Below are positions 1-64,000 of a DNA stretch of 64,000 nucleotides, in pieces (position 1 is the first letter of the stretch; every line of letters starts with the position of its first letter). The translations under genes were made by a program, and so were the position numbers. The notes beneath the pieces are model-generated. The model was not told the origin of the DNA and searched no databases. It worked only from the letters and a program-made list of their open reading frames with translations. This stretch comes from Dechloromonas denitrificans (GTDB lineage Bacteria; Pseudomonadota; Gammaproteobacteria; Burkholderiales; Rhodocyclaceae), in NCBI RefSeq assembly GCF_001551835.1, contig NZ_LODL01000013.1:231336-295335 (forward strand), given 5' to 3'.

Positions 1-812
<812 letters not shown>

Positions 813-814
813 GC

Positions 815-1600
815 TTATTCCCCAATCCAGGCGGGTGAGCGTTTGTCGAGGAAGGCGGCGATGCCTTCGCGGGCTTCCGGCGTGGCACGCAGGTGGGCGA
901 TACGGTGCGCGGTTTCCTCGACCAGCGTTTCGTTGATCAGTTGGCCGTTGACCGCCCGGATCAGGTCCTTGGCGGCGGCCTGGGCTAGCGGGCCACCCTG
1001 CAGCAGTGCGCCGACGATTTCCTGCACCTTGGCGTCGAGCTGTTCCGGTTCGACGGCTTCATGGACGAGGCCGATTTCGCGGGCGCGGGCGGCGTCGATC
1101 CGTTCGGCCGACTGGAAGTAGCGGGTTGCCTGGCGGGCGCCGATGGCGCGCAGCACGTAGGGCGAAATGGCCGACGGGATGATGCCGAACTTGACTTCGG
1201 AGGTGGCGAAGACCGCCTTGCTCGACGCGACCGCGATATCGCAGGCGGCGGCCAGGCCCATGCCGCCGCCGAGGGCGGCGCCCTGCACACGGGCGATGGT
1301 CGGCTTCTTCATCTCGGCCAGCGTGCGTAGCATCTTGGCCAGGGCGCGGGCGTCGTTCAGGTTGTCGTCGACGCCGTTATTGGCGGCACGTTTCATCCAG
1401 TTGAGATCGGCGCCGGCCGAGAAGCTTTTTCCCCGTCCGGCGAGGACGACGGCACGGATGTCAGTGTCGGCGTCGAGGGCGATGCAGGCGGCGGTCAGTT
1501 CGGCGATCAGCAGTTCGTCGAAGGCGTTGTGCAACTCGGGCCGGTTCATCCAGATGGTGGCGACCGGGCCGTTCAGTTCGATTTCCAGGGTCATGAACAT
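815..1600 (-). CDS. liuC: Methylglutaconyl-CoA hydratase (enoyl-CoA hydratase family)
   Basis: 261-residue crotonase-fold protein. SAGADL (about residues 61-66) and QGAALGGGMG (about 106-115) form the oxyanion-hole segments, and Glu135 (FATSEVKFG) sits where the family's second catalytic Glu is expected. In the leucine pathway it hydrates 3-methylglutaconyl-CoA to HMG-CoA. An in-frame ATG at 1654 exists but would overlap liuB; I chose 1600 because GGAG lies 6 nt upstream. It lies between the two carboxylase subunit genes, 10 nt after liuB. The usual glutamate after GGG in crotonases is Gly here, so assignment to this exact hydratase depends partly on context. Confidence 0.88.
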   Translation of the reverse strand: MFMTLEIELNGPVATIWMNRPELHNAFDELLIAELTAACIALDADTDIRAVVLAGRGKSFSAGADLNWMKRAANNGVDDNLNDARALAKMLRTLAEMKKPTIARVQGAALGGGMGLAAACDIAVASSKAVFATSEVKFGIIPSAISPYVLRAIGARQATRYFQSAERIDAARAREIGLVHEAVEPEQLDAKVQEIVGALLQGGPLAQAAAKDLIRAVNGQLINETLVEETAHRIAHLRATPEAREGIAAFLDKRSPAWIGE

Positions 1601-1610
1601 GGTGCGCTCC

Positions 1611-3218
1611 TTACATCCGGAAGATGCCGAATTTGGTTTCTTCGGCCGGGGCATTCATTGAGGCCGACAGGCCGAGGCCAAGGACGCGGCGAGTGTCGGC
1701 CGGGTCGATGATGCCGTCGTCCCACAGCCGGGCCGAGGCATAGTAGGGATGGCCCTGCGTCTCGTACTGCTCGCGGATCGGCGCCTTGAAGGCGGCTTCC
1801 TCTTCGGCGCTCCACGTCTTGCCGGCCGCCTCGAGGCCATCGCGCTTGACGGTGGCCAGCACGCCGGCTGCCTGTTCGCCGCCCATCACCGAAATGCGGG
1901 CGTTCGGCCACATCCACAGGAAGCGCGGCGAGTAGGCGCGGCCGCACATGCCGTAGTTGCCGGCCCCGAACGAGCCGCCGATGACGACAGTGAATTTCGG
2001 TACCTTGGCGGTGGCGACGGCGGTCACCATCTTGGCACCGTCGCGGGCGATGCCGCCGTTTTCGTACTTGCGGCCGACCATGAAGCCGGTGATGTTCTGC
2101 AGGAAAACCAGCGGAATGCCGCGCTGGGCGCACAGTTCGATGAAATGGGCGCCTTTCAGCGCCGATTCCGAGAACAGGATGCCGTTGTTGGCGACGATGC
2201 CGACCGGGTAGCCGTAGATGCGCGCGAAGCCGCAGACCAACGTCGTGCCGTAGCGGGCCTTGAATTCGTCGAAATCGGAGTCATCGACGATGCGGGCGAT
2301 GATCTCGCGGACGTCGAAGGGCTTCTTGCTGTCGGTCGGAATGACGCCGTACAGCTCGCCGCTCGGGTAGCGCGGCTCGACCGGCGCGGTCAACGTCACC
2401 GGCGGCGCCTTTTTCCAGTTTAGATCCTTGATGATGCGGCGGGCGATGGCCAGCGCGTGGGCATCGTTCTCGGCCAGATGGTCGACGACGCCGGAAATCC
2501 GGGTATGGACATCGGCGCCGCCCAAATCTTCGGCCGAGACCACTTCGCCGGTCGCCGCCTTGACCAGCGGTGGGCCGCCCAAAAAGATGGTGCCCTGGTT
2601 CTTGACGATGATCGACTCGTCGCACATCGCGGGCACGTAGGCGCCACCGGCGGTACAGGAACCGAGTACGGCGGCGATCTGTGGAATGCCTTGCGCCGAC
2701 AGGTTGGCCTGGTTGAAGAAGATGCGGCCGAAATGTTCCTTGTCCGGGAAGACTTCGTCCTGCATGGGCAGGAAGGCGCCGCCGGAGTCGACCAGATAGA
2801 CGCAGGGCAGCCGGTTTTCCAGCGCGATTTCCTGCGCCCGCAGATGCTTTTTCACCGTCAGCGGATAGTAAGTGCCGCCCTTCACGGTGGCGTCGTTGGC
2901 GACGATCATGCATTCGACGCCTTCGACGCGGCCGATGCCGGCGATCACCGAGGCGGCCGGGACGTCGCCGCCGTACATGCCGTAAGCGGCGAACTGGCCG
3001 ATTTCGAGGAAGGGGGTGCCGGGGTCGAGCAGGCCATTGACCCGCTCGCGCGGCAGCAGCTTGCCGCGCGCCAGGTGCTTCTGGCGCGCCGCTTCCGGCC
3101 CGCCGCGGGCGATCTTGTCGACTTTTTCATGCAGGTCGGCAACCACCGTCCGCATGGCGTCCGCGTTGGCCTGAAAGTCGGCCGATCGCGGGTTCAGTTG
3201 GGTTTTCAGTACGGTCAT
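1611..3218 (-). CDS. liuB: Methylcrotonyl-CoA carboxylase carboxyltransferase (beta) subunit
   Basis: 535 residues, the normal length of MCC beta, beginning [19 protein letters not shown] with GAGGAGAC just upstream. It carries the acyl-CoA carboxyltransferase tandem crotonase-like fold, including [29 protein letters not shown] and [18 protein letters not shown]. It transfers the carboxyl group from biotin on the alpha subunit to 3-methylcrotonyl-CoA. Its neighbours are liuC and liuD downstream. The 54 nt before it separate it from the LOG gene, and I saw no convincing promoter there. Confidence 0.93.
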
Positions 3219-3272
3219 GTCTCCTCGCTTTTTTGTCGTATCCGTTGCCTGAACAAATTGTCTTGTGCAGTC

Positions 3273-3872
<600 letters not shown>

Positions 3873-3879
3873 GGTGTTC

Positions 3880-4485
3880 TCAGAAGCCGCCGGTTTCGAG
3901 CCACTTTTCGATCTGCGGCAGGCGGTCGGCGCCGAAGAAAGCCTCGCCGTCGATGATGACGTGCGGCGAGCCGAAGACGCCGGCGGCGATAGCGGCGTCG
4001 ACTTCGCGCTTCAGGCGGGCCTTGATCTCCGGGCTTTGCAGCGCGGTCGCCAGAGTGCTGCGGTCGACGCCGAGTTTTTCGGCAATTTCGAGCACGGTCT
4101 CGGGCGCCGAAATGTCGCGGTCGTCGACGAAGAAAGCGCGGTAGACGGCGCGGGCGAATTGCCGGGCCAACGCACCGTCCTGGCCGTCAAGCCAGTAGAA
4201 GGCGCGGGCGGCGTTCTGCGTCGGCAGCGGGAAGCGGCTCGGCGGGTTGTAGGGCAGGCCGAGGAAGCGGGCCGAACGCGCAAAGTCGCGCAGCATGTAG
4301 GTGCCCTTGCTGCTGACGCCATCGGCCGGCGGTCGCGAACCGGTGGCCTGGAAGATGACGCCGAGCAGGATCGGGTGCCAGTTGACCTGGCGGCCGTGGC
4401 GGGCGGCGACGGCGTCGATCTGCTCGGCCATCAGGTAGCCGTAGGGGCTGGAAAAATCGAAATAGAAGTCGATTGCGGCGGACAT
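3880..4485 (-). CDS. 2-hydroxychromene-2-carboxylate isomerase-like DsbA-family protein
   Basis: 201 residues starting [22 protein letters not shown], typical of the kappa-GST/DsbA-fold isomerases. The Ser in FDFSSPY is at the position that binds glutathione in 2-hydroxychromene-2-carboxylate isomerase, and there is no CxxC. An upstream in-frame ATG at 4638 would overlap the acyl-CoA dehydrogenase; I chose 4485 because CCAAGGAGAC precedes it and the family starts here. Characterised relatives isomerise intermediates of naphthalene catabolism, but no other aromatic-degradation gene is visible, so the true substrate is unknown. Confidence 0.82.
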
Positions 4486-4555
4486 GCCTTGTCTCCTTGG
4501 GGGTGCGGTCGCGGGCATTTTTGTGTTTTTTAGCCCGTCGACCGCAGGGGTTTGC

Positions 4556-5692
4556 CTAGTCGGCCAACACGGCGCGGGCGATGACCAGTTTCTGGATTTC
4601 GGAAGCGCCTTCGTAAATCTGGCAAACGCGGACGTCACGATAGATGCGCTCGACCGGGAAATCGGCCGTCACACCGTAACCGCCGTGCACCTGAATGGCG
4701 TCGGAACAGACTTTCTCGGCCATCTGCGAGGCGAACAGCTTGGCCTGCGAGGCCTCCTTCAAACAGGGCAGGCCAGCGTCGCGCAGCGCGGCGGCATGCC
4801 AGACGGCCTGGCGGGCAACGTCGATCTGGGTCGCCATGTCGGCCAGCATGAAGGCGATCGCCTGATGCTCGGTCAGTGGCTTGCCGAAGGAGGTGCGCTC
4901 CTTGGCGTAGCGCACGGCAGCTTCCAGCGCGGCGCGGGCCATGCCGATCGACTGGGCGGCGATGCCGATGCGGCCGCCTTCGAGGTTGGAGAGGGCGATC
5001 TTGTAGCCTTCGCCTTCCTTGCCGAGCAGGTTGGCGGCCGGAATGCGGCAGTTCTCGAAAAGGATCTGCGCGGTGTCGGAAGCGTGCTGGCCGATCTTTT
5101 CTTCGAGGCGGGCGACGATGTAGCCGGGCGTCGCGGTCGGTACCAGGAAAGTCGAAATGCCCTTCTTGCCGGCCGCCTTGTCGGTGACCGCGAAGACGAT
5201 GGCGACATCGCCTTCCTTGCCGGTGGTGATGAACTGCTTGACGCCATTCAGTACCCACTCGTCGCCTTCGCGGCGGGCCGTGGTGGTGATGGCGCCGGCG
5301 TCGGAGCCGACATGCGGTTCGGTCAGGCAGAAGCAGCCGAGCTTTTCACCGCGGGCCAGCGGCTTCAGCCATTCTTCCTTCAAGGCATCCGAGCCGTACT
5401 TGAGCAGGATCATGCAGGCCAGCGAGTTCTGGACGCTGACGATGGTCGAGGTGGCGCCATCGGCGGCGGCGATTTCCTCGATCGCCAGGCCGAGTTCAAG
5501 ATAGCCGAGGCCGGCGCCGTCCCATTCTTCCGGGACGACCATGCCGAGCACGCCGAGTTCGGCCAGGCCGTTGAGGGCGGCGCGCGGGAAGGTGTGGTTC
5601 TTGTCCCAGTCGGCGGCAAAGGGGGCGATCTGTTCCTGCGCGTAGGCGCGGATCGAGTCGCGGATCATTTCCTGTTCTTGCGTGAGAATCAT
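4556..5692 (-). CDS. Acyl-CoA dehydrogenase, short-chain type
   Basis: 378 residues with the full acyl-CoA dehydrogenase fold: MILTQEQEMIRDSIRAYAQEQ at the N-terminus, CLTEPHVGSDAGAI in the FAD/substrate region, and YEGASEIQKLVIAR near the C-terminus, whose Glu is the usual catalytic base of butyryl- and short-chain enzymes. This differs from the neighbouring liuA, whose base is on another helix. It likely oxidises a short linear or branched acyl-CoA and passes electrons to ETF. Its ATG overlaps the DMT gene stop by 1 nt (TAATG). Confidence 0.9.
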   Translation of the reverse strand: MILTQEQEMIRDSIRAYAQEQIAPFAADWDKNHTFPRAALNGLAELGVLGMVVPEEWDGAGLGYLELGLAIEEIAAADGATSTIVSVQNSLACMILLKYGSDALKEEWLKPLARGEKLGCFCLTEPHVGSDAGAITTTARREGDEWVLNGVKQFITTGKEGDVAIVFAVTDKAAGKKGISTFLVPTATPGYIVARLEEKIGQHASDTAQILFENCRIPAANLLGKEGEGYKIALSNLEGGRIGIAAQSIGMARAALEAAVRYAKERTSFGKPLTEHQAIAFMLADMATQIDVARQAVWHAAALRDAGLPCLKEASQAKLFASQMAEKVCSDAIQVHGGYGVTADFPVERIYRDVRVCQIYEGASEIQKLVIARAVLAD

Positions 5693-6603
5693 TATTTACT
5701 TTCCAGAGAGGTCTTTTTCAGGGTGGTCAGCCAGACGCCGGCAATGACCAGCAGGCCGCCCGCCAGTACCGGCAGGCCGAGCCGCTCGTCGAGCAGGACG
5801 GCCGCCTGCAGCACGGCAAAGACGGGAACCAGATTGATGAAAACGGCAGCCTGGCCGGCGCCGATCCGGTGCACGGCGTCGGTGAACCAGGTATAGGCGA
5901 TGGCCGTGCCGAAAATGGCGAGGAAGAGCAGGCTGGCCCAGACGCGCCACGACCAGGCGGCGAGGTCGATGTCGCCCTGGAGCAGCGCGGCCAGGCCGAG
6001 CAGCAGGGCGCCGCTCAGGCTGGCGTAGAGCGTCGTGGCGATCGGCGTAAAGGTCCGCGTCGCCTGCCAGCCGATGAAGGTGTAGGCCGTCCAGCTCGCC
6101 ACGCAGCCGAGGATGAGCAGTTCGCCGAGGCCGACCGAGCCGTGCAGCAGGGCGAGCGGATCGCCGTTGCCGATCACGGTCAGGCAGCCGGCCAGTGCGA
6201 TGGCGCTGCCCAGGGCCTTGCGCGGCGTCATTCCTTCCTTGCCGGTCAGCCAGGCGGCGATGACGATCACCACCGGGTTGAGGGCGACGACCAGCGCGCC
6301 GCGCCCGGCCGGAATGTGGCGCAGGCCGAAGAAGAAGCACAGGCCGTAAAGGAAGATGCCGAAGAAGCCGAGCGCCCAGATCAGGCCCCATTCCCGGGCG
6401 CCTTGCGGCATCTGGATGCCGCCTTCGGCATACAGGGCGACGCCGGCCATCAGCAGCGCGGCGAGCAGGAAGCGCAGGGCGGCCACGGCGAGCGGGGCCG
6501 ACAGCTCCTGCGCGACGACGCGTCCGGCGATCCAGGTGCCGCCCCACATGGCCATGGCTGCCACCAGCTTGACGTAGGTGAACGAAGGCGCCCGTTGCGG
6601 CAA
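5692..6603 (-). CDS. EamA/DMT-family membrane transporter
   Basis: 303 residues, strongly hydrophobic with about ten predicted membrane helices in two EamA repeats (opening MAMWGGTWIAGRVVAQ; second repeat ELLILGCVASWTAYTFIGW). Family members export amino acids or other metabolites; the substrate cannot be read from sequence. The start is a TTG directly abutting the thiolase stop (TAATTG) with no strong ribosome site, so translational coupling is likely. A next ATG would delete part of helix 1. Confidence 0.85.
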   Translation of the reverse strand: MPQRAPSFTYVKLVAAMAMWGGTWIAGRVVAQELSAPLAVAALRFLLAALLMAGVALYAEGGIQMPQGAREWGLIWALGFFGIFLYGLCFFFGLRHIPAGRGALVVALNPVVIVIAAWLTGKEGMTPRKALGSAIALAGCLTVIGNGDPLALLHGSVGLGELLILGCVASWTAYTFIGWQATRTFTPIATTLYASLSGALLLGLAALLQGDIDLAAWSWRVWASLLFLAIFGTAIAYTWFTDAVHRIGAGQAAVFINLVPVFAVLQAAVLLDERLGLPVLAGGLLVIAGVWLTTLKKTSLESK

Positions 6604-7794
6604 TTACAGCATTTCCACGGCGAGGGCCGTGGCTTCGCCACCACCGATGCACAACGAAGCGACGCCGCGCTTTTTGCCGTATTTCTTCAGCGCGCCGAGC
6701 AGGGTGACGACGATGCGGGCGCCGGATGCGCCGATCGGGTGGCCGAGGGCGCAGGCGCCGCCGTGCACGTTGACCTTGGCCGGATCGAGCTTGAGGTCGT
6801 GCAGCGCGGCCATCGTGACGACGGCGAAGGCTTCGTTGATTTCCCACAGGTCGACGCTGTCCACGCTCCAGCCGGTCTTCGCCAGCAGCTTCTGCATGGC
6901 GCCGACCGGGGCGGACGGGAAGAGGGCGGGCGTGCCGGCATTGGTGGTGTGGCCGACGATGCGGGCGATCGGCTTGAGGCCGAGTTCGGCCGCCTTCGAG
7001 GTGCGCATCAGGACCATGGCGGCGGCGCCGTCGGAGATGGAGGAGGAATTGGCGGCGGTGACCGTGCCGTCCTTCTTGAAGGCCGGCTTCAATGTCGGGA
7101 TTTTTTCGACGTTGACCGCAAACGGGCCTTCATCCTTGTCGATCACGACGTCGCCCTTGCGCCCGGCGACGGTGACCGGGGCGATTTCCCAGGCAAAGGA
7201 ACCGTTGTCGCTGGCTTCCTTGGCGCGGGTGGTCGAGCGGACGGCGAATTCATCCTGTGCCTCGCGGCTGAAGCCGTAGCTGCCGGCGCAGTCTTCGGCG
7301 AAGGTGCCCATCAGGCGGCCGCGGGTTTCCTTGGAATATGCGTCTTCCAGGCCGTCCATGAACATGTGGTCGATGACCTGGCCGTGGCCGAGACGGAAGC
7401 CGCCGCGCGCCTTGGGCAGCAGGTAGGGGGCATTGGTCATCGATTCCATGCCGCCGACGACGGTGATGGCGTTCGAGCCGGCGAGCAGGCCGTCGTGGCC
7501 AATCATCGTCGCCTTCATGCCGGAACCGCAGACCTTGCTGACCATCGCGCAGCCGGCCGACAGCGGCAGGCCGGCGAGCAGCGCCGCTTGGCGGACCGGC
7601 GCCTGGCCGACGCCGGCCGGCAGGACGCAGCCCATCAGCACTTCCTCGACCAGATTGGCATCGATGCCGGCCCGCTCGACGGCGGCCTTGATGGCGACGG
7701 CACCGAGCTGCGGGCCGCTCAGGCCGGCAAAGCCGCCCTGAAAGCTGCCCATCGGGGTACGGGCGGCGGAAACGATAACGATCGGGTCATTCAT
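6604..7794 (-). CDS. Acetyl-CoA C-acetyltransferase (thiolase)
   Basis: 396 residues, standard thiolase II length. The nucleophilic Cys is in KVCGSGMKA, the active-site His in GGACALGHPIGASGAR, and the second Cys in LCIGGGEATA. It makes or cleaves acetoacetyl-CoA. In leucine breakdown, acetoacetate is the end product with acetyl-CoA, so a thiolase in the liu operon makes sense; it could equally supply acetoacetyl-CoA to PHA synthesis, as phaC is only 5 kb away. AGGAGAA precedes the start. Confidence 0.9.
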   Translation of the reverse strand: MNDPIVIVSAARTPMGSFQGGFAGLSGPQLGAVAIKAAVERAGIDANLVEEVLMGCVLPAGVGQAPVRQAALLAGLPLSAGCAMVSKVCGSGMKATMIGHDGLLAGSNAITVVGGMESMTNAPYLLPKARGGFRLGHGQVIDHMFMDGLEDAYSKETRGRLMGTFAEDCAGSYGFSREAQDEFAVRSTTRAKEASDNGSFAWEIAPVTVAGRKGDVVIDKDEGPFAVNVEKIPTLKPAFKKDGTVTAANSSSISDGAAAMVLMRTSKAAELGLKPIARIVGHTTNAGTPALFPSAPVGAMQKLLAKTGWSVDSVDLWEINEAFAVVTMAALHDLKLDPAKVNVHGGACALGHPIGASGARIVVTLLGALKKYGKKRGVASLCIGGGEATALAVEML

Positions 7795-7822
7795 GCTGAT
7801 TTCTCCTGAGTGCTTGTTATGG

Positions 7823-8971
7823 CTAAGCTTCCAACGCCTTCAAGGCGGCGTCGTAGCGGGTGGGTAAATCTTCGGGGCAATCGATGGTGATGCCGAGGTC
7901 GTGCATCAGGCCGTCCTTCAGGCCGTAAATCCAGCCGTGGATGGTCAGCTCCTGGCCGCGCTGCCAGGCGTCGCGCACGATCGGGTTATGCGACACATTG
8001 ACCACTTGTTCGAGCACGTTGAGCTCGCACAGGCGGTCGTGGCGCTGGCCTTCCGGCAGGTTGTCGACGGCCGCCAGGTGTTTGTTGTGCACGTCCTGGA
8101 CATGGCGCAGCCAGAGGTCGACGATACCGACCCGCGCCTTGTTCAGTGCGGCCTGGACGCCGCCGCAGCCGTAGTGGCCGACGACCATGATGTGCTTGAC
8201 CTTGAGGACATCAACCGCGTACTGGATCACCGACAGGCAGTTGAGGTCGGTATGGACGACGACGTTGGCGACATTGCGATGGACGAACACTTCGCCCGGC
8301 AGCAGGCCGACGATCTGGTTGGCCGGGACGCGCGAGTCGGAGCAGCCGATCCACAGGAATTCCGGGGTCTGCAGCTTGGACAGCTTGTTGAAATAGGTCG
8401 GATCGACTTCCTGCATGCGCTGCGCCCAGGCCCGGTTGAAGTCGAACAGGTGGGAAAGGTTTTCGTTGCGGATTTCCTCTTCCGACCAGTTGTCGAGGTC
8501 GAGCGCCAGGAACATCGTGCCTTCGACCGGTGTCTGGTAGTAGTTCGGTGCCTCGGTGAAGCCCAGCTCGCGGTACAGCTTCACGGCCATCCGCATATTG
8601 GGCAGGGTGTCGATGATCAGCTTGCGGTAGCCGATTTCCTTGGCGGCCTTGATCGCGGCCAGCGCCAGCGAGGCGCCGATGCCTTGGCCGCGCAGTTCCG
8701 GATCGACGTAGAGGCGCTTCATCTCGCAGACGCCATCGCTGTCGCTGAGCGGGCGCACACCGACACAGCCCGCCGGTCGACCGTCGATTTCGGCAAAAAA
8801 CAGGCGTCCTTCCGGGGCCGAGTAGGCGCCGGGCAGCGAGGCCATTTCCTGATCGAAGTGCTGGAAGGACAGATCGACGCCCAGCCAGGCCGCGTAATTG
8901 CGGAAAAACTGGCGGACCTGTTCCAGCGCTTCGGTATCGTTGGCAGTGAGGGTGCGTAGGGTAACGGACAT
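7823..8971 (-). CDS. Fusion protein: GNAT N-acetyltransferase plus beta-carbonic anhydrase
   Basis: 382 residues in one uninterrupted frame. Residues about 1-155 are a GNAT domain with the acetyl-CoA loop RGQGIGAS (about 94-101) and KLYRELGF near 131. Residues about 165-382 are a beta-class carbonic anhydrase with the zinc ligands Cys210, His266 and Cys269 and the Asp212/Arg214 pair in CSDSR. The anhydrase half would interconvert CO2 and bicarbonate; the acetyltransferase substrate is unknown. It lies between liuA and the thiolase gene, in an operon whose LiuB/LiuD enzyme consumes bicarbonate. The start at 8971 has AGGAG upstream. Confidence 0.9.
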   Translation of the reverse strand: MSVTLRTLTANDTEALEQVRQFFRNYAAWLGVDLSFQHFDQEMASLPGAYSAPEGRLFFAEIDGRPAGCVGVRPLSDSDGVCEMKRLYVDPELRGQGIGASLALAAIKAAKEIGYRKLIIDTLPNMRMAVKLYRELGFTEAPNYYQTPVEGTMFLALDLDNWSEEEIRNENLSHLFDFNRAWAQRMQEVDPTYFNKLSKLQTPEFLWIGCSDSRVPANQIVGLLPGEVFVHRNVANVVVHTDLNCLSVIQYAVDVLKVKHIMVVGHYGCGGVQAALNKARVGIVDLWLRHVQDVHNKHLAAVDNLPEGQRHDRLCELNVLEQVVNVSHNPIVRDAWQRGQELTIHGWIYGLKDGLMHDLGITIDCPEDLPTRYDAALKALEA

Positions 8972-9025
8972 TCTGTTGAGCTCCTGTTGCGGCGCCCCCG
9001 TTCCGGGGACGCCGGCGGGAGCTGT

Positions 9026-10198
9026 TTATGCGGTTTCGGCGAAAAGTTCTCGACCAATCAGCATTCTACGGATTTCGGAGGTGCCTGCCCCGATCTCGTA
9101 GAGCTTGGCGTCGCGCCACAAACGGCCGGTTGCGTACTCGTTGGTATAGCCAACCCCGCCCAGGGTCTGGATCGCCTCGCCGGCCATCCAGGTCGCCTTT
9201 TCGGCGGAATAGAGAATGGCGCCAGCGGCATCCTTGCGCAGCGTCCGGGCGTGGTCGGTGGCATCGCAGGCGCGGCCGACGGCGTAGACATAGGCGCGGT
9301 TGGCCATCCAGGTCGAGTACATGTCGGCGACCTTGCCCTGCATCAGCTGGAACTCGCCGATTGCCTGACCGAACTGCTTACGCTCGTGCAGGAAAGGGAC
9401 GACCACGTCCATGCAGGCGGCCATGATGCCGAGCGGGCCGCCGCAGAGCACGGCGCGCTCGTAGTCGAGGCCGGACATCAGCACCTTGGTGCCGTTACCG
9501 ACACCGCCCAGCACGTTTTCTTCCGGCACTTCGCAATCGTCGAAGAAGAGCGGGAAAGTATTCGAGCCGCGCATGCCCAGCTTGTCGAGGTGGGTGCCGT
9601 GGCTGAAGCCCTTGAAACCTTTCTCGACGATGAAGGCGGTCATCCCCTTGGCCCCGGCGGCGAGGTCGGTCTTGGCGTAGACGACCAGCGTGTCGGCATC
9701 GCCGCCGTTGGTGATCCACATCTTGGAACCGTTCAGCACGTAACGGTCGCCCTTCTTGTCGGCCTTCAGCTTCATCGACACGACATCGGAACCGGCGTTC
9801 GGCTCGGACATCGCCAGTGCGCCGACGTGTTCGCCGGAGATCAGTTTCGGCAAATATTTCTGGCGCTGCGCTTCCGTACCGTTGCGGCGAATCTGGTTTA
9901 CGCACAAATTCGAGTGTGCACCGTAGGACAGACCGACCGAGGCCGAGGCGCGGGAAATTTCCTCGAGCGCGACGATGTGGGCGAGGTAGCCCATGTTGGT
10001 GCCGCCGTATTCCTCGCCGGCGGTCATGCCGAGCAGGCCCATGTCGCCGAACTTTTTCCAAAGGTCGGCCGGGAATTCGTTCAGGCGGTCGATCTCCGCG
10101 GCACGCGGCGCGATCTCGGCGTCGGCAAAGGCCTTCACCGCATCGCGCAGCATATTGATGTCTTCGCCGAGGCCGAAGTCGAGGCTGGGAATGTTCAT
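9026..10198 (-). CDS. liuA: Isovaleryl-CoA dehydrogenase
   Basis: 390 residues. [15 protein letters not shown] (near residue 245) carries the catalytic Glu in the position special to isovaleryl-CoA dehydrogenases, while the C-terminal motif reads [20 protein letters not shown] with Gly where other family members keep the base. [13 protein letters not shown] and [10 protein letters not shown] are the FAD-region motifs. It oxidises isovaleryl-CoA to 3-methylcrotonyl-CoA, the substrate of LiuB/LiuD. GGAGAC lies 7 nt before the ATG; the gene is 24 nt after the thioesterase gene. Confidence 0.94.
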
Positions 10199-10222
10199 AG
10201 GGTTTGTCTCCGTCTTGTAAGT

Positions 10223-10666
10223 TTATTTTTCCGTCTTGCCGTGCATGACCATGATGGTCTGCTGCATCAGCGCGCACAGGGTTTCCTGGCCGTCTTTCAA
10301 GGCGAAGACTTCGGCCTGGGTAATGATCAGTGTCCGGCCCGGCCGCACCACCTTGCCGCGGGCGATCAACTGCTCGCCATCGGCCGGGGCGACCAGGTTC
10401 ATCTTGTATTCCACGGTCAGCACCGAGGCGGTGGGCGACACCATGGTCATCGCCGCATAGCCGGCGGCCGAGTCGGCGATCATGCCGACGACGCCGCCAT
10501 GCACGAAGCCGTGCTGCTGCTCGATGCCTTGCCAGTGCGGCAGGTGGATTTCGGTCCGGCCGTGCTCGATCACCGGCAGGGTGGCGCGGATCAGGCTCAT
10601 GGCGTTCTGCCGCTCGAAACTGGCGCGGACACGGTCGGCGAAATGCGGATCGGAAATTCGGTTCAT
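10223..10666 (-). CDS. PaaI/hotdog-fold acyl-CoA thioesterase, first gene of the liu operon
   Basis: 147 residues with the hotdog thioesterase signature HGFVHGGVVGMIADSAAGYAA (positions about 70-90). Relatives hydrolyse acyl-CoA esters, in other pathways as a rescue for trapped CoA. The full-length start at 10666 fits PaaI relatives; an internal ATG at 10600 would remove the first helix. There is no Shine-Dalgarno sequence, and a TACAAT -10 element ends only 6 nt before the ATG, so the message may be leaderless (inference). Confidence 0.87.
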   Translation of the reverse strand: MNRISDPHFADRVRASFERQNAMSLIRATLPVIEHGRTEIHLPHWQGIEQQHGFVHGGVVGMIADSAAGYAAMTMVSPTASVLTVEYKMNLVAPADGEQLIARGKVVRPGRTLIITQAEVFALKDGQETLCALMQQTIMVMHGKTEK

Positions 10667-10703
10667 GGTGTGATTGTATTTACGTTGACGTTAACGTCAA
10701 CTG
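10667..10703 (-). promoter_or_regulatory. Palindromic operator and promoter of the liu operon (probable LiuR site)
   Basis: A perfect 18-bp palindrome, GTTGACGTTAACGTCAAC, occupies 10684-10701. Read on the minus strand it contains a -35-like TTGACG (10700-10695), followed 16 nt later by a -10-like TACAAT (10678-10673). MerR-family activators bind palindromes between -35 and -10 elements, and the gene just upstream is the MerR-type liuR. The site resembles the ACGT-rich LiuR motif described for proteobacterial branched-chain degradation; the assignment is inference. Confidence 0.72.
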
Positions 10704-10718
10704 ATTGCTTGAAAAATT

Positions 10719-11111
10719 TCAGGCCTCATCGCGACGGGCCAGTTCCTGCTGACATTGCTGCTCGAACTGAGCAATTTCGGCCAACATCGCCTCGATGTCC
10801 TCGCGTTGCTGCTCGAGGGCCTGGCGCCGGCTGGACATGATGCGTAGACACTCGAGCAGTTGCGGCGTTTCGTCCTCGGTCGAGTTGTACATCCCGATCA
10901 GGTCCTTGATCTCGGCCAGCGACAGGCCGAGCCGCTTGCCGCGCAGGGCCATTTTCAGGCGGGCCCGGTCGCGACGGTTGAAGACGCGCTTGCTGCCTTC
11001 GCGCTCGGGCGACAGGATGCCCTGGTCTTCCCAGAAACGGATGGTGCGCGGGGTGATGCCGAACTCGCGGGCGAGGTCGGAAATGGCGAAAGTGATGGCC
11101 GCTTGGCTCAA
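10719..11111 (-). CDS. liuR: MerR-family regulator of leucine/isovalerate degradation
   Basis: About 130 residues. The N-terminus has the MerR winged helix (ISDLAREFGITPRTIRFWEDQ) followed by NRRDRARLKMALRGKRLGLSLAEIKDLI and a C-terminal coiled coil rich in Glu and Gln. An ATG at 11165 gives 18 extra residues; I prefer the TTG at 11111 because GAGGAGA lies 7 nt before it and MerR proteins normally begin just before this helix. It is upstream of the liu genes on the same strand with the palindrome between, as in other proteobacterial liu loci. Confidence 0.87.
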   Translation of the reverse strand: MSQAAITFAISDLAREFGITPRTIRFWEDQGILSPEREGSKRVFNRRDRARLKMALRGKRLGLSLAEIKDLIGMYNSTEDETPQLLECLRIMSSRRQALEQQREDIEAMLAEIAQFEQQCQQELARRDEA

Positions 11112-11212
11112 GCTTGTCTCCTCGAAGGTGCGCGCCAGTAAATCAGAAGGAGGGGGATTTTTCAATCCGACACCGTATGGTAAGTTGTGCTTCCCCTCCG
11201 ACAGGTTTGCCC

Positions 11213-12250
11213 ATGTCCCTGCATTATCCGCATGCCCAGCCGCCGGCTGCCGGCGAGTTGATCGAAGTTGCGCCCGGCGTTTTCTGGTTGCGCATGCCCT
11301 TGCCGTTCCAGCTCGACCACATCAATCTCTGGCTGCTCCGCGATGGTGCCTCCTGGGTCATCATCGATACCGGCTTTCCGGCGGATGAGGTCAGGGCCGT
11401 CTGGTCGCAGATCCTCGCTCGTCTCGACGGGCCGGTGAGCCGGCTGGTCGTCACCCACTTCCACCCCGATCACCTCGGCTTGGCGACCTGGCTGATCGAG
11501 CAGACCGGCGCTCCGCTGGCGATGACGACCGGCGAATTCCTGACCGCGCATGCCGTCTGGCACGAAGTCGGCGGCCACGGCGCGCGTTTCATGGTCGAAC
11601 AGTTCCGCCAGCACGGGCTGGATGCCGAGCAACTGGAGCGCTTCGCCAAGCGCGGTTCGGGCTACCGCAAGGCGGTGCCGGCACTGCCCGAGTACTATCA
11701 GCGCCTGAAGGCAGCCGACACCCTGACGGTAAACGCCAAGAAATGGCAGGTTTTGATCGGCCATGGTCATGCTCCCGAGCATATGGCGCTTTACTGCGCC
11801 GAACTTGACGTGTTAATTTCTGGCGACATGCTTTTGCCAAGAATTTCGACGAATATCAGCGTTTTTGCGGCGACGCCGGAGGCCGATGCGCTTGGCTGGT
11901 ATCTGGCTTCGCTGGATGAAATGTCGCGGGATATTCCGGCAAATACCCTGGTGTTGCCTTCGCACGGATTGCCGTTTTTCGGCGTGCAGTCCCGGGTTGA
12001 GGCCTTGCACGCGCACCATGCAGAACGATTGCGTGCTCTGGAGAATAGCTGTGAAGATGCGCCAAAGAGCGCAGCCGAGTTGCTGGAGACTTTATTCCAG
12101 CGAGCACTCGATACGCATCAAACCATGTTCGCGATGGGCGAAGCGATTGCCCATCTGAACCATCTAGAACAAGCCGGCCGGCTGTCACGCATGACCGACG
12201 CCGACGGCGTGATTCGATATACGCGGTGTAAAGCCCGCACCGTGCACTGA
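11213..12250 (+). CDS. MBL-fold metallo-hydrolase
   Basis: 345 residues. The metal-binding THFHPDHLG motif, GHGHAPEHMALY and ISGDMLLPRIS are the metallo-beta-lactamase-fold ligands in order, and the C-terminal region resembles the helical extension of RNase Z/LACTB2-like hydrolases. The substrate is unknown; thioesters, lactones or nucleic acid ends are all seen in this superfamily. An upstream in-frame ATG at 11114 would overlap the promoter region of liuR, so I start at MSLHYPHAQP. It is divergent from liuR and directly upstream of phaC. Confidence 0.87.
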   Translation: MSLHYPHAQPPAAGELIEVAPGVFWLRMPLPFQLDHINLWLLRDGASWVIIDTGFPADEVRAVWSQILARLDGPVSRLVVTHFHPDHLGLATWLIEQTGAPLAMTTGEFLTAHAVWHEVGGHGARFMVEQFRQHGLDAEQLERFAKRGSGYRKAVPALPEYYQRLKAADTLTVNAKKWQVLIGHGHAPEHMALYCAELDVLISGDMLLPRISTNISVFAATPEADALGWYLASLDEMSRDIPANTLVLPSHGLPFFGVQSRVEALHAHHAERLRALENSCEDAPKSAAELLETLFQRALDTHQTMFAMGEAIAHLNHLEQAGRLSRMTDADGVIRYTRCKARTVH

Positions 12251-12266
12251 CAGAGGGAGTTTGAGT

Positions 12267-14102
12267 ATGTCGCAGCAACAGAATGACCAGGCCATGAATC
12301 TGCCCAATCCGGCTGAAATCGCCAAGACTTATGCCGAAGTCGCCCAGCGCGCTTCGCGCCTGATTACCCACTTCATCGAAAAGAAGGCCAAGGACGGCGT
12401 CAATGCGCCGGCTGACGAACTTGGCGTAGCCAAGGCTTTCATGGACCTCTCGTCGCGCCTGATGGCCAATCCGTACAAGATGGCCCAGACCCAGATGAAC
12501 ATGATGTGGGACTACTTCTCGCTGTGGCAGAACACGACGATGAAGATGATGGGCGTGCCGGTGCATGCGCCGGTCGCCGCGCCGAAGAAGGGCGACAACC
12601 GCTTCAAGGATGAAGAATGGGAACAGCATTTCCTGTTCGACTTCGTCAAGCAGTCCTACCTGATCACCGCCCGCCACCTGCATGACACGGTCGCCGGCAC
12701 CGAAGGCCTCGACGAAGCGACGCAGCAGAAGGTCAATTTCTTTACCCGCCAGTACATCGACGCGCTGTCGCCATCCAACTTCGCGCTGACCAATCCGGAA
12801 GTCTTCCGCGAAACGGTGAAGAGCCATGGCCAGAACCTGATCAAGGGCCTCAACAACCTGCTGCACGACGTTGAATCCGGCGACGGCCAACTGCGCATCC
12901 GGATGACCGACACCTCGGCTTTCGAAATGGGCAAGAACGTTGCGACGACGCCGGGCAAGGTGGTCTTCCAGAACGAACTGTTCCAGCTCATCCAGTACGA
13001 TCCGACGACGCCGGACCAGAACAAGAAGCCCTTCCTGATCGTCCCGCCGTGGATCAACAAGTACTACATCCTTGACCTGCGCGAGAAGAATTCGCTGGTC
13101 AAGTGGGCGACCGACCAGGGCCACACCACCTTCATCATGTCCTGGACCAATCCGGACGAGAAGCTGGCCGCCAAGTCCTTCGAAAACTACCTGCTCGAAG
13201 GCTCGCTCGAAGCGGTCAATCAGGTCTGTGCCCACACCGGCGAAGACAGCGTCAACATGGCCGGCTACTGCCTGGGCGGTACGCTGCTGATGACGACGCT
13301 GGCCTACATGACGGCGAAGAAGGACAAGCGGGTTGCTTCCGCCACCTTCTTCACGACCATGCTCGATTTCTCGGAGCCGGGCGAACTGGGCATCTTCCTC
13401 GATGAAGGCGCCGTCTCCGGCCTCGAAAAGCGCATGCAGGAACGCGGCTTCCTCGAAGGTTCCGAAATGGCCGGCACCTTCAACATGCTGCGCGCCAACG
13501 ACCTGATCTGGTCCTTCGTGGTCAACAACTACCTGATGGGCAAGGATCCGTTCCCCTTCGACCTGCTCTACTGGAACTCCGATTCGACGCGCATGCCGGC
13601 CGCGATGCACAGCTTCTACCTGCGCAACATGTACCTCGGCAACCTGCTCAAGGAACCGGGTGGCATCACGCTGGGCGGCGTCAAGATCGACATCAGCAAG
13701 GTCAAGACCCCGTGCTACTTCATCTCGACCATCGAAGACCACATCGCTCCGTGGAAGAGCACCTACATGGGCGCCCGTCTGCCGTCCGGCAACACCAAGT
13801 TCGTCCTGGGGGGTTCCGGTCACATCGCCGGCATCGTCAATCCGCCGGCCGCCAACAAGTATGGTTTCTGGACCAATGACGCGACCGACGGCAACCTGCC
13901 GGAAAGCCCGGACGACTTCCTGGCCGGCGCGACGCAGAACGCCGGTTCGTGGTGGACGCACTGGAACCAGTGGGTGAACAGCCTGCCGGGCGGTTCGGCC
14001 AAGGTCAAGGCGCGCAAGCCGGAAGACGGCGCGCTGAAGGTCATCGAGCCGGCGCCGGGCAGCTACGTCAAGTTCCGCCTGGATGCCCAGAAAAAGGCTT
14101 AA
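12267..14102 (+). CDS. phaC: Class I poly(3-hydroxyalkanoate) synthase
   Basis: 611 residues, typical for class I PHA synthases. The lipase-box-like catalytic Cys is in AGYCLGGTLL; the Asp is in STIEDHIAPWKS and the His in GGSGHIAGIVNPP. It polymerises 3-hydroxyacyl-CoA, usually 3-hydroxybutyryl-CoA, on granules in the cytoplasm. GGGAG lies about 9 nt before the ATG at 12267; a TTG two codons earlier is less likely. The gene is followed by a terminator, and no phaA/phaB/phasin is adjacent apart from the thiolase in the liu operon. Confidence 0.95.
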   Translation: MSQQQNDQAMNLPNPAEIAKTYAEVAQRASRLITHFIEKKAKDGVNAPADELGVAKAFMDLSSRLMANPYKMAQTQMNMMWDYFSLWQNTTMKMMGVPVHAPVAAPKKGDNRFKDEEWEQHFLFDFVKQSYLITARHLHDTVAGTEGLDEATQQKVNFFTRQYIDALSPSNFALTNPEVFRETVKSHGQNLIKGLNNLLHDVESGDGQLRIRMTDTSAFEMGKNVATTPGKVVFQNELFQLIQYDPTTPDQNKKPFLIVPPWINKYYILDLREKNSLVKWATDQGHTTFIMSWTNPDEKLAAKSFENYLLEGSLEAVNQVCAHTGEDSVNMAGYCLGGTLLMTTLAYMTAKKDKRVASATFFTTMLDFSEPGELGIFLDEGAVSGLEKRMQERGFLEGSEMAGTFNMLRANDLIWSFVVNNYLMGKDPFPFDLLYWNSDSTRMPAAMHSFYLRNMYLGNLLKEPGGITLGGVKIDISKVKTPCYFISTIEDHIAPWKSTYMGARLPSGNTKFVLGGSGHIAGIVNPPAANKYGFWTNDATDGNLPESPDDFLAGATQNAGSWWTHWNQWVNSLPGGSAKVKARKPEDGALKVIEPAPGSYVKFRLDAQKKA

Positions 14103-14128
14103 ACATCGATTTGTGGCAGTAGAAAAAC

Positions 14129-14156
14129 GGGAGGCGGAAGCCTCCCATTTTATTTT
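14129..14156 (+). terminator. Rho-independent terminator after phaC
   Basis: A perfect 7-bp stem, GGGAGGC/GCCTCCC, at 14129-14135 and 14140-14146 with a GGAA tetraloop is followed by ATTTTATTTT. It starts 26 nt after the phaC stop. Confidence 0.9.
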
Positions 14157-14212
14157 CAGAACTCGCCCCGGCTGGTCCTGTCTCATAAACACAGACTGCA
14201 AGGAGGCCTGCC

Positions 14213-14497
14213 ATGTTCGATTCTCCCGTCGTCTCCATTCACATTCCGCCCGATTTGCGCAGCTACGCCGGGGGGCATGACGAAATTACGGCCAGTGGCG
14301 ATACCGTGGGTGAGCTTTTCGATGCGCTGTGCCATGAATATCCGGCGATCCGCTCGCATCTGATTGCCTCGGGTGGCGAATTGGCCCCGGGCTTCGCCGT
14401 CTATCTTGGTCCCCACAGCATCCGCGAGTTGGCCGGACTGTCTACCCCGGTTGAACTGGAGGAAGTGCTCAGCATCGTGCCGGTCGGGGCCGTTTGA
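14213..14497 (+). CDS. MoaD/ThiS-like ubiquitin-fold protein without a C-terminal GG
   Basis: 94 residues. The sequence fits the beta-grasp MoaD/ThiS fold (DTVGELFDALCHEYPAIRSHL, then VELEEVLSIVPVGAV). MoaD and ThiS are activated on a C-terminal Gly-Gly to carry sulfur for molybdopterin or thiazole synthesis; here the last residues are PVGAV, so that chemistry should not work unless the tail is trimmed. AAGGAGG precedes the start. No moaE, moeB or thiF homologue is adjacent. It stands alone between phaC and the PAS-SpoIIE gene. Confidence 0.75.
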   Translation: MFDSPVVSIHIPPDLRSYAGGHDEITASGDTVGELFDALCHEYPAIRSHLIASGGELAPGFAVYLGPHSIRELAGLSTPVELEEVLSIVPVGAV

Positions 14498-14602
14498 GCG
14501 GGGTGTGGTTTTTCTCCTTTGACGGCGGTGCACCGCAGTAATTACGGAAGGCTGGAGGCCGGGTGTATGCTTAGCCGGCTAATGCCCAAGGGGGAGGCCG
14601 TC

Positions 14603-15853
14603 ATGTCGCAAGCCGTGGTTGCGCAGATTCGCGATGCGCTGAAGCATCAGGAACAGCATGTTTCCTTTGCCATCACGCTGATGGAACACCTCGTGGTGCC
14701 CACCTTCGTGCTTGATGCCGAGCAGCGGGTGCTGATCTGGAATCGCGCCTGCGAAAGGCTGACCGGGGTGATGGCGGCGGAGGTGATCGGCACGCGCCAT
14801 CACTGGCAGGCTTTTTACGAGCAGGAGCGGGCCTGTCTGGCCGACCTGGTGGCAACCGCCAGCTACGAACAGATCGCCAATCTCTACACTGTTTTCGAAG
14901 ACCCGGGCCAGCCGGTCTTCGGTGTTCATGCCGAAAACTGGTGCTGGATGCCGCGCCGCCAGCAGCGCCTCTATCTGGCCGTCGATGCCGGGCCGGTCTA
15001 CAACGAAACCGGTGCCTTGATTGCGGTTGTCGAAACCCTGCGCGACATCACCGAAAAGCAGCTGGCCCAGAGCAAGGTGGCGGAGCAGGCCAGTCTGTTG
15101 AAGGCGCATTACGACGAGCATCAGCGCGAGGCCGAATTGGCCCGGCGCATCCTCGAACACCAGATCCGCAGCGATCTGCTGAAGCAGGCGGCAGTCGATT
15201 ATTCGGTGACGCCGGCCGACCATTTTTCCGGCGACATGGTACTGGCGGCGCGGGCGCCATCCGGTTTGCGCTATGCCATCCTGGCCGACGCGACCGGTCA
15301 TGGTCTGGCCGCCGCGGTCAGCATCCTGCCCATGGTCCAGGAGTTCTACCGGCTGGTTGAACTGGCGCAGCCCCTGGCCAGCATTGTCGAGTCGATCAAC
15401 TTTTTGCTCAGCAACTCGCTGCCGCTCGGGCGTTTTGTCGCGGCGGCCTTCGTCTGCGTCGATGACGCGGCGCAGTGCGGCCAGATCTGGGTCGGCGGCG
15501 TGCCCGACGTGCTGTGGATCGATGCGGCAGGCGATGTGCTGCAGCGCTTTGTCTCGCGCAACCTGCCGCTGGGCATTACGCGGGCACGGGGCGACGAGGC
15601 CGGCTTCGAGGACTTTTCCTGGCGAGAGGGAAACGCACTGGTACTGCTCTCCGACGGTGTGCTGGAAGCTAGTGATCAGGCCAGCGAGCAGTTCGGCGAG
15701 CCGCGCCTGACCGCTGCCCTCCGGCAGAAGGGGGGGCTAGCACCGATTACAGCGGTCCATCAGGCCCTGGCCAGCCACCTGAAAGGGAGTTTGCCGCATG
15801 ACGACATGTCGGTACTCGTCATCGGCCACTGCCAGTCCTCAGTGGCGCAGTAG
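14603..15853 (+). CDS. PAS domain plus SpoIIE/PP2C-type serine phosphatase
   Basis: 416 residues. A PAS domain (VPTFVLDAEQRVLIWNRACERLTG) is followed by a PAC-like segment ending RDITEKQ, a coiled linker and a SpoIIE/RsbU phosphatase domain with ADATGHGLAAAV and LLSDGVLEASD, the metal-binding motifs of the family. Such proteins dephosphorylate anti-anti-sigma (STAS) proteins in partner-switching circuits. A TTG at 14519 extends the ORF, but GGGGGAGG 5 nt before 14603 decides the start. No anti-sigma kinase or antagonist lies next to it. It overlaps ubiT convergently by 15 nt. Confidence 0.86.
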   Translation: MSQAVVAQIRDALKHQEQHVSFAITLMEHLVVPTFVLDAEQRVLIWNRACERLTGVMAAEVIGTRHHWQAFYEQERACLADLVATASYEQIANLYTVFEDPGQPVFGVHAENWCWMPRRQQRLYLAVDAGPVYNETGALIAVVETLRDITEKQLAQSKVAEQASLLKAHYDEHQREAELARRILEHQIRSDLLKQAAVDYSVTPADHFSGDMVLAARAPSGLRYAILADATGHGLAAAVSILPMVQEFYRLVELAQPLASIVESINFLLSNSLPLGRFVAAAFVCVDDAAQCGQIWVGGVPDVLWIDAAGDVLQRFVSRNLPLGITRARGDEAGFEDFSWREGNALVLLSDGVLEASDQASEQFGEPRLTAALRQKGGLAPITAVHQALASHLKGSLPHDDMSVLVIGHCQSSVAQ

Positions 15854-16294
15854 CGGCAGGCGGTCCGATAGTTTCGGCCATTCCACCGCATCGAGCATGT
15901 TCTTGACGATCAGGCCGAGTTCGGTGTCGCCGGTGATTTCCAGTTCGCGGTTGAAGAACAGCGTATCCGGATCTTCCTGGCGAGCCAGCAACTGCAGGTA
16001 GGCCGACAGGTTGGCGGCGAAGGCCAGGTCGGGTTCGCGTTCGGGCCGGAAGACCGGGCGGAACAGGCCGCCGCGGTAGGTGTAGCTGGCTTCACCACCG
16101 GTATCGAGCACGCGGACGCGAAATAGCTTGTCTTCCAGCGCGGCTAACTCGTCTTCAGGCAGCAATTTCATTTTCAGCGCCGCATTCAGCCCGGCAACCA
16201 GAGCCAGCGCATGCGGCCATTGCGGCAGCTTTTGCCCGAGGCTGGCGATGAAGGTCGGCAGGCGAAACTTCGGGATGGTGAAATTCGGATTCAT
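15839..16294 (-). CDS. ubiT: SCP2-domain ubiquinone biosynthesis accessory factor UbiT
   Basis: 151 residues, SCP2 fold (DTLFFNRELEITGDTELGLIVKNMLDAV is diagnostic). UbiT binds lipid intermediates and is needed with UbiU and UbiV for O2-independent ubiquinone synthesis. It is last in the ubiU-ubiV-ubiT operon, 2 nt after ubiV, which makes the assignment firm even though SCP2 domains are also found in aerobic UbiJ. Confidence 0.92.
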   Translation of the reverse strand: MNPNFTIPKFRLPTFIASLGQKLPQWPHALALVAGLNAALKMKLLPEDELAALEDKLFRVRVLDTGGEASYTYRGGLFRPVFRPEREPDLAFAANLSAYLQLLARQEDPDTLFFNRELEITGDTELGLIVKNMLDAVEWPKLSDRLPLLRH

Positions 16295-16296
16295 GC

Positions 16297-17199
16297 TCAG
16301 GCTTCCAGTTGGGCAAGGGCTTGCGTGTGGCGCTGAACGATCCCGGCATCGCCGAACCAGTAGCCGTCAACCAGGCCGCTGGCGCTCCAGTCGCGGCTGT
16401 CGACGCTGAACGCCTGGCCGTTGCGGGCCGCATCGAAGGCGCCGATGATGGCGTCGAGATGCTGCTTCTGCGGGCTGATACGAACGATGTCGATGCCCAG
16501 CTGCAGCATGTCCGGGATTTCGTGCAGCAGGTTGTAGCTTTGCGCCGACATCGTCTGGATACCATTGATGGTCAGGAAATCCTGGCCTTCGCGGGTTTTC
16601 AGGGTGAGGCCTTCGGCATGGTCGAGGCACTTGAACTGACAGTCGTCCTTGTTCAGGTCGTAATGGCGGGCCGTGAAGCAGCGGGCCGAGAAGGCGAGCG
16701 GGATCTTGCCGAAAACGAAGACCTCGCTCTCGACGCCGGCCGGCTTGCTCCGGTGCAGGGTTTCGATCAGCGTGCGCGGCGCTTCGAGCGGCGGCACCCA
16801 GCGCGTCATGCCATAGCGGGCGTAGGTGGCGAGCGTCGCTTCGTTGTAGATGTTGAGGTGCGGGCCGGCGACGAAATTCTTGCCCTGGGCGAGGTTGACC
16901 GCGCCGAGGTCGTTGGCTTCGAGGCTGCAGCCGGCATCGTCGATCAGTCGGCGCAGCGCCTTGAGGTCGCTTTCCGATTCGAGCAGGGCCTGGGCCGAGA
17001 CGACGACTTGCTTGCCGGCATCGGTCAGGTCGCGGGCGAGGCCGATCCAGTCGGCGGTGCGCAACTGCTGGCGGCGGGAGCAGACGACTTCGCCGACGTA
17101 GATGATGTCGAGGGCCGGGTTCTGCGCCATTTCGGCGTAGAACTCCATGACTTCGGCTTTCGGCCAGAAATAGAGCAGGGGACCGAGCGAGAGTTTCAT
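16297..17199 (-). CDS. ubiV: O2-independent ubiquinone biosynthesis protein UbiV (U32 family)
   Basis: 300 residues. Four cysteines, Cys40, Cys174, Cys187 and Cys191, match the spacing of the Fe-S-binding cysteines of E. coli UbiV in the last three (13 and 4 residues apart). UbiV forms a complex with UbiU that supports hydroxylation steps of ubiquinone synthesis without oxygen. I start at MKLSLGPLL because AAGGAAG precedes it; a longer frame begins at 17235 inside ubiU. The gap to ubiU is 10 nt. Confidence 0.94.
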
Positions 17200-17209
17200 G
17201 CGTCTTCCT

Positions 17210-18217
17210 TTAGCGCCATGGCCGGTTGTAGGCACCGAGCGTCGCCTGGCTGCCTTCCGAGACCTTGGAGAGTTCGGCCTGCCAGGCCGGTTTCACGTGG
17301 AACCGTTCGCTGCCGTCGGCCAGCGAATCGAGCGCGGCGCGCAGCGTGCGGGTGACCTGGGTGACGTAGGCCGGGCTGCGCTGGCGACCTTCGACCTTGA
17401 TCGCCTTGACGCCGATCTTGATGATCTCCGGCAGGATGGACAGCACGTTGAGGCTGGTCGGCTCTTCCAGCGCGTAATAGGTTTCGCCTTCGACTTCGAA
17501 GCGGCCCTTGCACAGCGTCGGGTAGCCGGCCGGTTCGTCGTCGCCGAAGCGGTCGATCAGGATGCCGTTGAGTCGGGTTTCCATGCTGCCCGGCTGCTTG
17601 TCCCACTTAACGTACTTGGCTGGCGAGCAGGCGCCAACGGTATTCGGCGATTCGCCGCAGGCGTAGGAGGAGAGCCAGCAGCGCCCTTCATTCATGACGC
17701 ACAGGCTGCCGAAGCCGAAGACTTCGATTTCGACCGAGGTGTTCTTGATGACGTGCTCGACCTGGGCCAGCGTCAGCACGCGCGGCAGCACGGCGCGGCG
17801 GATGCCGAACTCGCGCTGGCAGAAATTGATCGCCTCGTAGCTGGTTGCCGAGCCCTGCACTGACAGATGCAGGCGCTGCTGCGGGTGGCGGTTGCGGGCA
17901 TAGTCGAGCAGCCCGACATCGGCCAGGATAATTGCATCGACATTCTGGTCGACCGCGGCATCGACGGCCTTTTGCCAGTCGGCGACGCGGCCGGCCTGCG
18001 GGAAGGTGTTGATCGCCAGCAGGATCTCGCGGCCTTTGGCATGGGCGTAGCGGATGCCTTCGCTCATGGTTTTCTGGTCGAAATTGAGGCCGGCGAAGTT
18101 GCGGGCGTTGGTGTCGTTCTTGAAGCCGAGATAGACGGCATCGGCGCCGTTATCCACCGCGGCCTTGAGGGCAGGCAGGCTGCCGGCCGGGCAGATGAGT
18201 TCGGGCAGGGAGCTCAT
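17210..18217 (-). CDS. ubiU: O2-independent ubiquinone biosynthesis protein UbiU (U32 family)
   Basis: 335 residues of the U32 peptidase-like family. Cys173, Cys180, Cys197 and Cys236 have the same spacing (7, 17, 39) as the 4Fe-4S ligands of E. coli UbiU. The start is [20 protein letters not shown]; a frame extension to 18286 would run into the promoter region. With ubiV and ubiT it allows ubiquinone synthesis under anoxia, consistent with a denitrifying or otherwise facultative organism. Confidence 0.94.
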
Positions 18218-18237
18218 GGCATACGATCTGAAGAGTA

Positions 18238-18286
18238 AGCCGGCGAGTATAGCCAGCCGGCGCCGGGTGCCATTGATCCTCGTCAA
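18238..18286 (-). promoter_or_regulatory. FNR/CRP-type box and -10 element upstream of ubiU
   Basis: TTGATCCTCGTCAA at 18273-18286 matches the FNR consensus TTGAT-N4-ATCAA in 9 of 10 defined bases. On the minus strand a -10-like TATACT lies at 18251-18246. A transcription start 8 nt beyond the -10 (18238) would place the box centre at -41.5, the class II activator position. E. coli ubiUV is FNR-activated; the site here is predicted from sequence only. Confidence 0.75.
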
Positions 18287-18325
18287 ACCACCGGCGGGTT
18301 GTTGCCCGGCCGGCTGTTTTCCGGC

Positions 18326-19312
18326 TCAGCGAACGACGATGGTCGGCTTGTAGCCGAGTGCGGCGCGGATTTTTTCGGCGACCTTGTCGGCATCGCCACG
18401 GCTGGCGTAGGGGCCGAGTTGCAGGCGGTGGATGCCGCCGCCGGGGTTGATGCGCATCGTTTCGTTGAGCCAGTCCAGCTCGCGCAGCAGGTGGCTTTTC
18501 AGATTCTCGGCATTGTCGGCGTTGGCGAAAGCGCCGAGTTGCAGATAGACGCCCTTGGCAGCGCTTTCGCCGCTGGTCGTGCTTGAGCTGGTGTTTTGCA
18601 CCGGGCGTTCTTCCTGGGCCATGCGCCGGGCCAGTTGCTCGATGTCGTCGCGCTCGCTAGTGGCTGGCCGGGCCGGGGGCGTGAGCTGGGCGTAAGCGGT
18701 GGCGGTCGGTTCGCCCGGAATGATCGCCTCGACTTCGACTTGGCCACTGCCACCGTTGATCAGGCCCAGCTTGTAGGCGGCGGTATAGGAAAGATCGATG
18801 ACCCGGTCGGCATGGAAAGGACCGCGGTCGGTGACCCGGACGATGACCGATTTGCCGCTTTGCAACTGGGTGACCCGGACGTAGGAGGGAAGCGCCAGGG
18901 TGGGGTGGGCGGCGGTCATTGCGAACATGTCGTAAGGCTCGCCGATCGAGGTCTTCTGGCCGTGGAACTTCTTGCCGTACCAGCTGGCGATGCCGCGCGT
19001 CTTGTAGGGCCGGACGCTGTTGTTCGGGACATATTCCTTGCCGAGCACGACGTAGGGCTTGGTGGCCGGCTTGTGCAGCGGTTCCCACTTCGCTTCGGCG
19101 TCGGGGATGTCATCGAGGCCGTCGGGAATCTCGTCGGCCGGGCCGTCATCCTTGTAGAAGCCACCGCCTCTTTTTAAAACTGCCGTCGGCTTCTTGGTCG
19201 GCGTTTTGGAAATCGGCCCTTTTGTCGTGTCGACCGTAGCATCCGGCAAGGTCCTGCCGCCACAGGCGGCCAGCAACAGGACCAGAGAGCCGGCGGCCAA
19301 ATGGCGAATCAT
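18326..19312 (-). CDS. rlpA: RlpA-type septal lytic transglycosylase lipoprotein
   Basis: 328 residues. The N-terminus MIRHLAAGSLVLLLAACGG is a lipoprotein signal with the lipobox LAAC. The double-psi beta-barrel RlpA domain spans about GIASWYGKKFHGQKTSIGEP to VRVTDRGPFHADRVIDLSYTAA, and the C-terminal SPOR domain starts near YLQLGAFANADNAENLKS. RlpA cleaves or binds denuded glycan strands at the septum. A longer frame reading through rodA is not real; the ATG at 19312 overlaps the rodA stop as ATGA. Confidence 0.92.
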   Translation of the reverse strand: MIRHLAAGSLVLLLAACGGRTLPDATVDTTKGPISKTPTKKPTAVLKRGGGFYKDDGPADEIPDGLDDIPDAEAKWEPLHKPATKPYVVLGKEYVPNNSVRPYKTRGIASWYGKKFHGQKTSIGEPYDMFAMTAAHPTLALPSYVRVTQLQSGKSVIVRVTDRGPFHADRVIDLSYTAAYKLGLINGGSGQVEVEAIIPGEPTATAYAQLTPPARPATSERDDIEQLARRMAQEERPVQNTSSSTTSGESAAKGVYLQLGAFANADNAENLKSHLLRELDWLNETMRINPGGGIHRLQLGPYASRGDADKVAEKIRAALGYKPTIVVR

Positions 19313-20421
19313 TTTTTGACCAGCATCCGGTGGGTGTGGATCGACATCAGGATACCGATGCCGAGGAACAGGATGACCAGCGCCGTGCCGCCATAGCTCA
19401 TGAACGGCAGGGGCACGCCGACCACCGGCAGGATGCCGCTGACCATGCCCATGTTGATGAAGGCGTAGGTGAAGAAGCCGAGCGTGATGGCGCCGGCCAG
19501 CAGCCGCGAGAACAGGGTCGGGGCACCGGAGGCAATGATCATGCCGCGGCCGATCAGCAGCGTGTAGAGGAAGACCAGCGTGGCATTGCCGAGCAGACCC
19601 CATTCTTCGGAGTACACCGCGAAAATGAAGTCGGTGTGCTTCTCGGGGATGAATTCGAGGTGGGTCTGGGTACCGTTCAGGTAGCCTTTGCCGATGGCGC
19701 CGCCGGAGCCGATGGCGATGATCGACTGGATGATGTGGTAACCGGTACCGAGCGGGTCGGTGGTCGGGTCGATCAGGGTCAGAATGCGCTTTTGCTGGTA
19801 GTCGTGCATCATCCCCCAGAGCAGCGGCGCAGCGGCAGCGGCGGCAGCGATCATGCCGACGATGATCTTCCACGGCAGGCCGGCGAAGAAAATGACGTAG
19901 AAGCCGGCCGAGCCGACCAGTAGCGCGGTGCCGAGATCGGGCTGCTTGGCGATCAGCGCGAAGGGGACGAAGAGCAGCAGGGCGGCGACCAGATAATGCT
20001 TCATCTTCAGCGTCGCCTCGTATTTCTGGAAATACCAGGCCAACATCAGCGGCATCGCGATCTTCATGATTTCGGAGGGCTGGATCCGGGTAAAGCCGAG
20101 CGGCAGCCAGCGCCGGGCGCCATTGACCTTGACCCCGAACAGGAAGACGGCGATCAGCAGCACGACGCCGAGCACGTAGAGCGGAATGGCGAAGCTCATC
20201 AGTTTTTGCGGCGGCAGGCGGGAGACGAACCACATGATGACCATGGCCAGCCCCATGTTGCCGGCCTGCGACATCATCCGGTGCGAACTGTCGATGGTGG
20301 CGGAATTCACCGTCGCCAAGCCGACCGCCATGATGGCCAGTGTGATGAGGAGCAGCGGGAAGTCGATATGGGCGATCAACTGATGCCAGGCACGGCGCAA
20401 GGAGCCAGCGACATCGATCAT
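19309..20421 (-). CDS. rodA: Rod-shape peptidoglycan glycosyltransferase RodA (SEDS)
   Basis: 370 residues, polytopic SEDS protein (FHxxQSIIAIGSGG-type motif YHIIQSIIAIGSGGAIGKGY, then TDFIFAVYSEEWG). It polymerises glycan strands for cell elongation together with PBP2. It overlaps mrdA by 4 nt upstream and rlpA by 4 nt downstream, indicating translational coupling. Confidence 0.95.
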   Translation of the reverse strand: MIDVAGSLRRAWHQLIAHIDFPLLLITLAIMAVGLATVNSATIDSSHRMMSQAGNMGLAMVIMWFVSRLPPQKLMSFAIPLYVLGVVLLIAVFLFGVKVNGARRWLPLGFTRIQPSEIMKIAMPLMLAWYFQKYEATLKMKHYLVAALLLFVPFALIAKQPDLGTALLVGSAGFYVIFFAGLPWKIIVGMIAAAAAAAPLLWGMMHDYQQKRILTLIDPTTDPLGTGYHIIQSIIAIGSGGAIGKGYLNGTQTHLEFIPEKHTDFIFAVYSEEWGLLGNATLVFLYTLLIGRGMIIASGAPTLFSRLLAGAITLGFFTYAFINMGMVSGILPVVGVPLPFMSYGGTALVILFLGIGILMSIHTHRMLVKK

Positions 20422-22328
20422 TCTTCGTGCTCCTCTTCAATGGCGGCCGGATCATCCTTGGCCGCCCCGGCCGGCAGCTTGCCGAGCAGATAGTAATCGA
20501 TCACCATGCGCGCGATCGGCGCCGCCGACTGGGCGCCAAAGCCGCCGTTTTCAACGAGGACGGCGAGCGCGATAGTCGGCTTGTCAGCCGGCGCGTAGGC
20601 GATGAACAAGGCGTGATCGCGCAATTCCTTCTTGATCGCGCCTTCCTTGTACTGCGCACCCTTCAGCGAGTAGACCTGGGCCGTGCCGGTCTTGCCGGCC
20701 GCTTCATAAGGGGCGCCGGCAAAGGCACGGGCGCCGGTGCCTTCCTTGTTGACCCCAACCAGGGCACGCCGGATGACTTCGATATTCTGAGCCTTCAACT
20801 GCAGATCGCGGATCGGCTTTGGTTCGACCAGCCGTTTTTCACCGGTCTTGGTATCGACGATGTGGCGGACCAGGTGCGGCCGGAACATCACGCCGTTATT
20901 GGCCAGCGTTGCGGTGGCTTGGGCGAGCTGGATCGGGGTGTAGGCGTTGTAGCCCTGGCCGATGCCGATCGAGATGGTTTCCCCGGCATACCATTTTTGC
21001 TGCTCCGGCTTTTTGAAGCGCTGGCGTTTCCATTCCTGTGACGGCAGGACGCCCTTCGATTCCGAGAGGTCGTCCTTGCCGAGATCAATGCCAGTCCGCT
21101 GACCGAGGCCGAGGGCGCCCATGAACTTGGCGATATTGTCGATCCCCATGTCGTTGGCCAGGATGTAGTAGTAGGTATCGCAGGAATGGACGATGGATTT
21201 GTACATGTCCACCATGCCGTGACCGCCCTTCTTGTCATCGCGGAACTGGTGGTTGCCGAAATTGAAATAGCCCGGGTCGCTGATCGCCTGACCCGGTGTC
21301 CGCTTGCCCATCTCCAGCGCGGCCAGCGCCATGAACGGCTTGAAGGTCGAGCCCGGCGGGTAGGCGCCGTTGATCGCCCGGTTGATCATCGGCTTGCTTG
21401 GGTGATCGTTCAGTTCCTTCCAGTTGTCCGGCGTAATGCCATCGACGAACAGGTTGGGGTCGTAGGTCGGATTCGAGACCAAAGCCAGGATGCCGCCAGT
21501 TGAGGGTTCGATGGCGACCAGCGAACCCTTGCGGTCGCCGAAGGCCTGTTCGGTAATCTCCTGCAGCTTGGCATCCAAGGTCAGCGACAGGTTATTGCCG
21601 GAGACCGGGGGAATGCGTTTCAGGCTGCGCAGGGCACGACCGCCGGCGTCGATTTCAACCTCTTCGTAGCCGGTTTCGCCATGCAGTTCGAATTCGTAAT
21701 GCTGTTCCAGGCCGTTTTTCCCGATGTGGTCGGTGCCCTTGTAGTTGGCCTGCTTCTCCGCTTCCTCGATCCATTTCAGATCGCGGTCGGTGATCCGGCC
21801 GATATAGCCGATGGCGTGCGAAGCAACGTTGTTCAGCGGGTACTGGCGGAAGAGGCGGGCTTTGACTTCGACGCCTGGAAAACGATAGCGCTGGGCAGCG
21901 AACATGGCGACTTCGGCATCGCTGAGGCGGGTCCGGATAGGGATCGATTCAAAATTTTTCGCTTCATCCATCAGGCGCTTGAAACGCTTGCGGTCCTTGG
22001 CCTGGATGTCGATGACCTCGGATAATGCAGTGATCGTCTCTTCCAGGTCGCCGGCCCGGGAGGGAGTGATTTCCAGCGTGAAGGCCGAATAATTGTGGGC
22101 CAGCACCACGCCATTGCGGTCGGTGATGACGCCTCGGTTGGGGACAATGGGGATCAGCGCGATGCGGTTGTCTTCGGCTCGCGTCTGATAGAAGTCGTGC
22201 TGGATGACCTGCAGCCAGAAAAAGCGGCCAAGCAGGAGGGAAAAGGCGAATAGCACGAAGACCGCTGCAAAGCCGAGGCGAAAGCGAAAGCGGTCAAGAT
22301 CAGCTTCGGGATTGTGGAAATCACCCAC
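20418..22328 (-). CDS. mrdA: Peptidoglycan D,D-transpeptidase MrdA (PBP2)
   Basis: 636 residues with one N-terminal membrane anchor (LGFAAVFVLFAFSLLLGRFFWL), a PBP dimerisation domain and a transpeptidase domain. The SxxK is STFK (PPGSTFKPFMALAAL), the SxN is SCD (VHSCDTYYY), and the KTG is GKTGTAQV. It crosslinks peptidoglycan in the elongation complex with RodA and MreBCD. It lies 15 nt after mreD. Confidence 0.95.
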   Translation of the reverse strand: MGDFHNPEADLDRFRFRLGFAAVFVLFAFSLLLGRFFWLQVIQHDFYQTRAEDNRIALIPIVPNRGVITDRNGVVLAHNYSAFTLEITPSRAGDLEETITALSEVIDIQAKDRKRFKRLMDEAKNFESIPIRTRLSDAEVAMFAAQRYRFPGVEVKARLFRQYPLNNVASHAIGYIGRITDRDLKWIEEAEKQANYKGTDHIGKNGLEQHYEFELHGETGYEEVEIDAGGRALRSLKRIPPVSGNNLSLTLDAKLQEITEQAFGDRKGSLVAIEPSTGGILALVSNPTYDPNLFVDGITPDNWKELNDHPSKPMINRAINGAYPPGSTFKPFMALAALEMGKRTPGQAISDPGYFNFGNHQFRDDKKGGHGMVDMYKSIVHSCDTYYYILANDMGIDNIAKFMGALGLGQRTGIDLGKDDLSESKGVLPSQEWKRQRFKKPEQQKWYAGETISIGIGQGYNAYTPIQLAQATATLANNGVMFRPHLVRHIVDTKTGEKRLVEPKPIRDLQLKAQNIEVIRRALVGVNKEGTGARAFAGAPYEAAGKTGTAQVYSLKGAQYKEGAIKKELRDHALFIAYAPADKPTIALAVLVENGGFGAQSAAPIARMVIDYYLLGKLPAGAAKDDPAAIEEEHEE

Positions 22329-22343
22329 GGGCGTGCGGCCTGC

Positions 22344-22865
22344 TTAAATGGGACGGTCGGGATCCTGCTCGACCGGTCGGTACTGAGGCAGGAGCAGAAC
22401 GAAAGTGGCGGGTATCCAGAGCAGCGTCTCGATCAGCGGGGCGATGAAATAGCTCCAGCCCGGGAACTCGGCGCCGACGGCGAGCCGCATCAGGGCCTGG
22501 ATCAATTGGGCGCCGAACAGCAGCGGCATGACCTGCAAGGCCTGCTGGGCGAGCGGGAACCAGAGCAGGCGGCGGGACAGCGAGGTCGAGACGTAGGCAA
22601 GCAGGACGTAGGCGAAGCAATGCTGGCCGAGCACCGAGCCGTCGGCGACATCCATCAGCAGGCCGAGAATGAAGGCCCAGCCCATGCCGACTCGGCGGAA
22701 TTCGCGGACGCTCCAGAAACACAGGACGAGCGCCACCCAGTCCGGCATGCCGGGCCAGTGCGCGGTGGGCAGGAAATTGAGGGCCACCGCCGCGATCAGA
22801 CTGAAAAAGATGAACCACGGCCGGACCGGCAGCAGAATTCGGGATGAGGAGAAGGTCGGTTGCAT
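22344..22865 (-). CDS. mreD: Rod shape-determining membrane protein MreD
   Basis: 173 residues, five to six hydrophobic segments, with the RVGMGWAFILGLLMDVADG stretch typical of MreD. It belongs to the elongasome. The start overlaps the mreC stop by one nucleotide. Confidence 0.92.
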   Translation of the reverse strand: MQPTFSSSRILLPVRPWFIFFSLIAAVALNFLPTAHWPGMPDWVALVLCFWSVREFRRVGMGWAFILGLLMDVADGSVLGQHCFAYVLLAYVSTSLSRRLLWFPLAQQALQVMPLLFGAQLIQALMRLAVGAEFPGWSYFIAPLIETLLWIPATFVLLLPQYRPVEQDPDRPI

Positions 22866-23803
22866 CAGTTGCTCTTCGCGGCGCGCTTCTTTTTCTGGCG
22901 CAGGCCGGCCCTATCGCCGAGGTCGCCACCGCGGCCAGCCGATTCGGGCGGCGCCGGCGGCAGCGGCTGGCGGGGATCGAGCACCATGATTTCGCCGAAG
23001 TTTTCGACGCCAGCGACTGGTACGCAGAAGATGCGGGCAAAGGAATAGGCGCTGTCGCGTTCGATATTGACCACCTTGGCGACCGGGAAGCCTGGGAGAT
23101 AAACGCTGTCCAGACCCGAAGTGACAAGGATGTCGCCCACCTGGACATCGGCGTTGGCCGGCATGTAACGCAGTTCAAGCTGGCCGTTGCCGAGGCCGAA
23201 GACGACCGAGCGATGACCGCTGCGGACGATCTGTACCGGGACTGCCTGATCCTTGTCGGTAATCAGCGTGATTTCGGCCGAGAACGGGAAGACACGGGTC
23301 ACCTGCCCGACCACTCCGGCTTCGTCGATCGCCGGCTGGCCGGCGACGATGCCCGACTGCTGGCCCTTGTCGACAATCACCTTGCGCGAGAACGGGTCGC
23401 GGGCGGTGTAGAGAATCTGGGCCACCTGGCCGTTGGCTTTCTCGCGCTCCTTGACGGCAAGGAGTTTGCGCAGCCGCTCGTTTTCCGCCTCCAGTTGCAG
23501 CAGGCGCTGCAGATTGGGGGCGGTATTGAGTTGCGCATGCTTCAGTTCGCTGTTTTCGTGCTGCAGCTCGCGCATGCCTTGCAGGTAGTTGGCGGCATAG
23601 TCGACCAGGCTACCCGGCGTCTGGGCGACGCGTTGGACCGGGTCGACGAGCAGCGCAATGCTCTGCCGGAAGAGGTCGAGGCTGCGGAAACGCAGGTCGA
23701 CGACGAACAGGGCGAGCGAAATGGCGACGTAGAAAGTCAGGAGGGCCAGCGGTGCTGGCCCTCGCTTGAAGAACGGTGGCGGTGCGTGGTCGATGCCGGC
23801 CAT
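22865..23803 (-). CDS. mreC: Rod shape-determining protein MreC
   Basis: 312 residues: one N-terminal membrane helix (LALLTFYVAISLALFVVDL), a coiled coil (NSELKHAQLNTAPNLQRLL onwards) and a periplasmic beta-barrel region (VDKGQQSGIVAGQPAIDEAG). The C-terminal tail is proline- and lysine-rich. MreC links cytoplasmic MreB to PBP2 in the periplasm. Confidence 0.94.
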   Translation of the reverse strand: MAGIDHAPPPFFKRGPAPLALLTFYVAISLALFVVDLRFRSLDLFRQSIALLVDPVQRVAQTPGSLVDYAANYLQGMRELQHENSELKHAQLNTAPNLQRLLQLEAENERLRKLLAVKEREKANGQVAQILYTARDPFSRKVIVDKGQQSGIVAGQPAIDEAGVVGQVTRVFPFSAEITLITDKDQAVPVQIVRSGHRSVVFGLGNGQLELRYMPANADVQVGDILVTSGLDSVYLPGFPVAKVVNIERDSAYSFARIFCVPVAGVENFGEIMVLDPRQPLPPAPPESAGRGGDLGDRAGLRQKKKRAAKSN

Positions 23804-23833
23804 CGCTTAATCCTGCCTTGCTGCGGTCAACGG

Positions 23834-24916
<1,083 letters not shown>

Positions 24917-24941
24917 TTATGATACCTTATAACGCTTTCCA

Positions 24942-24980
24942 TTTTAAGACTTTGTGCACTGCAAAAAAGTCTTTTAAGAC
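24942..24980. repeat. Inverted and direct repeats between mreB and gatC
   Basis: AAGACTTT (24946-24953) and AAAGTCTT (24966-24973) form a perfect 8-bp inverted repeat with a 12-nt loop. TTTTAAGAC also occurs twice as a direct repeat (24942-24950 and 24972-24980), one copy ending 1 nt before the gatC ATG. The 104-nt divergent gap is visibly AT-rich. It may be an operator or a hairpin in the gatC leader. Confidence 0.6.
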
Positions 24981-24981
24981 A

Positions 24982-25269
24982 ATGTCCCTCACATTAGAAC
25001 AGGTTCAGCGCATCGCTCATCTCGCCCGCATCGAGGTCAGCGAATCCGAGGCTCTCGCCACCCAGGGGCACCTCAACGGAATTTTCCAGCTTATCGAGCA
25101 GATGCAGGCCGTTGATACCAGCGGTGTCGAGCCGATGGCGCATGCCCAGGACCTGAGCCAGCGACTGCGTGACGACGTGGTCAGCGAAACGGATCGCCGG
25201 GCGGCCTATCAGGCGGTCGCCCCGGAAGTCGAAGCCGGTCTTTATCTTGTCCCGAAGGTGATCGAATGA
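24982..25269 (+). CDS. gatC: Asp-tRNA(Asn)/Glu-tRNA(Gln) amidotransferase subunit C
   Basis: 95 residues with the GatC pattern [19 protein letters not shown] and [18 protein letters not shown]. GatC clamps GatA and GatB in the complex that amidates Glu-tRNA(Gln) and/or Asp-tRNA(Asn). An ATG at 24919 is in frame, but it would place the repeat region inside the protein, so I start at MSLTLEQV. It overlaps gatA by 4 nt (ATGA). Confidence 0.93.
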
Positions 25270-26723
25270 TCAACGCCAGCCTCAAGCAACTGTCGCAGGC
25301 GCTGGCCGCCAAGCAGATTTCCAGCGTCGAACTGACGCAATTCTTTCTCGACCGCATCAACCGCCTCAACCCGACGCTGAATGCCTTCGTCACGGTCGAC
25401 GCCGAAAAAAGCCTGAATTCCGCCCGCGCCGCCGATGCCCGCATCGCCGCCGGGACGGCTGGCTTGCTGACCGGCATCCCGATTGCCCAGAAGGACATCT
25501 TCTGTGCCGAAGGCTGGCGGACGACCTGCGGCTCGAAGATGCTGGCCAATTTTGTCTCGCCCTACGATGCGACGGTGATTCGGAAAATGGAAGGCGAAGC
25601 CGGTCTGGTCTCGCTCGGCAAGACCAATATGGACGAGTTCGCGATGGGCTCCTCCAACGAAACCTCGTATTTCGGTCCGGTGCGCAATCCGTGGGATAAC
25701 GGGCGGGTGCCCGGCGGTTCCTCCGGTGGTTCGGCGGCGGCCGTTGCGGCACGTCTGGCGCCGGCGGCAACCGGCACCGATACCGGTGGCTCGATCCGCC
25801 AGCCGGCCGCACTGTGCAACCTGACCGGCCTGAAGCCGACCTACGGTGTGGTGTCCCGTTACGGCATGATCGCCTTCGCCTCGTCGCTCGACCAGGCGGG
25901 TCCAATGGCGGCCAGCGCTGAAGATTGCGCCTTGCTGCTGAATAGTATGGCCGGTTACGACGAGCGCGATTCGACTTCGCTCGAGCGGTCGGCGGAAGAC
26001 TATGCCCGCGATCTCGGCCAGCCGCTGGCTGGCTTGCGCATCGGCTTGCCGAAGGAGTTCTTCGGCGAAGGCTGCGATGCCGAGGTGATGGCCGCGGTAC
26101 GGGCGGCGATTGCCGAGTACGAAAAGCTCGGCGCGACGACCGTCGAGATTTCGCTGCCCAACTCGCACTTGTCGGTACCTGCTTATTACGTCATTGCGCC
26201 GGCCGAGGCGAGTTCCAACCTGTCGCGTTTCGATGGTGTGCGCTACGGCTTCCGCGCCGAGGATTACGGTAATCTCGACGATATGTACATGAAGAGCCGG
26301 GCCCAGGGCTTTGGTGCCGAGGTCAAGCGCCGGATCATGATCGGCGCCTACGTGCTGTCGCATGGCTATTATGATGCCTACTACCTGCAGGCACAGCGCA
26401 TCCGCCGCCTGATCGCCAACGACTTTGTCGAGGCCTTCAAGGTATGCGACGTAATCATGGGGCCGACGTCGCCGTCCACCGCCTTCACGCTTGGTGAAAA
26501 AGCGGCCGATCCGGTGCAGATGTACCTGTCGGACATCTACACCATCGCGGTGAATCTGGCCGGCCTGCCCGGCATGTCGGTGCCCTGCGGTTTCGCCGGC
26601 GGCCTGCCGGTCGGCTTGCAGTTGATCGGCAATTATTTTGCCGAGGCGCAGTTGCTGAATGTCGCCCATCGTTATCAGCAGGCCAGCGACTGGCATCAGC
26701 GTCGGCCGGCCGGCATCGAGTAA
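25266..26723 (+). CDS. gatA: Asp-tRNA(Asn)/Glu-tRNA(Gln) amidotransferase subunit A
   Basis: 485 residues, an amidase-signature enzyme. [13 protein letters not shown] and [11 protein letters not shown] carry the cis-Ser and nucleophilic Ser of the Ser-cisSer-Lys triad; the Lys is in [10 protein letters not shown]. It hydrolyses glutamine to supply ammonia to GatB. Unusually, a small lipoprotein gene, not gatB, follows immediately. Confidence 0.96.
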
Positions 26724-26726
26724 AAT

Positions 26727-27257
26727 ATGCGGCGGTACTGGGCGATTCTGGCGGCGCTGGTCGCGGCGGGCTGCGCCGAGGTCGACAAGCAGCCGGAGCC
26801 CGCTGCCGCAGAATCTGCCCCGGAAAGCACGTCGACCGCAGCAACGCAGCCGAAATTCAAGTCGGATACGCTGAAGTATCTGGCCAAGCGCCAGATCAAG
26901 CCGCAGCCGACCCGACCGCTCAACGTCAAGTCGACGTGTTCGCATAAAGATGCGATCGGGACGGTGACCAAACTCGACTTGCTGGTCAAGGAGGGCGAGG
27001 TCAAGGCTTTCTCTGCCCAGGTCAGCATGAAAGGATACGGGACCTGCCGTTTCAACCTGAAGGAATTTGAACAGGTGGAAAAACTGCCGCAGGCCTTGCT
27101 CAAGCACAAGAGCGAAACCGGGTGCTCGGTACGGATGTGGGAGCAGGGTCCCAAAGTCACGGTTGCTTTCAACGGTTGCCCCAAGTCCTGCGAAGGGGAT
27201 GCTTTCAGTTACCTCTGGCCGATCATGGTCGAGGCGAAATCAGGGCGTTGTTTCTGA
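26727..27257 (+). CDS. Small cysteine-rich lipoprotein of unknown function between gatA and gatB
   Basis: 176 residues. MRRYWAILAALVAAGCAEVD is a lipoprotein signal with Cys16 as the likely lipidation site, followed by a low-complexity Ala/Glu/Pro linker and a compact C-terminal domain with cysteines in STCSHKDA, GTCRFNL, TGCSVRM, NGCPKSCEGD and GRCF, suggesting disulfides. I do not recognise the family. It begins 3 nt after gatA and ends 12 nt before gatB, so it is expected to be cotranscribed with the amidotransferase genes although it should be outside the cytoplasm. Confidence 0.78.
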   Translation: MRRYWAILAALVAAGCAEVDKQPEPAAAESAPESTSTAATQPKFKSDTLKYLAKRQIKPQPTRPLNVKSTCSHKDAIGTVTKLDLLVKEGEVKAFSAQVSMKGYGTCRFNLKEFEQVEKLPQALLKHKSETGCSVRMWEQGPKVTVAFNGCPKSCEGDAFSYLWPIMVEAKSGRCF

Positions 27258-27269
27258 ACGGATAGAACT

Positions 27270-28724
27270 ATGAATCAGTGGGAAGTGGTGATTGGCATCG
27301 AGACGCACGCGCAACTGGCGACCGTTTCGAAAATTTTCTCCGGCGCCTCGACGGCCTTCGGGGCTGAGCCGAATACGCAGGCCTGTGCGGTTGACCTCGC
27401 CTTGCCGGGCGTTTTGCCGGTGCTCAACAAGAAGGCAGTCGAGTGTGCCATTCGCTTTGGTTTGGCAATCGGCGCCGAAGTGGCGCAAAAGTCGGTCTTT
27501 GCCCGCAAGAATTACTTCTATCCTGATCTGCCGAAGGGCTACCAGATCAGCCAGATGGACCTGCCGGTCGTCGTCGGGGGCAACATTACGCTGCAGGTCG
27601 GCCAGGGTGACAAGGCCTATGAAAAAGTCGTTCGCCTGACCCGGGCACATCTGGAAGAAGATGCCGGCAAGTCGCTGCATGAAGATTTTCACGGCAAATC
27701 AGGGATTGACCTCAATCGGGCCGGTACGCCGCTGCTTGAGATCGTTTCCGAGCCGGACATGCGCTCCTCCGACGAAGCGGTGGCCTACGCCAAGTCCCTA
27801 CATGCGCTGGTACGCTGGATCGGTATCTGTGACGGCAACATGCAGGAAGGCTCCTTCCGCTGCGATGCCAACGTTTCGGTGCGTCCGAAAGGCCAAGCTG
27901 AATTCGGTACGCGCCGTGAAATCAAGAACCTGAACTCCTTCCGTTTCCTCAAGGAAGCCATCGATTTCGAAGTGCAGTGGCAGATCAACGAGATCGAGGA
28001 AGGGCGCAAGATCCAGCAGGCGACCGTGCTGTTCGATCCGGATAGCGGTGAGACGCGGATGATGCGGAGCAAGGAAGATGCGCACGATTACCGCTATTTC
28101 CCCGATCCCGACCTGCTGCCGCTGATCATCTCCAGCGACTGGATCAACCGCGTCAAGGGCGAACTGCCCGAATTGCCGGGCCAGAAGCGCGAGCGCTTCG
28201 TCAACGAACTCGGTCTGTCGGCCTACGATGCCATTACGCTGACCGCCAGCCAGGAAATGGCCGATTATTTCGAGTCGACCGTAGCACTCGCCGGCAAGGC
28301 CAATGCCAAGCCCTGCGCCAACTGGGTGATGGTCGATCTGGCCGCCCGCCTGAACAAGGAAGGCAAGGAACTGGTCGAGTCGCCGGTCAGCGCCGCGAAA
28401 TTGGCCGGCCTGATCCAGCGGATTGCCGACAACACCATTTCCAACAACATCGCCAAAAAAGTCTTCGAGGCCTTGTGGAATGGCGAGGGGGCCACAGCCG
28501 ACGACGTCATCGAAAAGCAGGGCCTGAAGCAGATTACCGACAGCGGTGCCATCGAGACGCTGGTCGATGAGGTACTGGCCGCCAATGCCGCCAATGTTGC
28601 CGAGTTCAAGGCCGGCAAGGAGAAGGCTTTCAACGCGCTGGTCGGTCAGGTGATGAAAGCGGCCAAGGGCAAGGCCAATCCGCAGCAGGTCAACGACCTG
28701 CTGCGCCAGAAGCTGGCGGGCTAA
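27270..28724 (+). CDS. gatB: Asp-tRNA(Asn)/Glu-tRNA(Gln) amidotransferase subunit B
   Basis: 484 residues, complete: [25 protein letters not shown] at the N-terminus, [29 protein letters not shown], then the C-terminal YqeY-like tail with [13 protein letters not shown]. It phosphorylates and amidates misacylated tRNA using ammonia from GatA. It ends head to head against the DUF4124-like gene with no gap. Confidence 0.96.
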
Positions 28725-29372
28725 CTACCGGGGCTGGGCCGCACCGCTGAACGGTGCGGCTGGCTTGGCGCGGCCGGTCAGCTCGTTGTAGCGCTTGCGG
28801 TCGGCGTCGTACTTGGTCTTGATGGTCTCGAAATCGTGTTTCTTGATGTCGAGCAACTCCTGCTCAAGCTTGATCTCGTGATCAATGGCCCGCAGCTCTT
28901 TCTCGAGCTCGGGCGGCAGCGTCTTCTTCTTGTAGAACTCGGCTTCCGCCTCGAATTTCTTGCGCTTCTTGCGCGCCACGTCGATCTTGGCCTGCGAGGC
29001 GGTAATCGCAAAATTGACATCGGCTTCGGCCTTGCGCTGAGCGAGGTCGATATCCTGCGGCAGCGCGTAGGTGTCGAGCAGGGCCTGATCCCGGCGCCGC
29101 TGCTCGCGGTCGGCCTCTTCCAGCTTCTTCTTGCGTCGGCTTTCCGCGGCGGCCAGGGCTTTTTCTTCCGGGCTGAGCGGCGGTCCGACTTCCTTGATGA
29201 TGTTGCCAGCGCTGTCCAGCAGACGGTAAGCCCGGCCCCGGCAGACATCAGGCAAGGTGTCGCCACAGACACGACGTCCGTTGCCCGGATCCTGGCAGCA
29301 ATAGAACTCCCCCCCGGCCTGGGCTGTTGTCGCAAGCAGCAACAGGAGAGGGGCGAGCAGGCGTTTAGCCAT
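28725..29372 (-). CDS. Secreted DUF4124-like coiled-coil protein
   Basis: 215 residues. [21 protein letters not shown] is a signal peptide; the next segment, [22 protein letters not shown], with paired cysteines and [17 protein letters not shown] resembles the DUF4124 domain. From about residue 65 the protein is a long charged coiled coil. Function unknown. The start at 29372 overlaps the pyrE end by 8 nt; an in-frame ATG at 29432 would lie in pyrE. Confidence 0.8.
28738..28760. repeat. Perfect 9-bp hairpin at the gatB / DUF4124 convergent junction
   Basis: GCCGCACCG and CGGTGCGGC pair perfectly around a CTGAA loop, 14 nt after the gatB stop and inside the last codons of the opposing gene. 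There is no T-run on either side, so it may slow or protect converging transcripts rather than terminate them. Confidence 0.5.
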
Positions 29373-30006
29373 TGACGCCGTATTGCTGGCGGTAGCTGGC
29401 GACCGCGCTGCGGTGTACGGAAAATTCGGCATGGTTTTCCAGGAAGGCCATCAGGTCGCCCAGTCCAGCCACTGCAATCACCGGAATGCCATAGTCGCGC
29501 TGCACTTCCTGCACGGCCGACAATTCACCCTGGCCACGTTCCTGGCGATCCAGCGCAATCAATACGCCGGCCGGTGTGGCGCCGGCGGCACGGATCAGTT
29601 CGACCGATTCGCGAACCGAGGTGCCGGCGGAAATGACGTCATCGACAATCAGGACGCGGCCGGCCAGCGGCGCGCCGACGATGTTGCCGCCTTCACCGTG
29701 ATCCTTGGCTTCCTTGCGGTTGAAGGCGAAGGGGTAGTTCTGGCCGCGCTGGGCCAGCGCCATGGTGATTGCCGCGACCAGCGGAATACCCTTGTAGGCC
29801 GGGCCGAACAGCATGTCGAACTGAACGCCGCCGGCTTCGGCCGCTTTGGCGTAGAATTCGGCGAGTTGGCCGAGCGACTTGCCGTCGTTGAACAAACCGG
29901 CATTAAAGAAATAGGGCGAGAGCCGTCCCGCCTTGGTCTTGAATTCGCCAAAGCGCAATACCTGGCAGCCCAGCGCGAATTCGATGAAATCCTGACGAAA
30001 ATCCAT
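29365..30006 (-). CDS. pyrE: Orotate phosphoribosyltransferase
   Basis: 213 residues. The PRPP-binding loop is [13 protein letters not shown], with [13 protein letters not shown] and [13 protein letters not shown] also as in PyrE. It converts orotate and PRPP to OMP in pyrimidine synthesis. It is divergent from xth, with 47 nt between them. Confidence 0.96.
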
Positions 30007-30053
30007 ATTCTTCCATTCCTAACGGCCGTGAAAACGGCGCCGATCATTGCACA

Positions 30054-30833
30054 ATGTTACGCATCATCTCCCTGAACCTCAATGGCATCCGCTCCGCCTG
30101 GAGCAAAAATGTGCTGCCCTGGGCCGCCGCTCAGCAGGCCGACATCATCTGCTTGCAGGAACTGAAAGCGCAGATGCCTGACCTTTCTCCGGAAATGCAT
30201 GCGCCGGATGGCATGCAGGCTTTCTATCACTGTGCCGAAAAGAAGGGCTACAGCGGCGTCGGAATCTGGAGTCGCCGCCCGCCGGACCGCGTGATCGAAG
30301 GCTTCGATGGCGGCGAGTTCGATAGCGAAGGGCGCTATATCCGGGCCGATTTCGGCAATCTGTCGGTCATCTCTCTATATTTGCCTTCCGGTTCCTCGTC
30401 ACCGGAGCGCCAGGAAGCCAAATTCCGTTTTCTTGATGCCTTCTTTCCGCAAATGCTGGCCTTGCGTGCCGAAGGGCGGGAAATAGTGCTGTGTGGCGAC
30501 TGGAATATCGCGCATCAGGAAATCGACCTGAAAAACTGGAAGTCGAACCAGAAGAATTCCGGCTTCCTGCCGGAAGAGCGGGCCTGGCTGAGCAAGGTGT
30601 TCGACGAACTGGGCTGGGTCGATGTCTATCGCCGGCTTTATCCGGACGCGACGGGCGAGGCCTACACCTGGTGGAGCAATCGCGGCCAGGCCTGGGCCAA
30701 GAATGTTGGCTGGCGGATCGATTACCAGATTGCCACGCCCGGCCTCGCCGCCACGGCGCAGCGGGCCGAAATCTACAAAGCCGAACGTTTCTCCGATCAT
30801 GCGCCGTTGATCATCGATTATGATTTTGCCTAA
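30054..30833 (+). CDS. xth: Exodeoxyribonuclease III / AP endonuclease
   Basis: 259 residues of the exonuclease-endonuclease-phosphatase fold. Motifs include SLNLNGIRSA, LQELKAQ, GDWNIAHQEIDLKNWK and SDHAPLIIDY. It cleaves at abasic sites and trims 3' ends in base-excision repair. Confidence 0.94.
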   Translation: MLRIISLNLNGIRSAWSKNVLPWAAAQQADIICLQELKAQMPDLSPEMHAPDGMQAFYHCAEKKGYSGVGIWSRRPPDRVIEGFDGGEFDSEGRYIRADFGNLSVISLYLPSGSSSPERQEAKFRFLDAFFPQMLALRAEGREIVLCGDWNIAHQEIDLKNWKSNQKNSGFLPEERAWLSKVFDELGWVDVYRRLYPDATGEAYTWWSNRGQAWAKNVGWRIDYQIATPGLAATAQRAEIYKAERFSDHAPLIIDYDFA

Positions 30834-30847
30834 GCCCTTCATGCGAA

Positions 30848-30876
30848 TTGATTTCAGCGCGCGGACGGGCTAACCT
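30848..30876 (+). promoter_or_regulatory. Possible sigma70-type promoter before the YqjD module
   Basis: TTGATT (30848-30853) and TAACCT (30871-30876) are separated by 17 nt and lie 37 nt before the next ATG. The hexamers are only moderate matches; this is a prediction. Confidence 0.4.
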
Positions 30877-30912
30877 GTACTCCTTGCTTATCTGTCACCA
30901 ACGAGGTTGAAA

Positions 30913-31227
30913 ATGTCCCAAGATCTGACTGCCGCCAACAAGGAAAAGCTGGTTTCCGACATGAAGGTTGTTATCTCCGACGCTGAAGAAATCCTGCGGG
31001 CGACCGCTGGTGCCGCCGGTGAAAAGGTCGGTGAGCTGCGTACCAAGATTGAAGTTCGTCTGCGTGATGCCAAGGAACGTCTGGCCGATGCCGAAGCAGC
31101 TCTGGTCGACAAGACCAAGGCCGCGGCGCGGGCGACCGACGATTTCGTGCATGACCAACCGTGGAAGGCAGTTGGTGTTGCCGCCGCCCTCGGTTTGGCG
31201 CTCGGCGTGCTGATCGGCCGTCGCTGA
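30913..31227 (+). CDS. DUF883 (YqjD/ElaB-like) C-tail-anchored membrane protein
   Basis: 104 residues: a long amphipathic helical region (LVSDMKVVISDAEEILRATAG) and a C-terminal glycine-rich membrane helix ending ALGLALGVLIGRR. YqjD/ElaB proteins are inner-membrane proteins that bind ribosomes in stationary phase. GAGG is 6 nt before the ATG; a TTG two codons earlier is less likely. It begins the four-gene module. Confidence 0.88.
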   Translation: MSQDLTAANKEKLVSDMKVVISDAEEILRATAGAAGEKVGELRTKIEVRLRDAKERLADAEAALVDKTKAAARATDDFVHDQPWKAVGVAAALGLALGVLIGRR

Positions 31228-31231
31228 ACGC

Positions 31232-31639
31232 ATGACGCAGCAAGCAGGCGGTGAAGCTGGCCGCGCAGGTCTCTTTGCCGCCTTGAAAAACATGATCGCG
31301 ACGCTGATCGCGATCGGGAAGACGCGCGCCGAACTGCTGGTGACCGAGCTGGAGGAGGAGAAACTCCGCCTCATGACGCTGTGGTCAAAAGCGATCGGTG
31401 CCGCTTTCATGCTCGCGCTCGGCGTCGTCATGGCTGTGTTCTGCATTGCATTGGCCTTCTGGGAACAGCGGGTGCTGGTCTTTGGCCTCTTTGCCGCGCT
31501 GTTTATCGGGGGCGGCTTGTTGCTGATCGGCTCGATCAAGAAGCAGGCGCAGCAACCGAGCAAGCTGTTCCGGGCCAGTCTGACGGAACTTGAGGCCGAC
31601 ATGGCCGAATTGCGCCGCTACGCCAAAAAGCCGGAATGA
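31232..31639 (+). CDS. YqjE-like phage-holin-family membrane protein
   Basis: 135 residues with two membrane helices (AIGAAFMLALGVVMAVFCIALAF and VFGLFAALFIGGGLLLIG) flanked by charged helices, as in YqjE/DUF1469. The holin name is a family label only. It begins 4 nt after the DUF883 gene and overlaps the next gene as ATGA. Confidence 0.86.
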   Translation: MTQQAGGEAGRAGLFAALKNMIATLIAIGKTRAELLVTELEEEKLRLMTLWSKAIGAAFMLALGVVMAVFCIALAFWEQRVLVFGLFAALFIGGGLLLIGSIKKQAQQPSKLFRASLTELEADMAELRRYAKKPE

Positions 31640-31929
31640 ACCAGAAACTGCTGTTGCTGGCGACCCGGCATGGTGCCCTGAAAGCTCGTATCGACGAGCA
31701 GCGCCGCACGCTGCGGCAGCAGGTGGTACCACTCGAGGCTGCGTTGGCCCGCGGTGATGCGGTCATGCAAGGGGTGGATTGGCTGAAGCACCATCCGGCT
31801 GCCATCGGTCTTGCCGTAGCAGCCGTCGTGGTGGCTCGTCCGCGTCGCGCATGGCGCTGGGCGAAACGTGGCTTTTTTGTCTGGCGTGGCTGGCAGGCAA
31901 TACGAAATTCACTGACCGGGATGCGTTGA
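31636..31929 (+). CDS. YqjK-like small protein
   Basis: 97 residues with a positively charged helix (RHGALKARIDEQRRTLRQQV) and a short hydrophobic segment (HPAAIGLAVAAVVVARPRRAW). Position after yqjD and yqjE is the main support for the YqjK assignment. Four-nucleotide overlap with yqjE. Confidence 0.75.
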   Translation: MNQKLLLLATRHGALKARIDEQRRTLRQQVVPLEAALARGDAVMQGVDWLKHHPAAIGLAVAAVVVARPRRAWRWAKRGFFVWRGWQAIRNSLTGMR

Positions 31930-31931
31930 CC

Positions 31932-32240
31932 GTGGCAAGCAGCGAGCAGGCAGAGATTGCCATTCCTGCCTGGTGGCAGCAGATACTCTCTTCACAGCGG
32001 CGCGAAGCGCGCCGTATCCTGGCCGAACTGGTCGCGACACGCGGCCTGATGCCCTTGCTGATGAAGGCGCGTAATGGCGGCCAATGGACGCCGGCCGAGA
32101 AAGAAGAAATTCTCGGCCATTTGCGCCGGATGGCGCACCTTTCTCCTTATCTGATCGCCTTGGTCTTGCCCGGCTCGATGCTTTTCCTGCCGGCTTACGC
32201 CTGGTGGCTGGACCGGCGCCGCCTCAACCGGGGTGACTGA
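31932..32240 (+). CDS. Hypothetical membrane protein, weakly LETM1-like
   Basis: About 102 residues from a GTG at 31932 (a TTG at 31926 is equally possible). A basic helical stretch (RREARRILAELVATRG) and the sequence WTPAEKEEILGHLRRM lead into a C-terminal membrane helix rich in Leu and Pro (LIALVLPGSMLFLPAYAWWL). The layout resembles LETM1-domain proteins, but the match is weak. It is the fourth gene of the YqjD module and overlaps ampG convergently by 17 nt. Confidence 0.6.
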   Translation: MASSEQAEIAIPAWWQQILSSQRREARRILAELVATRGLMPLLMKARNGGQWTPAEKEEILGHLRRMAHLSPYLIALVLPGSMLFLPAYAWWLDRRRLNRGD

Positions 32241-33492
32241 GCGCTTCTGCGGGACGGTGCCAGGGGGCGACTTTGACGAGCAGGAGCATGCCCGGCAGGG
32301 CTAGGGCAGCGCATAACCAGAAAAAGTTGAGCCAACCCAGCGATTCGACCAGCCAGCCCGCCGAGGCGTTGATGAAGGTGCGCGGAACGGCGGCCAGGCT
32401 GGTGAACAAAGCCATTTGCGTCGCGGTATAGGCAGGGTGCGTCGAGCGGGCAATGAAGGCGACGAAGGCGGCCGTACCCAAACCGACGCCCAGTGCTTCC
32501 AGGCCGATGACAAAGGCCAGCGCGAGGCGTTCGCCGACGCCAATGCTGTCGTAATGGCCCTGGGCGGCCAGCCAGGCGAAGCCGAAGATCGAGACTAGTT
32601 GGACGACGCCGAACAGCCACAAGGCCCGGTTGATGCCCAGCCTGATCATCCACAAGCCACCGAGCAGGGCGCCAATGACCGCTGGCCAGAGGCCAGCATG
32701 CTTGGCGATCAGGCCGATGTCGGTCTTGGTGAAGCCCATGTCGAGGTAGAACGGGGTAGCCAGCGCGGTGCACAGGCTGTCACCGAGTTTGTAGAGAAAG
32801 ATGAAGCCGAGGACCAGTGCGGCGCCGCGCCAGCCTTGCCGGCCAATGAACTCGTGGAAAGGTTCGGTGACCGCCTGGCGCAAGGTCTTCGGCACTCCCT
32901 TGATGTGCGGCTCGCTGACCAGCCAAGCCATCGCCATACCGGGCAGCATGAAGGCGCCGGTGATCCAGAAGACCTCGTTCCACGGCAGGCGGTCAGCCAG
33001 GATCAGCGACAGCGAACCGGGAATCAGGCCAGCGATCCGGTAAGCGTTAACGTGTACTGCATTGCCGAGGCCGAGTTCGTGGTCGTCGAGAATTTCCCGC
33101 CGGAAGGCGTCGACCGCAATATCCTGTGTCCCGGACAGGAAGGCAAGCAGGGCCGCCAGCCAGAGGATGGGCCAGATGCTTTCCTTCGGATCGAGACCGC
33201 CGAGGAAGCCGATGGCGAACAGCAGGCCGACTTGGGTGACCAGCATCCAGCCCCGACGGCGGCCAAAGCCGGGCACGCTGAAACGATCGAGCAGCGGCGA
33301 CCAGAGGAATTTCCAGGTGTAGGGGAACTGGATCAGGGCAAAGAAGCCGATCGTTTTGAGATCGACGCCTTCGCTGCGCAGCCAGGCCGGCAACAGGTTG
33401 AGCAGCAGGTAGAGCGGCAGGCCGGAGCTGAAGCCGGTGAAGATGCAGATCAGCATCTTCCTGGTGAGCAGGGGCCCGAGCCAGGCTGGCAT
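32224..33492 (-). CDS. ampG: AmpG-type MFS permease (muropeptide transporter family)
   Basis: 422 residues, about 12 membrane helices, with the AmpG-like opening ICIFTGFSSGLPLYLLLNLLPAWLR and GTQDIAVDAFRREIL. AmpG imports GlcNAc-anhydroMurNAc peptides released during wall turnover. The assignment is by sequence family; a related MFS solute permease is possible. Its start overlaps the metW stop by one base. Confidence 0.85.
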   Translation of the reverse strand: MPAWLGPLLTRKMLICIFTGFSSGLPLYLLLNLLPAWLRSEGVDLKTIGFFALIQFPYTWKFLWSPLLDRFSVPGFGRRRGWMLVTQVGLLFAIGFLGGLDPKESIWPILWLAALLAFLSGTQDIAVDAFRREILDDHELGLGNAVHVNAYRIAGLIPGSLSLILADRLPWNEVFWITGAFMLPGMAMAWLVSEPHIKGVPKTLRQAVTEPFHEFIGRQGWRGAALVLGFIFLYKLGDSLCTALATPFYLDMGFTKTDIGLIAKHAGLWPAVIGALLGGLWMIRLGINRALWLFGVVQLVSIFGFAWLAAQGHYDSIGVGERLALAFVIGLEALGVGLGTAAFVAFIARSTHPAYTATQMALFTSLAAVPRTFINASAGWLVESLGWLNFFWLCAALALPGMLLLVKVAPWHRPAEALSHPG

Positions 33493-34103
33493 CAGCGGGC
33501 GCGCGTCAGGCGGTAGACCGCCAGGCTGCCGAGGAAATTGACTTCCCGGTTGTCGGTATTGGCGACGATATTGCCTTGTTCGTCGAGGACGTGGCGTTCA
33601 CGGATGATCAGCCCCATTTTTTGGCAGAGGGCTTCGAAATCGAGCAGCGTGAAGAAGCGGACGTTGGGCGAGTCGTACCACTGGTAAGGCAGGTCTTCGG
33701 AAACCGGCATGCGGCCGTCAAGGACCGAGCGCAGGTTTTTCCAGTAGGCGAAATTCGGGAAGGAAACGACCGCTTCGCGGCCGACCCGCAGCATCTCGAG
33801 CAGGATGCCCTCGGTGTGGCGCACCGTTTGCAAGGTGCGCGACAGCACGACATGATCGAAGGCCTGGTCGGCGAACTCGTCCAGGCCGCGTTCGAGGTTG
33901 CCCTGGATGACATTGATCCCATTCTTGATCGCAGCGAGGATGTTGCTGTCGTCGATTTCGACGCCCCAGCCTTGTACACCGCGCGTCTCGATCAGGTGCT
34001 TGAGCAGCGTGCCATCGCCGCAGCCAAGGTCGAGAACGCGATGGCCCGGCTCGATCCAGGCGGCGATCAGGTCAAAATCGGGGCGCCCCAGGGTATGCGT
34101 CAT
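33492..34103 (-). CDS. metW: Methionine biosynthesis protein MetW
   Basis: 203 residues, SAM-methyltransferase fold with [14 protein letters not shown] as motif I. MetW accompanies MetX in many proteobacteria and helps its acyltransferase activity. It overlaps metX by 4 nt (ATGA). Confidence 0.93.
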
Positions 34104-35224
34104 AGCTTGATATTCCGCAGGTAGGCATCGACCACGCCATGGTAATGGGCGTCGTCCATCAGGAAAGAGTCGTGGCCGAAATTGAGGTCGATTTCCGCGT
34201 AGGAGACATTGCGCCCGTTGGCAAGCAGGGCGGCGACGATTTCCTTCGAACGGGCCGGGGTGAAGCGCCAGTCGGTGGTAAACGAAGCGATCAGGAAATT
34301 CGCCTGGGTACGGGCCATGGTCGCCGTCAAATCGCCGCCGTCCTCGCGCGAGGGATCGAAATAATCGAGCGCCTTGGTCATCAGCAGGTAGGTGTTGGCG
34401 TCGAAATAGCCGGCGAATTTGTCGCCCTGGTAGCGTAGGTACGATTCGACCTCGAATTCGACGTCGAAACCGAAGGAAAAGGCACTGTTGCGCAATTCGC
34501 GGCCGAATTTCTCACCCATCTGGTCGTCGGACAGGTAGGTGATGTGACCGAGCATGCGGGCCAGGCGCAGGCCGCGCACTGGCCGGGTGTTGTGTTCGTA
34601 GTAGTTGCCGCCGTGGAAGTCCGGATCGGTCAGGATGGCCTGGCGGGCGACGTCATTGAAGGCAATGTTCTGCGCCGACAGCTTGGGGGCGGCGGCAATC
34701 ACAATGGCGTTGCGGACCCGCTCGGGGTAGGTGATGCTCCAGCGCAAGGCCTGCATGCCGCCCAGGCTGCCGCCCATGACCGCCGCCCAGCTATCGATGC
34801 CGAGTTGGTCGGCCAGCCGGGCCTGGGCATGGACCCAGTCATTGACGGCGACGATCGGAAAATCGGCACCCCACGGTTTGCCGGTCGCCGGATTGAGCGA
34901 GGACGGGCCGGTCGAGCCATGGCAGCCGCCGAGGTTGTTGAGGCCGACGATGAAGAATTTGTCGGTATCAAGCGGACGACCGGGGCCGACGATGTTGTCC
35001 CACCAGCCGATGTTGTCCGGCTGCTCGGCATAGTGCCCGGCAATGTGGTGGTGGCCCGACAAGGCATGGCAGACGAGAATGGCATTCGACTTGGCCGCGT
35101 TGAGCGAGCCGTAGGTTTCATAGACCAGATCGTAGGCGGGCAGAACCCCGCCACTGCGCAAATGCAGCGGCTGGTCGAAGTGGGCGCGCTGTGACTTGAC
35201 GGCGCCGACGGATTGTCCTGGCAT
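34100..35224 (-). CDS. metX: Homoserine O-acyltransferase MetX
   Basis: 374 residues, alpha/beta-hydrolase fold. The nucleophile elbow is [16 protein letters not shown]-type [18 protein letters not shown] and [10 protein letters not shown] carry the Asp and His of the triad. It acylates homoserine in the first committed step to methionine; whether acetyl or succinyl is used cannot be decided by eye. It is directly downstream of a SAM-II riboswitch. Confidence 0.94.
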
Positions 35225-35238
35225 GCTGTTCCTGAAAA

Positions 35239-35286
35239 CAAAAAACCCAGTGGCGTTGAAGAAGGCTTCCTAAACGCGAACTGGGT
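35239..35286 (-). terminator. Attenuator-like intrinsic terminator in the metX leader
   Basis: On the minus strand CCCAGT pairs with ACTGGG (35285-35280 with 35251-35246) and GCGTT with AACGC inside it, followed by six T. It lies between the SAM-II aptamer and the metX ATG, 15 nt before the gene, so it must be bypassed for metX expression. Confidence 0.8.
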
Positions 35287-35290
35287 GGTT

Positions 35291-35345
35291 CCCGTTTTAG
35301 CTGTATTTATGTGGCGCCCGCAATCAGAGCTCAAATCGGCGCGGC
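35291..35345 (-). ncRNA. SAM-II riboswitch upstream of metX
   Basis: On the minus strand the leader has P1 strands GCGCC (35342-35338) and GGCGC (35318-35314), a GAUUUGAG-containing loop with AUUGCGG, and the conserved 3' segment AUAAAUACAGCUAAAACGGG. This matches the SAM-II core: GAUUU and AUUGC in the loop, UAAAU then AGCUAAAA, and a terminal GGG. SAM-II binds S-adenosylmethionine and turns off methionine synthesis genes. Confidence 0.88.
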
Positions 35346-35451
35346 TGATGTCTTTCCAGCGTGTCGGTGACAATACCGAGCGGGCCGGGAAAAGTCAATT
35401 AAACAGGGCCGCCCTGCGCAGCGCGGTAGCTTTGTGAAGTTTTGTTAATAT

Positions 35452-36084
35452 GTGAAAAAACCAATCAACTGGAAAAACGTGGCGAGCAACCTACTGGATC
35501 AACGGAGACATCAACGCATTCGTTTCGGGAACCCGCCACCTGTCCGGATTGGCTATGCCGGTTCGATCGGCCACGGCGTCATCGAAAACCTCTCGCTGTC
35601 AGGGCTGATGCTGCGGACCGATCTCGGCCTCGATATCGGCCATACGGCGGGCTGCGAATTTTCGCTGTTCGGTTCGCCGATCATCGATGTTCCGGCGGCG
35701 GTGGTCAGTCGGGTCGGCGACCTGTTCGGGGCCCGCTTTCAGACCGGGCCGATCAACCAGGTGATGATCGACGATGCGATCAGCGGTGCCCTGGCCCAAG
35801 GTCAGGCGTCGATCCTCTCGGTGCACGAGCTTTCGGGGCGCAAGGTGATGCGGATCACCGGCGGCTTGAACGGCACCTTGCGCGGTGACTTCATGCATGC
35901 CCTGACCCGGGTCGGCATCGAGGAGATCGATCTGGCCGGGGTGACGATGGTCGACCAGGCGGGACTGGCGCTCTGCCTGGTTGCTACCCGGCGGCATGCC
36001 GCCAAAATCGGGGCGCAGGCCGAATGTTTTGCCGATGCCTGGAAGATTGCCCTGGCCGCCCCTTTTGACGTCGAAGGCCTATGA
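35452..36084 (+). CDS. PilZ domain plus STAS-like domain protein
   Basis: 210 residues. The first half has a PilZ c-di-GMP-binding pattern (RRHQRIRFG, then NLSLSGLML as the N-x-S-x-x-G motif). The second half, from about ILSVHELSGRKVMRITGGL, reads like a STAS domain (GIEEIDLAGVTMVDQAGLAL). The GTG start at 35452 has a TAATAT directly before it and no ribosome site; a GTG at 35479 after CTGGAAAAAC is an alternative. It overlaps the receptor gene by 4 nt. Confidence 0.8.
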   Translation: MKKPINWKNVASNLLDQRRHQRIRFGNPPPVRIGYAGSIGHGVIENLSLSGLMLRTDLGLDIGHTAGCEFSLFGSPIIDVPAAVVSRVGDLFGARFQTGPINQVMIDDAISGALAQGQASILSVHELSGRKVMRITGGLNGTLRGDFMHALTRVGIEEIDLAGVTMVDQAGLALCLVATRRHAAKIGAQAECFADAWKIALAAPFDVEGL

Positions 36085-38168
36085 AAAATCGTTTGTTAGG
36101 CCGATCGCTCAAGACCTGGCCGAAGCCGCTGGCGCTCTATATCGCCAGCCTGGGCGTAGCCGGCTCGGCTGTGGCAGTCGATGAAAGCATCTATTTCAGC
36201 GAATTGCCGGTGGTCGCTTCGGTTAGCCGCTTACCGCAGAAATTGGCTGATGCTCCGACCGCGGTGACGGTGATTGATCGCGAAATTATCAAAGCATCCG
36301 GAGCCCGGGATCTAAACGATGTCTTCAGGCTGGTTCCCGGGTTTCAAACCTACCCAAACAACACTGATGCGGCCCGGGTTACTTACCACGGTTTGACCGA
36401 TGAGGATTTTTCACCGCGCGTGCAGATCCTGATTGATGGCCGATCCTTGTATTCCCCGTTATTCCGCAATGGGGTTAATTGGGCGACATTGCTGGTCGCA
36501 CTGGAGGATATTGAGCGTATCGAAGTAGTGCGCGGTTCGAACTCCGCGTCTTATGGCTCCAATGCATTTCTCGGTGTGATCAACATCATCACGGTTGATC
36601 CGGCTCTGGTGCGCGGTTTTTCCGTGTCGACCAACCAGGGCAATCAGGGCGTTCGCGACTACACCCTGCGCAACGGCGGCAAGTTCGGCGAGGCGGGCGA
36701 CTTTCGTTTTACCTATCAGCAGAAGGACGACAACGGCCTGACTGACCGGTTCGACTGGAAAGATTCCTTCAGTTCCCGATTGTTCGATTTTCGGGCTGAT
36801 TTTACATTGACCGACCGCGACAGTCTCCAGTTCAGTGCCGGCCATGTCGAGGCGGTGATGCAACGCGGCCGCCTGGCCAGGAACGGTGATGTACTAACTG
36901 GCGGCAGTAGTCCGGACTGGCCGATACACGATTTTTCACAGTCGAGTAGCTATCTGCAGGTGTTGTGGCGCCATTCGCTAGCGGCGGATTCTGATTTCCA
37001 GTTGCGTTATTCATACAGCGCAGACTGGGCATCCGATCGTTTCAACCTGAACAAGAATGGCTACCTGTATTCGGCTGACGAATTTGGCGACCACGGGACG
37101 CGTAACGAAATAGAAGCGCAGCACAACTTTTCTCCCTTCGAGCGTGCCCGGGTCGTCTGGGGGGCGGGATGGCGCAGCGATGCGTTGAGTTCCGACACCA
37201 TGCTGTATTCCCGGGGAACCGTACGCCGGGAAGTTGCCCGTCTATTCGGGAATCTTGAATGGAAGCCGGCTACGTGGTTTACCGGTAATCTCGGTGCCTC
37301 TGTCGATGACGACTCATTGGCTGGGACACATACCTCGCCCCGGATCAGCGCCAGCTTCCATTTGAACCCCGAAAACACCGTTCGCCTGAGTTATTCACGT
37401 GCTTACCGTACCGGGAGTGTGGTCGATTATCGCGGCAACGAGGTTGTCGTTCCCTTTGCCAAGGCCAATGGCATGCCCTTTGCGCCTGGCGAGCAGCGAT
37501 CGGCAACCGGGCGCCTGTTTGTCGGTAACCCGAACCTGCCGGCCGAGCAACTCGACACCCTCGAACTCGGTTACCTCGGCGATTGGCGGGACTGGCGGAT
37601 GAGCCTGGATGTCAGGGGCTTCCAGGAAAAAATTCCGAACCGTCTGGTTCAGGTTCTTCTCGATCCGAAGTTCACCGCACCGGTGCAGCAGATTCGTATC
37701 GAAGGGGTCGAGTATCAGTGGAAGTGGCAGCCATTCGAACCGACCCGGATCATGGTTTCGCAGAGCTTTGTCCATATTTATTCCGAATTCCTCGACGATG
37801 CGTTGGCCACCGCCCTTGCTGGTGCTAATTCGCAGACTCTGGGCAATCTCGATCAGCTTTCCGAACGCTCGGCGCCCCGGCATGCGACTTCAGCAATGTT
37901 GATGCAGAAGCTGCCGCTAGGCCTGGAATTTTCGCTGGTCGGCTATTGGCTGGACAAGATGAAGTGGACGCGCAATACCTGGGCCGAAAAGTACACCCGG
38001 GTCGATACCCGGCTGGGCTACCCGTTCCGGCTTGCCGGATGGAGTGGTGAGGTGGCTTACACCGTTCAATCCCTGAACGGTGCTCACGGTGAGTTCAAGG
38101 CTTACGGCAATCCGGCCGACCGCATCGTCGAAAATCGCCACTGGCTCAGCCTGCGCCTGGATTTCTAG
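36081..38168 (+). CDS. TonB-dependent outer-membrane receptor
   Basis: 695 residues. A signal peptide (KPLALYIASLGVAGSAVA) is followed by a plug domain (LADAPTAVTVIDREIIKASG; VQILIDGRSLY; EDIERIEVVRGSNSASYGSNAFLGVINI) and a long beta-barrel ending in a C-terminal Phe (SLRLDF). The ligand is not evident; nearby BtuF genes are 4 kb away and separated by other genes. The 5' part looks slightly more AT-rich than its neighbours. Confidence 0.9.
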   Translation: MKNRLLGRSLKTWPKPLALYIASLGVAGSAVAVDESIYFSELPVVASVSRLPQKLADAPTAVTVIDREIIKASGARDLNDVFRLVPGFQTYPNNTDAARVTYHGLTDEDFSPRVQILIDGRSLYSPLFRNGVNWATLLVALEDIERIEVVRGSNSASYGSNAFLGVINIITVDPALVRGFSVSTNQGNQGVRDYTLRNGGKFGEAGDFRFTYQQKDDNGLTDRFDWKDSFSSRLFDFRADFTLTDRDSLQFSAGHVEAVMQRGRLARNGDVLTGGSSPDWPIHDFSQSSSYLQVLWRHSLAADSDFQLRYSYSADWASDRFNLNKNGYLYSADEFGDHGTRNEIEAQHNFSPFERARVVWGAGWRSDALSSDTMLYSRGTVRREVARLFGNLEWKPATWFTGNLGASVDDDSLAGTHTSPRISASFHLNPENTVRLSYSRAYRTGSVVDYRGNEVVVPFAKANGMPFAPGEQRSATGRLFVGNPNLPAEQLDTLELGYLGDWRDWRMSLDVRGFQEKIPNRLVQVLLDPKFTAPVQQIRIEGVEYQWKWQPFEPTRIMVSQSFVHIYSEFLDDALATALAGANSQTLGNLDQLSERSAPRHATSAMLMQKLPLGLEFSLVGYWLDKMKWTRNTWAEKYTRVDTRLGYPFRLAGWSGEVAYTVQSLNGAHGEFKAYGNPADRIVENRHWLSLRLDF

Positions 38169-38175
38169 GGGCTCC

Positions 38176-40269
38176 TCAGGCGCTCCTGAAGACCGCCCCT
38201 TCCAGCCAGACCTCGAACGGTTCGCAGGGGGCGACGGCGAGGCCCTGGGCGTAGCTGATGCCGAGTTCTTCCAGTTGGCCGAGGGTGGCGGGATCATCGA
38301 CGTTCTCGGCGATCGAATAGATGCCGAGGTCGGCGGTGATTTCCTGAACGGCGCGCAATAGCGCGGTGGACGCCCGGTTGCCACCCAGATCGCGGGTCAG
38401 GCTGCGGCTGAGCTTGACGCAGCTCGGCGAAATCGCTCGCAGGTGATTGAAGGATGACAGTCCACCACCAAAGTCGTCGAGACCGACCTGGCAGCCGAGG
38501 GCGCGCACTTGGCGGGAAAACTCCATCGCCTGGCTGCTCTGGTGCGTCGTCACATCCTCCGAGAAAATCAGGCAGAGGCCGTTGCCGGGAAGATTCTTGC
38601 TGGCCAGGTTGCGGGCGATCAGGTCGATCACCGAACGCCGGCTCAATGAATTCCGCGACAGCGGGACCAGGCAGTGGAGTTCCTTGTTGTTGCGGCGCGC
38701 CCGGTCAAGGGCGGCGATTGCGGTTTCGATGAAGCGCTGGTCGATGATGCCGGCCAGATCGTAGCGTTCGGCCGCATCGATCAGGGCCGAGAGGGCGATC
38801 GGTGCCTGACCGGGTTCGTTCAGGCGGGCGCTCAGTTCGACGCAGTGGCCGTTCAGCGTTTCGCTCTGCAGCGCGTGCAGCGGCAAGGCTTCGATCAGCA
38901 GACGGTCTTCGGTCAGGGCGCTGCCCAGGCGGGCTGCCCAGTTGTTGCTTTCGTGGCGGCGTTCCGGGGTGTTGGTGGCTTCCTGCTCGCAGACCTGGTT
39001 GCGGCCGCTTTCCTTGGCGCGGTAGCAGGCGGCGTCGCCGGCGGCTAGCACTTCGTTGATGTTGCGGACGCGCCGGCCGACCGGCGTCAGGCCGATACTG
39101 GCGCCGATCGAGAATACCTTGTCCTGCCAGATGAAGCGATAGGCACCGGCCAGGCCGCAGATGTCCTCGGCGACCTGACGGGCGCGGCTGCCGCTGCAGT
39201 TGGCCAGGATGATGCCGAACTCGTCGCCGCCGAGGCGGGCCAGCGTGTCTTCCTCGCGCAGCCGGCCCTGGAAAAGCTGCGAGATCTGGCGCAGCAGTTC
39301 ATCGCCGGCCAGATGGCCGCAGGTGTCGTTGACCGGCTTGAAGCGGTCGAGGTCGATGAACAGCACGCTGAATTCCTCGCCGCCGGCCTGGACGCTGGAC
39401 AGCGCCTTCTCCAGCCGGTGCTCGAATTCGCGCCGGTTGAGGAGGCCGGTCAGCGAGTCGTGGCGCGCCTGGAAGGCGAGCTGGGCGGTGGCTTCCTCGA
39501 TCCGGCTCTGCATCGAGCGATGGACATCCTCGATATGATTGGCCATTTCGTTGAAGCCTTGCTCGAGAATGCCGAATTCAGCGCTCGACTGGGTCGGCAC
39601 CCGGGTGTCGAAGCGCCCGGAGGACATTTCACGAACGGCCAGGGCGAGGCGCTTGATCGGCCGGGCCAGGCTGTCGGCCATGGCGATGGCCAGCGCGGCG
39701 ATCAGGATCAGGCCGATCAGGACGATGAGCAGGCCGCGCAGCAGCAGGTCGCGCTGCTGGTTGATCAACTCCGACTTGTCGAATTCGACGAAGACATGCC
39801 CGATGACTTCCTGCGGTGCCGGTACGTTGCTGCTGGAGACCGGTTCGAACAGCGTGTCGGCTTCGTTCAGCGAGCGGAGGACCGGGGCGCCGAAAGCGAT
39901 CCAGCGATCGCTCTCGGTGACCTGCGCGGGCTCGTTCAGGGACTGGCGCAGGGCCTCGCTGGCCAGCGAAACCCGGCCGCTGACGGCGATCGCCCGGCCC
40001 TTCGGATTGACGATGACGGCGGCCTTGACGCCGGATTCCTGGACGGTGGTCTGGGCCAGCCCGTGCAGGCTTTCGAGTTGGCCGGAAATGATCCCGTATT
40101 CGCTGATCTGGGCCAGGTAGCGGACAGTGGCCAGGGCTTTGGTGCGCAGTTCGCCCTCCAGGGTCTGGATACCGCTCAGGGTGAAATAGGAGACCAGGGT
40201 GATGGCGATCACTGCGCTGGGCAGCAGTGACAGCAGCAGCAGACGCTGGCGCAGGTTGAGGCGGCTCAT
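38176..40269 (-). CDS. Membrane HAMP-GGDEF-EAL protein with a diverged EAL domain
   Basis: 697 residues. An N-terminal membrane helix, a periplasmic region (about 32-175), a second helix (about 177-197) and a HAMP domain lead to a GGDEF domain with intact GGDEF (347-351) and an I-site RxxD (338-341). In the EAL domain the signature reads ELSAR (478-482) in place of EALLR, the usual Asn in the NLS motif is Pro536, and KID reads KLS, though DDFG (598-601) and QGL remain. It may be an active, feedback-inhibited cyclase with a receptor-like EAL domain. It overlaps the binding-protein gene by 4 nt. Confidence 0.9.
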   Translation of the reverse strand: MSRLNLRQRLLLLSLLPSAVIAITLVSYFTLSGIQTLEGELRTKALATVRYLAQISEYGIISGQLESLHGLAQTTVQESGVKAAVIVNPKGRAIAVSGRVSLASEALRQSLNEPAQVTESDRWIAFGAPVLRSLNEADTLFEPVSSSNVPAPQEVIGHVFVEFDKSELINQQRDLLLRGLLIVLIGLILIAALAIAMADSLARPIKRLALAVREMSSGRFDTRVPTQSSAEFGILEQGFNEMANHIEDVHRSMQSRIEEATAQLAFQARHDSLTGLLNRREFEHRLEKALSSVQAGGEEFSVLFIDLDRFKPVNDTCGHLAGDELLRQISQLFQGRLREEDTLARLGGDEFGIILANCSGSRARQVAEDICGLAGAYRFIWQDKVFSIGASIGLTPVGRRVRNINEVLAAGDAACYRAKESGRNQVCEQEATNTPERRHESNNWAARLGSALTEDRLLIEALPLHALQSETLNGHCVELSARLNEPGQAPIALSALIDAAERYDLAGIIDQRFIETAIAALDRARRNNKELHCLVPLSRNSLSRRSVIDLIARNLASKNLPGNGLCLIFSEDVTTHQSSQAMEFSRQVRALGCQVGLDDFGGGLSSFNHLRAISPSCVKLSRSLTRDLGGNRASTALLRAVQEITADLGIYSIAENVDDPATLGQLEELGISYAQGLAVAPCEPFEVWLEGAVFRSA

Positions 40270-41162
40270 CGGGCCTCCTTGTCGGCAAGCATGGCACGGC
40301 GGATGGCGGCTTCGTCCTGAATGTTCAGGTCGAGCGCCTGGGCGACGTTCGAATTGATGACTACCGCAAACTGGCTGGGCGGCATCGGGGACGGTAGCGT
40401 GGCGCTGAACGACTGGGTCAGTTCAGCCGCCTGGCGGGCGATCTGGGCCGGCGTCGAATACAGCGCGGCGAGCGCGCCGGCATTGACGAAGGCGGCCGAA
40501 AAGGCCACCACCGGACGCTGGTAGCGGTAGGTGGTGACGAGAATGGCCTTGATGTTCTCGCGCCGGTAAATCTGGGTATCGGGAATCGCCAGCAGCAGAT
40601 TGACGCGGGGCAGCAGGCTGGTCAGGGACGGCAGCAGGGTTTGATCAGTGTCGCTGTCCTCGTTGTCCAGCGTCAGGCCGGCCGCGGTGAAGGCCTGGCG
40701 AAACTGACCGATGCTGGCCCGGGTTTCGCTGCTGACCAGCATGCCGACGCGTTTTTTGCCGGGCAGCAGGTGGCGTATAAAAGCGGCCTGGCGGCTGGCC
40801 GGCTGATCGAGATAGATCGCCGTTGTCCGGCGGCTGCGGCCGGGGCTTTCGGCCAGCAGTTTCTCGTAGGCCTGGCGCGGGATCAGGGTGGCGACGACCG
40901 GCGTCGAGCCGCCCTGGTTGAGGACCTGGCGGAAGGCATTGCTGCCGACGGCGACGATCAGGTCGGGGCTGCTCCCGGCCAGGCTGTCGCTGCCGCCCTG
41001 GCTGGCGATCTTCCAACTCGAACCTTCGAGGGCGTCGCGATAGGTGCTGGCGAATTCGGCGTAGGGGCCGGAATTGTCGCTGAGGACCAGCGCGACGTTA
41101 GCGGCCCGCGCCGTCGTGGCGGCGAGCAGGAAAACGAGAAAGAGGCGCAGGATGAGGAGCAC
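40266..41162 (-). CDS. Periplasmic ABC-type substrate-binding protein
   Basis: About 298 residues from the GTG at 41162; no strong ribosome site is seen, so the start is uncertain. LLILRLFLVFLLAATTARAANVA is a signal peptide, and the remainder is a type-1 periplasmic-binding fold of the ABC_sub_bind family (GSNAFRQVLNQGGSTPVVATL; AIPDTQIYRRENIKAILVTTYR). No permease or ATPase gene follows. It is translationally coupled to the GGDEF-EAL gene, so it may be a periplasmic sensor for it (inference). Confidence 0.8.
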   Translation of the reverse strand: MLLILRLFLVFLLAATTARAANVALVLSDNSGPYAEFASTYRDALEGSSWKIASQGGSDSLAGSSPDLIVAVGSNAFRQVLNQGGSTPVVATLIPRQAYEKLLAESPGRSRRTTAIYLDQPASRQAAFIRHLLPGKKRVGMLVSSETRASIGQFRQAFTAAGLTLDNEDSDTDQTLLPSLTSLLPRVNLLLAIPDTQIYRRENIKAILVTTYRYQRPVVAFSAAFVNAGALAALYSTPAQIARQAAELTQSFSATLPSPMPPSQFAVVINSNVAQALDLNIQDEAAIRRAMLADKEAR

Positions 41163-41215
41163 CGCCGCAATATAGCTGCTGCCCCTATGCCGTTGCAATG
41201 GCGGATTTCCCCGGG

Positions 41216-41806
41216 TCAGCGGGCGGCGATGAGAGCGGCGATTTGTCGGCTGATTTCTTCGACCGGCATGGCGAAGGCAAATTTCTTGATGAACTGGCCG
41301 TCCGGGCCGAGCAGGATCATCCCGGCCGAGTGGTCGACCGCATAACGGTCGGCCGGCGTGCCCGGTTCGCGGACCTTGGCATAGCGGATCTTGAAATTGT
41401 CGGCCGCCCGGCGTACCAGGGCGGGCGGCCCGTTCAGGCCGAGAATGCGCGGGTCGAAGAAGGTGGTGTAGGTCTTCAGCACCGGGCCGGTGTCGCGCTC
41501 GGGGTCGACCGAGATGAACAGCGGCTGGACGCGGCTGGCCTGCTCGCCGAGTTCTTTCAGGATGGCGGCCATTTCGACCAGGGTGGTCGGGCAGATGTCC
41601 GGGCAATAGGTGTAGCCGAAGGCGATGAGCTGGAAGCGGCCGCGGAAATCCTCGCTGCTCACCGAGCGGCCGTTCGGGTCCTGCAGCAGGTAGCGGGGCA
41701 CGATGCCGCCGTTTTCCTCCTTGAGCAATTGCAGGCTTTGCGTCGCCTGGGCGGCGGCCGGGCCAGCCAGCAGCAGGCCGAGGAGGAGGGCGGCGCAGCG
41801 GATCAT
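41216..41806 (-). CDS. SCO1/SenC-family copper chaperone
   Basis: 196 residues with a signal peptide (CAALLLGLLLAGPAAA), the copper-binding CPDIC motif in YTYCPDICPTTLVE and a downstream His in DHSAGMILLGPDG. SCO proteins deliver copper to the CuA site of cytochrome oxidase or act as periplasmic thiol reductants. It overlaps the next gene by 4 nt. Confidence 0.9.
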   Translation of the reverse strand: MIRCAALLLGLLLAGPAAAQATQSLQLLKEENGGIVPRYLLQDPNGRSVSSEDFRGRFQLIAFGYTYCPDICPTTLVEMAAILKELGEQASRVQPLFISVDPERDTGPVLKTYTTFFDPRILGLNGPPALVRRAADNFKIRYAKVREPGTPADRYAVDHSAGMILLGPDGQFIKKFAFAMPVEEISRQIAALIAAR

Positions 41807-42135
41807 CGGCTCGGGAACGCAGCGCTCAACTGCTTTTCCGCCTCGCCCAGGCGTTTGGCCAGGGTCGCGGCGTCCGGGCAGGTCTTTTTGCCATTACCGA
41901 ATTGCAGGTAGCTGGCGCTCGTTGCTTCTTCGAAAATCTCGCCGTTGGCGCGAGTTTTCGGCGCCGTTGTCTGTACCGCGTTGCGGGCCCGGCTGACGAT
42001 CGCCGCTTGCTGGCAGGCCAGTGCGATGCCGTTGATTTCACCGAGCTGGCTGATGGCGGTATTGCCCTCTTCGGCGGCGAAGGCCGGGGTGGCGAACGGC
42101 AGGGCGAGGGCAAGGGCAAGGACAGCGATTTTCAT
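41803..42135 (-). CDS. Small secreted protein of unknown function
   Basis: 110 residues. MKIAVLALALALPFATPAFAAEE is a signal peptide; the mature part has two cysteines (IALACQQA and KKTCPDAA). No recognised domain. It is coupled by 4 nt to the SCO gene. Confidence 0.75.
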   Translation of the reverse strand: MKIAVLALALALPFATPAFAAEEGNTAISQLGEINGIALACQQAAIVSRARNAVQTTAPKTRANGEIFEEATSASYLQFGNGKKTCPDAATLAKRLGEAEKQLSAAFPSR

Positions 42136-42192
42136 GGGTAATCTCCGGTCGACAGGCCAGCGATTATAGCCAGCGTGGGCTGGCGATCTTTC

Positions 42193-42984
42193 TTAGAAAT
42201 CAAATATCTCGAGCAATTGCGGCAGACCTTCGCTGATCGCCACCGGCCCCGGGGTCAGGATGACGGCCGATTTGATTTCGTGCATTTTTCCGCTGTTGAC
42301 CGCCGGAATGGTCGCCCAGCCCGGGCGGGCGGCGACGCGTTCGGGCCGGAAGTGCTTGCCGCACCAGGAGCCGATGATGATGTCGGGGGCGGCGGCGATC
42401 ACCGCTTCCGGCGTCGGCCGGCGATCCTTGGCCAGCGGCGAGCGGGCCTGCTCGGCGAAAACGTCCTCGCCGCCGGCGATTTCGATCAGTTCGGAGGCCC
42501 AGCGGATGCCGCTGATCAGCGGCTCGTCCCATTCCTCGAAATAGACGCGCGGCTTCTTGCCGGTGCGGGCCAGGCGTTCGGCGGCGATGGCCCGGGTTTG
42601 CTCGATCTCGGCTTCCAGCCCGGCGACGATTTCCTGCGCTTTGGCTTCGGCGCCGACCAGGCGGCCGACGGTTTCGATCATGCCGAGAATGTCCTCGACG
42701 CTGCGCATATTGAAGGCATAGACCGGGACGCCGGCCTTGATCAGGTCGCGCGAAATCTCGCTTTGCAGGTCGGAGAAGGTCAGCACCAGGTCGGGCCGGG
42801 TGGCGAGAATCTTGTCGATGTCACCGCTGGTGAAGGCGAAGACCTTGGGTTTTTCCTTGCGCGCTTGCGGCGGCCGTACCGTGTAGCCGGAAATGCCGAC
42901 GATGCGGTCCTGCTCGCCGAGGGCGTAGAGCACCTCGACGGTTTCGGTGGTCAGGCAGACGATGCGTTGGGGCAGACGGGGCAT
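42193..42984 (-). CDS. BtuF-like cobalamin-binding protein without a signal peptide
   Basis: 263 residues, helical-backbone binding-protein fold (PRLPQRIVCLTTETVEVLYALGEQDRIVGIS; KPRVYFEEWDEPLISG). It starts directly with the mature-like sequence, so it may be cytoplasmic. It lies 6 nt after a secreted BtuF paralogue in the riboswitch-controlled bluB operon, supporting a corrinoid link. No BtuC/BtuD is present. Confidence 0.8.
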   Translation of the reverse strand: MPRLPQRIVCLTTETVEVLYALGEQDRIVGISGYTVRPPQARKEKPKVFAFTSGDIDKILATRPDLVLTFSDLQSEISRDLIKAGVPVYAFNMRSVEDILGMIETVGRLVGAEAKAQEIVAGLEAEIEQTRAIAAERLARTGKKPRVYFEEWDEPLISGIRWASELIEIAGGEDVFAEQARSPLAKDRRPTPEAVIAAAPDIIIGSWCGKHFRPERVAARPGWATIPAVNSGKMHEIKSAVILTPGPVAISEGLPQLLEIFDF

Positions 42985-42990
42985 GGGTTT

Positions 42991-43905
42991 CTACTTGGCG
43001 GGACGATGGCTTCTTGCGACATCGAGATGGGCGCAAAGTTTCTCGGCGCCGTCGAGAATGCGCGGCGTGTGGCGCTGCATGATGTCGGGGTTGATGTGGA
43101 ACAGGTTGTCGCGCTTGACCGCCGTCATCCGCGTCCATTTGTCCCAGTCGTGCAGCCATTCCGGCTTGGCGTCGCCCATGCCGGTGGCGACGATGGCTTC
43201 CGGATCGGCTTCGAGTACCGCTTCGACGCTGACCGTCGGTGCCATCTGCTTGAGGTGGCCGAAGACGTTGTCGCCACCGCAGAGCAGGATCGCGTCGCTG
43301 ATGATCTGCGGGCCGCCGACCGTCGTCAGTGGCGATTTCCAGATCTGGTAGAAGACGCGCACTTTCGGCTTGTTGGCATTGGCCGCGCGCAACCCTTCCA
43401 GACGCTTGCGGAAACGTTCGGCGGCGGCATTGGCGGCGCTCTCGGTACCGGCCAGCTGGCCCAGGCGGACGAGCTGGTCGGCGACGTTTTCCATCTTGTT
43501 CGGCTGCGAGACATGCACGGTCAGGCCGAGCGCCTTCAGTTTGCCGATCTGCGGCATGTTGTTGCCGCTTTCCCAGGCCAGTACGAGGTCGGGCTTCAGC
43601 GCGGCGACGGCTTCGAGGTCGATCCGCGAATAGCCGCCGACGCGCGTCACCTTCTTCGCTTCCGGCGGGTAGTCGCTGTAATCGACGGTGCCGACCAGCT
43701 TGTCGCCGGCGCCGGCGGCATAGAGGCTTTCGGCGATGTGCGGGGCGAGGGCGACGATACGTTTGGCCGGCGCCTTGAGGCGGACTTCCTGGCCGGTGTC
43801 GTCCTTGACCACGACATCGGCCTGGGCGGCGGGCAGCGTGGCGAGTCCGGCGGTCAACGCCGCCAGAAAACGAAAAACGGGCAGGGCGGGAGCGGTCTTG
43901 GTCAT
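42991..43905 (-). CDS. btuF: Periplasmic cobalamin/corrinoid ABC substrate-binding protein
   Basis: 304 residues. A signal peptide (FRFLAALTAGLATLPAAQA) precedes a BtuF-type fold (APAKRIVALAPHIAESLYAAG; ALKPDLVLAWESGN). The start at 43905 overlaps the upstream stop as ATGA; 43917 is a weaker alternative. It is the probable corrinoid capture protein, but the transporter core must be elsewhere. Confidence 0.85.
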   Translation of the reverse strand: MTKTAPALPVFRFLAALTAGLATLPAAQADVVVKDDTGQEVRLKAPAKRIVALAPHIAESLYAAGAGDKLVGTVDYSDYPPEAKKVTRVGGYSRIDLEAVAALKPDLVLAWESGNNMPQIGKLKALGLTVHVSQPNKMENVADQLVRLGQLAGTESAANAAAERFRKRLEGLRAANANKPKVRVFYQIWKSPLTTVGGPQIISDAILLCGGDNVFGHLKQMAPTVSVEAVLEADPEAIVATGMGDAKPEWLHDWDKWTRMTAVKRDNLFHINPDIMQRHTPRILDGAEKLCAHLDVARSHRPAK

Positions 43906-44886
43906 GCGGGTTTCCATCCGGCAAGGGCGGTGGCCAGGCGCTGCCAGCCGGCTTCATCGCCGGGCAGGCCGAAGCGGAGCAGCGGCTGCTGGTCGAAACG
44001 GCGGGTCAGGATGCCCTGGCGGGCCAGGGCTTCGTGCAGTTCGCTGGCCTGCGGCGAGCTCAGCGTCGCGAAGAGGGCGGTCGATTTGACCTCGCCGAGC
44101 GGCGCCAGCAACTGGTGCAGGCGTTGGCCGGCGGCCAGCAGTTGCTGCCGGGTGCCGGCCTGCCAGGCCTGATCCTGCAGCGCCAGTTTGGCCACTTCAC
44201 GGGCCGGGCCGCTGATCGTCCATGGCCCCATCGCCTCCTGCATCCGGTTCAGCAGGTCGGGGGCGGCGAACAGGAAGCCGACGCGGGCGCCGGCCAGGCC
44301 GAAGAACTTGCCGAGCGAACGGAGCACGATCAGGTTCGGCGCTTCGTCGGTGCCAGCCAGCGGCGTCAGGCTGTCGGCCGGCGTCGGGTCGATGAAGGCT
44401 TCATCGACGATCAGCCAGCCGCCGCGCTTTTTCAGCTGTTGCGCAGCGTCCACCGCCAGTTCGCGCGGGTGGCGGTCGCCGGTCGGGTTGTTCGGGTTGC
44501 AGAGCAGCACGTAGGGCGTCGCCGCGGCCAGGGCGCGCGGCAGCATGGCGTTCTGCAGGAAACGCAGGCGGTGCCCGGCGCGTTGCCAGGCTTGCGGGTG
44601 CTCGCCGTAGATCGGCGAAATGCAGGCGACGACGGCGCGTGGCAACAGCGTCGGCAGCAACTGGATGGCGGCCTGCGAGCCGGCGACCGGCAGCAGGTTG
44701 GCGTTGCCGTAATAGGCGGCGGCGGCGCTTTCCAGGCCATCACCGCTTTCCGGCAGGCGATGCCAGACCTCGTTCGGCAAGGCCGGCACCGGCCAGGTGT
44801 GGGGATTGATGCCGGTGGACAGGTCCAGCCATCGGTCGAGCGGAATGTCGTAATGGGCTGCGGCCAGGCGCAGGCGTCCGCCATGC

Positions 44887-44894
<8 letters not shown>
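43902..44894 (-). CDS. L-threonine-O-3-phosphate decarboxylase (class I/II aminotransferase fold)
   Basis: 330 residues. The PLP Lys is in RSLGKFFGLAGARVGF; LLCNPNNPTGDRHP and LSTGINPHTWP fit CobD/CobC-type decarboxylases. It makes (R)-1-amino-2-propanol phosphate, the aminopropanol linker of cobalamin. The naming cobD or cobC differs between species, so I leave the symbol blank. The start at 44894 (MLEHGGRLR) overlaps the cbiB end by 8 nt. Confidence 0.87.
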
Positions 44895-46805
<1,911 letters not shown>

Positions 46806-46859
46806 CTAAGCGAGGCGGCGCAGCGAAGCAAGTGCCATAATTACAAGGTTTCCCCAACG

Positions 46860-47915
46860 TCAGGCTGTTCTTTTGCCGAGTCGGAAATCTTTGTGGGCAC
46901 CGCTAGCGTCGCGCATATCGAACAGGCCACATGCGTGCATAGCCTCGGTAAGGCTGGCGCAGCCAGATGATTCGAGGTTGTAGCCGTTTTCACGCAGGTG
47001 GTTGCCGATTGCTGCAAGGCTCGTCCAGCCATCGATACCTTGACCTGTGGCCACCGCGGCCTTGAGGGCAGCTATATATTCGGTGCTCATTGGGCGCTTG
47101 GTTGGGCGGCAGAAGTGGGCGGTGCCGTTGCCTTGTTTGCGTTGCTTGAGCTCGAAGCTGCCACTTGTTTGTAGCAGCTTGATAAAGTTACTGGCGCCAT
47201 GGCTGCGTGGGTCGAAATCACTGTGATTGGCGCGCAGATAGAGTGCGATTCGGGAAACCAAAGCCCAGCCATCCTCATCTGCGACGTTGGTGTAGGCGCG
47301 CAGCAACTGACTCTTGAGCTTAATATGCTCGGTTGCTGGGGATTTTCCCGTTGGTGGTCGAGACTTAATTTCGGGCGATATGTCGCCGTTGCGGCTCGAG
47401 GTGCTACCTAACGAGGATTGGGCTGATGTGGCGACCGGTACGGAGGCGGAAGCTGCTGGTGGAGCGGACTCCGGAGCGAAGCCCAGGTTTTCAACGTAGG
47501 TGTAGCGTTCACAGGCACTGACAAAGGCTTTGGGCGCATGTTTCCGGCCAAAGCCGACGACGCTGAGGCCGTCTTCGCGAATACGGGTGGCGAGCCGAGT
47601 GAAGTCGCCATCGCTGCTAACTAGGCAGAAGCCGTCTAGCCTTCGTCCATGTAACAGGTCCATGGCATCGATGATGAGAGCGCTGTCACTGGCATTCTTG
47701 CCAACCGAATTCTGGTATTGCTGAATCGGATGGATGCCGTGGTTGGCTAGCGTTTCACGCCATTTCGCCAAGTGTGGTGTCGTGAAGTCTCCATAAACCC
47801 GCCGCACAGATAGGCGGGCGTCACGGGTGATTTCCTCGATGATCGGGGCGATGATGTCCGGAGTATCGTTGTCGGCGTCGATTAGCAACGCAAAATTGGG
47901 TAAGTCGTGTTTCAT
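46860..47915 (-). CDS. NYN-domain protein with tandem OST-HTH/LOTUS domains
   Basis: 351 residues. The N-terminus is a NYN/PIN-like nuclease domain: FALLIDADNDTPDIIAPIIEE carries the acidic D-x-D/N positions, then DSALIIDAMDLL and LVSSDGDFTRLATRIRE. The C-terminal half contains two LOTUS-like winged helices (LLRAYTNVADEDGWALVSRI and GIDGWTSLAAIGNHLRENG) joined by a Ser/Thr/Pro-rich linker near 150-200. LabA/NYN-LOTUS proteins are linked to RNA processing. Its coding region looks clearly more AT-rich than the adjacent cob genes. Confidence 0.87.
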   Translation of the reverse strand: MKHDLPNFALLIDADNDTPDIIAPIIEEITRDARLSVRRVYGDFTTPHLAKWRETLANHGIHPIQQYQNSVGKNASDSALIIDAMDLLHGRRLDGFCLVSSDGDFTRLATRIREDGLSVVGFGRKHAPKAFVSACERYTYVENLGFAPESAPPAASASVPVATSAQSSLGSTSSRNGDISPEIKSRPPTGKSPATEHIKLKSQLLRAYTNVADEDGWALVSRIALYLRANHSDFDPRSHGASNFIKLLQTSGSFELKQRKQGNGTAHFCRPTKRPMSTEYIAALKAAVATGQGIDGWTSLAAIGNHLRENGYNLESSGCASLTEAMHACGLFDMRDASGAHKDFRLGKRTA

Positions 47916-48014
47916 GCGGGCGTTTCATGCGATCAGGATAGGCTGTTGCATTGTGCCTGATTTGTTCCTCATCGCTTGCGGCGATAATCGAGGTTTTTTC
48001 CCTTGAGAGTTGCC

Positions 48015-49481
48015 ATGTCCTGCTTTTCCCTGATGGTGCAAGGCACCACCTCCGATGCCGGCAAATCGACGCTGGTCGCCGCCCTGTGCCGGATTTTCAA
48101 GCGCCGCGGCATCAATGTCGCGCCCTTCAAGCCGCAGAACATGGCCCTCAATTCGGCGGTCACCGTGGACGGCGGCGAGATCGGTCGCGCCCAGGCGCTG
48201 CAGGCGCTGGCCTGCGGCCTGCCGCCGCATACCGATTTCAACCCGGTGCTGTTGAAACCGACCACCGACAAGAAGGCGCAGGTCATCATCCACGGCAAGG
48301 TGGCGATCGACCTCGATGCCAAGGCCTATCACGAGTACAAGCCGCGGGCGATGGGCGCCGTGCTCGCTTCCTGGGAGCGCCTGACCGCCGCCTACGACTG
48401 CGTGCTGGTCGAAGGCGCCGGCTCGCCGGCCGAAATCAACCTGCGCGCCCGCGACATCGCCAACATGGGCTTCGCCGAGGCGGTCGATTGCCCGGTCATC
48501 ATCGTCGCCGACATCGATCGCGGCGGCGTCTTCGCCCACCTGGTCGGCACGCTGGAACTGCTTTCGCCGTCCGAGCAGAACCGGGTCAAGGGCTTCGTCA
48601 TCAACCGCTTCCGCGGCGACATCGGGCTGCTCGAATCCGGCCTGAGCTGGCTGGAAGAGCGCACCGGCAAGCCGGTGCTCGGCGTGCTGCCTTATTTACA
48701 CGGCCTGATGCTCGATGCCGAGGACGCTATCGCGACCGCTGCGGTCGACGGCAAAAAAACGGCAAAATTGAAAGTGGTTGCCCCGGCCTATCCGCGCGTT
48801 TCCAACCACAACGACCTCGACCCGCTGCGCCTGCACCCGGAAGTCGATTTCCGCTGGATCGGCCCGGGCGAAACACCGCCCGCCGCCGACCTGATCGTGC
48901 TGCCCGGCTCGAAGGCGGTGCGCGCCGACATCGAATGGCTGCGCGCGCAGGGCTGGGAAACGGCGCTCAAGAAACACCTGCGCTACGGCGGCAAGGTGGT
49001 CGGCCTTTGCGGCGGCTACCAGATGCTCGGCGGCATGCTGCACGACCCGCTCGGCCTCGAAGGCCAGCCCGGCAGCACGCCGGGCCTTGGCGTGCTGGAT
49101 GTCGACACGACGCTGGAAACGGAAAAGCAGCTGCGCAATGTCGCGGGTCATCTCGGCCTGCCCGGCTCGCCGGCGATGACCGGCTACGAGATCCACCTCG
49201 GCATCACGCGCGGCCCGGGCCTGGCCCAAGCGGCGGTGCAACTGACCGATGGGCGCAGCGACGGGGCCATTTCGGACGACAACCAGGTCTTTGCCACCTA
49301 TTGCCACGGCCTGTTCGATCATCCCGATGCCTTGACCGCCTTGCTTGCCTGGGCCGGCATGACGGAGAGCGCCCAGGTCGATTTCGCCGCCCGCCGCGAG
49401 GCCGATCTCGACCGCCTGGCCGATTCGGTCGAAGCGGCGCTCGACTGGTCGAAGATGGCGACTTTCCTGCCGCTGGCCTAG
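48015..49481 (+). CDS. cobQ: Cobyric acid synthase
   Basis: 488 residues. The N-terminal dethiobiotin-synthetase-like domain starts [20 protein letters not shown]; the class I glutamine-amidotransferase domain has [13 protein letters not shown] with the Cys and [12 protein letters not shown] with the His. It amidates the b, d, e and g side chains of adenosylcobyrinic acid a,c-diamide. ATG at 48015 is preferred over the TTG at 48003. It overlaps the receiver-TPR gene convergently by 4 nt. Confidence 0.95.
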
Positions 49482-50836
49482 CCGGGGCCGGCCGCCGGCA
49501 CGTCGTCGTGGTGGATGCGCTTGAGCGCCACCTGGCGCTGGATTTCGCGGAAATCGTTTTCCCGGCCGTGCAGCGCGTACTGGCTGCGGATGGCGCTGAA
49601 CACTTTTTTCGCATCCGGGCTGGCCATCAGGTGTTCGGCGTGGCGGTCGGCCAGGTCGTTGTCGGTGAGCGACAGCGCCGCCCGCATCACGTCGAGCCGG
49701 GTTGCCGGTTCGAGTTCGCTGGCCAGTAGCGCCGGACGCAGACCGGCAAAGCGCGGTTTGCCCTTGTCGACCGAACTGATCGCCAGCAGCGCGGCAAAGC
49801 TGGCCTGGCCGTCGAGACCGAGAACCATGATTTCGCTGTCGCGCAGGCCGACCAGGACCTTTTCGGCCGAAATCTTGTCGCCCTTGTCGATATGGCTACG
49901 GGCCAGGCTCAGCCGGTCTTCGGTGGTCACCGCGCCGGGCATGGTGTCGTTGGCGACGACATCGGCCAGCGCCGCCCGCGCCGTCTCCATATCGCCGTTC
50001 AAGGTCGCGGCCTCGGCCAGCAGGCGCTTGCGCAAGTAATTGCGTGGCGTTTTCTTGCTTACTTCGTCGAGTACCTTCTGCGCTTCGGCGTGCTCGCCCT
50101 GGGCCATGCAGATGTTGGCCTTGATGTCCGAGGCATCGAAGAAGTGCGGCGTGCCGGCGACGACGCGCTCGATTTCGTCGCGTGCCTCGGTCAGCCGGTT
50201 CTGCTTGTGCAGCGAGCGGGCGACGCCGGCCCGCGCCCAGGGGAATTCGTAATTGTCGAGAATGTTCCGGTAGCTGGCTTCGGCCGCTTCTGCATCGCCG
50301 CTGGCGAGCTGCACTTCGGCCTCCTGGCGGAGGATTTCGAAACGATAGGGCCGGCCGGCCTCGCTGTCGCGCTGCGCATTGAGGATGGCCAGCGCCCGGG
50401 CATATTCCTGCTGCCGTTTTTCCTTGTAATAGGCGGCGAAGAAATTCTTCTTGGCGACGATGCGTTCCAGCCGCAGCAGCAGCTTGTCCGGCGAAAAGGG
50501 CTTGATGATGTAGTCGTCGGGGACCAGTTCGACGGCGGAAACCACCTGTTCGTAGGCCTGTTCGCCGGTCACCATCATGAAGATGCATTCGTCCGGCAGC
50601 AGGTTGAAGCGGCGTAGTTCTTCCAGCAGTTGCTGGCCCGAGCGGCCTTCGCCGAGCACGTAGTCGCAGAGGATGATGTCCGGCGTGTTGTTGCGGATGC
50701 GGTAAATGGCGTCCTGATAGTTGGAGGCGAACTCGACGGCAAAGGCGCCGACCGTCTGCGCGATGGTGCGCAAGGCATCGCGGGCCAGCGGCTGGTCGTC
50801 GATGACGAGAAAGCGTTTCTGGCTGAAGTCGGCCAT
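49478..50836 (-). CDS. Response regulator receiver domain with TPR-like repeats
   Basis: 452 residues. The receiver domain has Asp58 (IILCDYVLG), Thr90 (MMVTGEQ) and Lys112 (YIIKPFSPD). The remainder is helical TPR-like ([56 protein letters not shown]). No DNA-binding or enzymatic output is visible, so the output is probably protein-protein. The start overlaps the kinase-like gene by 1 nt, indicating a pair. Confidence 0.86.
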
Positions 50837-51444
50837 CAGGGCAGCCTCAGTTCGAAGCGGGCGCCGCCGAGGCTGGCCGAGTTATCCAGGCGCAGGCTGC
50901 CTTGCCGGCCCTGGCGGACATGCAGCAGAGCCAGGCGTTCGGCCACCGTCAGGCCAACCCCGGCGGCCGGTGGCAGGCTGGCGAAGCCGGGGCCATCATC
51001 CTCGACCGCCAGCACCAGGCCGTCACCGTCGCGGCGGGCGCTGAGGAGAACGGCACGGCGCGCAAAGCGGCCGGCGTTCTGCACGGCGTTGTTCAGCATG
51101 TCGCCGACCAGATCGCGATCAAGCGGCCATTCGTCGGCCAGCGGACAGTCCACCGTCAGTTCGATGTTTTGCCGGGCAAGATGGCTTTTCTGGGCGAGAG
51201 CGACTTCGGCACAGAGGTCGCTGACGATGACCGGGGTGACGGCCGGGGTCGCGCTATGGCGCAGCAAGCGGTAGGCCGCCAGCGTCCGCGACAGTCGGTC
51301 GGCCGCCGCTTCGATGGCATAGCGGGCTTCACCCAGTGAAATGCCGTGCTGGGCTTCGGTGGCGGCAATCAGCGATTCGGCGACGAACATCTGGTTCTTC
51401 GCGTCGTGAATGCCGGAAGCGAGAATATCGAGCAATTTGTCCAA
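50836..51444 (-). CDS. Sensorless histidine kinase-like protein
   Basis: 202 residues, no membrane segment. The H-box is GIHDAKNQMF (His13) and the ATPase domain has an N-box-like DMLNNAVQNAG, a G1-like VEDDGPGF and G2-like GVGLTVAERL. With so short an N-terminus it has no sensor and may act with another input protein. It pairs with the receiver-TPR gene. Confidence 0.83.
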   Translation of the reverse strand: MDKLLDILASGIHDAKNQMFVAESLIAATEAQHGISLGEARYAIEAAADRLSRTLAAYRLLRHSATPAVTPVIVSDLCAEVALAQKSHLARQNIELTVDCPLADEWPLDRDLVGDMLNNAVQNAGRFARRAVLLSARRDGDGLVLAVEDDGPGFASLPPAAGVGLTVAERLALLHVRQGRQGSLRLDNSASLGGARFELRLP

Positions 51445-51528
51445 AGCAGTCCCTCTCCAGTGACATCTGTCGTGTCTTTGCTGGCAAGCATACCTCCGCT
51501 GGCGCTAAAGCGGGATAGATCCGGCGCC

Positions 51529-51954
51529 TCAGGCCGAGGAGCGCAGCGTGTAGGCCAGGCAGAGGCGGAGCGGGATGGCGGCGGCAGTGAACAGGTCGGT
51601 CAGCTCGCCGGCCGTCATTACGGCCGGAGCAACGCTGACCCGGCCGTTGCCGGCTTCGAAGACCGGAGTTTCGAGCAGGGCCAAGCGGGCGGCTTCGAGT
51701 GTGGCGATCGTTGCTTCGTCAAGCTGGGTGCCGGCCAGCACGAGAAAGTGAATGACCGGGGCCGGGACGCGGATCAGCGGGGCGTCGCCGGGCAGGCGCG
51801 GCAGCGGCGAATTGCGCACCCGGGAGTCTTCCTCGATGCGCCAGGGCCAGATGAACAGGCCGGGGGCGTCGTCCGGCCGGCTGATCCGGACCGGCAGCGT
51901 GGCATGTTTCTCGATGACGTGAGACAAGGCAGTCAGGCGGGAGAAAAGGGGCAT
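51529..51954 (-). CDS. Small protein, possibly Pvc16/DUF4255-like
   Basis: 141 residues, no signal or membrane segment. The order VIEKHATLPVRISRP, a tryptophan-rich segment (FIWPWRIEED), then PVIHFLVLAGT and VSVAPAVMTAGELTDLFTAA recalls Pvc16-type proteins of contractile injection systems, but the match is faint and no sheath, spike or tube gene is near. GGAGGT lies upstream of the start. Confidence 0.5.
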   Translation of the reverse strand: MPLFSRLTALSHVIEKHATLPVRISRPDDAPGLFIWPWRIEEDSRVRNSPLPRLPGDAPLIRVPAPVIHFLVLAGTQLDEATIATLEAARLALLETPVFEAGNGRVSVAPAVMTAGELTDLFTAAAIPLRLCLAYTLRSSA

Positions 51955-51990
51955 GGCGACCTCCTGAAAATGCCGGCTAGATTCTTCAGG

Positions 51991-52551
51991 TTAGCACAGG
52001 CCGGGTGCCTTGAGGGTCAGCGGCAGGCCGGCCGCGACCAGCGTCACCTGGTCGCAGACGGCAGCGACGTGCTGGTTGAGGCGGCCCTGCTCGTCGGCAA
52101 AGAGGCGCGACACCGGATGCATCGGCACGATGCCCCAGCCGACTTCATTGGAGACGAGAATGATGTGGCCGGGCAGTTGGGGGAGCAGGGCGATCAGTTC
52201 GCCTGTTTGCTGCGTGAACAGCGGGCAGTCGATGGCCTCGCCAGCCTCGGCCTGGCTTGCCGCGCGGCCGGCCAAGAGCAGGTTGGAGAGCCACAGGGTC
52301 AGGCAGTCGACCAGCAGGCAAGTGTCCGGCGCCGCCAATTCGCGCAGTTTGGCCGCTAGGTGCAGGGCCTCTTCGGCGCAGCCCCAGTCGGCCGGGCGGC
52401 GTGCGCGGTGATGGGCGATGCGCCGGGCCATTTCGCCGTCGCGCGCTTCGGCCGTCGCGAGGTAAATTACGCGCCGGCCGCTGGCCGCGGCCCGCTGTTC
52501 GGCGAGCAGGCTCTTGCCCGAACGGGCGCCGCCAAGGATCAGTTCTTTCAT
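51991..52551 (-). CDS. cobU: Adenosylcobinamide kinase / adenosylcobinamide-phosphate guanylyltransferase
   Basis: 186 residues. P-loop GGARSGKS at the N-terminus, catalytic-type His in MARRIAHHRARRPADW and VDCLTLWLSNLL, IILVSNEVGWGIVPMH fit CobU/CobP. It activates the corrinoid as adenosyl-GDP-cobinamide. A longer frame to 52860 covers the opposite-strand riboswitch and is not real. Divergent from cobT. Confidence 0.93.
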   Translation of the reverse strand: MKELILGGARSGKSLLAEQRAAASGRRVIYLATAEARDGEMARRIAHHRARRPADWGCAEEALHLAAKLRELAAPDTCLLVDCLTLWLSNLLLAGRAASQAEAGEAIDCPLFTQQTGELIALLPQLPGHIILVSNEVGWGIVPMHPVSRLFADEQGRLNQHVAAVCDQVTLVAAGLPLTLKAPGLC

Positions 52552-52594
52552 GGCCGGCACTTTAGGTGATTGCGCCCCCAACCGGCAAGCCGGA

Positions 52595-52755
52595 TAATCC
52601 GGGCCGATTCGATAAAACGGAACACGGTGCAAATCCGTGGCGGGCCCGCCGCTGTAATCGGGGACGGATGTCGCGACAGACCACTGCCTATGGGGAAACA
52701 GACCCGGCGGGAAGGTGCGGCAGACGGCTGATCCGAGAGCCAGAAGACCTATCGT
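52595..52755 (+). ncRNA. Cobalamin riboswitch controlling cobT-cobS
   Basis: The plus strand has CGGAACACGGTGCAAATCC, GCCGCTGTAATCGGGGACGG, a B12-box variant ACCACTG (52680-52686, with A where G is usual), GGCGGGAAGGTGCGGCAGAC and the 3' end GAGCCAGAAGACCT. The ~300-nt gap between cobU and cobT is taken by this and the hairpins below. Confidence 0.92.
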
Positions 52756-52790
52756 TTCAGTTTGGGCTGGAAGCCTGTGGACAGGGCTTC

Positions 52791-52818
52791 GCGGTAGCGT
52801 TTTTGCGAACGCCGCCGC
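52791..52818 (+). promoter_or_regulatory. Hairpin between the cobalamin riboswitch and cobT
   Basis: GCGG-TA-GCGTT and AACGC-CG-CCGC fold around a TTTGCG loop, 32 nt before the cobT ATG. It may be the expression platform; there is no clean U-run after it, so a translational switch or anti-structure is as likely as termination. Confidence 0.5.
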
Positions 52819-52850
52819 GAGGCCCTTTTGCGTTTTCAAGGAAGAATCGG

Positions 52851-53900
52851 ATGCATTCAAAATTTAATATCGTCGCCCCGGATCAGGGCCTCGCCGCCGC
52901 GTTGCAGCACAAGATCGACCAGAAGACCAAGCCGCTCGGCGCCCTTGGCCAGCTGGAGCAGGTCGCCAAAAAGCTCGGCCTGATCCAGCAGCGGCTCGAT
53001 CCGCAGTTCGGCCAGCCGCACCTGCTGGTTTTCGCCGGCGATCACGGCGCGGCCAAGGCCGGCGTCTCGGCTTTTCCGCAGGACGTGACCTGGCAGATGG
53101 TCGAGAATTTCCTGGCCGGCGGCGCCGCGATCAACGTCTTCGCGCGCCAGGCCGACATGCACCTCGCCGTCATCGACGCCGGTGTGGCACATGATTTCGG
53201 CAAGCGCAGCGGCCTGATCAACGCCAAGGTGGCGCCGGGCACGGCCAATTATCTCGAACAGCCGGCGATGACCGTCGAGCAGTGCGCCACGGCCATCGAG
53301 CGCGGCGCCGAAATCAGCCGCAATCTGTTCGCCAATGGCTGCAATATCGTCGGTTTCGGTGAAATGGGCATCGGCAACACGGCCGCCGCGTCGCTGATTA
53401 CCCACTGCCTGACCGGTGTCTCGTTGGCCGATTGTGTCGGCCGCGGCACCGGCCTCGACGATGCCGGCCTCGTCCGCAAGCAGGGCCTGCTCGAACAAGC
53501 ACTCGGCCGCTATCGTGCCGCCGGCGGCAACAATGAGCCGCTGGCCGTGCTGGCCGAATTCGGCGGCTTCGAGATCGCGATGATGGTCGGCGCCATGCTG
53601 GCCGCGGCCGAAGCCAAGATGGTGCTGCTGATCGACGGCTTTATTGTCAGTTCGGCAGCGTTGACCGCAGCCACCCTGTTCCCGGCCTTGGCCGATTACT
53701 GCGTCTTCTGCCACCGCTCGGCCGAACCCGGCCATCAGGCCCAGTTGCGGGCGCTGCAGGCCGAGCCGCTGCTCGACCTCGGCCTGCGCCTCGGCGAAGG
53801 GACGGGCGCCGCGCTGGCCTATCCGCTGGTCCAGGCGGCGGCCAATTTCCTCAACGAGATGGCCAGCTTCGAGTCGGCCGGCGTTTCCGACAAGGCCTAG
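52851..53900 (+). CDS. cobT: Nicotinate-nucleotide-dimethylbenzimidazole phosphoribosyltransferase
   Basis: 349 residues. The catalytic Glu is in [35 protein letters not shown] and [18 protein letters not shown] are CobT hallmarks. It makes alpha-ribazole phosphate from DMB. AAGGAAG precedes the start. A frame extension to 52566 crosses the riboswitch. Confidence 0.95.
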
Positions 53901-53905
53901 GGCGC

Positions 53906-54667
53906 ATGCTGAAGCGCGAAGTCGAGTATTTCTTCGGTGCCGTCCGTTTCTTCACGCGGCTGCCGGTGCCCGGCTGGGTCGGGCATTCGGCCGAGGCGCT
54001 GAACCACTCGGCGCGCTACTTTCCCGCCGTCGGCCTGCTGGTCGGCGGCATCGGGGCGCTGGTCTATGGCGCGGCCGCCTTGCTCTGGCCGCCGGCGGTC
54101 GCCGTGCTGCTGTCGATGGCCGCCACCATCTACGCGACCGGGGCCTTCCACGAGGACGGGTTGTCGGACACCGTCGACGGCCTCGGTGGCGGTTGGGACA
54201 AGCTGCGCATCCTGGAGATCATGAAGGACTCGCGGGTCGGCAGTTATGGCGTCGTCGCCATGGTGCTCGCCCTGCTCGGCAAATTCACGCTGCTGGTGGC
54301 GCTCGACCCGGCGCTGGTGCCTTTTGCGCTACTGGCCGGCCATGCCGTGTCGCGCTTCTGCGCGACACTCTTGCTGGCAACGATGGACTACGTGCGTGAA
54401 GACCTGCTGGCCAAGGCCAAGCCGCTGGCCACCCGGCTGTCCACTGGCGCCCTGTTCTGCGCGCTGTTGTTCGTCGGGCTCGCCCTGGCCCTGCTGCCGC
54501 TCGCCAAGGCCGTCGCCGGCTGCCTGCTGGCGGGCTTGGCCACCTTCTGGCTGGCCGCCAAGTTCCGACGCTGGCTTGGTGGCTACACCGGCGATTGCCT
54601 GGGGGCGACGCAGCAAATCAGCGAAATCGCCTTCTACCTCGGCTTGCTCGCCCAGTTCGCTCATTAG
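53906..54667 (+). CDS. cobS: Adenosylcobinamide-GDP ribazoletransferase (cobalamin synthase)
   Basis: 253 residues, multi-pass membrane protein with the family motif FHEDGLSDTVDGLGGG and SRFCATLLLATMDYVRED. It joins the activated corrinoid and alpha-ribazole phosphate. It begins 5 nt after cobT. Confidence 0.93.
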   Translation: MLKREVEYFFGAVRFFTRLPVPGWVGHSAEALNHSARYFPAVGLLVGGIGALVYGAAALLWPPAVAVLLSMAATIYATGAFHEDGLSDTVDGLGGGWDKLRILEIMKDSRVGSYGVVAMVLALLGKFTLLVALDPALVPFALLAGHAVSRFCATLLLATMDYVREDLLAKAKPLATRLSTGALFCALLFVGLALALLPLAKAVAGCLLAGLATFWLAAKFRRWLGGYTGDCLGATQQISEIAFYLGLLAQFAH

Positions 54668-54750
54668 CCGCCGTACCGGCCTAGTGTGGCGTATGCTCAC
54701 GGGGATCAGTTGTCCTCGTTGTCGCCAGACTTGAACGAAAGGATCGGCCT

Positions 54751-55323
54751 GTGAATCCCGCAAAAATCAATGAACTCTTCGATCTGCTGCGGGCCGCCTG
54801 TGCCCGCCAGTTCGCCTTCAACCCGAAGCGGGTCACGGCGGGCATGCGCTACGTTGGCAAGGAAGGGCACGGCAAGGACATGGTGCATGTCTTTCGCGAT
54901 GCCGGCACCCATTCGCAGATCGTGCTGCAGAGTACTTCGGCCATCCTGCGCGAAAAACACGGCGACAAGCCGCACTGGACCGAAGCGGAAAAAGCTCATT
55001 ACCGCAGCAGCGATGCCGAAATCGAGGCCGAAATACGGGCCAAGGAGGCCGAGCTTGAATTCATCCGCCACAGCCCGCTGTATCTTGACCATCGCACCCA
55101 GTTGCTGGCGCACTACAAGGACTGGCCCGGTTACCAGGCCGGCGGGCCGAATCCGCGCGAGGCGGCGAGAGCCCTGATCGTCGCCCTCGGCGCAGCGCAG
55201 GATGCGCGCCTGGCCGCCTTTGCCGAGCATCTCGGTTCGTCGGACCCGGAGCATCTGGCGCATCTGCTGTTGGCGCCGTGCCATCTCGAACTGGAGGCCG
55301 TCCGGCAAACTACGGACGACTGA
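54751..55323 (+). CDS. Hypothetical cytosolic protein
   Basis: 190 residues from a GTG at 54751. No signal peptide or membrane segment; it is helical with charged residues (EKAHYRSSDAEIEAEIRAKEAELEF) and an N-terminal KINELFDLLRAACARQFAF. No family recognised. The stop overlaps the methyltransferase start (TGATG). Confidence 0.72.
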   Translation: MNPAKINELFDLLRAACARQFAFNPKRVTAGMRYVGKEGHGKDMVHVFRDAGTHSQIVLQSTSAILREKHGDKPHWTEAEKAHYRSSDAEIEAEIRAKEAELEFIRHSPLYLDHRTQLLAHYKDWPGYQAGGPNPREAARALIVALGAAQDARLAAFAEHLGSSDPEHLAHLLLAPCHLELEAVRQTTDD

Positions 55324-55919
55324 TGGAAAAACCCGACGCTCCGTCCTGCGCCAAGAATCGCGAGCCGATCCTCGGCGTGTTGCGCGACCATTTCGCCGAT
55401 TGCCGCGCGGTGCTGGAAATCGGCAGCGGAACCGGCCAGCACGCCATTTTCTTTGCCGGGCAGCTACCCCATCTGACCTGGCAGACTTCGGATTGTCCGG
55501 AAAACCTGCCGGGCATCGCCGTCTGGCTGGTCGATGCGGCACTGGCCAATACGCCGGCGCCGCTGGTCTTCAACGTGCTCGAGACCTGGCCCGAGCGCCG
55601 GGTCGATGCCGTGTTCAGCGCCAACACCTTGCACATCATGCCGTGGCCGGCCGTCGAACGCCTGTTCGCCCGCCTGCCGGAAATCCTGTCTGAGCAGGCC
55701 AAACTCGTCATCTATGGCCCCTTCAATTACGGTGGCGCCTTCACCAGCACGAGCAATGCGGCTTTTGATGCCTGGCTCAAGGAAAAGGCGGCGCATCAGG
55801 GTATCCGCGATTTCGAGGCGGTTGATGCACTGGCCGGTCAGGCCGGCTTGCGGTTGCTGGAAGACCGGGCGATGCCTTCGAACAACCGTTGTCTGGTCTG
55901 GCAGCGTACTGGCGCCTAG
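55323..55919 (+). CDS. DUF938 SAM-dependent methyltransferase
   Basis: 198 residues with the SAM motif VLEIGSGTGQHAIFFAGQLP and FSANTLHIMPWPAVERLF, typical of DUF938. The substrate is unknown. Translational coupling to the hypothetical gene upstream suggests a joint role. Confidence 0.88.
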   Translation: MEKPDAPSCAKNREPILGVLRDHFADCRAVLEIGSGTGQHAIFFAGQLPHLTWQTSDCPENLPGIAVWLVDAALANTPAPLVFNVLETWPERRVDAVFSANTLHIMPWPAVERLFARLPEILSEQAKLVIYGPFNYGGAFTSTSNAAFDAWLKEKAAHQGIRDFEAVDALAGQAGLRLLEDRAMPSNNRCLVWQRTGA

Positions 55920-55973
55920 TGGCCCCGGCCGCTGTGGCAGAATTCAAGGCATTGATATAGCGGATGGGCTGCC

Positions 55974-56306
55974 TTGGAATTGTTGCGTCTCGCCGCGCTG
56001 TTTGCCATCACGGCGCTGGCCGAAATCATCGGCTGCTACCTGCCCTGGCTCGTCCTCAAGCAAGGCAAGCCGGCTTTCCTGCTGCTGCCCGCGGCGCTGG
56101 CGCTGGCTGCCTTCGCCTGGTTGCTGACCCTGCATCCGAGCGCGGCTGGCCGGACCTATGCCGCCTATGGCGGCATGTATATCGCCGTCGCCTTGCTCTG
56201 GCTGCGTTGGGTCGACGGCATCGCCCTGACGCGCTGGGATCTGGCCGGGGCCGCCATTGCGCTGGTCGGCATGGCGGTGATCGCGCTGCAACCGGCGACA
56301 GCTTGA
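55974..56306 (+). CDS. YnfA/UPF0060 family membrane protein
   Basis: 110 residues, four membrane helices; [20 protein letters not shown] and [23 protein letters not shown] are diagnostic of the UPF0060 family. Start is TTG at 55974. Function unknown in most organisms. Confidence 0.88.
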
Positions 56307-56363
56307 ACGCCGCGCTCTGTCTGATGATCGAACCCTCGAACCATTACCGAAAGCATCACCAAC

Positions 56364-56822
56364 ATGCGTGAATTCCTGCTTCTGCTGCATCTCGCCGGTG
56401 TCATCGTCTGGCTGGGCGGTATGTTTTTCGCCCATTTCTGCCTGCGCCCGGTTGCCGCCGGGCAGTTGCCGCCGCCGCAGCGCCTGCAACTGTTGGCGGC
56501 GGTGCTCGGGCGCTTCTTCGTGGCGGTCGCCGTGGCCATCGCCGCCATCCTGCTTTCCGGGTTTGCCCGTCTGGCGCATACGGGCTTTGCTCAGGCGCCG
56601 CTGCACTGGCATCTGATGGCCGGGCTCGGTCTGCTGATGACGGCGATCTTCGCGCTGATCGTCGTCCGCCATTACCCGCGCCTGCGGGCCGGCGTCGCCG
56701 CCGGCGACTGGCCGGCGGCCGGCAGTGCGATGAACGGCATTCGCCAGTGGGTGGCGACCAATCTGGCGCTCGGCGGGCTGACCTTGCTCGTCGCCACGCT
56801 GGGCAGCCGGTTCGCCGCATGA
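56364..56822 (+). CDS. Small CopD-like membrane protein
   Basis: 152 residues with four hydrophobic segments, beginning FLLLLHLAGVIVWLGGMFFAH. This pattern of an early His and Trp resembles CopD/DUF4149-type membrane proteins. No ligand can be named. It overlaps the phosphatase gene as ATGA. Confidence 0.75.
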   Translation: MREFLLLLHLAGVIVWLGGMFFAHFCLRPVAAGQLPPPQRLQLLAAVLGRFFVAVAVAIAAILLSGFARLAHTGFAQAPLHWHLMAGLGLLMTAIFALIVVRHYPRLRAGVAAGDWPAAGSAMNGIRQWVATNLALGGLTLLVATLGSRFAA

Positions 56823-57331
56823 TCCTGCACCTGATCCGGCACCCGAAGCCGGTGGTCGAGCCGGGCATTTGCTACGGTCGACTCGATATTGCGGCCGAAA
56901 ATGCTGCTGCCGTTGCGGAGAGTTTGCTCAGCGAATTGCCGGCCGGGCTGCCGGTGTGGAGCAGCCCGCTGCGGCGCTGTCGGGAACTGGCTGAGCTGCT
57001 GCACCCGCAGCCTCGGCTCGACGAGCGGCTGGCCGAAATGAATTTCGGCCAGTGGGAAGGTCGACCGTGGGATGCCATTCCACGCGCCGAACTCGATGCC
57101 TGGGCGGCGAATGTCGCCGCATATGCCCCGCCGGGCGGCGAGTCGCCGCTCGCTCTGCAGCAGCGGGCACTCGATTTCGTCGCCGGGCTGGCCGTGCCGG
57201 AAGCGGTGATCGTCACCCATGCCGGCGTGATCCGGACCTTGTTTGCCCATTGGCAGGGCTTGCCGCCGGGCAAATGGACGGAACTGGTCTTTGCCTATGG
57301 TTCGCGGACGCGGGTGCTGCTGCCCGGCTAA
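56819..57331 (+). CDS. Alpha-ribazole phosphatase (histidine phosphatase family)
   Basis: 170 residues. MILHLIRHPKPV carries the phosphoaccepting His (RHP variant used by CobC-type phosphatases), LYGRLDIA-type CYGRLDIA follows, and VIVTHAGVIRTL carries the second His. It likely removes phosphate from alpha-ribazole phosphate or adenosylcobalamin phosphate, the last step of the pathway. The start at 56819 overlaps the previous stop. Confidence 0.85.
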   Translation: MILHLIRHPKPVVEPGICYGRLDIAAENAAAVAESLLSELPAGLPVWSSPLRRCRELAELLHPQPRLDERLAEMNFGQWEGRPWDAIPRAELDAWAANVAAYAPPGGESPLALQQRALDFVAGLAVPEAVIVTHAGVIRTLFAHWQGLPPGKWTELVFAYGSRTRVLLPG

Positions 57332-57356
57332 TCCGACAACGGCTAGAATGCCGGCC

Positions 57357-58454
57357 ATGGAAACCTTCAATCCCCTGCGTGATGCGGTGCCGCTTGGCGA
57401 AATCAAGCGGGCGCTGGTCATCAAGTTGCGCCACCACGGCGATGTGCTGGTCAGTTCGCCGGTCTTTTCGGTGCTCAAGGCGCAGGCGCCGCAGGTCGAA
57501 ATCGACGCGCTGGTCTATGCCGATACGGCCGAGATGCTGACCCTGCATCCGGCCATCGCCCAGGTCCATACGATCGACCGCAAGTGGAAGCAGCTCGGCA
57601 CAGTCGGCCAGGTCAAGGCCGAACTGGCGCTCTACAACACGCTGAAGGCGCGCGGTTACGACCTGATCATCCATCTCACCGAGCACTGGCGCGGCGCCTG
57701 GCTGTGCCGGCTACTCCAGCCGCGCTGGTCGGTCGGGCCGGTTGTCAAAGGGCGCAGCAAGCGCTGGAAACAGAGCTTTACCCACCTCCAGTCGGCGCCG
57801 GGCAATGCCTTGCGCCACATGGCCGAAGCCAACCTGGATTCGTTGCGCCGGATCGGCATTCAGCCTGGCCCGGACGAACGGCGCCTGACGCTGGTCCCGG
57901 GGGCGGCGGCCGAGGCGGTGGTGGCCCGGCATCTGCAAGGCTTCGGGCTTCAGGGCGGCGATTTCATTCACATCCATCCGGCCTCGCGCTGGTTCTTTAA
58001 ATGCTGGCCGGTGGACTCGATGGCGGCGCTGGTTGCCCGGCTGCAGGGCGAAGGCCACGCCGTGGTGCTGACCGCGGCGCCGAGCCGGGACGAGCAGGCG
58101 ATGTTGGAGGCGATCCAGGCCCGGCTGGCGACGCCGGCCTTCAGCCTGTCCGGCCAGTTGTCGCTGAAGGAGTTGGCGGCGCTGACCCAGGCCGCGAAGC
58201 TGTTCATCGGCGTCGATTCGGCGCCGATGCATATCGCGGCAGCCGTCGGCACGCCGACCGTGGCACTGTTCGGGCCGTCCGGCGACAAGCAGTGGGGGCC
58301 GTGGGGCGTGCCTTTCCGCGTCGTTGCCAGCACCCGGCATCCGTGCCGGCCGTGTGGCATCGACGGCTGTGGCGGCGGCAAGGTCAGCGACTGCCTGACT
58401 TCGTTGAGCGTTGAAGATGTGCTGGCCGCGGCGCACGAACTGCTCGCGCCGTGA
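57357..58454 (+). CDS. Lipopolysaccharide heptosyltransferase (GT9, WaaQ-like)
   Basis: 365 residues of the ADP-heptose:LPS heptosyltransferase family: ALVIKLRHHGDVLVSSPVFSV, IHIHPASRWFFKCWP and FIGVDSAPMHIAAAVGTPTVA. It adds heptose to the LPS inner core. ATG at 57357 is preferred; 57348 is an in-frame alternative. It overlaps the GT4 gene as GTGA and starts the glycan cluster. Confidence 0.9.
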   Translation: METFNPLRDAVPLGEIKRALVIKLRHHGDVLVSSPVFSVLKAQAPQVEIDALVYADTAEMLTLHPAIAQVHTIDRKWKQLGTVGQVKAELALYNTLKARGYDLIIHLTEHWRGAWLCRLLQPRWSVGPVVKGRSKRWKQSFTHLQSAPGNALRHMAEANLDSLRRIGIQPGPDERRLTLVPGAAAEAVVARHLQGFGLQGGDFIHIHPASRWFFKCWPVDSMAALVARLQGEGHAVVLTAAPSRDEQAMLEAIQARLATPAFSLSGQLSLKELAALTQAAKLFIGVDSAPMHIAAAVGTPTVALFGPSGDKQWGPWGVPFRVVASTRHPCRPCGIDGCGGGKVSDCLTSLSVEDVLAAAHELLAP

Positions 58455-59614
58455 AGATCGCCATCGTTCGCCAGCGCTACAACCCGTTCGGCGGTGCCGA
58501 GCGTTTCGTCGAGCGGGCACTCGGCGCGCTGGCCGGCGAAGGGGCCGAAGTCTCGCTGATTACCCGCAACTGGGATGGCGCGCCGCGCGAAGGCTTTCGG
58601 CAGATTACCTGCGATCCGCCGTATTCCCGGCTGTTCGGCGGCCGGGCGGCGCGCGACCGCAGTTTTGCCGCGGCGGCCCAGCGTGAAATGGCGCGCGGCG
58701 GTTTCGACATCACCCAGTCGCACGAACGCATTCCCGGCTGCATGATCTTTCGCGCCGGCGACGGCGTGCATGCCGCCTGGCTGGCCCATCGGGCCCGCGT
58801 CCTGAGTCCGCTGCAACGGCTGAGCCAGCGCTGGTCGGCCTATCACCGTTATGTGGTCAATGCGGAAAAGGCGATGTTCGAACACCCGGCGCTGCAGGCG
58901 GTGATCTGCAATTCGCAGATGGTTGCCGATGAAATTGCCCATTTTTACGGGGTCGACCGCAGCAAATTGCCGGTGATCTACAACGGCGTCGATACCACGG
59001 CTTTTCACCCCGGCCTGGCCGACGAGTTCCGTACCGTCACGCGGGCGACGTTGAATATTCCGGCCGCCGCCCCGGTCCTGCTCTTCGTCGGCAGCGGTTT
59101 CGAACGCAAGGGCGTACCGCAACTGCTGCGCGCCGCGGCGCGGATGGAGCGGAGCGATGCGCAGATCGTCATCATCGGAGCTGACCGCAAGCTGAAGGCG
59201 ATGCGGGCGCTGGCCGAAGGACTCGGTTTGGGCCCGCGCGTCCATTTCGCCGGGCCGCTCAAGGATGTCCGCCCCTGGTACGGCGCGGCCGACGGTTTCG
59301 TGCTGCCGACCCTCTACGACCCGTGCCCGAACGCGGCGCTGGAGGCGCTAGCCTGCGGCCTGCCGATCATTACCTCGACGACCTGCGGCGCTCAGGAGTG
59401 GGTGCAGCCCGGGCTCAATGGCTGGGTGGTCGATGCGGTCAATGAAGCGGCCTTGTCGCTGCGTCTCGATGACCTGGCCGAGTTGGCCGGCAATGTAGAG
59501 GCCCGGGCGGCGGCGCGGGCCAGCGTCGAGGCGCTGACCTTGCCGGCGATGGCCGACCGCCTGCTCGCCCTCTACCGTTCGCTCGGTCCGGCCTGGGTCG
59601 GGCAGCAGGTATAA
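58451..59614 (+). CDS. Glycosyltransferase family 4 (WaaG-like)
   Basis: 387 residues, GT-B fold. The N-terminus KIAIVRQRYNPFGGAERFVE is as in WaaG (LPS core glucosyltransferase), with VGSGFERKGVPQLLRAAARM and PTLYDPCPNAALEALACGLP in the donor half. It likely extends the LPS core. Start is GTG at 58451. Confidence 0.9.
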   Translation: MKIAIVRQRYNPFGGAERFVERALGALAGEGAEVSLITRNWDGAPREGFRQITCDPPYSRLFGGRAARDRSFAAAAQREMARGGFDITQSHERIPGCMIFRAGDGVHAAWLAHRARVLSPLQRLSQRWSAYHRYVVNAEKAMFEHPALQAVICNSQMVADEIAHFYGVDRSKLPVIYNGVDTTAFHPGLADEFRTVTRATLNIPAAAPVLLFVGSGFERKGVPQLLRAAARMERSDAQIVIIGADRKLKAMRALAEGLGLGPRVHFAGPLKDVRPWYGAADGFVLPTLYDPCPNAALEALACGLPIITSTTCGAQEWVQPGLNGWVVDAVNEAALSLRLDDLAELAGNVEARAAARASVEALTLPAMADRLLALYRSLGPAWVGQQV

Positions 59615-59647
59615 TTCCGGGTTCCACTTTTTGTTTCAGGGATTTTC

Positions 59648-61405
59648 ATGGCCAGTGACATGACCAGTCGCGAGCTTTATCTCAGACTGCTGACCTATGT
59701 CCGTCCGTACTGGAAGGTCTTTGCTGCAGCGTTGGCGGCAATGGGGCTGTCGTCGTTGGCCGAGCCGGTTTTCCCTGCGATGATGAAAAAGCTGCTCGAT
59801 GACGGTTTTTCGACGGCGGCTGGGCCGTGGGACTGGCTGCTTTATCCGCTGGCCATCATGGGTATTTTCCTGGTCCGTGCCATATTCGGATTTGTCGGTG
59901 AATACTCGATGAGTTGGGTCTCGAACAATGTCATCACCGAACTGCGCCAGGCGATGTTCGCTCGCATGGTCCGCCTGCCGACCCGCTACTACAGCGACAA
60001 CCTGTCCGGCCGACTGATGTCGCGCATCGCCTACGACGTGACCGGCGTCGCCGGTGCGGCGACCAACGCGCTGACTTCGCTGATCAAGGATTCGCTGGCC
60101 ATTGTCGGCTTGATGGCCTGGCTGCTCTACTTGAACTGGCAGCTGACGCTGATTACCTTGTCGGTAGTGCCTTTCATCGCTGTCGTCGTCCGTACCTTCA
60201 GCAAGCGTCTACGGGGTGTTGCCAAGGGGCAGCAGGAGTCGATGGGCAAGATCACCCAAGTGCTGCAGGAAACCATTGAAGGCCACAAAGTGGTCAAGAT
60301 TTTCGGTGGTCAGACCTATGAGGAAGCGCGTTTCTACAAGTCGGTGCGCGAGCAACGTAGATTGGCCATGCGGGCGACCATGGCGACTTCGGCGCAAAGC
60401 CCGATCGTCCAGTTCTTCGCCGCTTCCGGCGTCGCGATCATCATGGGCGTCGCGCTGAAGCAGGCGGCAGGCGATCAAACGACGGTGGGCAGCTTCGTTT
60501 CCTTCATTACCGCGATGCTGATGATCCTGCCGCCGCTGCGCCGCATTACCGACGTCAATGCGCCGATCCAGCGCGGCCTGGCCGCGGCCGAAAGCGTCTT
60601 CTCGCTAATCGACGAAGCGGCCGAGGAAGACAAGGGCCAGGAAGACCTCGGTCGAGCCCAAGGCCTGGTCGAATTCGACAATGTCAGCTTCACCTATCCC
60701 GGTGCCGATCGTCCGGCGCTGGCCGGCGTTTCGCTGACCATTCGCCCTGGCGAATCGGTCGCCCTGGTCGGTCCTTCGGGCAGCGGCAAGACGACGGCGG
60801 CCAACCTGCTGCCCCGTTTCTACGCCATCGACGGCGGCGAAATCCGCGTCGACGGCCATGCTTTGCCGAATATCAAATTGAACAGCCTGCGCGACAACAT
60901 CGCGTTGGTCAGCCAGGATGTCGTGCTGTTCAACGACACCATCGGCGCCAACATCGCCTACGGCGGCAAGAGCACGGCGACCGCCGAGGAAATCCGCGCC
61001 GCCGCCAAGGCCGCGCATGCGCTGGAATTCATCGATGCGCTGCCGGAAGGCTTCGATACGATGATCGGCGAAAACGGCGTCAAGCTGTCCGGCGGCCAGC
61101 GTCAGCGTCTGGCGATCGCCCGCGCCATCCTGAAGGATGCGCCGATCCTGATTCTCGACGAGGCGACCTCGGCCCTCGATACCGAATCCGAACGCCACGT
61201 CCAGGCGGCGCTCGACGAACTGATGCGCGGCCGCAGCACGCTGGTCATCGCCCATCGCCTGTCCACCGTCGAACGGGCCGACCGCATCGTCGCGCTGGCC
61301 CACGGCCACAAGCAGGAAGAGGGCTCGCACGCCGAACTGCTCGCCCATGACGGCCTCTATGCCCGCCTCTACCGGATGCAGAAGGCCGAAGAGGCGGCCG
61401 CCTGA
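59648..61405 (+). CDS. msbA: Lipid A export ABC transporter/permease MsbA
   Basis: 585 residues: six membrane helices, then an ATPase domain with Walker A GPSGSGKTTAAN, signature LSGGQRQRLAIARAIL and Walker B ILILDEATSALD. It flips lipid A-core across the inner membrane. AGGG precedes the ATG at 59648. It shares its stop with the ATG of the next gene. Confidence 0.95.
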   Translation: MASDMTSRELYLRLLTYVRPYWKVFAAALAAMGLSSLAEPVFPAMMKKLLDDGFSTAAGPWDWLLYPLAIMGIFLVRAIFGFVGEYSMSWVSNNVITELRQAMFARMVRLPTRYYSDNLSGRLMSRIAYDVTGVAGAATNALTSLIKDSLAIVGLMAWLLYLNWQLTLITLSVVPFIAVVVRTFSKRLRGVAKGQQESMGKITQVLQETIEGHKVVKIFGGQTYEEARFYKSVREQRRLAMRATMATSAQSPIVQFFAASGVAIIMGVALKQAAGDQTTVGSFVSFITAMLMILPPLRRITDVNAPIQRGLAAAESVFSLIDEAAEEDKGQEDLGRAQGLVEFDNVSFTYPGADRPALAGVSLTIRPGESVALVGPSGSGKTTAANLLPRFYAIDGGEIRVDGHALPNIKLNSLRDNIALVSQDVVLFNDTIGANIAYGGKSTATAEEIRAAAKAAHALEFIDALPEGFDTMIGENGVKLSGGQRQRLAIARAILKDAPILILDEATSALDTESERHVQAALDELMRGRSTLVIAHRLSTVERADRIVALAHGHKQEEGSHAELLAHDGLYARLYRMQKAEEAAA

Positions 61406-62490
61406 TGCGCATCCTGCACACGGAGTCCTCGACGGGCTGGGGCGGCCAGGAAAACCGCACGATGAACGAACTGGTCACCATGCGTGAGCGGGGGCATGAA
61501 CTGGCCGTGCTCAGCCGGCCCGGGGCACGCATCATCGAACGGGCCAAGGAACTGGGCTTCCCGACCTTTGCGGTCGACATGCGCGGCGCCATCGATTTCC
61601 CGAATGTCCTGCGCTTGCGCAGCGCCATCAAGCGTTTTGGGGCCGACATCGTCAATACGCACAGCGGTCGCGACACGCAACTGGCCGGCCTGGCGGCCCG
61701 CACGCTGTTCAACCGGCCGCGCATCGTCCGTACCCGCCATCTGGCGCTGCCGATCACCTCGAAATTTACCTACAGCGTGCTGCCGGATCATGTCGTCACC
61801 GTCAGCAAATATGTCGAGAACTATCTGGTCGAGGCCGGCGTGCCGCGCCCGGGCATCACGACCATCCCGACCGGCGTCGATTTTGCCCGCTACGACCGCT
61901 CGACCGTCGCCGGCAACCTGCGCCAGGAGTTGGGCTTGGCGGCCGATACGCTGCTCGTCGGCACCGTCGCCATCCTGCGTGCCAAGAAGGGCCACGCCGA
62001 GATTCTCGACGCGGCACCCGAGGTGCTGAAGCGCTTTCCCAAGGCGCATTTCGTCTTTGCCGGTGACGGCCCGCAGACCGCCAACCTGCAGGCGCGCATC
62101 GCTGCCGACGGGCTGGATGGGCGCATTCATCTGCTCGGCCTGCGCCGCGACGTGACCAACGTGCTGGCTTCGCTCGACGTCTTCGTGCTGCCGACGCATC
62201 AGGAAGCGCTCGGTACCGCCTTCATCGAAGCCGGGGCGATGGGGCTGCCGGCGGTGGCTTCCAATGTCGACGGTGTGCCGGAAGTCATCATCGACGGCCA
62301 GACCGGCTTGCTGGTGCCGGCCCAGGACGGCAGGGCGCTGATCGAACCGATCTGCCGCCTGCTTGGCGATCCGATTTTCCGTCGCAGCATGGGTGCCAAC
62401 GCGACCGAGTTCGTCCATCGCAAGTTCGCCCGCGAAACGATGGCCGAAGGCATGGAGCGCTTGTACGAGCGCCTGCTGGAGGCACGGTGA
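61405..62490 (+). CDS. Glycosyltransferase family 4 protein
   Basis: 361 residues, GT-B fold (TESSTGWGGQENRTMNELV at the start; GTVAILRAKKGHAEILDAAP and LPTHQEALGTAFIEAGAMGLP in the donor half). Sugar specificity unknown; context points to LPS or another surface glycan. Confidence 0.9.
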   Translation: MRILHTESSTGWGGQENRTMNELVTMRERGHELAVLSRPGARIIERAKELGFPTFAVDMRGAIDFPNVLRLRSAIKRFGADIVNTHSGRDTQLAGLAARTLFNRPRIVRTRHLALPITSKFTYSVLPDHVVTVSKYVENYLVEAGVPRPGITTIPTGVDFARYDRSTVAGNLRQELGLAADTLLVGTVAILRAKKGHAEILDAAPEVLKRFPKAHFVFAGDGPQTANLQARIAADGLDGRIHLLGLRRDVTNVLASLDVFVLPTHQEALGTAFIEAGAMGLPAVASNVDGVPEVIIDGQTGLLVPAQDGRALIEPICRLLGDPIFRRSMGANATEFVHRKFARETMAEGMERLYERLLEAR

Positions 62491-63317
62491 GCCTCGGGCA
62501 GCCCTTGCCCGTGCTGATGTACCATCATGTCAGCCCGAAACCCGGGCTGGTTACCTGTTCGCCGGAAAACTTTCGGGCGCAGATGCAATGGCTGGCAAAA
62601 AACGGCTGGCGGACGCTGTCCACCACCGGCTTCACCGAGGCATTGGCCAGCGGTCGGGTGCCGCAGAAAAGTGTGCTCGTCACCTTCGACGACGGCTATC
62701 TCGACAACTGGGTCTATGCCCACCCGGTGCTGCAGGAGTTCGGCCAGCGGGCGACGATTTTTCTGATCACCGGCTGGATCGGCGACGGCGCGCCGCGCCC
62801 GTATTCGGGTCAGCCCGGCACGCCGGACATCCCGACCCATAAGCAGGCGATGGCCGCCGCCGCCGACGGCAAGCTCGATACCGCCTTCCTGCGCTGGTCC
62901 GAAGTCGAGGCGATGCGGGCGGCCGGTACCTTCGATTTTCACTCGCACACCCATACTCACGCGCGCTGGGATCGGCAAATTGTGGCTCAGGCCGAACGCG
63001 ATGCGGCGCTGGCCGAAGACCTGGCCGTTTCACGTGAAACGCTGGCCGCCCGGCTCGGCGAAGCCAGCCCGCATCTGTGCTGGCCGCAGGGCTATTTCGA
63101 CAGTAATTACCAGCGCGTCGCCCGGGACGCTGGTTTCACGCACCTGTACACCACCGAACATGGCGTCGTCCGCGCCGACGTCGACCTGGCCCGCATTCCG
63201 CGCCTGGTCGCCAAGGACAAGCCGGCGGCTTGGTTCGGCCGACGGATGGGCATCTACGGCCGGCCGCTGCTGTCGGCCCTCTACCTCGGCCTGAAGTCGG
63301 GCAAGAAGGGGCATTGA
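62487..63317 (+). CDS. Polysaccharide deacetylase family protein
   Basis: 276 residues of the NodB-homology fold. LPVLMYHHVSPKPGL, LVTFDDGYLDN (catalytic and metal Asp) and FDFHSHTHTHARW (metal His) are the family motifs. It probably deacetylates a surface sugar or lipid-linked sugar. It starts with GTG overlapping the GT4 stop. Confidence 0.9.
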   Translation: MSLGQPLPVLMYHHVSPKPGLVTCSPENFRAQMQWLAKNGWRTLSTTGFTEALASGRVPQKSVLVTFDDGYLDNWVYAHPVLQEFGQRATIFLITGWIGDGAPRPYSGQPGTPDIPTHKQAMAAAADGKLDTAFLRWSEVEAMRAAGTFDFHSHTHTHARWDRQIVAQAERDAALAEDLAVSRETLAARLGEASPHLCWPQGYFDSNYQRVARDAGFTHLYTTEHGVVRADVDLARIPRLVAKDKPAAWFGRRMGIYGRPLLSALYLGLKSGKKGH

Positions 63318-63318
63318 G

Positions 63319-64000
63319 ATGCGGCTGCGCCTGAGGGAACCGCTGCTATACCGCTGGCTGAAGATCAAGCGGGCGCTGGACAAACGCCCGCGCCCGGTCG
63401 GCGAACTGGGCAGTCCGGCCATCCGCCGCATCCTCGCCATTTCCTGCACGGCGCTCGGCGATACGCTGCTGTCCACGCCCGGCCTGCGCGCGTTGCGCCA
63501 GACTTATCCGCAGGCCCACATCACGCTGCTCGTCCATCCCGCGTTGCAGGCCCTGTTCGCCGGGCTGGACGGGGTCGATGAACTGCTGCCCTACGATGGA
63601 AAATGGCGCGGTTTCGCCCGTACGGCAAAGGCCCTGAAGGGCTACGACCTCGCCGCCATCTTCCATGGCAACGAGCCGCAGGCGACGCCGTTGGCCTATC
63701 TCTCCGGTGCCCGCTACGTCTTCAAGCTGCCCAACAACAACCGCTGGAACTTCCTGCTCAGCAACCGCACGCCGGTGCTGGGCTGGGACGATCTCGGCCA
63801 CGGCATCGAGCAGCGGCTGGCGGTGGCCAGGCTGGCCGGTGCGCTCGGCGATTTTTCGCCGCGCATGACGGTACCGCTGCATGCCGCCGGCGCCGAGGCA
63901 TTGGACAAGGCGCTGGCCGAACGGGGCTGGCAGCAGGCGAACATCGTCACCTTCCAGCCCGGCGCCTCGACGATGAGCCGGCGTTGGCCGCGTTCGCGCT
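63319..64000 (+). CDS. Glycosyltransferase family 9 protein (heptosyltransferase-like), partial
   Basis: About 227 residues before the window edge. AISCTALGDTLLSTPGLRAL is the N-terminal GT9 nucleotide-sugar fold and FQPGASTMSRRWP the start of the C-terminal domain. Paralogous to the gene at 57357; start ATG is one nucleotide after the deacetylase stop. Confidence 0.88.
   Translation, partial: MRLRLREPLLYRWLKIKRALDKRPRPVGELGSPAIRRILAISCTALGDTLLSTPGLRALRQTYPQAHITLLVHPALQALFAGLDGVDELLPYDGKWRGFARTAKALKGYDLAAIFHGNEPQATPLAYLSGARYVFKLPNNNRWNFLLSNRTPVLGWDDLGHGIEQRLAVARLAGALGDFSPRMTVPLHAAGAEALDKALAERGWQQANIVTFQPGASTMSRRWPRSR

Follow-up and report, generated by a model that had tools for sequence, protein, structure and literature searches.

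The closest described relatives of the leader studied here are the SAM-II riboswitches, modelled in Rfam as RF00521 (SAM_alpha; Corbino et al. 2005, PMC1273637), and the metXZ element. Published surveys describe most SAM-II riboswitches as transcriptional (PMC6061858, PMC2258182, PMC1273637), and one of them already names the beta-proteobacteria for this class (PMC2258182). Leyn et al. 2014 found SAM_alpha only in the alpha-proteobacteria (Rhizobiales and Rhodobacterales), and described as new an element that lies before metXW or metZ in beta-proteobacteria and consists of a pseudoknot and a terminator, which they called metXZ (PMC4239095). Our literature search retrieved no paper joining the metXZ element with SAM-II.

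We analysed a stretch of 64,000 nucleotides of the Dechloromonas denitrificans genome, hereafter the window. On its minus strand, a leader of about 140 nt (approximately 35363-35225) precedes metX-metW. The features of the locus, in the direction of transcription and with the basis of each in brackets, are the following.

35370-35398, minus strand, predicted sigma-70 promoter TTGACT-17-TATTGT (consensus scan)
35344-35360, minus strand, small hairpin P0, GCUGG..UCAGC, directly 5' of P1
35342-35289, minus strand, SAM-II aptamer pseudoknot
35338-35342, minus strand, P1 5' strand GCGCC (covariation, 101 distinct aptamers)
35337-35333, minus strand, GAUUU element (sequence)
35330-35337, minus strand, U-rich loop L1, GAUUUGAG (nearly invariant in alignment A1)
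35320-35329, minus strand, P2 5' strand CUCUGAUUGC (pairs with 35301-35291; P2a covaries)
35324-35320, minus strand, AUUGC element (sequence)
35314-35318, minus strand, P1 3' strand GGCGC (covariation)
35302-35313, minus strand, loop L3, CACAUAAAUACA, with conserved AUAAAU (AAAU conserved)
35310-35291, minus strand, SAM-II 3' core AUAAAUACAGCUAAAACGGG (sequence)
35291-35301, minus strand, P2 3' strand GCUAAAACGGG, common to the antiterminator (GCUAA invariant; P2 pair counts)
35288-35300, minus strand, antiterminator 5' arm CUAAAACGGGAAC (swap test and folding)
35270-35281, minus strand, antiterminator 3' arm GUUCGCGUUUAG, within the terminator 5' half (swap test and folding)
35245-35286, minus strand, intrinsic terminator hairpin, -18.8 kcal/mol (predicted fold)
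35235-35245, minus strand, U-tract UUUUUUGUUUU (sequence)
35229-35233, minus strand, Shine-Dalgarno AGGAA, outside the terminator hairpin (sequence; unpaired in the predicted fold)
34100-35224, minus strand, metX, homoserine O-succinyltransferase (NCBIfam NF047916, 679.6 bits, cut-off 560)
33492-34103, minus strand, metW (NCBIfam TIGR02081, 248.8 bits, cut-off 189.5)

The SAM-II parts that a preliminary description had read in this leader, i.e. both P1 strands, the GAUUU and AUUGC elements and the 3' core, are all present. The separate hairpin that it reported also exists, but is larger than the 6+5 bp then given: a 7-bp outer stem (ACCCAGU/ACUGGGU) encloses two 5-bp inner stems and is followed by U6-G-U4, so that the terminator with its U-tract spans 35286-35235. 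A simple terminator scan skips this hairpin, whose loop exceeds the loop limit of the scan. Given the predicted promoter, transcription would start near 35363, and a motif in the promoter region, ATTGACTTTT..CTCGGTAT.GTC, is conserved among relatives. P0 is a conserved, covarying small hairpin in the Dechloromonas/Azonexus group: a hairpin scoring at least 8 occupies its site in 98% of 49 relatives versus 24% of shuffles, and its arms change in step (GCUGG/CCAGC, GUCGG/CCGGC, AGUCCA/UGGACU).

We then considered whether the aptamer belongs to SAM-II. RF00521 matches the leader with 22.6 bits (E = 0.0063, 501 bases searched), its highest-scoring match anywhere in the 4.24-Mb genome (E = 0.013). 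Because 22.6 bits is below the gathering cut-off of 36, Rfam run with default settings on the window misses the SAM-II leader and returns only two cobalamin riboswitches (46598-46785, minus strand; 52588-52770, plus strand), both above their gathering score. In the preliminary description a score under the cut-off was to count against SAM-II. The score is indeed under it, but the cut-off of 36 reflects a model centred on alpha-proteobacteria and a lower score does not refute membership. In a phylum-wide scan, RF00521 scores run from roughly 40-88 bits in alpha copies to 22-39 bits in beta/gamma copies with no gap between them, and two beta/gamma copies exceed the cut-off (36.2 and 39.2 bits); a tandem copy from a third genome, at 40.4 bits, brings these to three and the beta/gamma range to 22-40 bits. 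Reciprocally, a covariance model that we built from 56 beta copies (R1) picks up alpha SAM-II at 14-21 bits in whole-model alignment.

The helices of the pseudoknot covary. Across 101 distinct aptamers, four of the five P1 pairs have changed on both sides (GCGCC/GGCGC, UCGCC/GGCGA, UUGCC/GGCAA, CCGCC/GGCGG, GCGUC/GACGC) and 98.8% of the cells are paired, counts that lean towards the model since the class-wide alignment was fitted to one that includes P1 but not P2. In P2a two pairs have changed on both sides (variants CUC/GGG, UC/GA, GAC/GUC), while the UUGC/GCUAA pairs of the P2 pseudoknot are invariant. The covariation score in the same set of aptamers is 0.137, versus 0.048 in shuffled data and at most 0.050 with the strands slid. 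Close relatives alone show zero double changes in P1 or P2; their P1 invariance comes partly from the search pattern, and the test is informative only with the class-wide set. In the window itself, pair 19-48 of P2 is an A-A and P2a contains one G-U pair. The equivalents of the ligand-site residues U11, U21, G22, C43 and U44 are invariant in alignment A1. U11, U21 and U44 are the residues that contact SAM in the crystallised metX SAM-II riboswitch (2QWY). Loop L1 is expected to form a triplex with P2 and to contact SAM, a role taken over from the SAM-II structure and from SAM-V/SAM-II comparisons. About 70 of 80 related loci have this leader upstream of metX.

The best match in the genome, the continuum of scores, the covariation and the conserved ligand-site bases bear out the SAM-II identity proposed earlier, and from sequence we assign the leader to this family with high confidence. 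Its ligand would be SAM, as in the family at large. The invariance of the equivalents of U11, U21 and U44, the RF00521 scores that bridge to alpha SAM-II and the presence of metK among the regulated genes argue against a separate RNA class, i.e. a metXZ element merely similar to SAM-II that would respond to another ligand (homocysteine, methionine or SAH, for instance). That reading can draw on the score under the cut-off and on Leyn et al. 2014, who called metXZ novel and whose Rfam scan placed SAM_alpha only in Rhizobiales and Rhodobacterales, and we consider it very improbable.

The relatives are Dechloromonas/Azonexus and other Rhodocyclales; the MetX of D. hortensis is 99% identical. R1 has matches in 180 of the 321 genomes sampled from the class. 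Among 105 matches, BLAST identified the next gene as metX in 26 cases and as metK in 13; the remaining ones, whose sequences were read by eye, are mostly metZ-like, plus MetF-like, MetH-like and some unknowns. A weak R1 match of 15.3 bits elsewhere in the window (6722-6664) was taken as chance.

Some copies depart from this simple layout. SAM-II aptamers occur in tandem at L258:96-253, L231:1501-1654, L128:1501-1668, L265:1485-1637, L267:1567-1727 and L273:186-363, where the first aptamer has a terminator and the second, of another subtype, has none and precedes the ribosome site. Several tandems precede genes without an obvious methionine role: an AAA-type ATPase (L128) and small unknown proteins (L265, L267, L258). 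One genome (G632, loci L265-L268) has 10 SAM-II model matches; four of them, on inspection, are tandem units and form two nearly identical pairs, a pattern that would fit spread by duplication. Other copies carry an extra hairpin in L3, between P1 and P2 (L257:1221-1319, L260:1318-1405, L261:149-237, L262:148-224).

The terminator is conserved together with the aptamer. Downstream of 88 of 105 aptamers there is a terminator-like hairpin, versus 11% in shuffled sequence; without the metK-like subtype, the count is 87 of 95 type-1 aptamers. Terminator sequences vary, yet their 5' halves complement the P2 3' strand of their own leader. In most leaders GCUAAAGCG pairs with CGCUUUAG of the terminator; the divergent tails GCUAAACAG and GCUAAAGACG are matched in their own terminators by CUGUUUAGC and CGUUUUUAGC, respectively. 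When we swapped terminators among 35 leaders with distinct tails, the mean pairing energy was -13.70 kcal/mol for own pairs, -11.56 for swapped and -7.59 for shuffled ones, and none of 10000 permutations reached the own-pair mean, in a test that leaves some shared ancestry in. Two other pairings were set aside. The P1 3' strand UUGCGGGC with terminator GUUCGCG gives -10.86 for own versus -10.81 for swapped pairs (4089 of 10000 permutations), and for an anti-P1 pairing of GCCGAUUU with AAAUACGGC, most Dechloromonas-type copies have A, T or C at the centre of the latter strand.

In the window, the antiterminator pairs 35300-35288 with 35281-35270 (-10.7 kcal/mol) and shares bases with P2 as well as with the terminator. 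Folding of the nascent RNA gives it a probability of 0.95-1.0 while the 3' end lies between 35275 and 35255; with the aptamer bases constrained to their bound state, this probability is 0.15 or less. From 35247, where the 3' arm is out, the terminator wins whether the aptamer is held or free. The antiterminator co-variation and this constrained and nascent folding make aptamer and terminator interdependent, and they uphold the preliminary description in placing the two in series and in suggesting transcriptional control. That description had presented such control as a departure from a family that usually occludes the ribosome site. The surveys state the opposite (PMC6061858, PMC2258182, PMC1273637): since SAM-II riboswitches are mostly transcriptional, a terminator such as the one found here is typical.

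These patterns have to be weighed against a terminator that merely sets a constant level of read-through, uncoupled from the aptamer. In Sinorhizobium meliloti, metA has a terminator downstream of its SAM-II aptamer, and no coupling between the two is predicted (PMC9373788); the window terminator, too, always wins at equilibrium, as independence would have it. The swap test on the 35 distinct leaders, in which none of the 10000 permutations reached the own-pair mean, and the divergent tails matched in their own terminators make this explanation most unlikely. The two-layer switch of the preliminary description would have SAM govern both termination and ribosome access: we give it hardly any credence because, even if bi-mechanism tandems exist in relatives (L258, L265, L267, L128, L273 and L231) and are described in PMC9481103, the window leader has a single aptamer (one strong match at the locus) and AGGAA lies downstream of the U-tract, unpaired in the predicted fold.

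We conclude that the leader is, very probably, a SAM-II antiterminator/terminator switch that turns metX-metW transcription off at high SAM. At low SAM, the P2 3' strand (35300-35288) would pair with the terminator 5' half (35281-35270) as this emerges, and the antiterminator so formed would let RNA polymerase read on. At high SAM, the ligand would lie between L1 and P2 and lock the P2 3' strand, leaving the terminator (35286-35245) to form and transcription to stop at the U-tract. The leader thus probably shuts transcription when S-adenosylmethionine is plentiful, an OFF direction suggested by the SAM-II family. At equilibrium the terminator (-18.8 kcal/mol) beats the antiterminator (-10.7 kcal/mol), and therefore the switch must act during RNA synthesis, which is usual for transcriptional riboswitches; its control would be kinetic rather than by equilibrium.

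The same genome carries, outside the window, a divergent SAM-II-like aptamer 55 nt before metK (G000:C21:117171-117227, i.e. L149:1501-1557, minus strand), which R1 matches with 28.9 bits (E = 6.6e-6). Its P1 is UUGCC/GGCAA and its P2a GAC/GUC. A weaker second match of this kind occurs in most complete genomes of the genus; we read 20 of these copies and another two, which stand before metK where checked. The copies inspected have no terminator downstream. Upstream of the start codon they have a hairpin whose GCUC could pair with the Shine-Dalgarno GGAGC, a lead rather than a result.

Another Rfam family overlaps these leaders. Ten of the 13 matches of RF02424 (Bp2_287, "Burkholderia sRNA Bp2_Cand287_SIPHT") coincide with SAM-II aptamers on the opposite strand, all matches here being under its 70-bit cut-off (for example, G512:C1:47861-47988, G714:C2:379711-379836 and G472:C1:388242-388370). 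A candidate behind this family comes from B. pseudomallei, where it was detected by RT-PCR and assigned to a place upstream of methionine genes (PMC3521395); RT-PCR as described there leaves the strand unfixed. RF02424 seems to have been built on the antisense strand of these SAM-II leaders.

The metX-metW leader is a genuine transcriptional SAM-II riboswitch of an ordinary kind, from a clade that the reference model covers poorly. On balance we lean, with some reserve, towards a wider picture: a large beta/gamma SAM-II clade mostly missed by Rfam, with a terminator-coupled type before metX, metZ and related genes and a divergent, possibly translational metK type, which would place two points of SAM metabolism under SAM-II control in this genus, and with RF02424 as the antisense of the first type. 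An RNA element reported as new in 2014 gains an identity, SAM-II, and the coupling of the metXZ terminator to its aptamer is explained. These findings indicate that Rfam under-detects the beta clade; it also seems to file one member on the wrong strand, and the annotation of methionine regulation in beta-proteobacterial genomes would change accordingly.

Like RF00521, the window leader is an H-type pseudoknot with P1, the L1 GAUUU and the UUGC, AUAAAU and GCUAAA cores; methionine genes lie downstream, the promoter lies just before P1 and, as in many members, a terminator follows P2. Alpha copies, read by eye, also have a P2 3' strand that pairs with the 5' arm of the terminator. The leader differs from RF00521 by its shorter, G+C-rich P2, its near-constant P1 (GCGCC/GGCGC), its beta-proteobacterial host and its score under the cut-off; P0 is an extra of this genus. 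In the SAM-II/SAM-V and SAM-II/SAM-II tandems (PMC9481103, PMC6061858) the first aptamer also works through a terminator, but the window has a single aptamer without their translational second stage. The window leader matches the metXZ element (PMC4239095), an identity that rests on genes, taxa and description: both lie upstream of metXW/metZ in beta-proteobacteria, and both have a pseudoknot of conserved regions and then a terminator. Unlike here, the metXZ element was not identified as SAM-II, and its antiterminator was assigned to conserved regions 3 and 4, which we take to be the P1 3' side, whereas covariation in our leaders points to the P2 3' strand.
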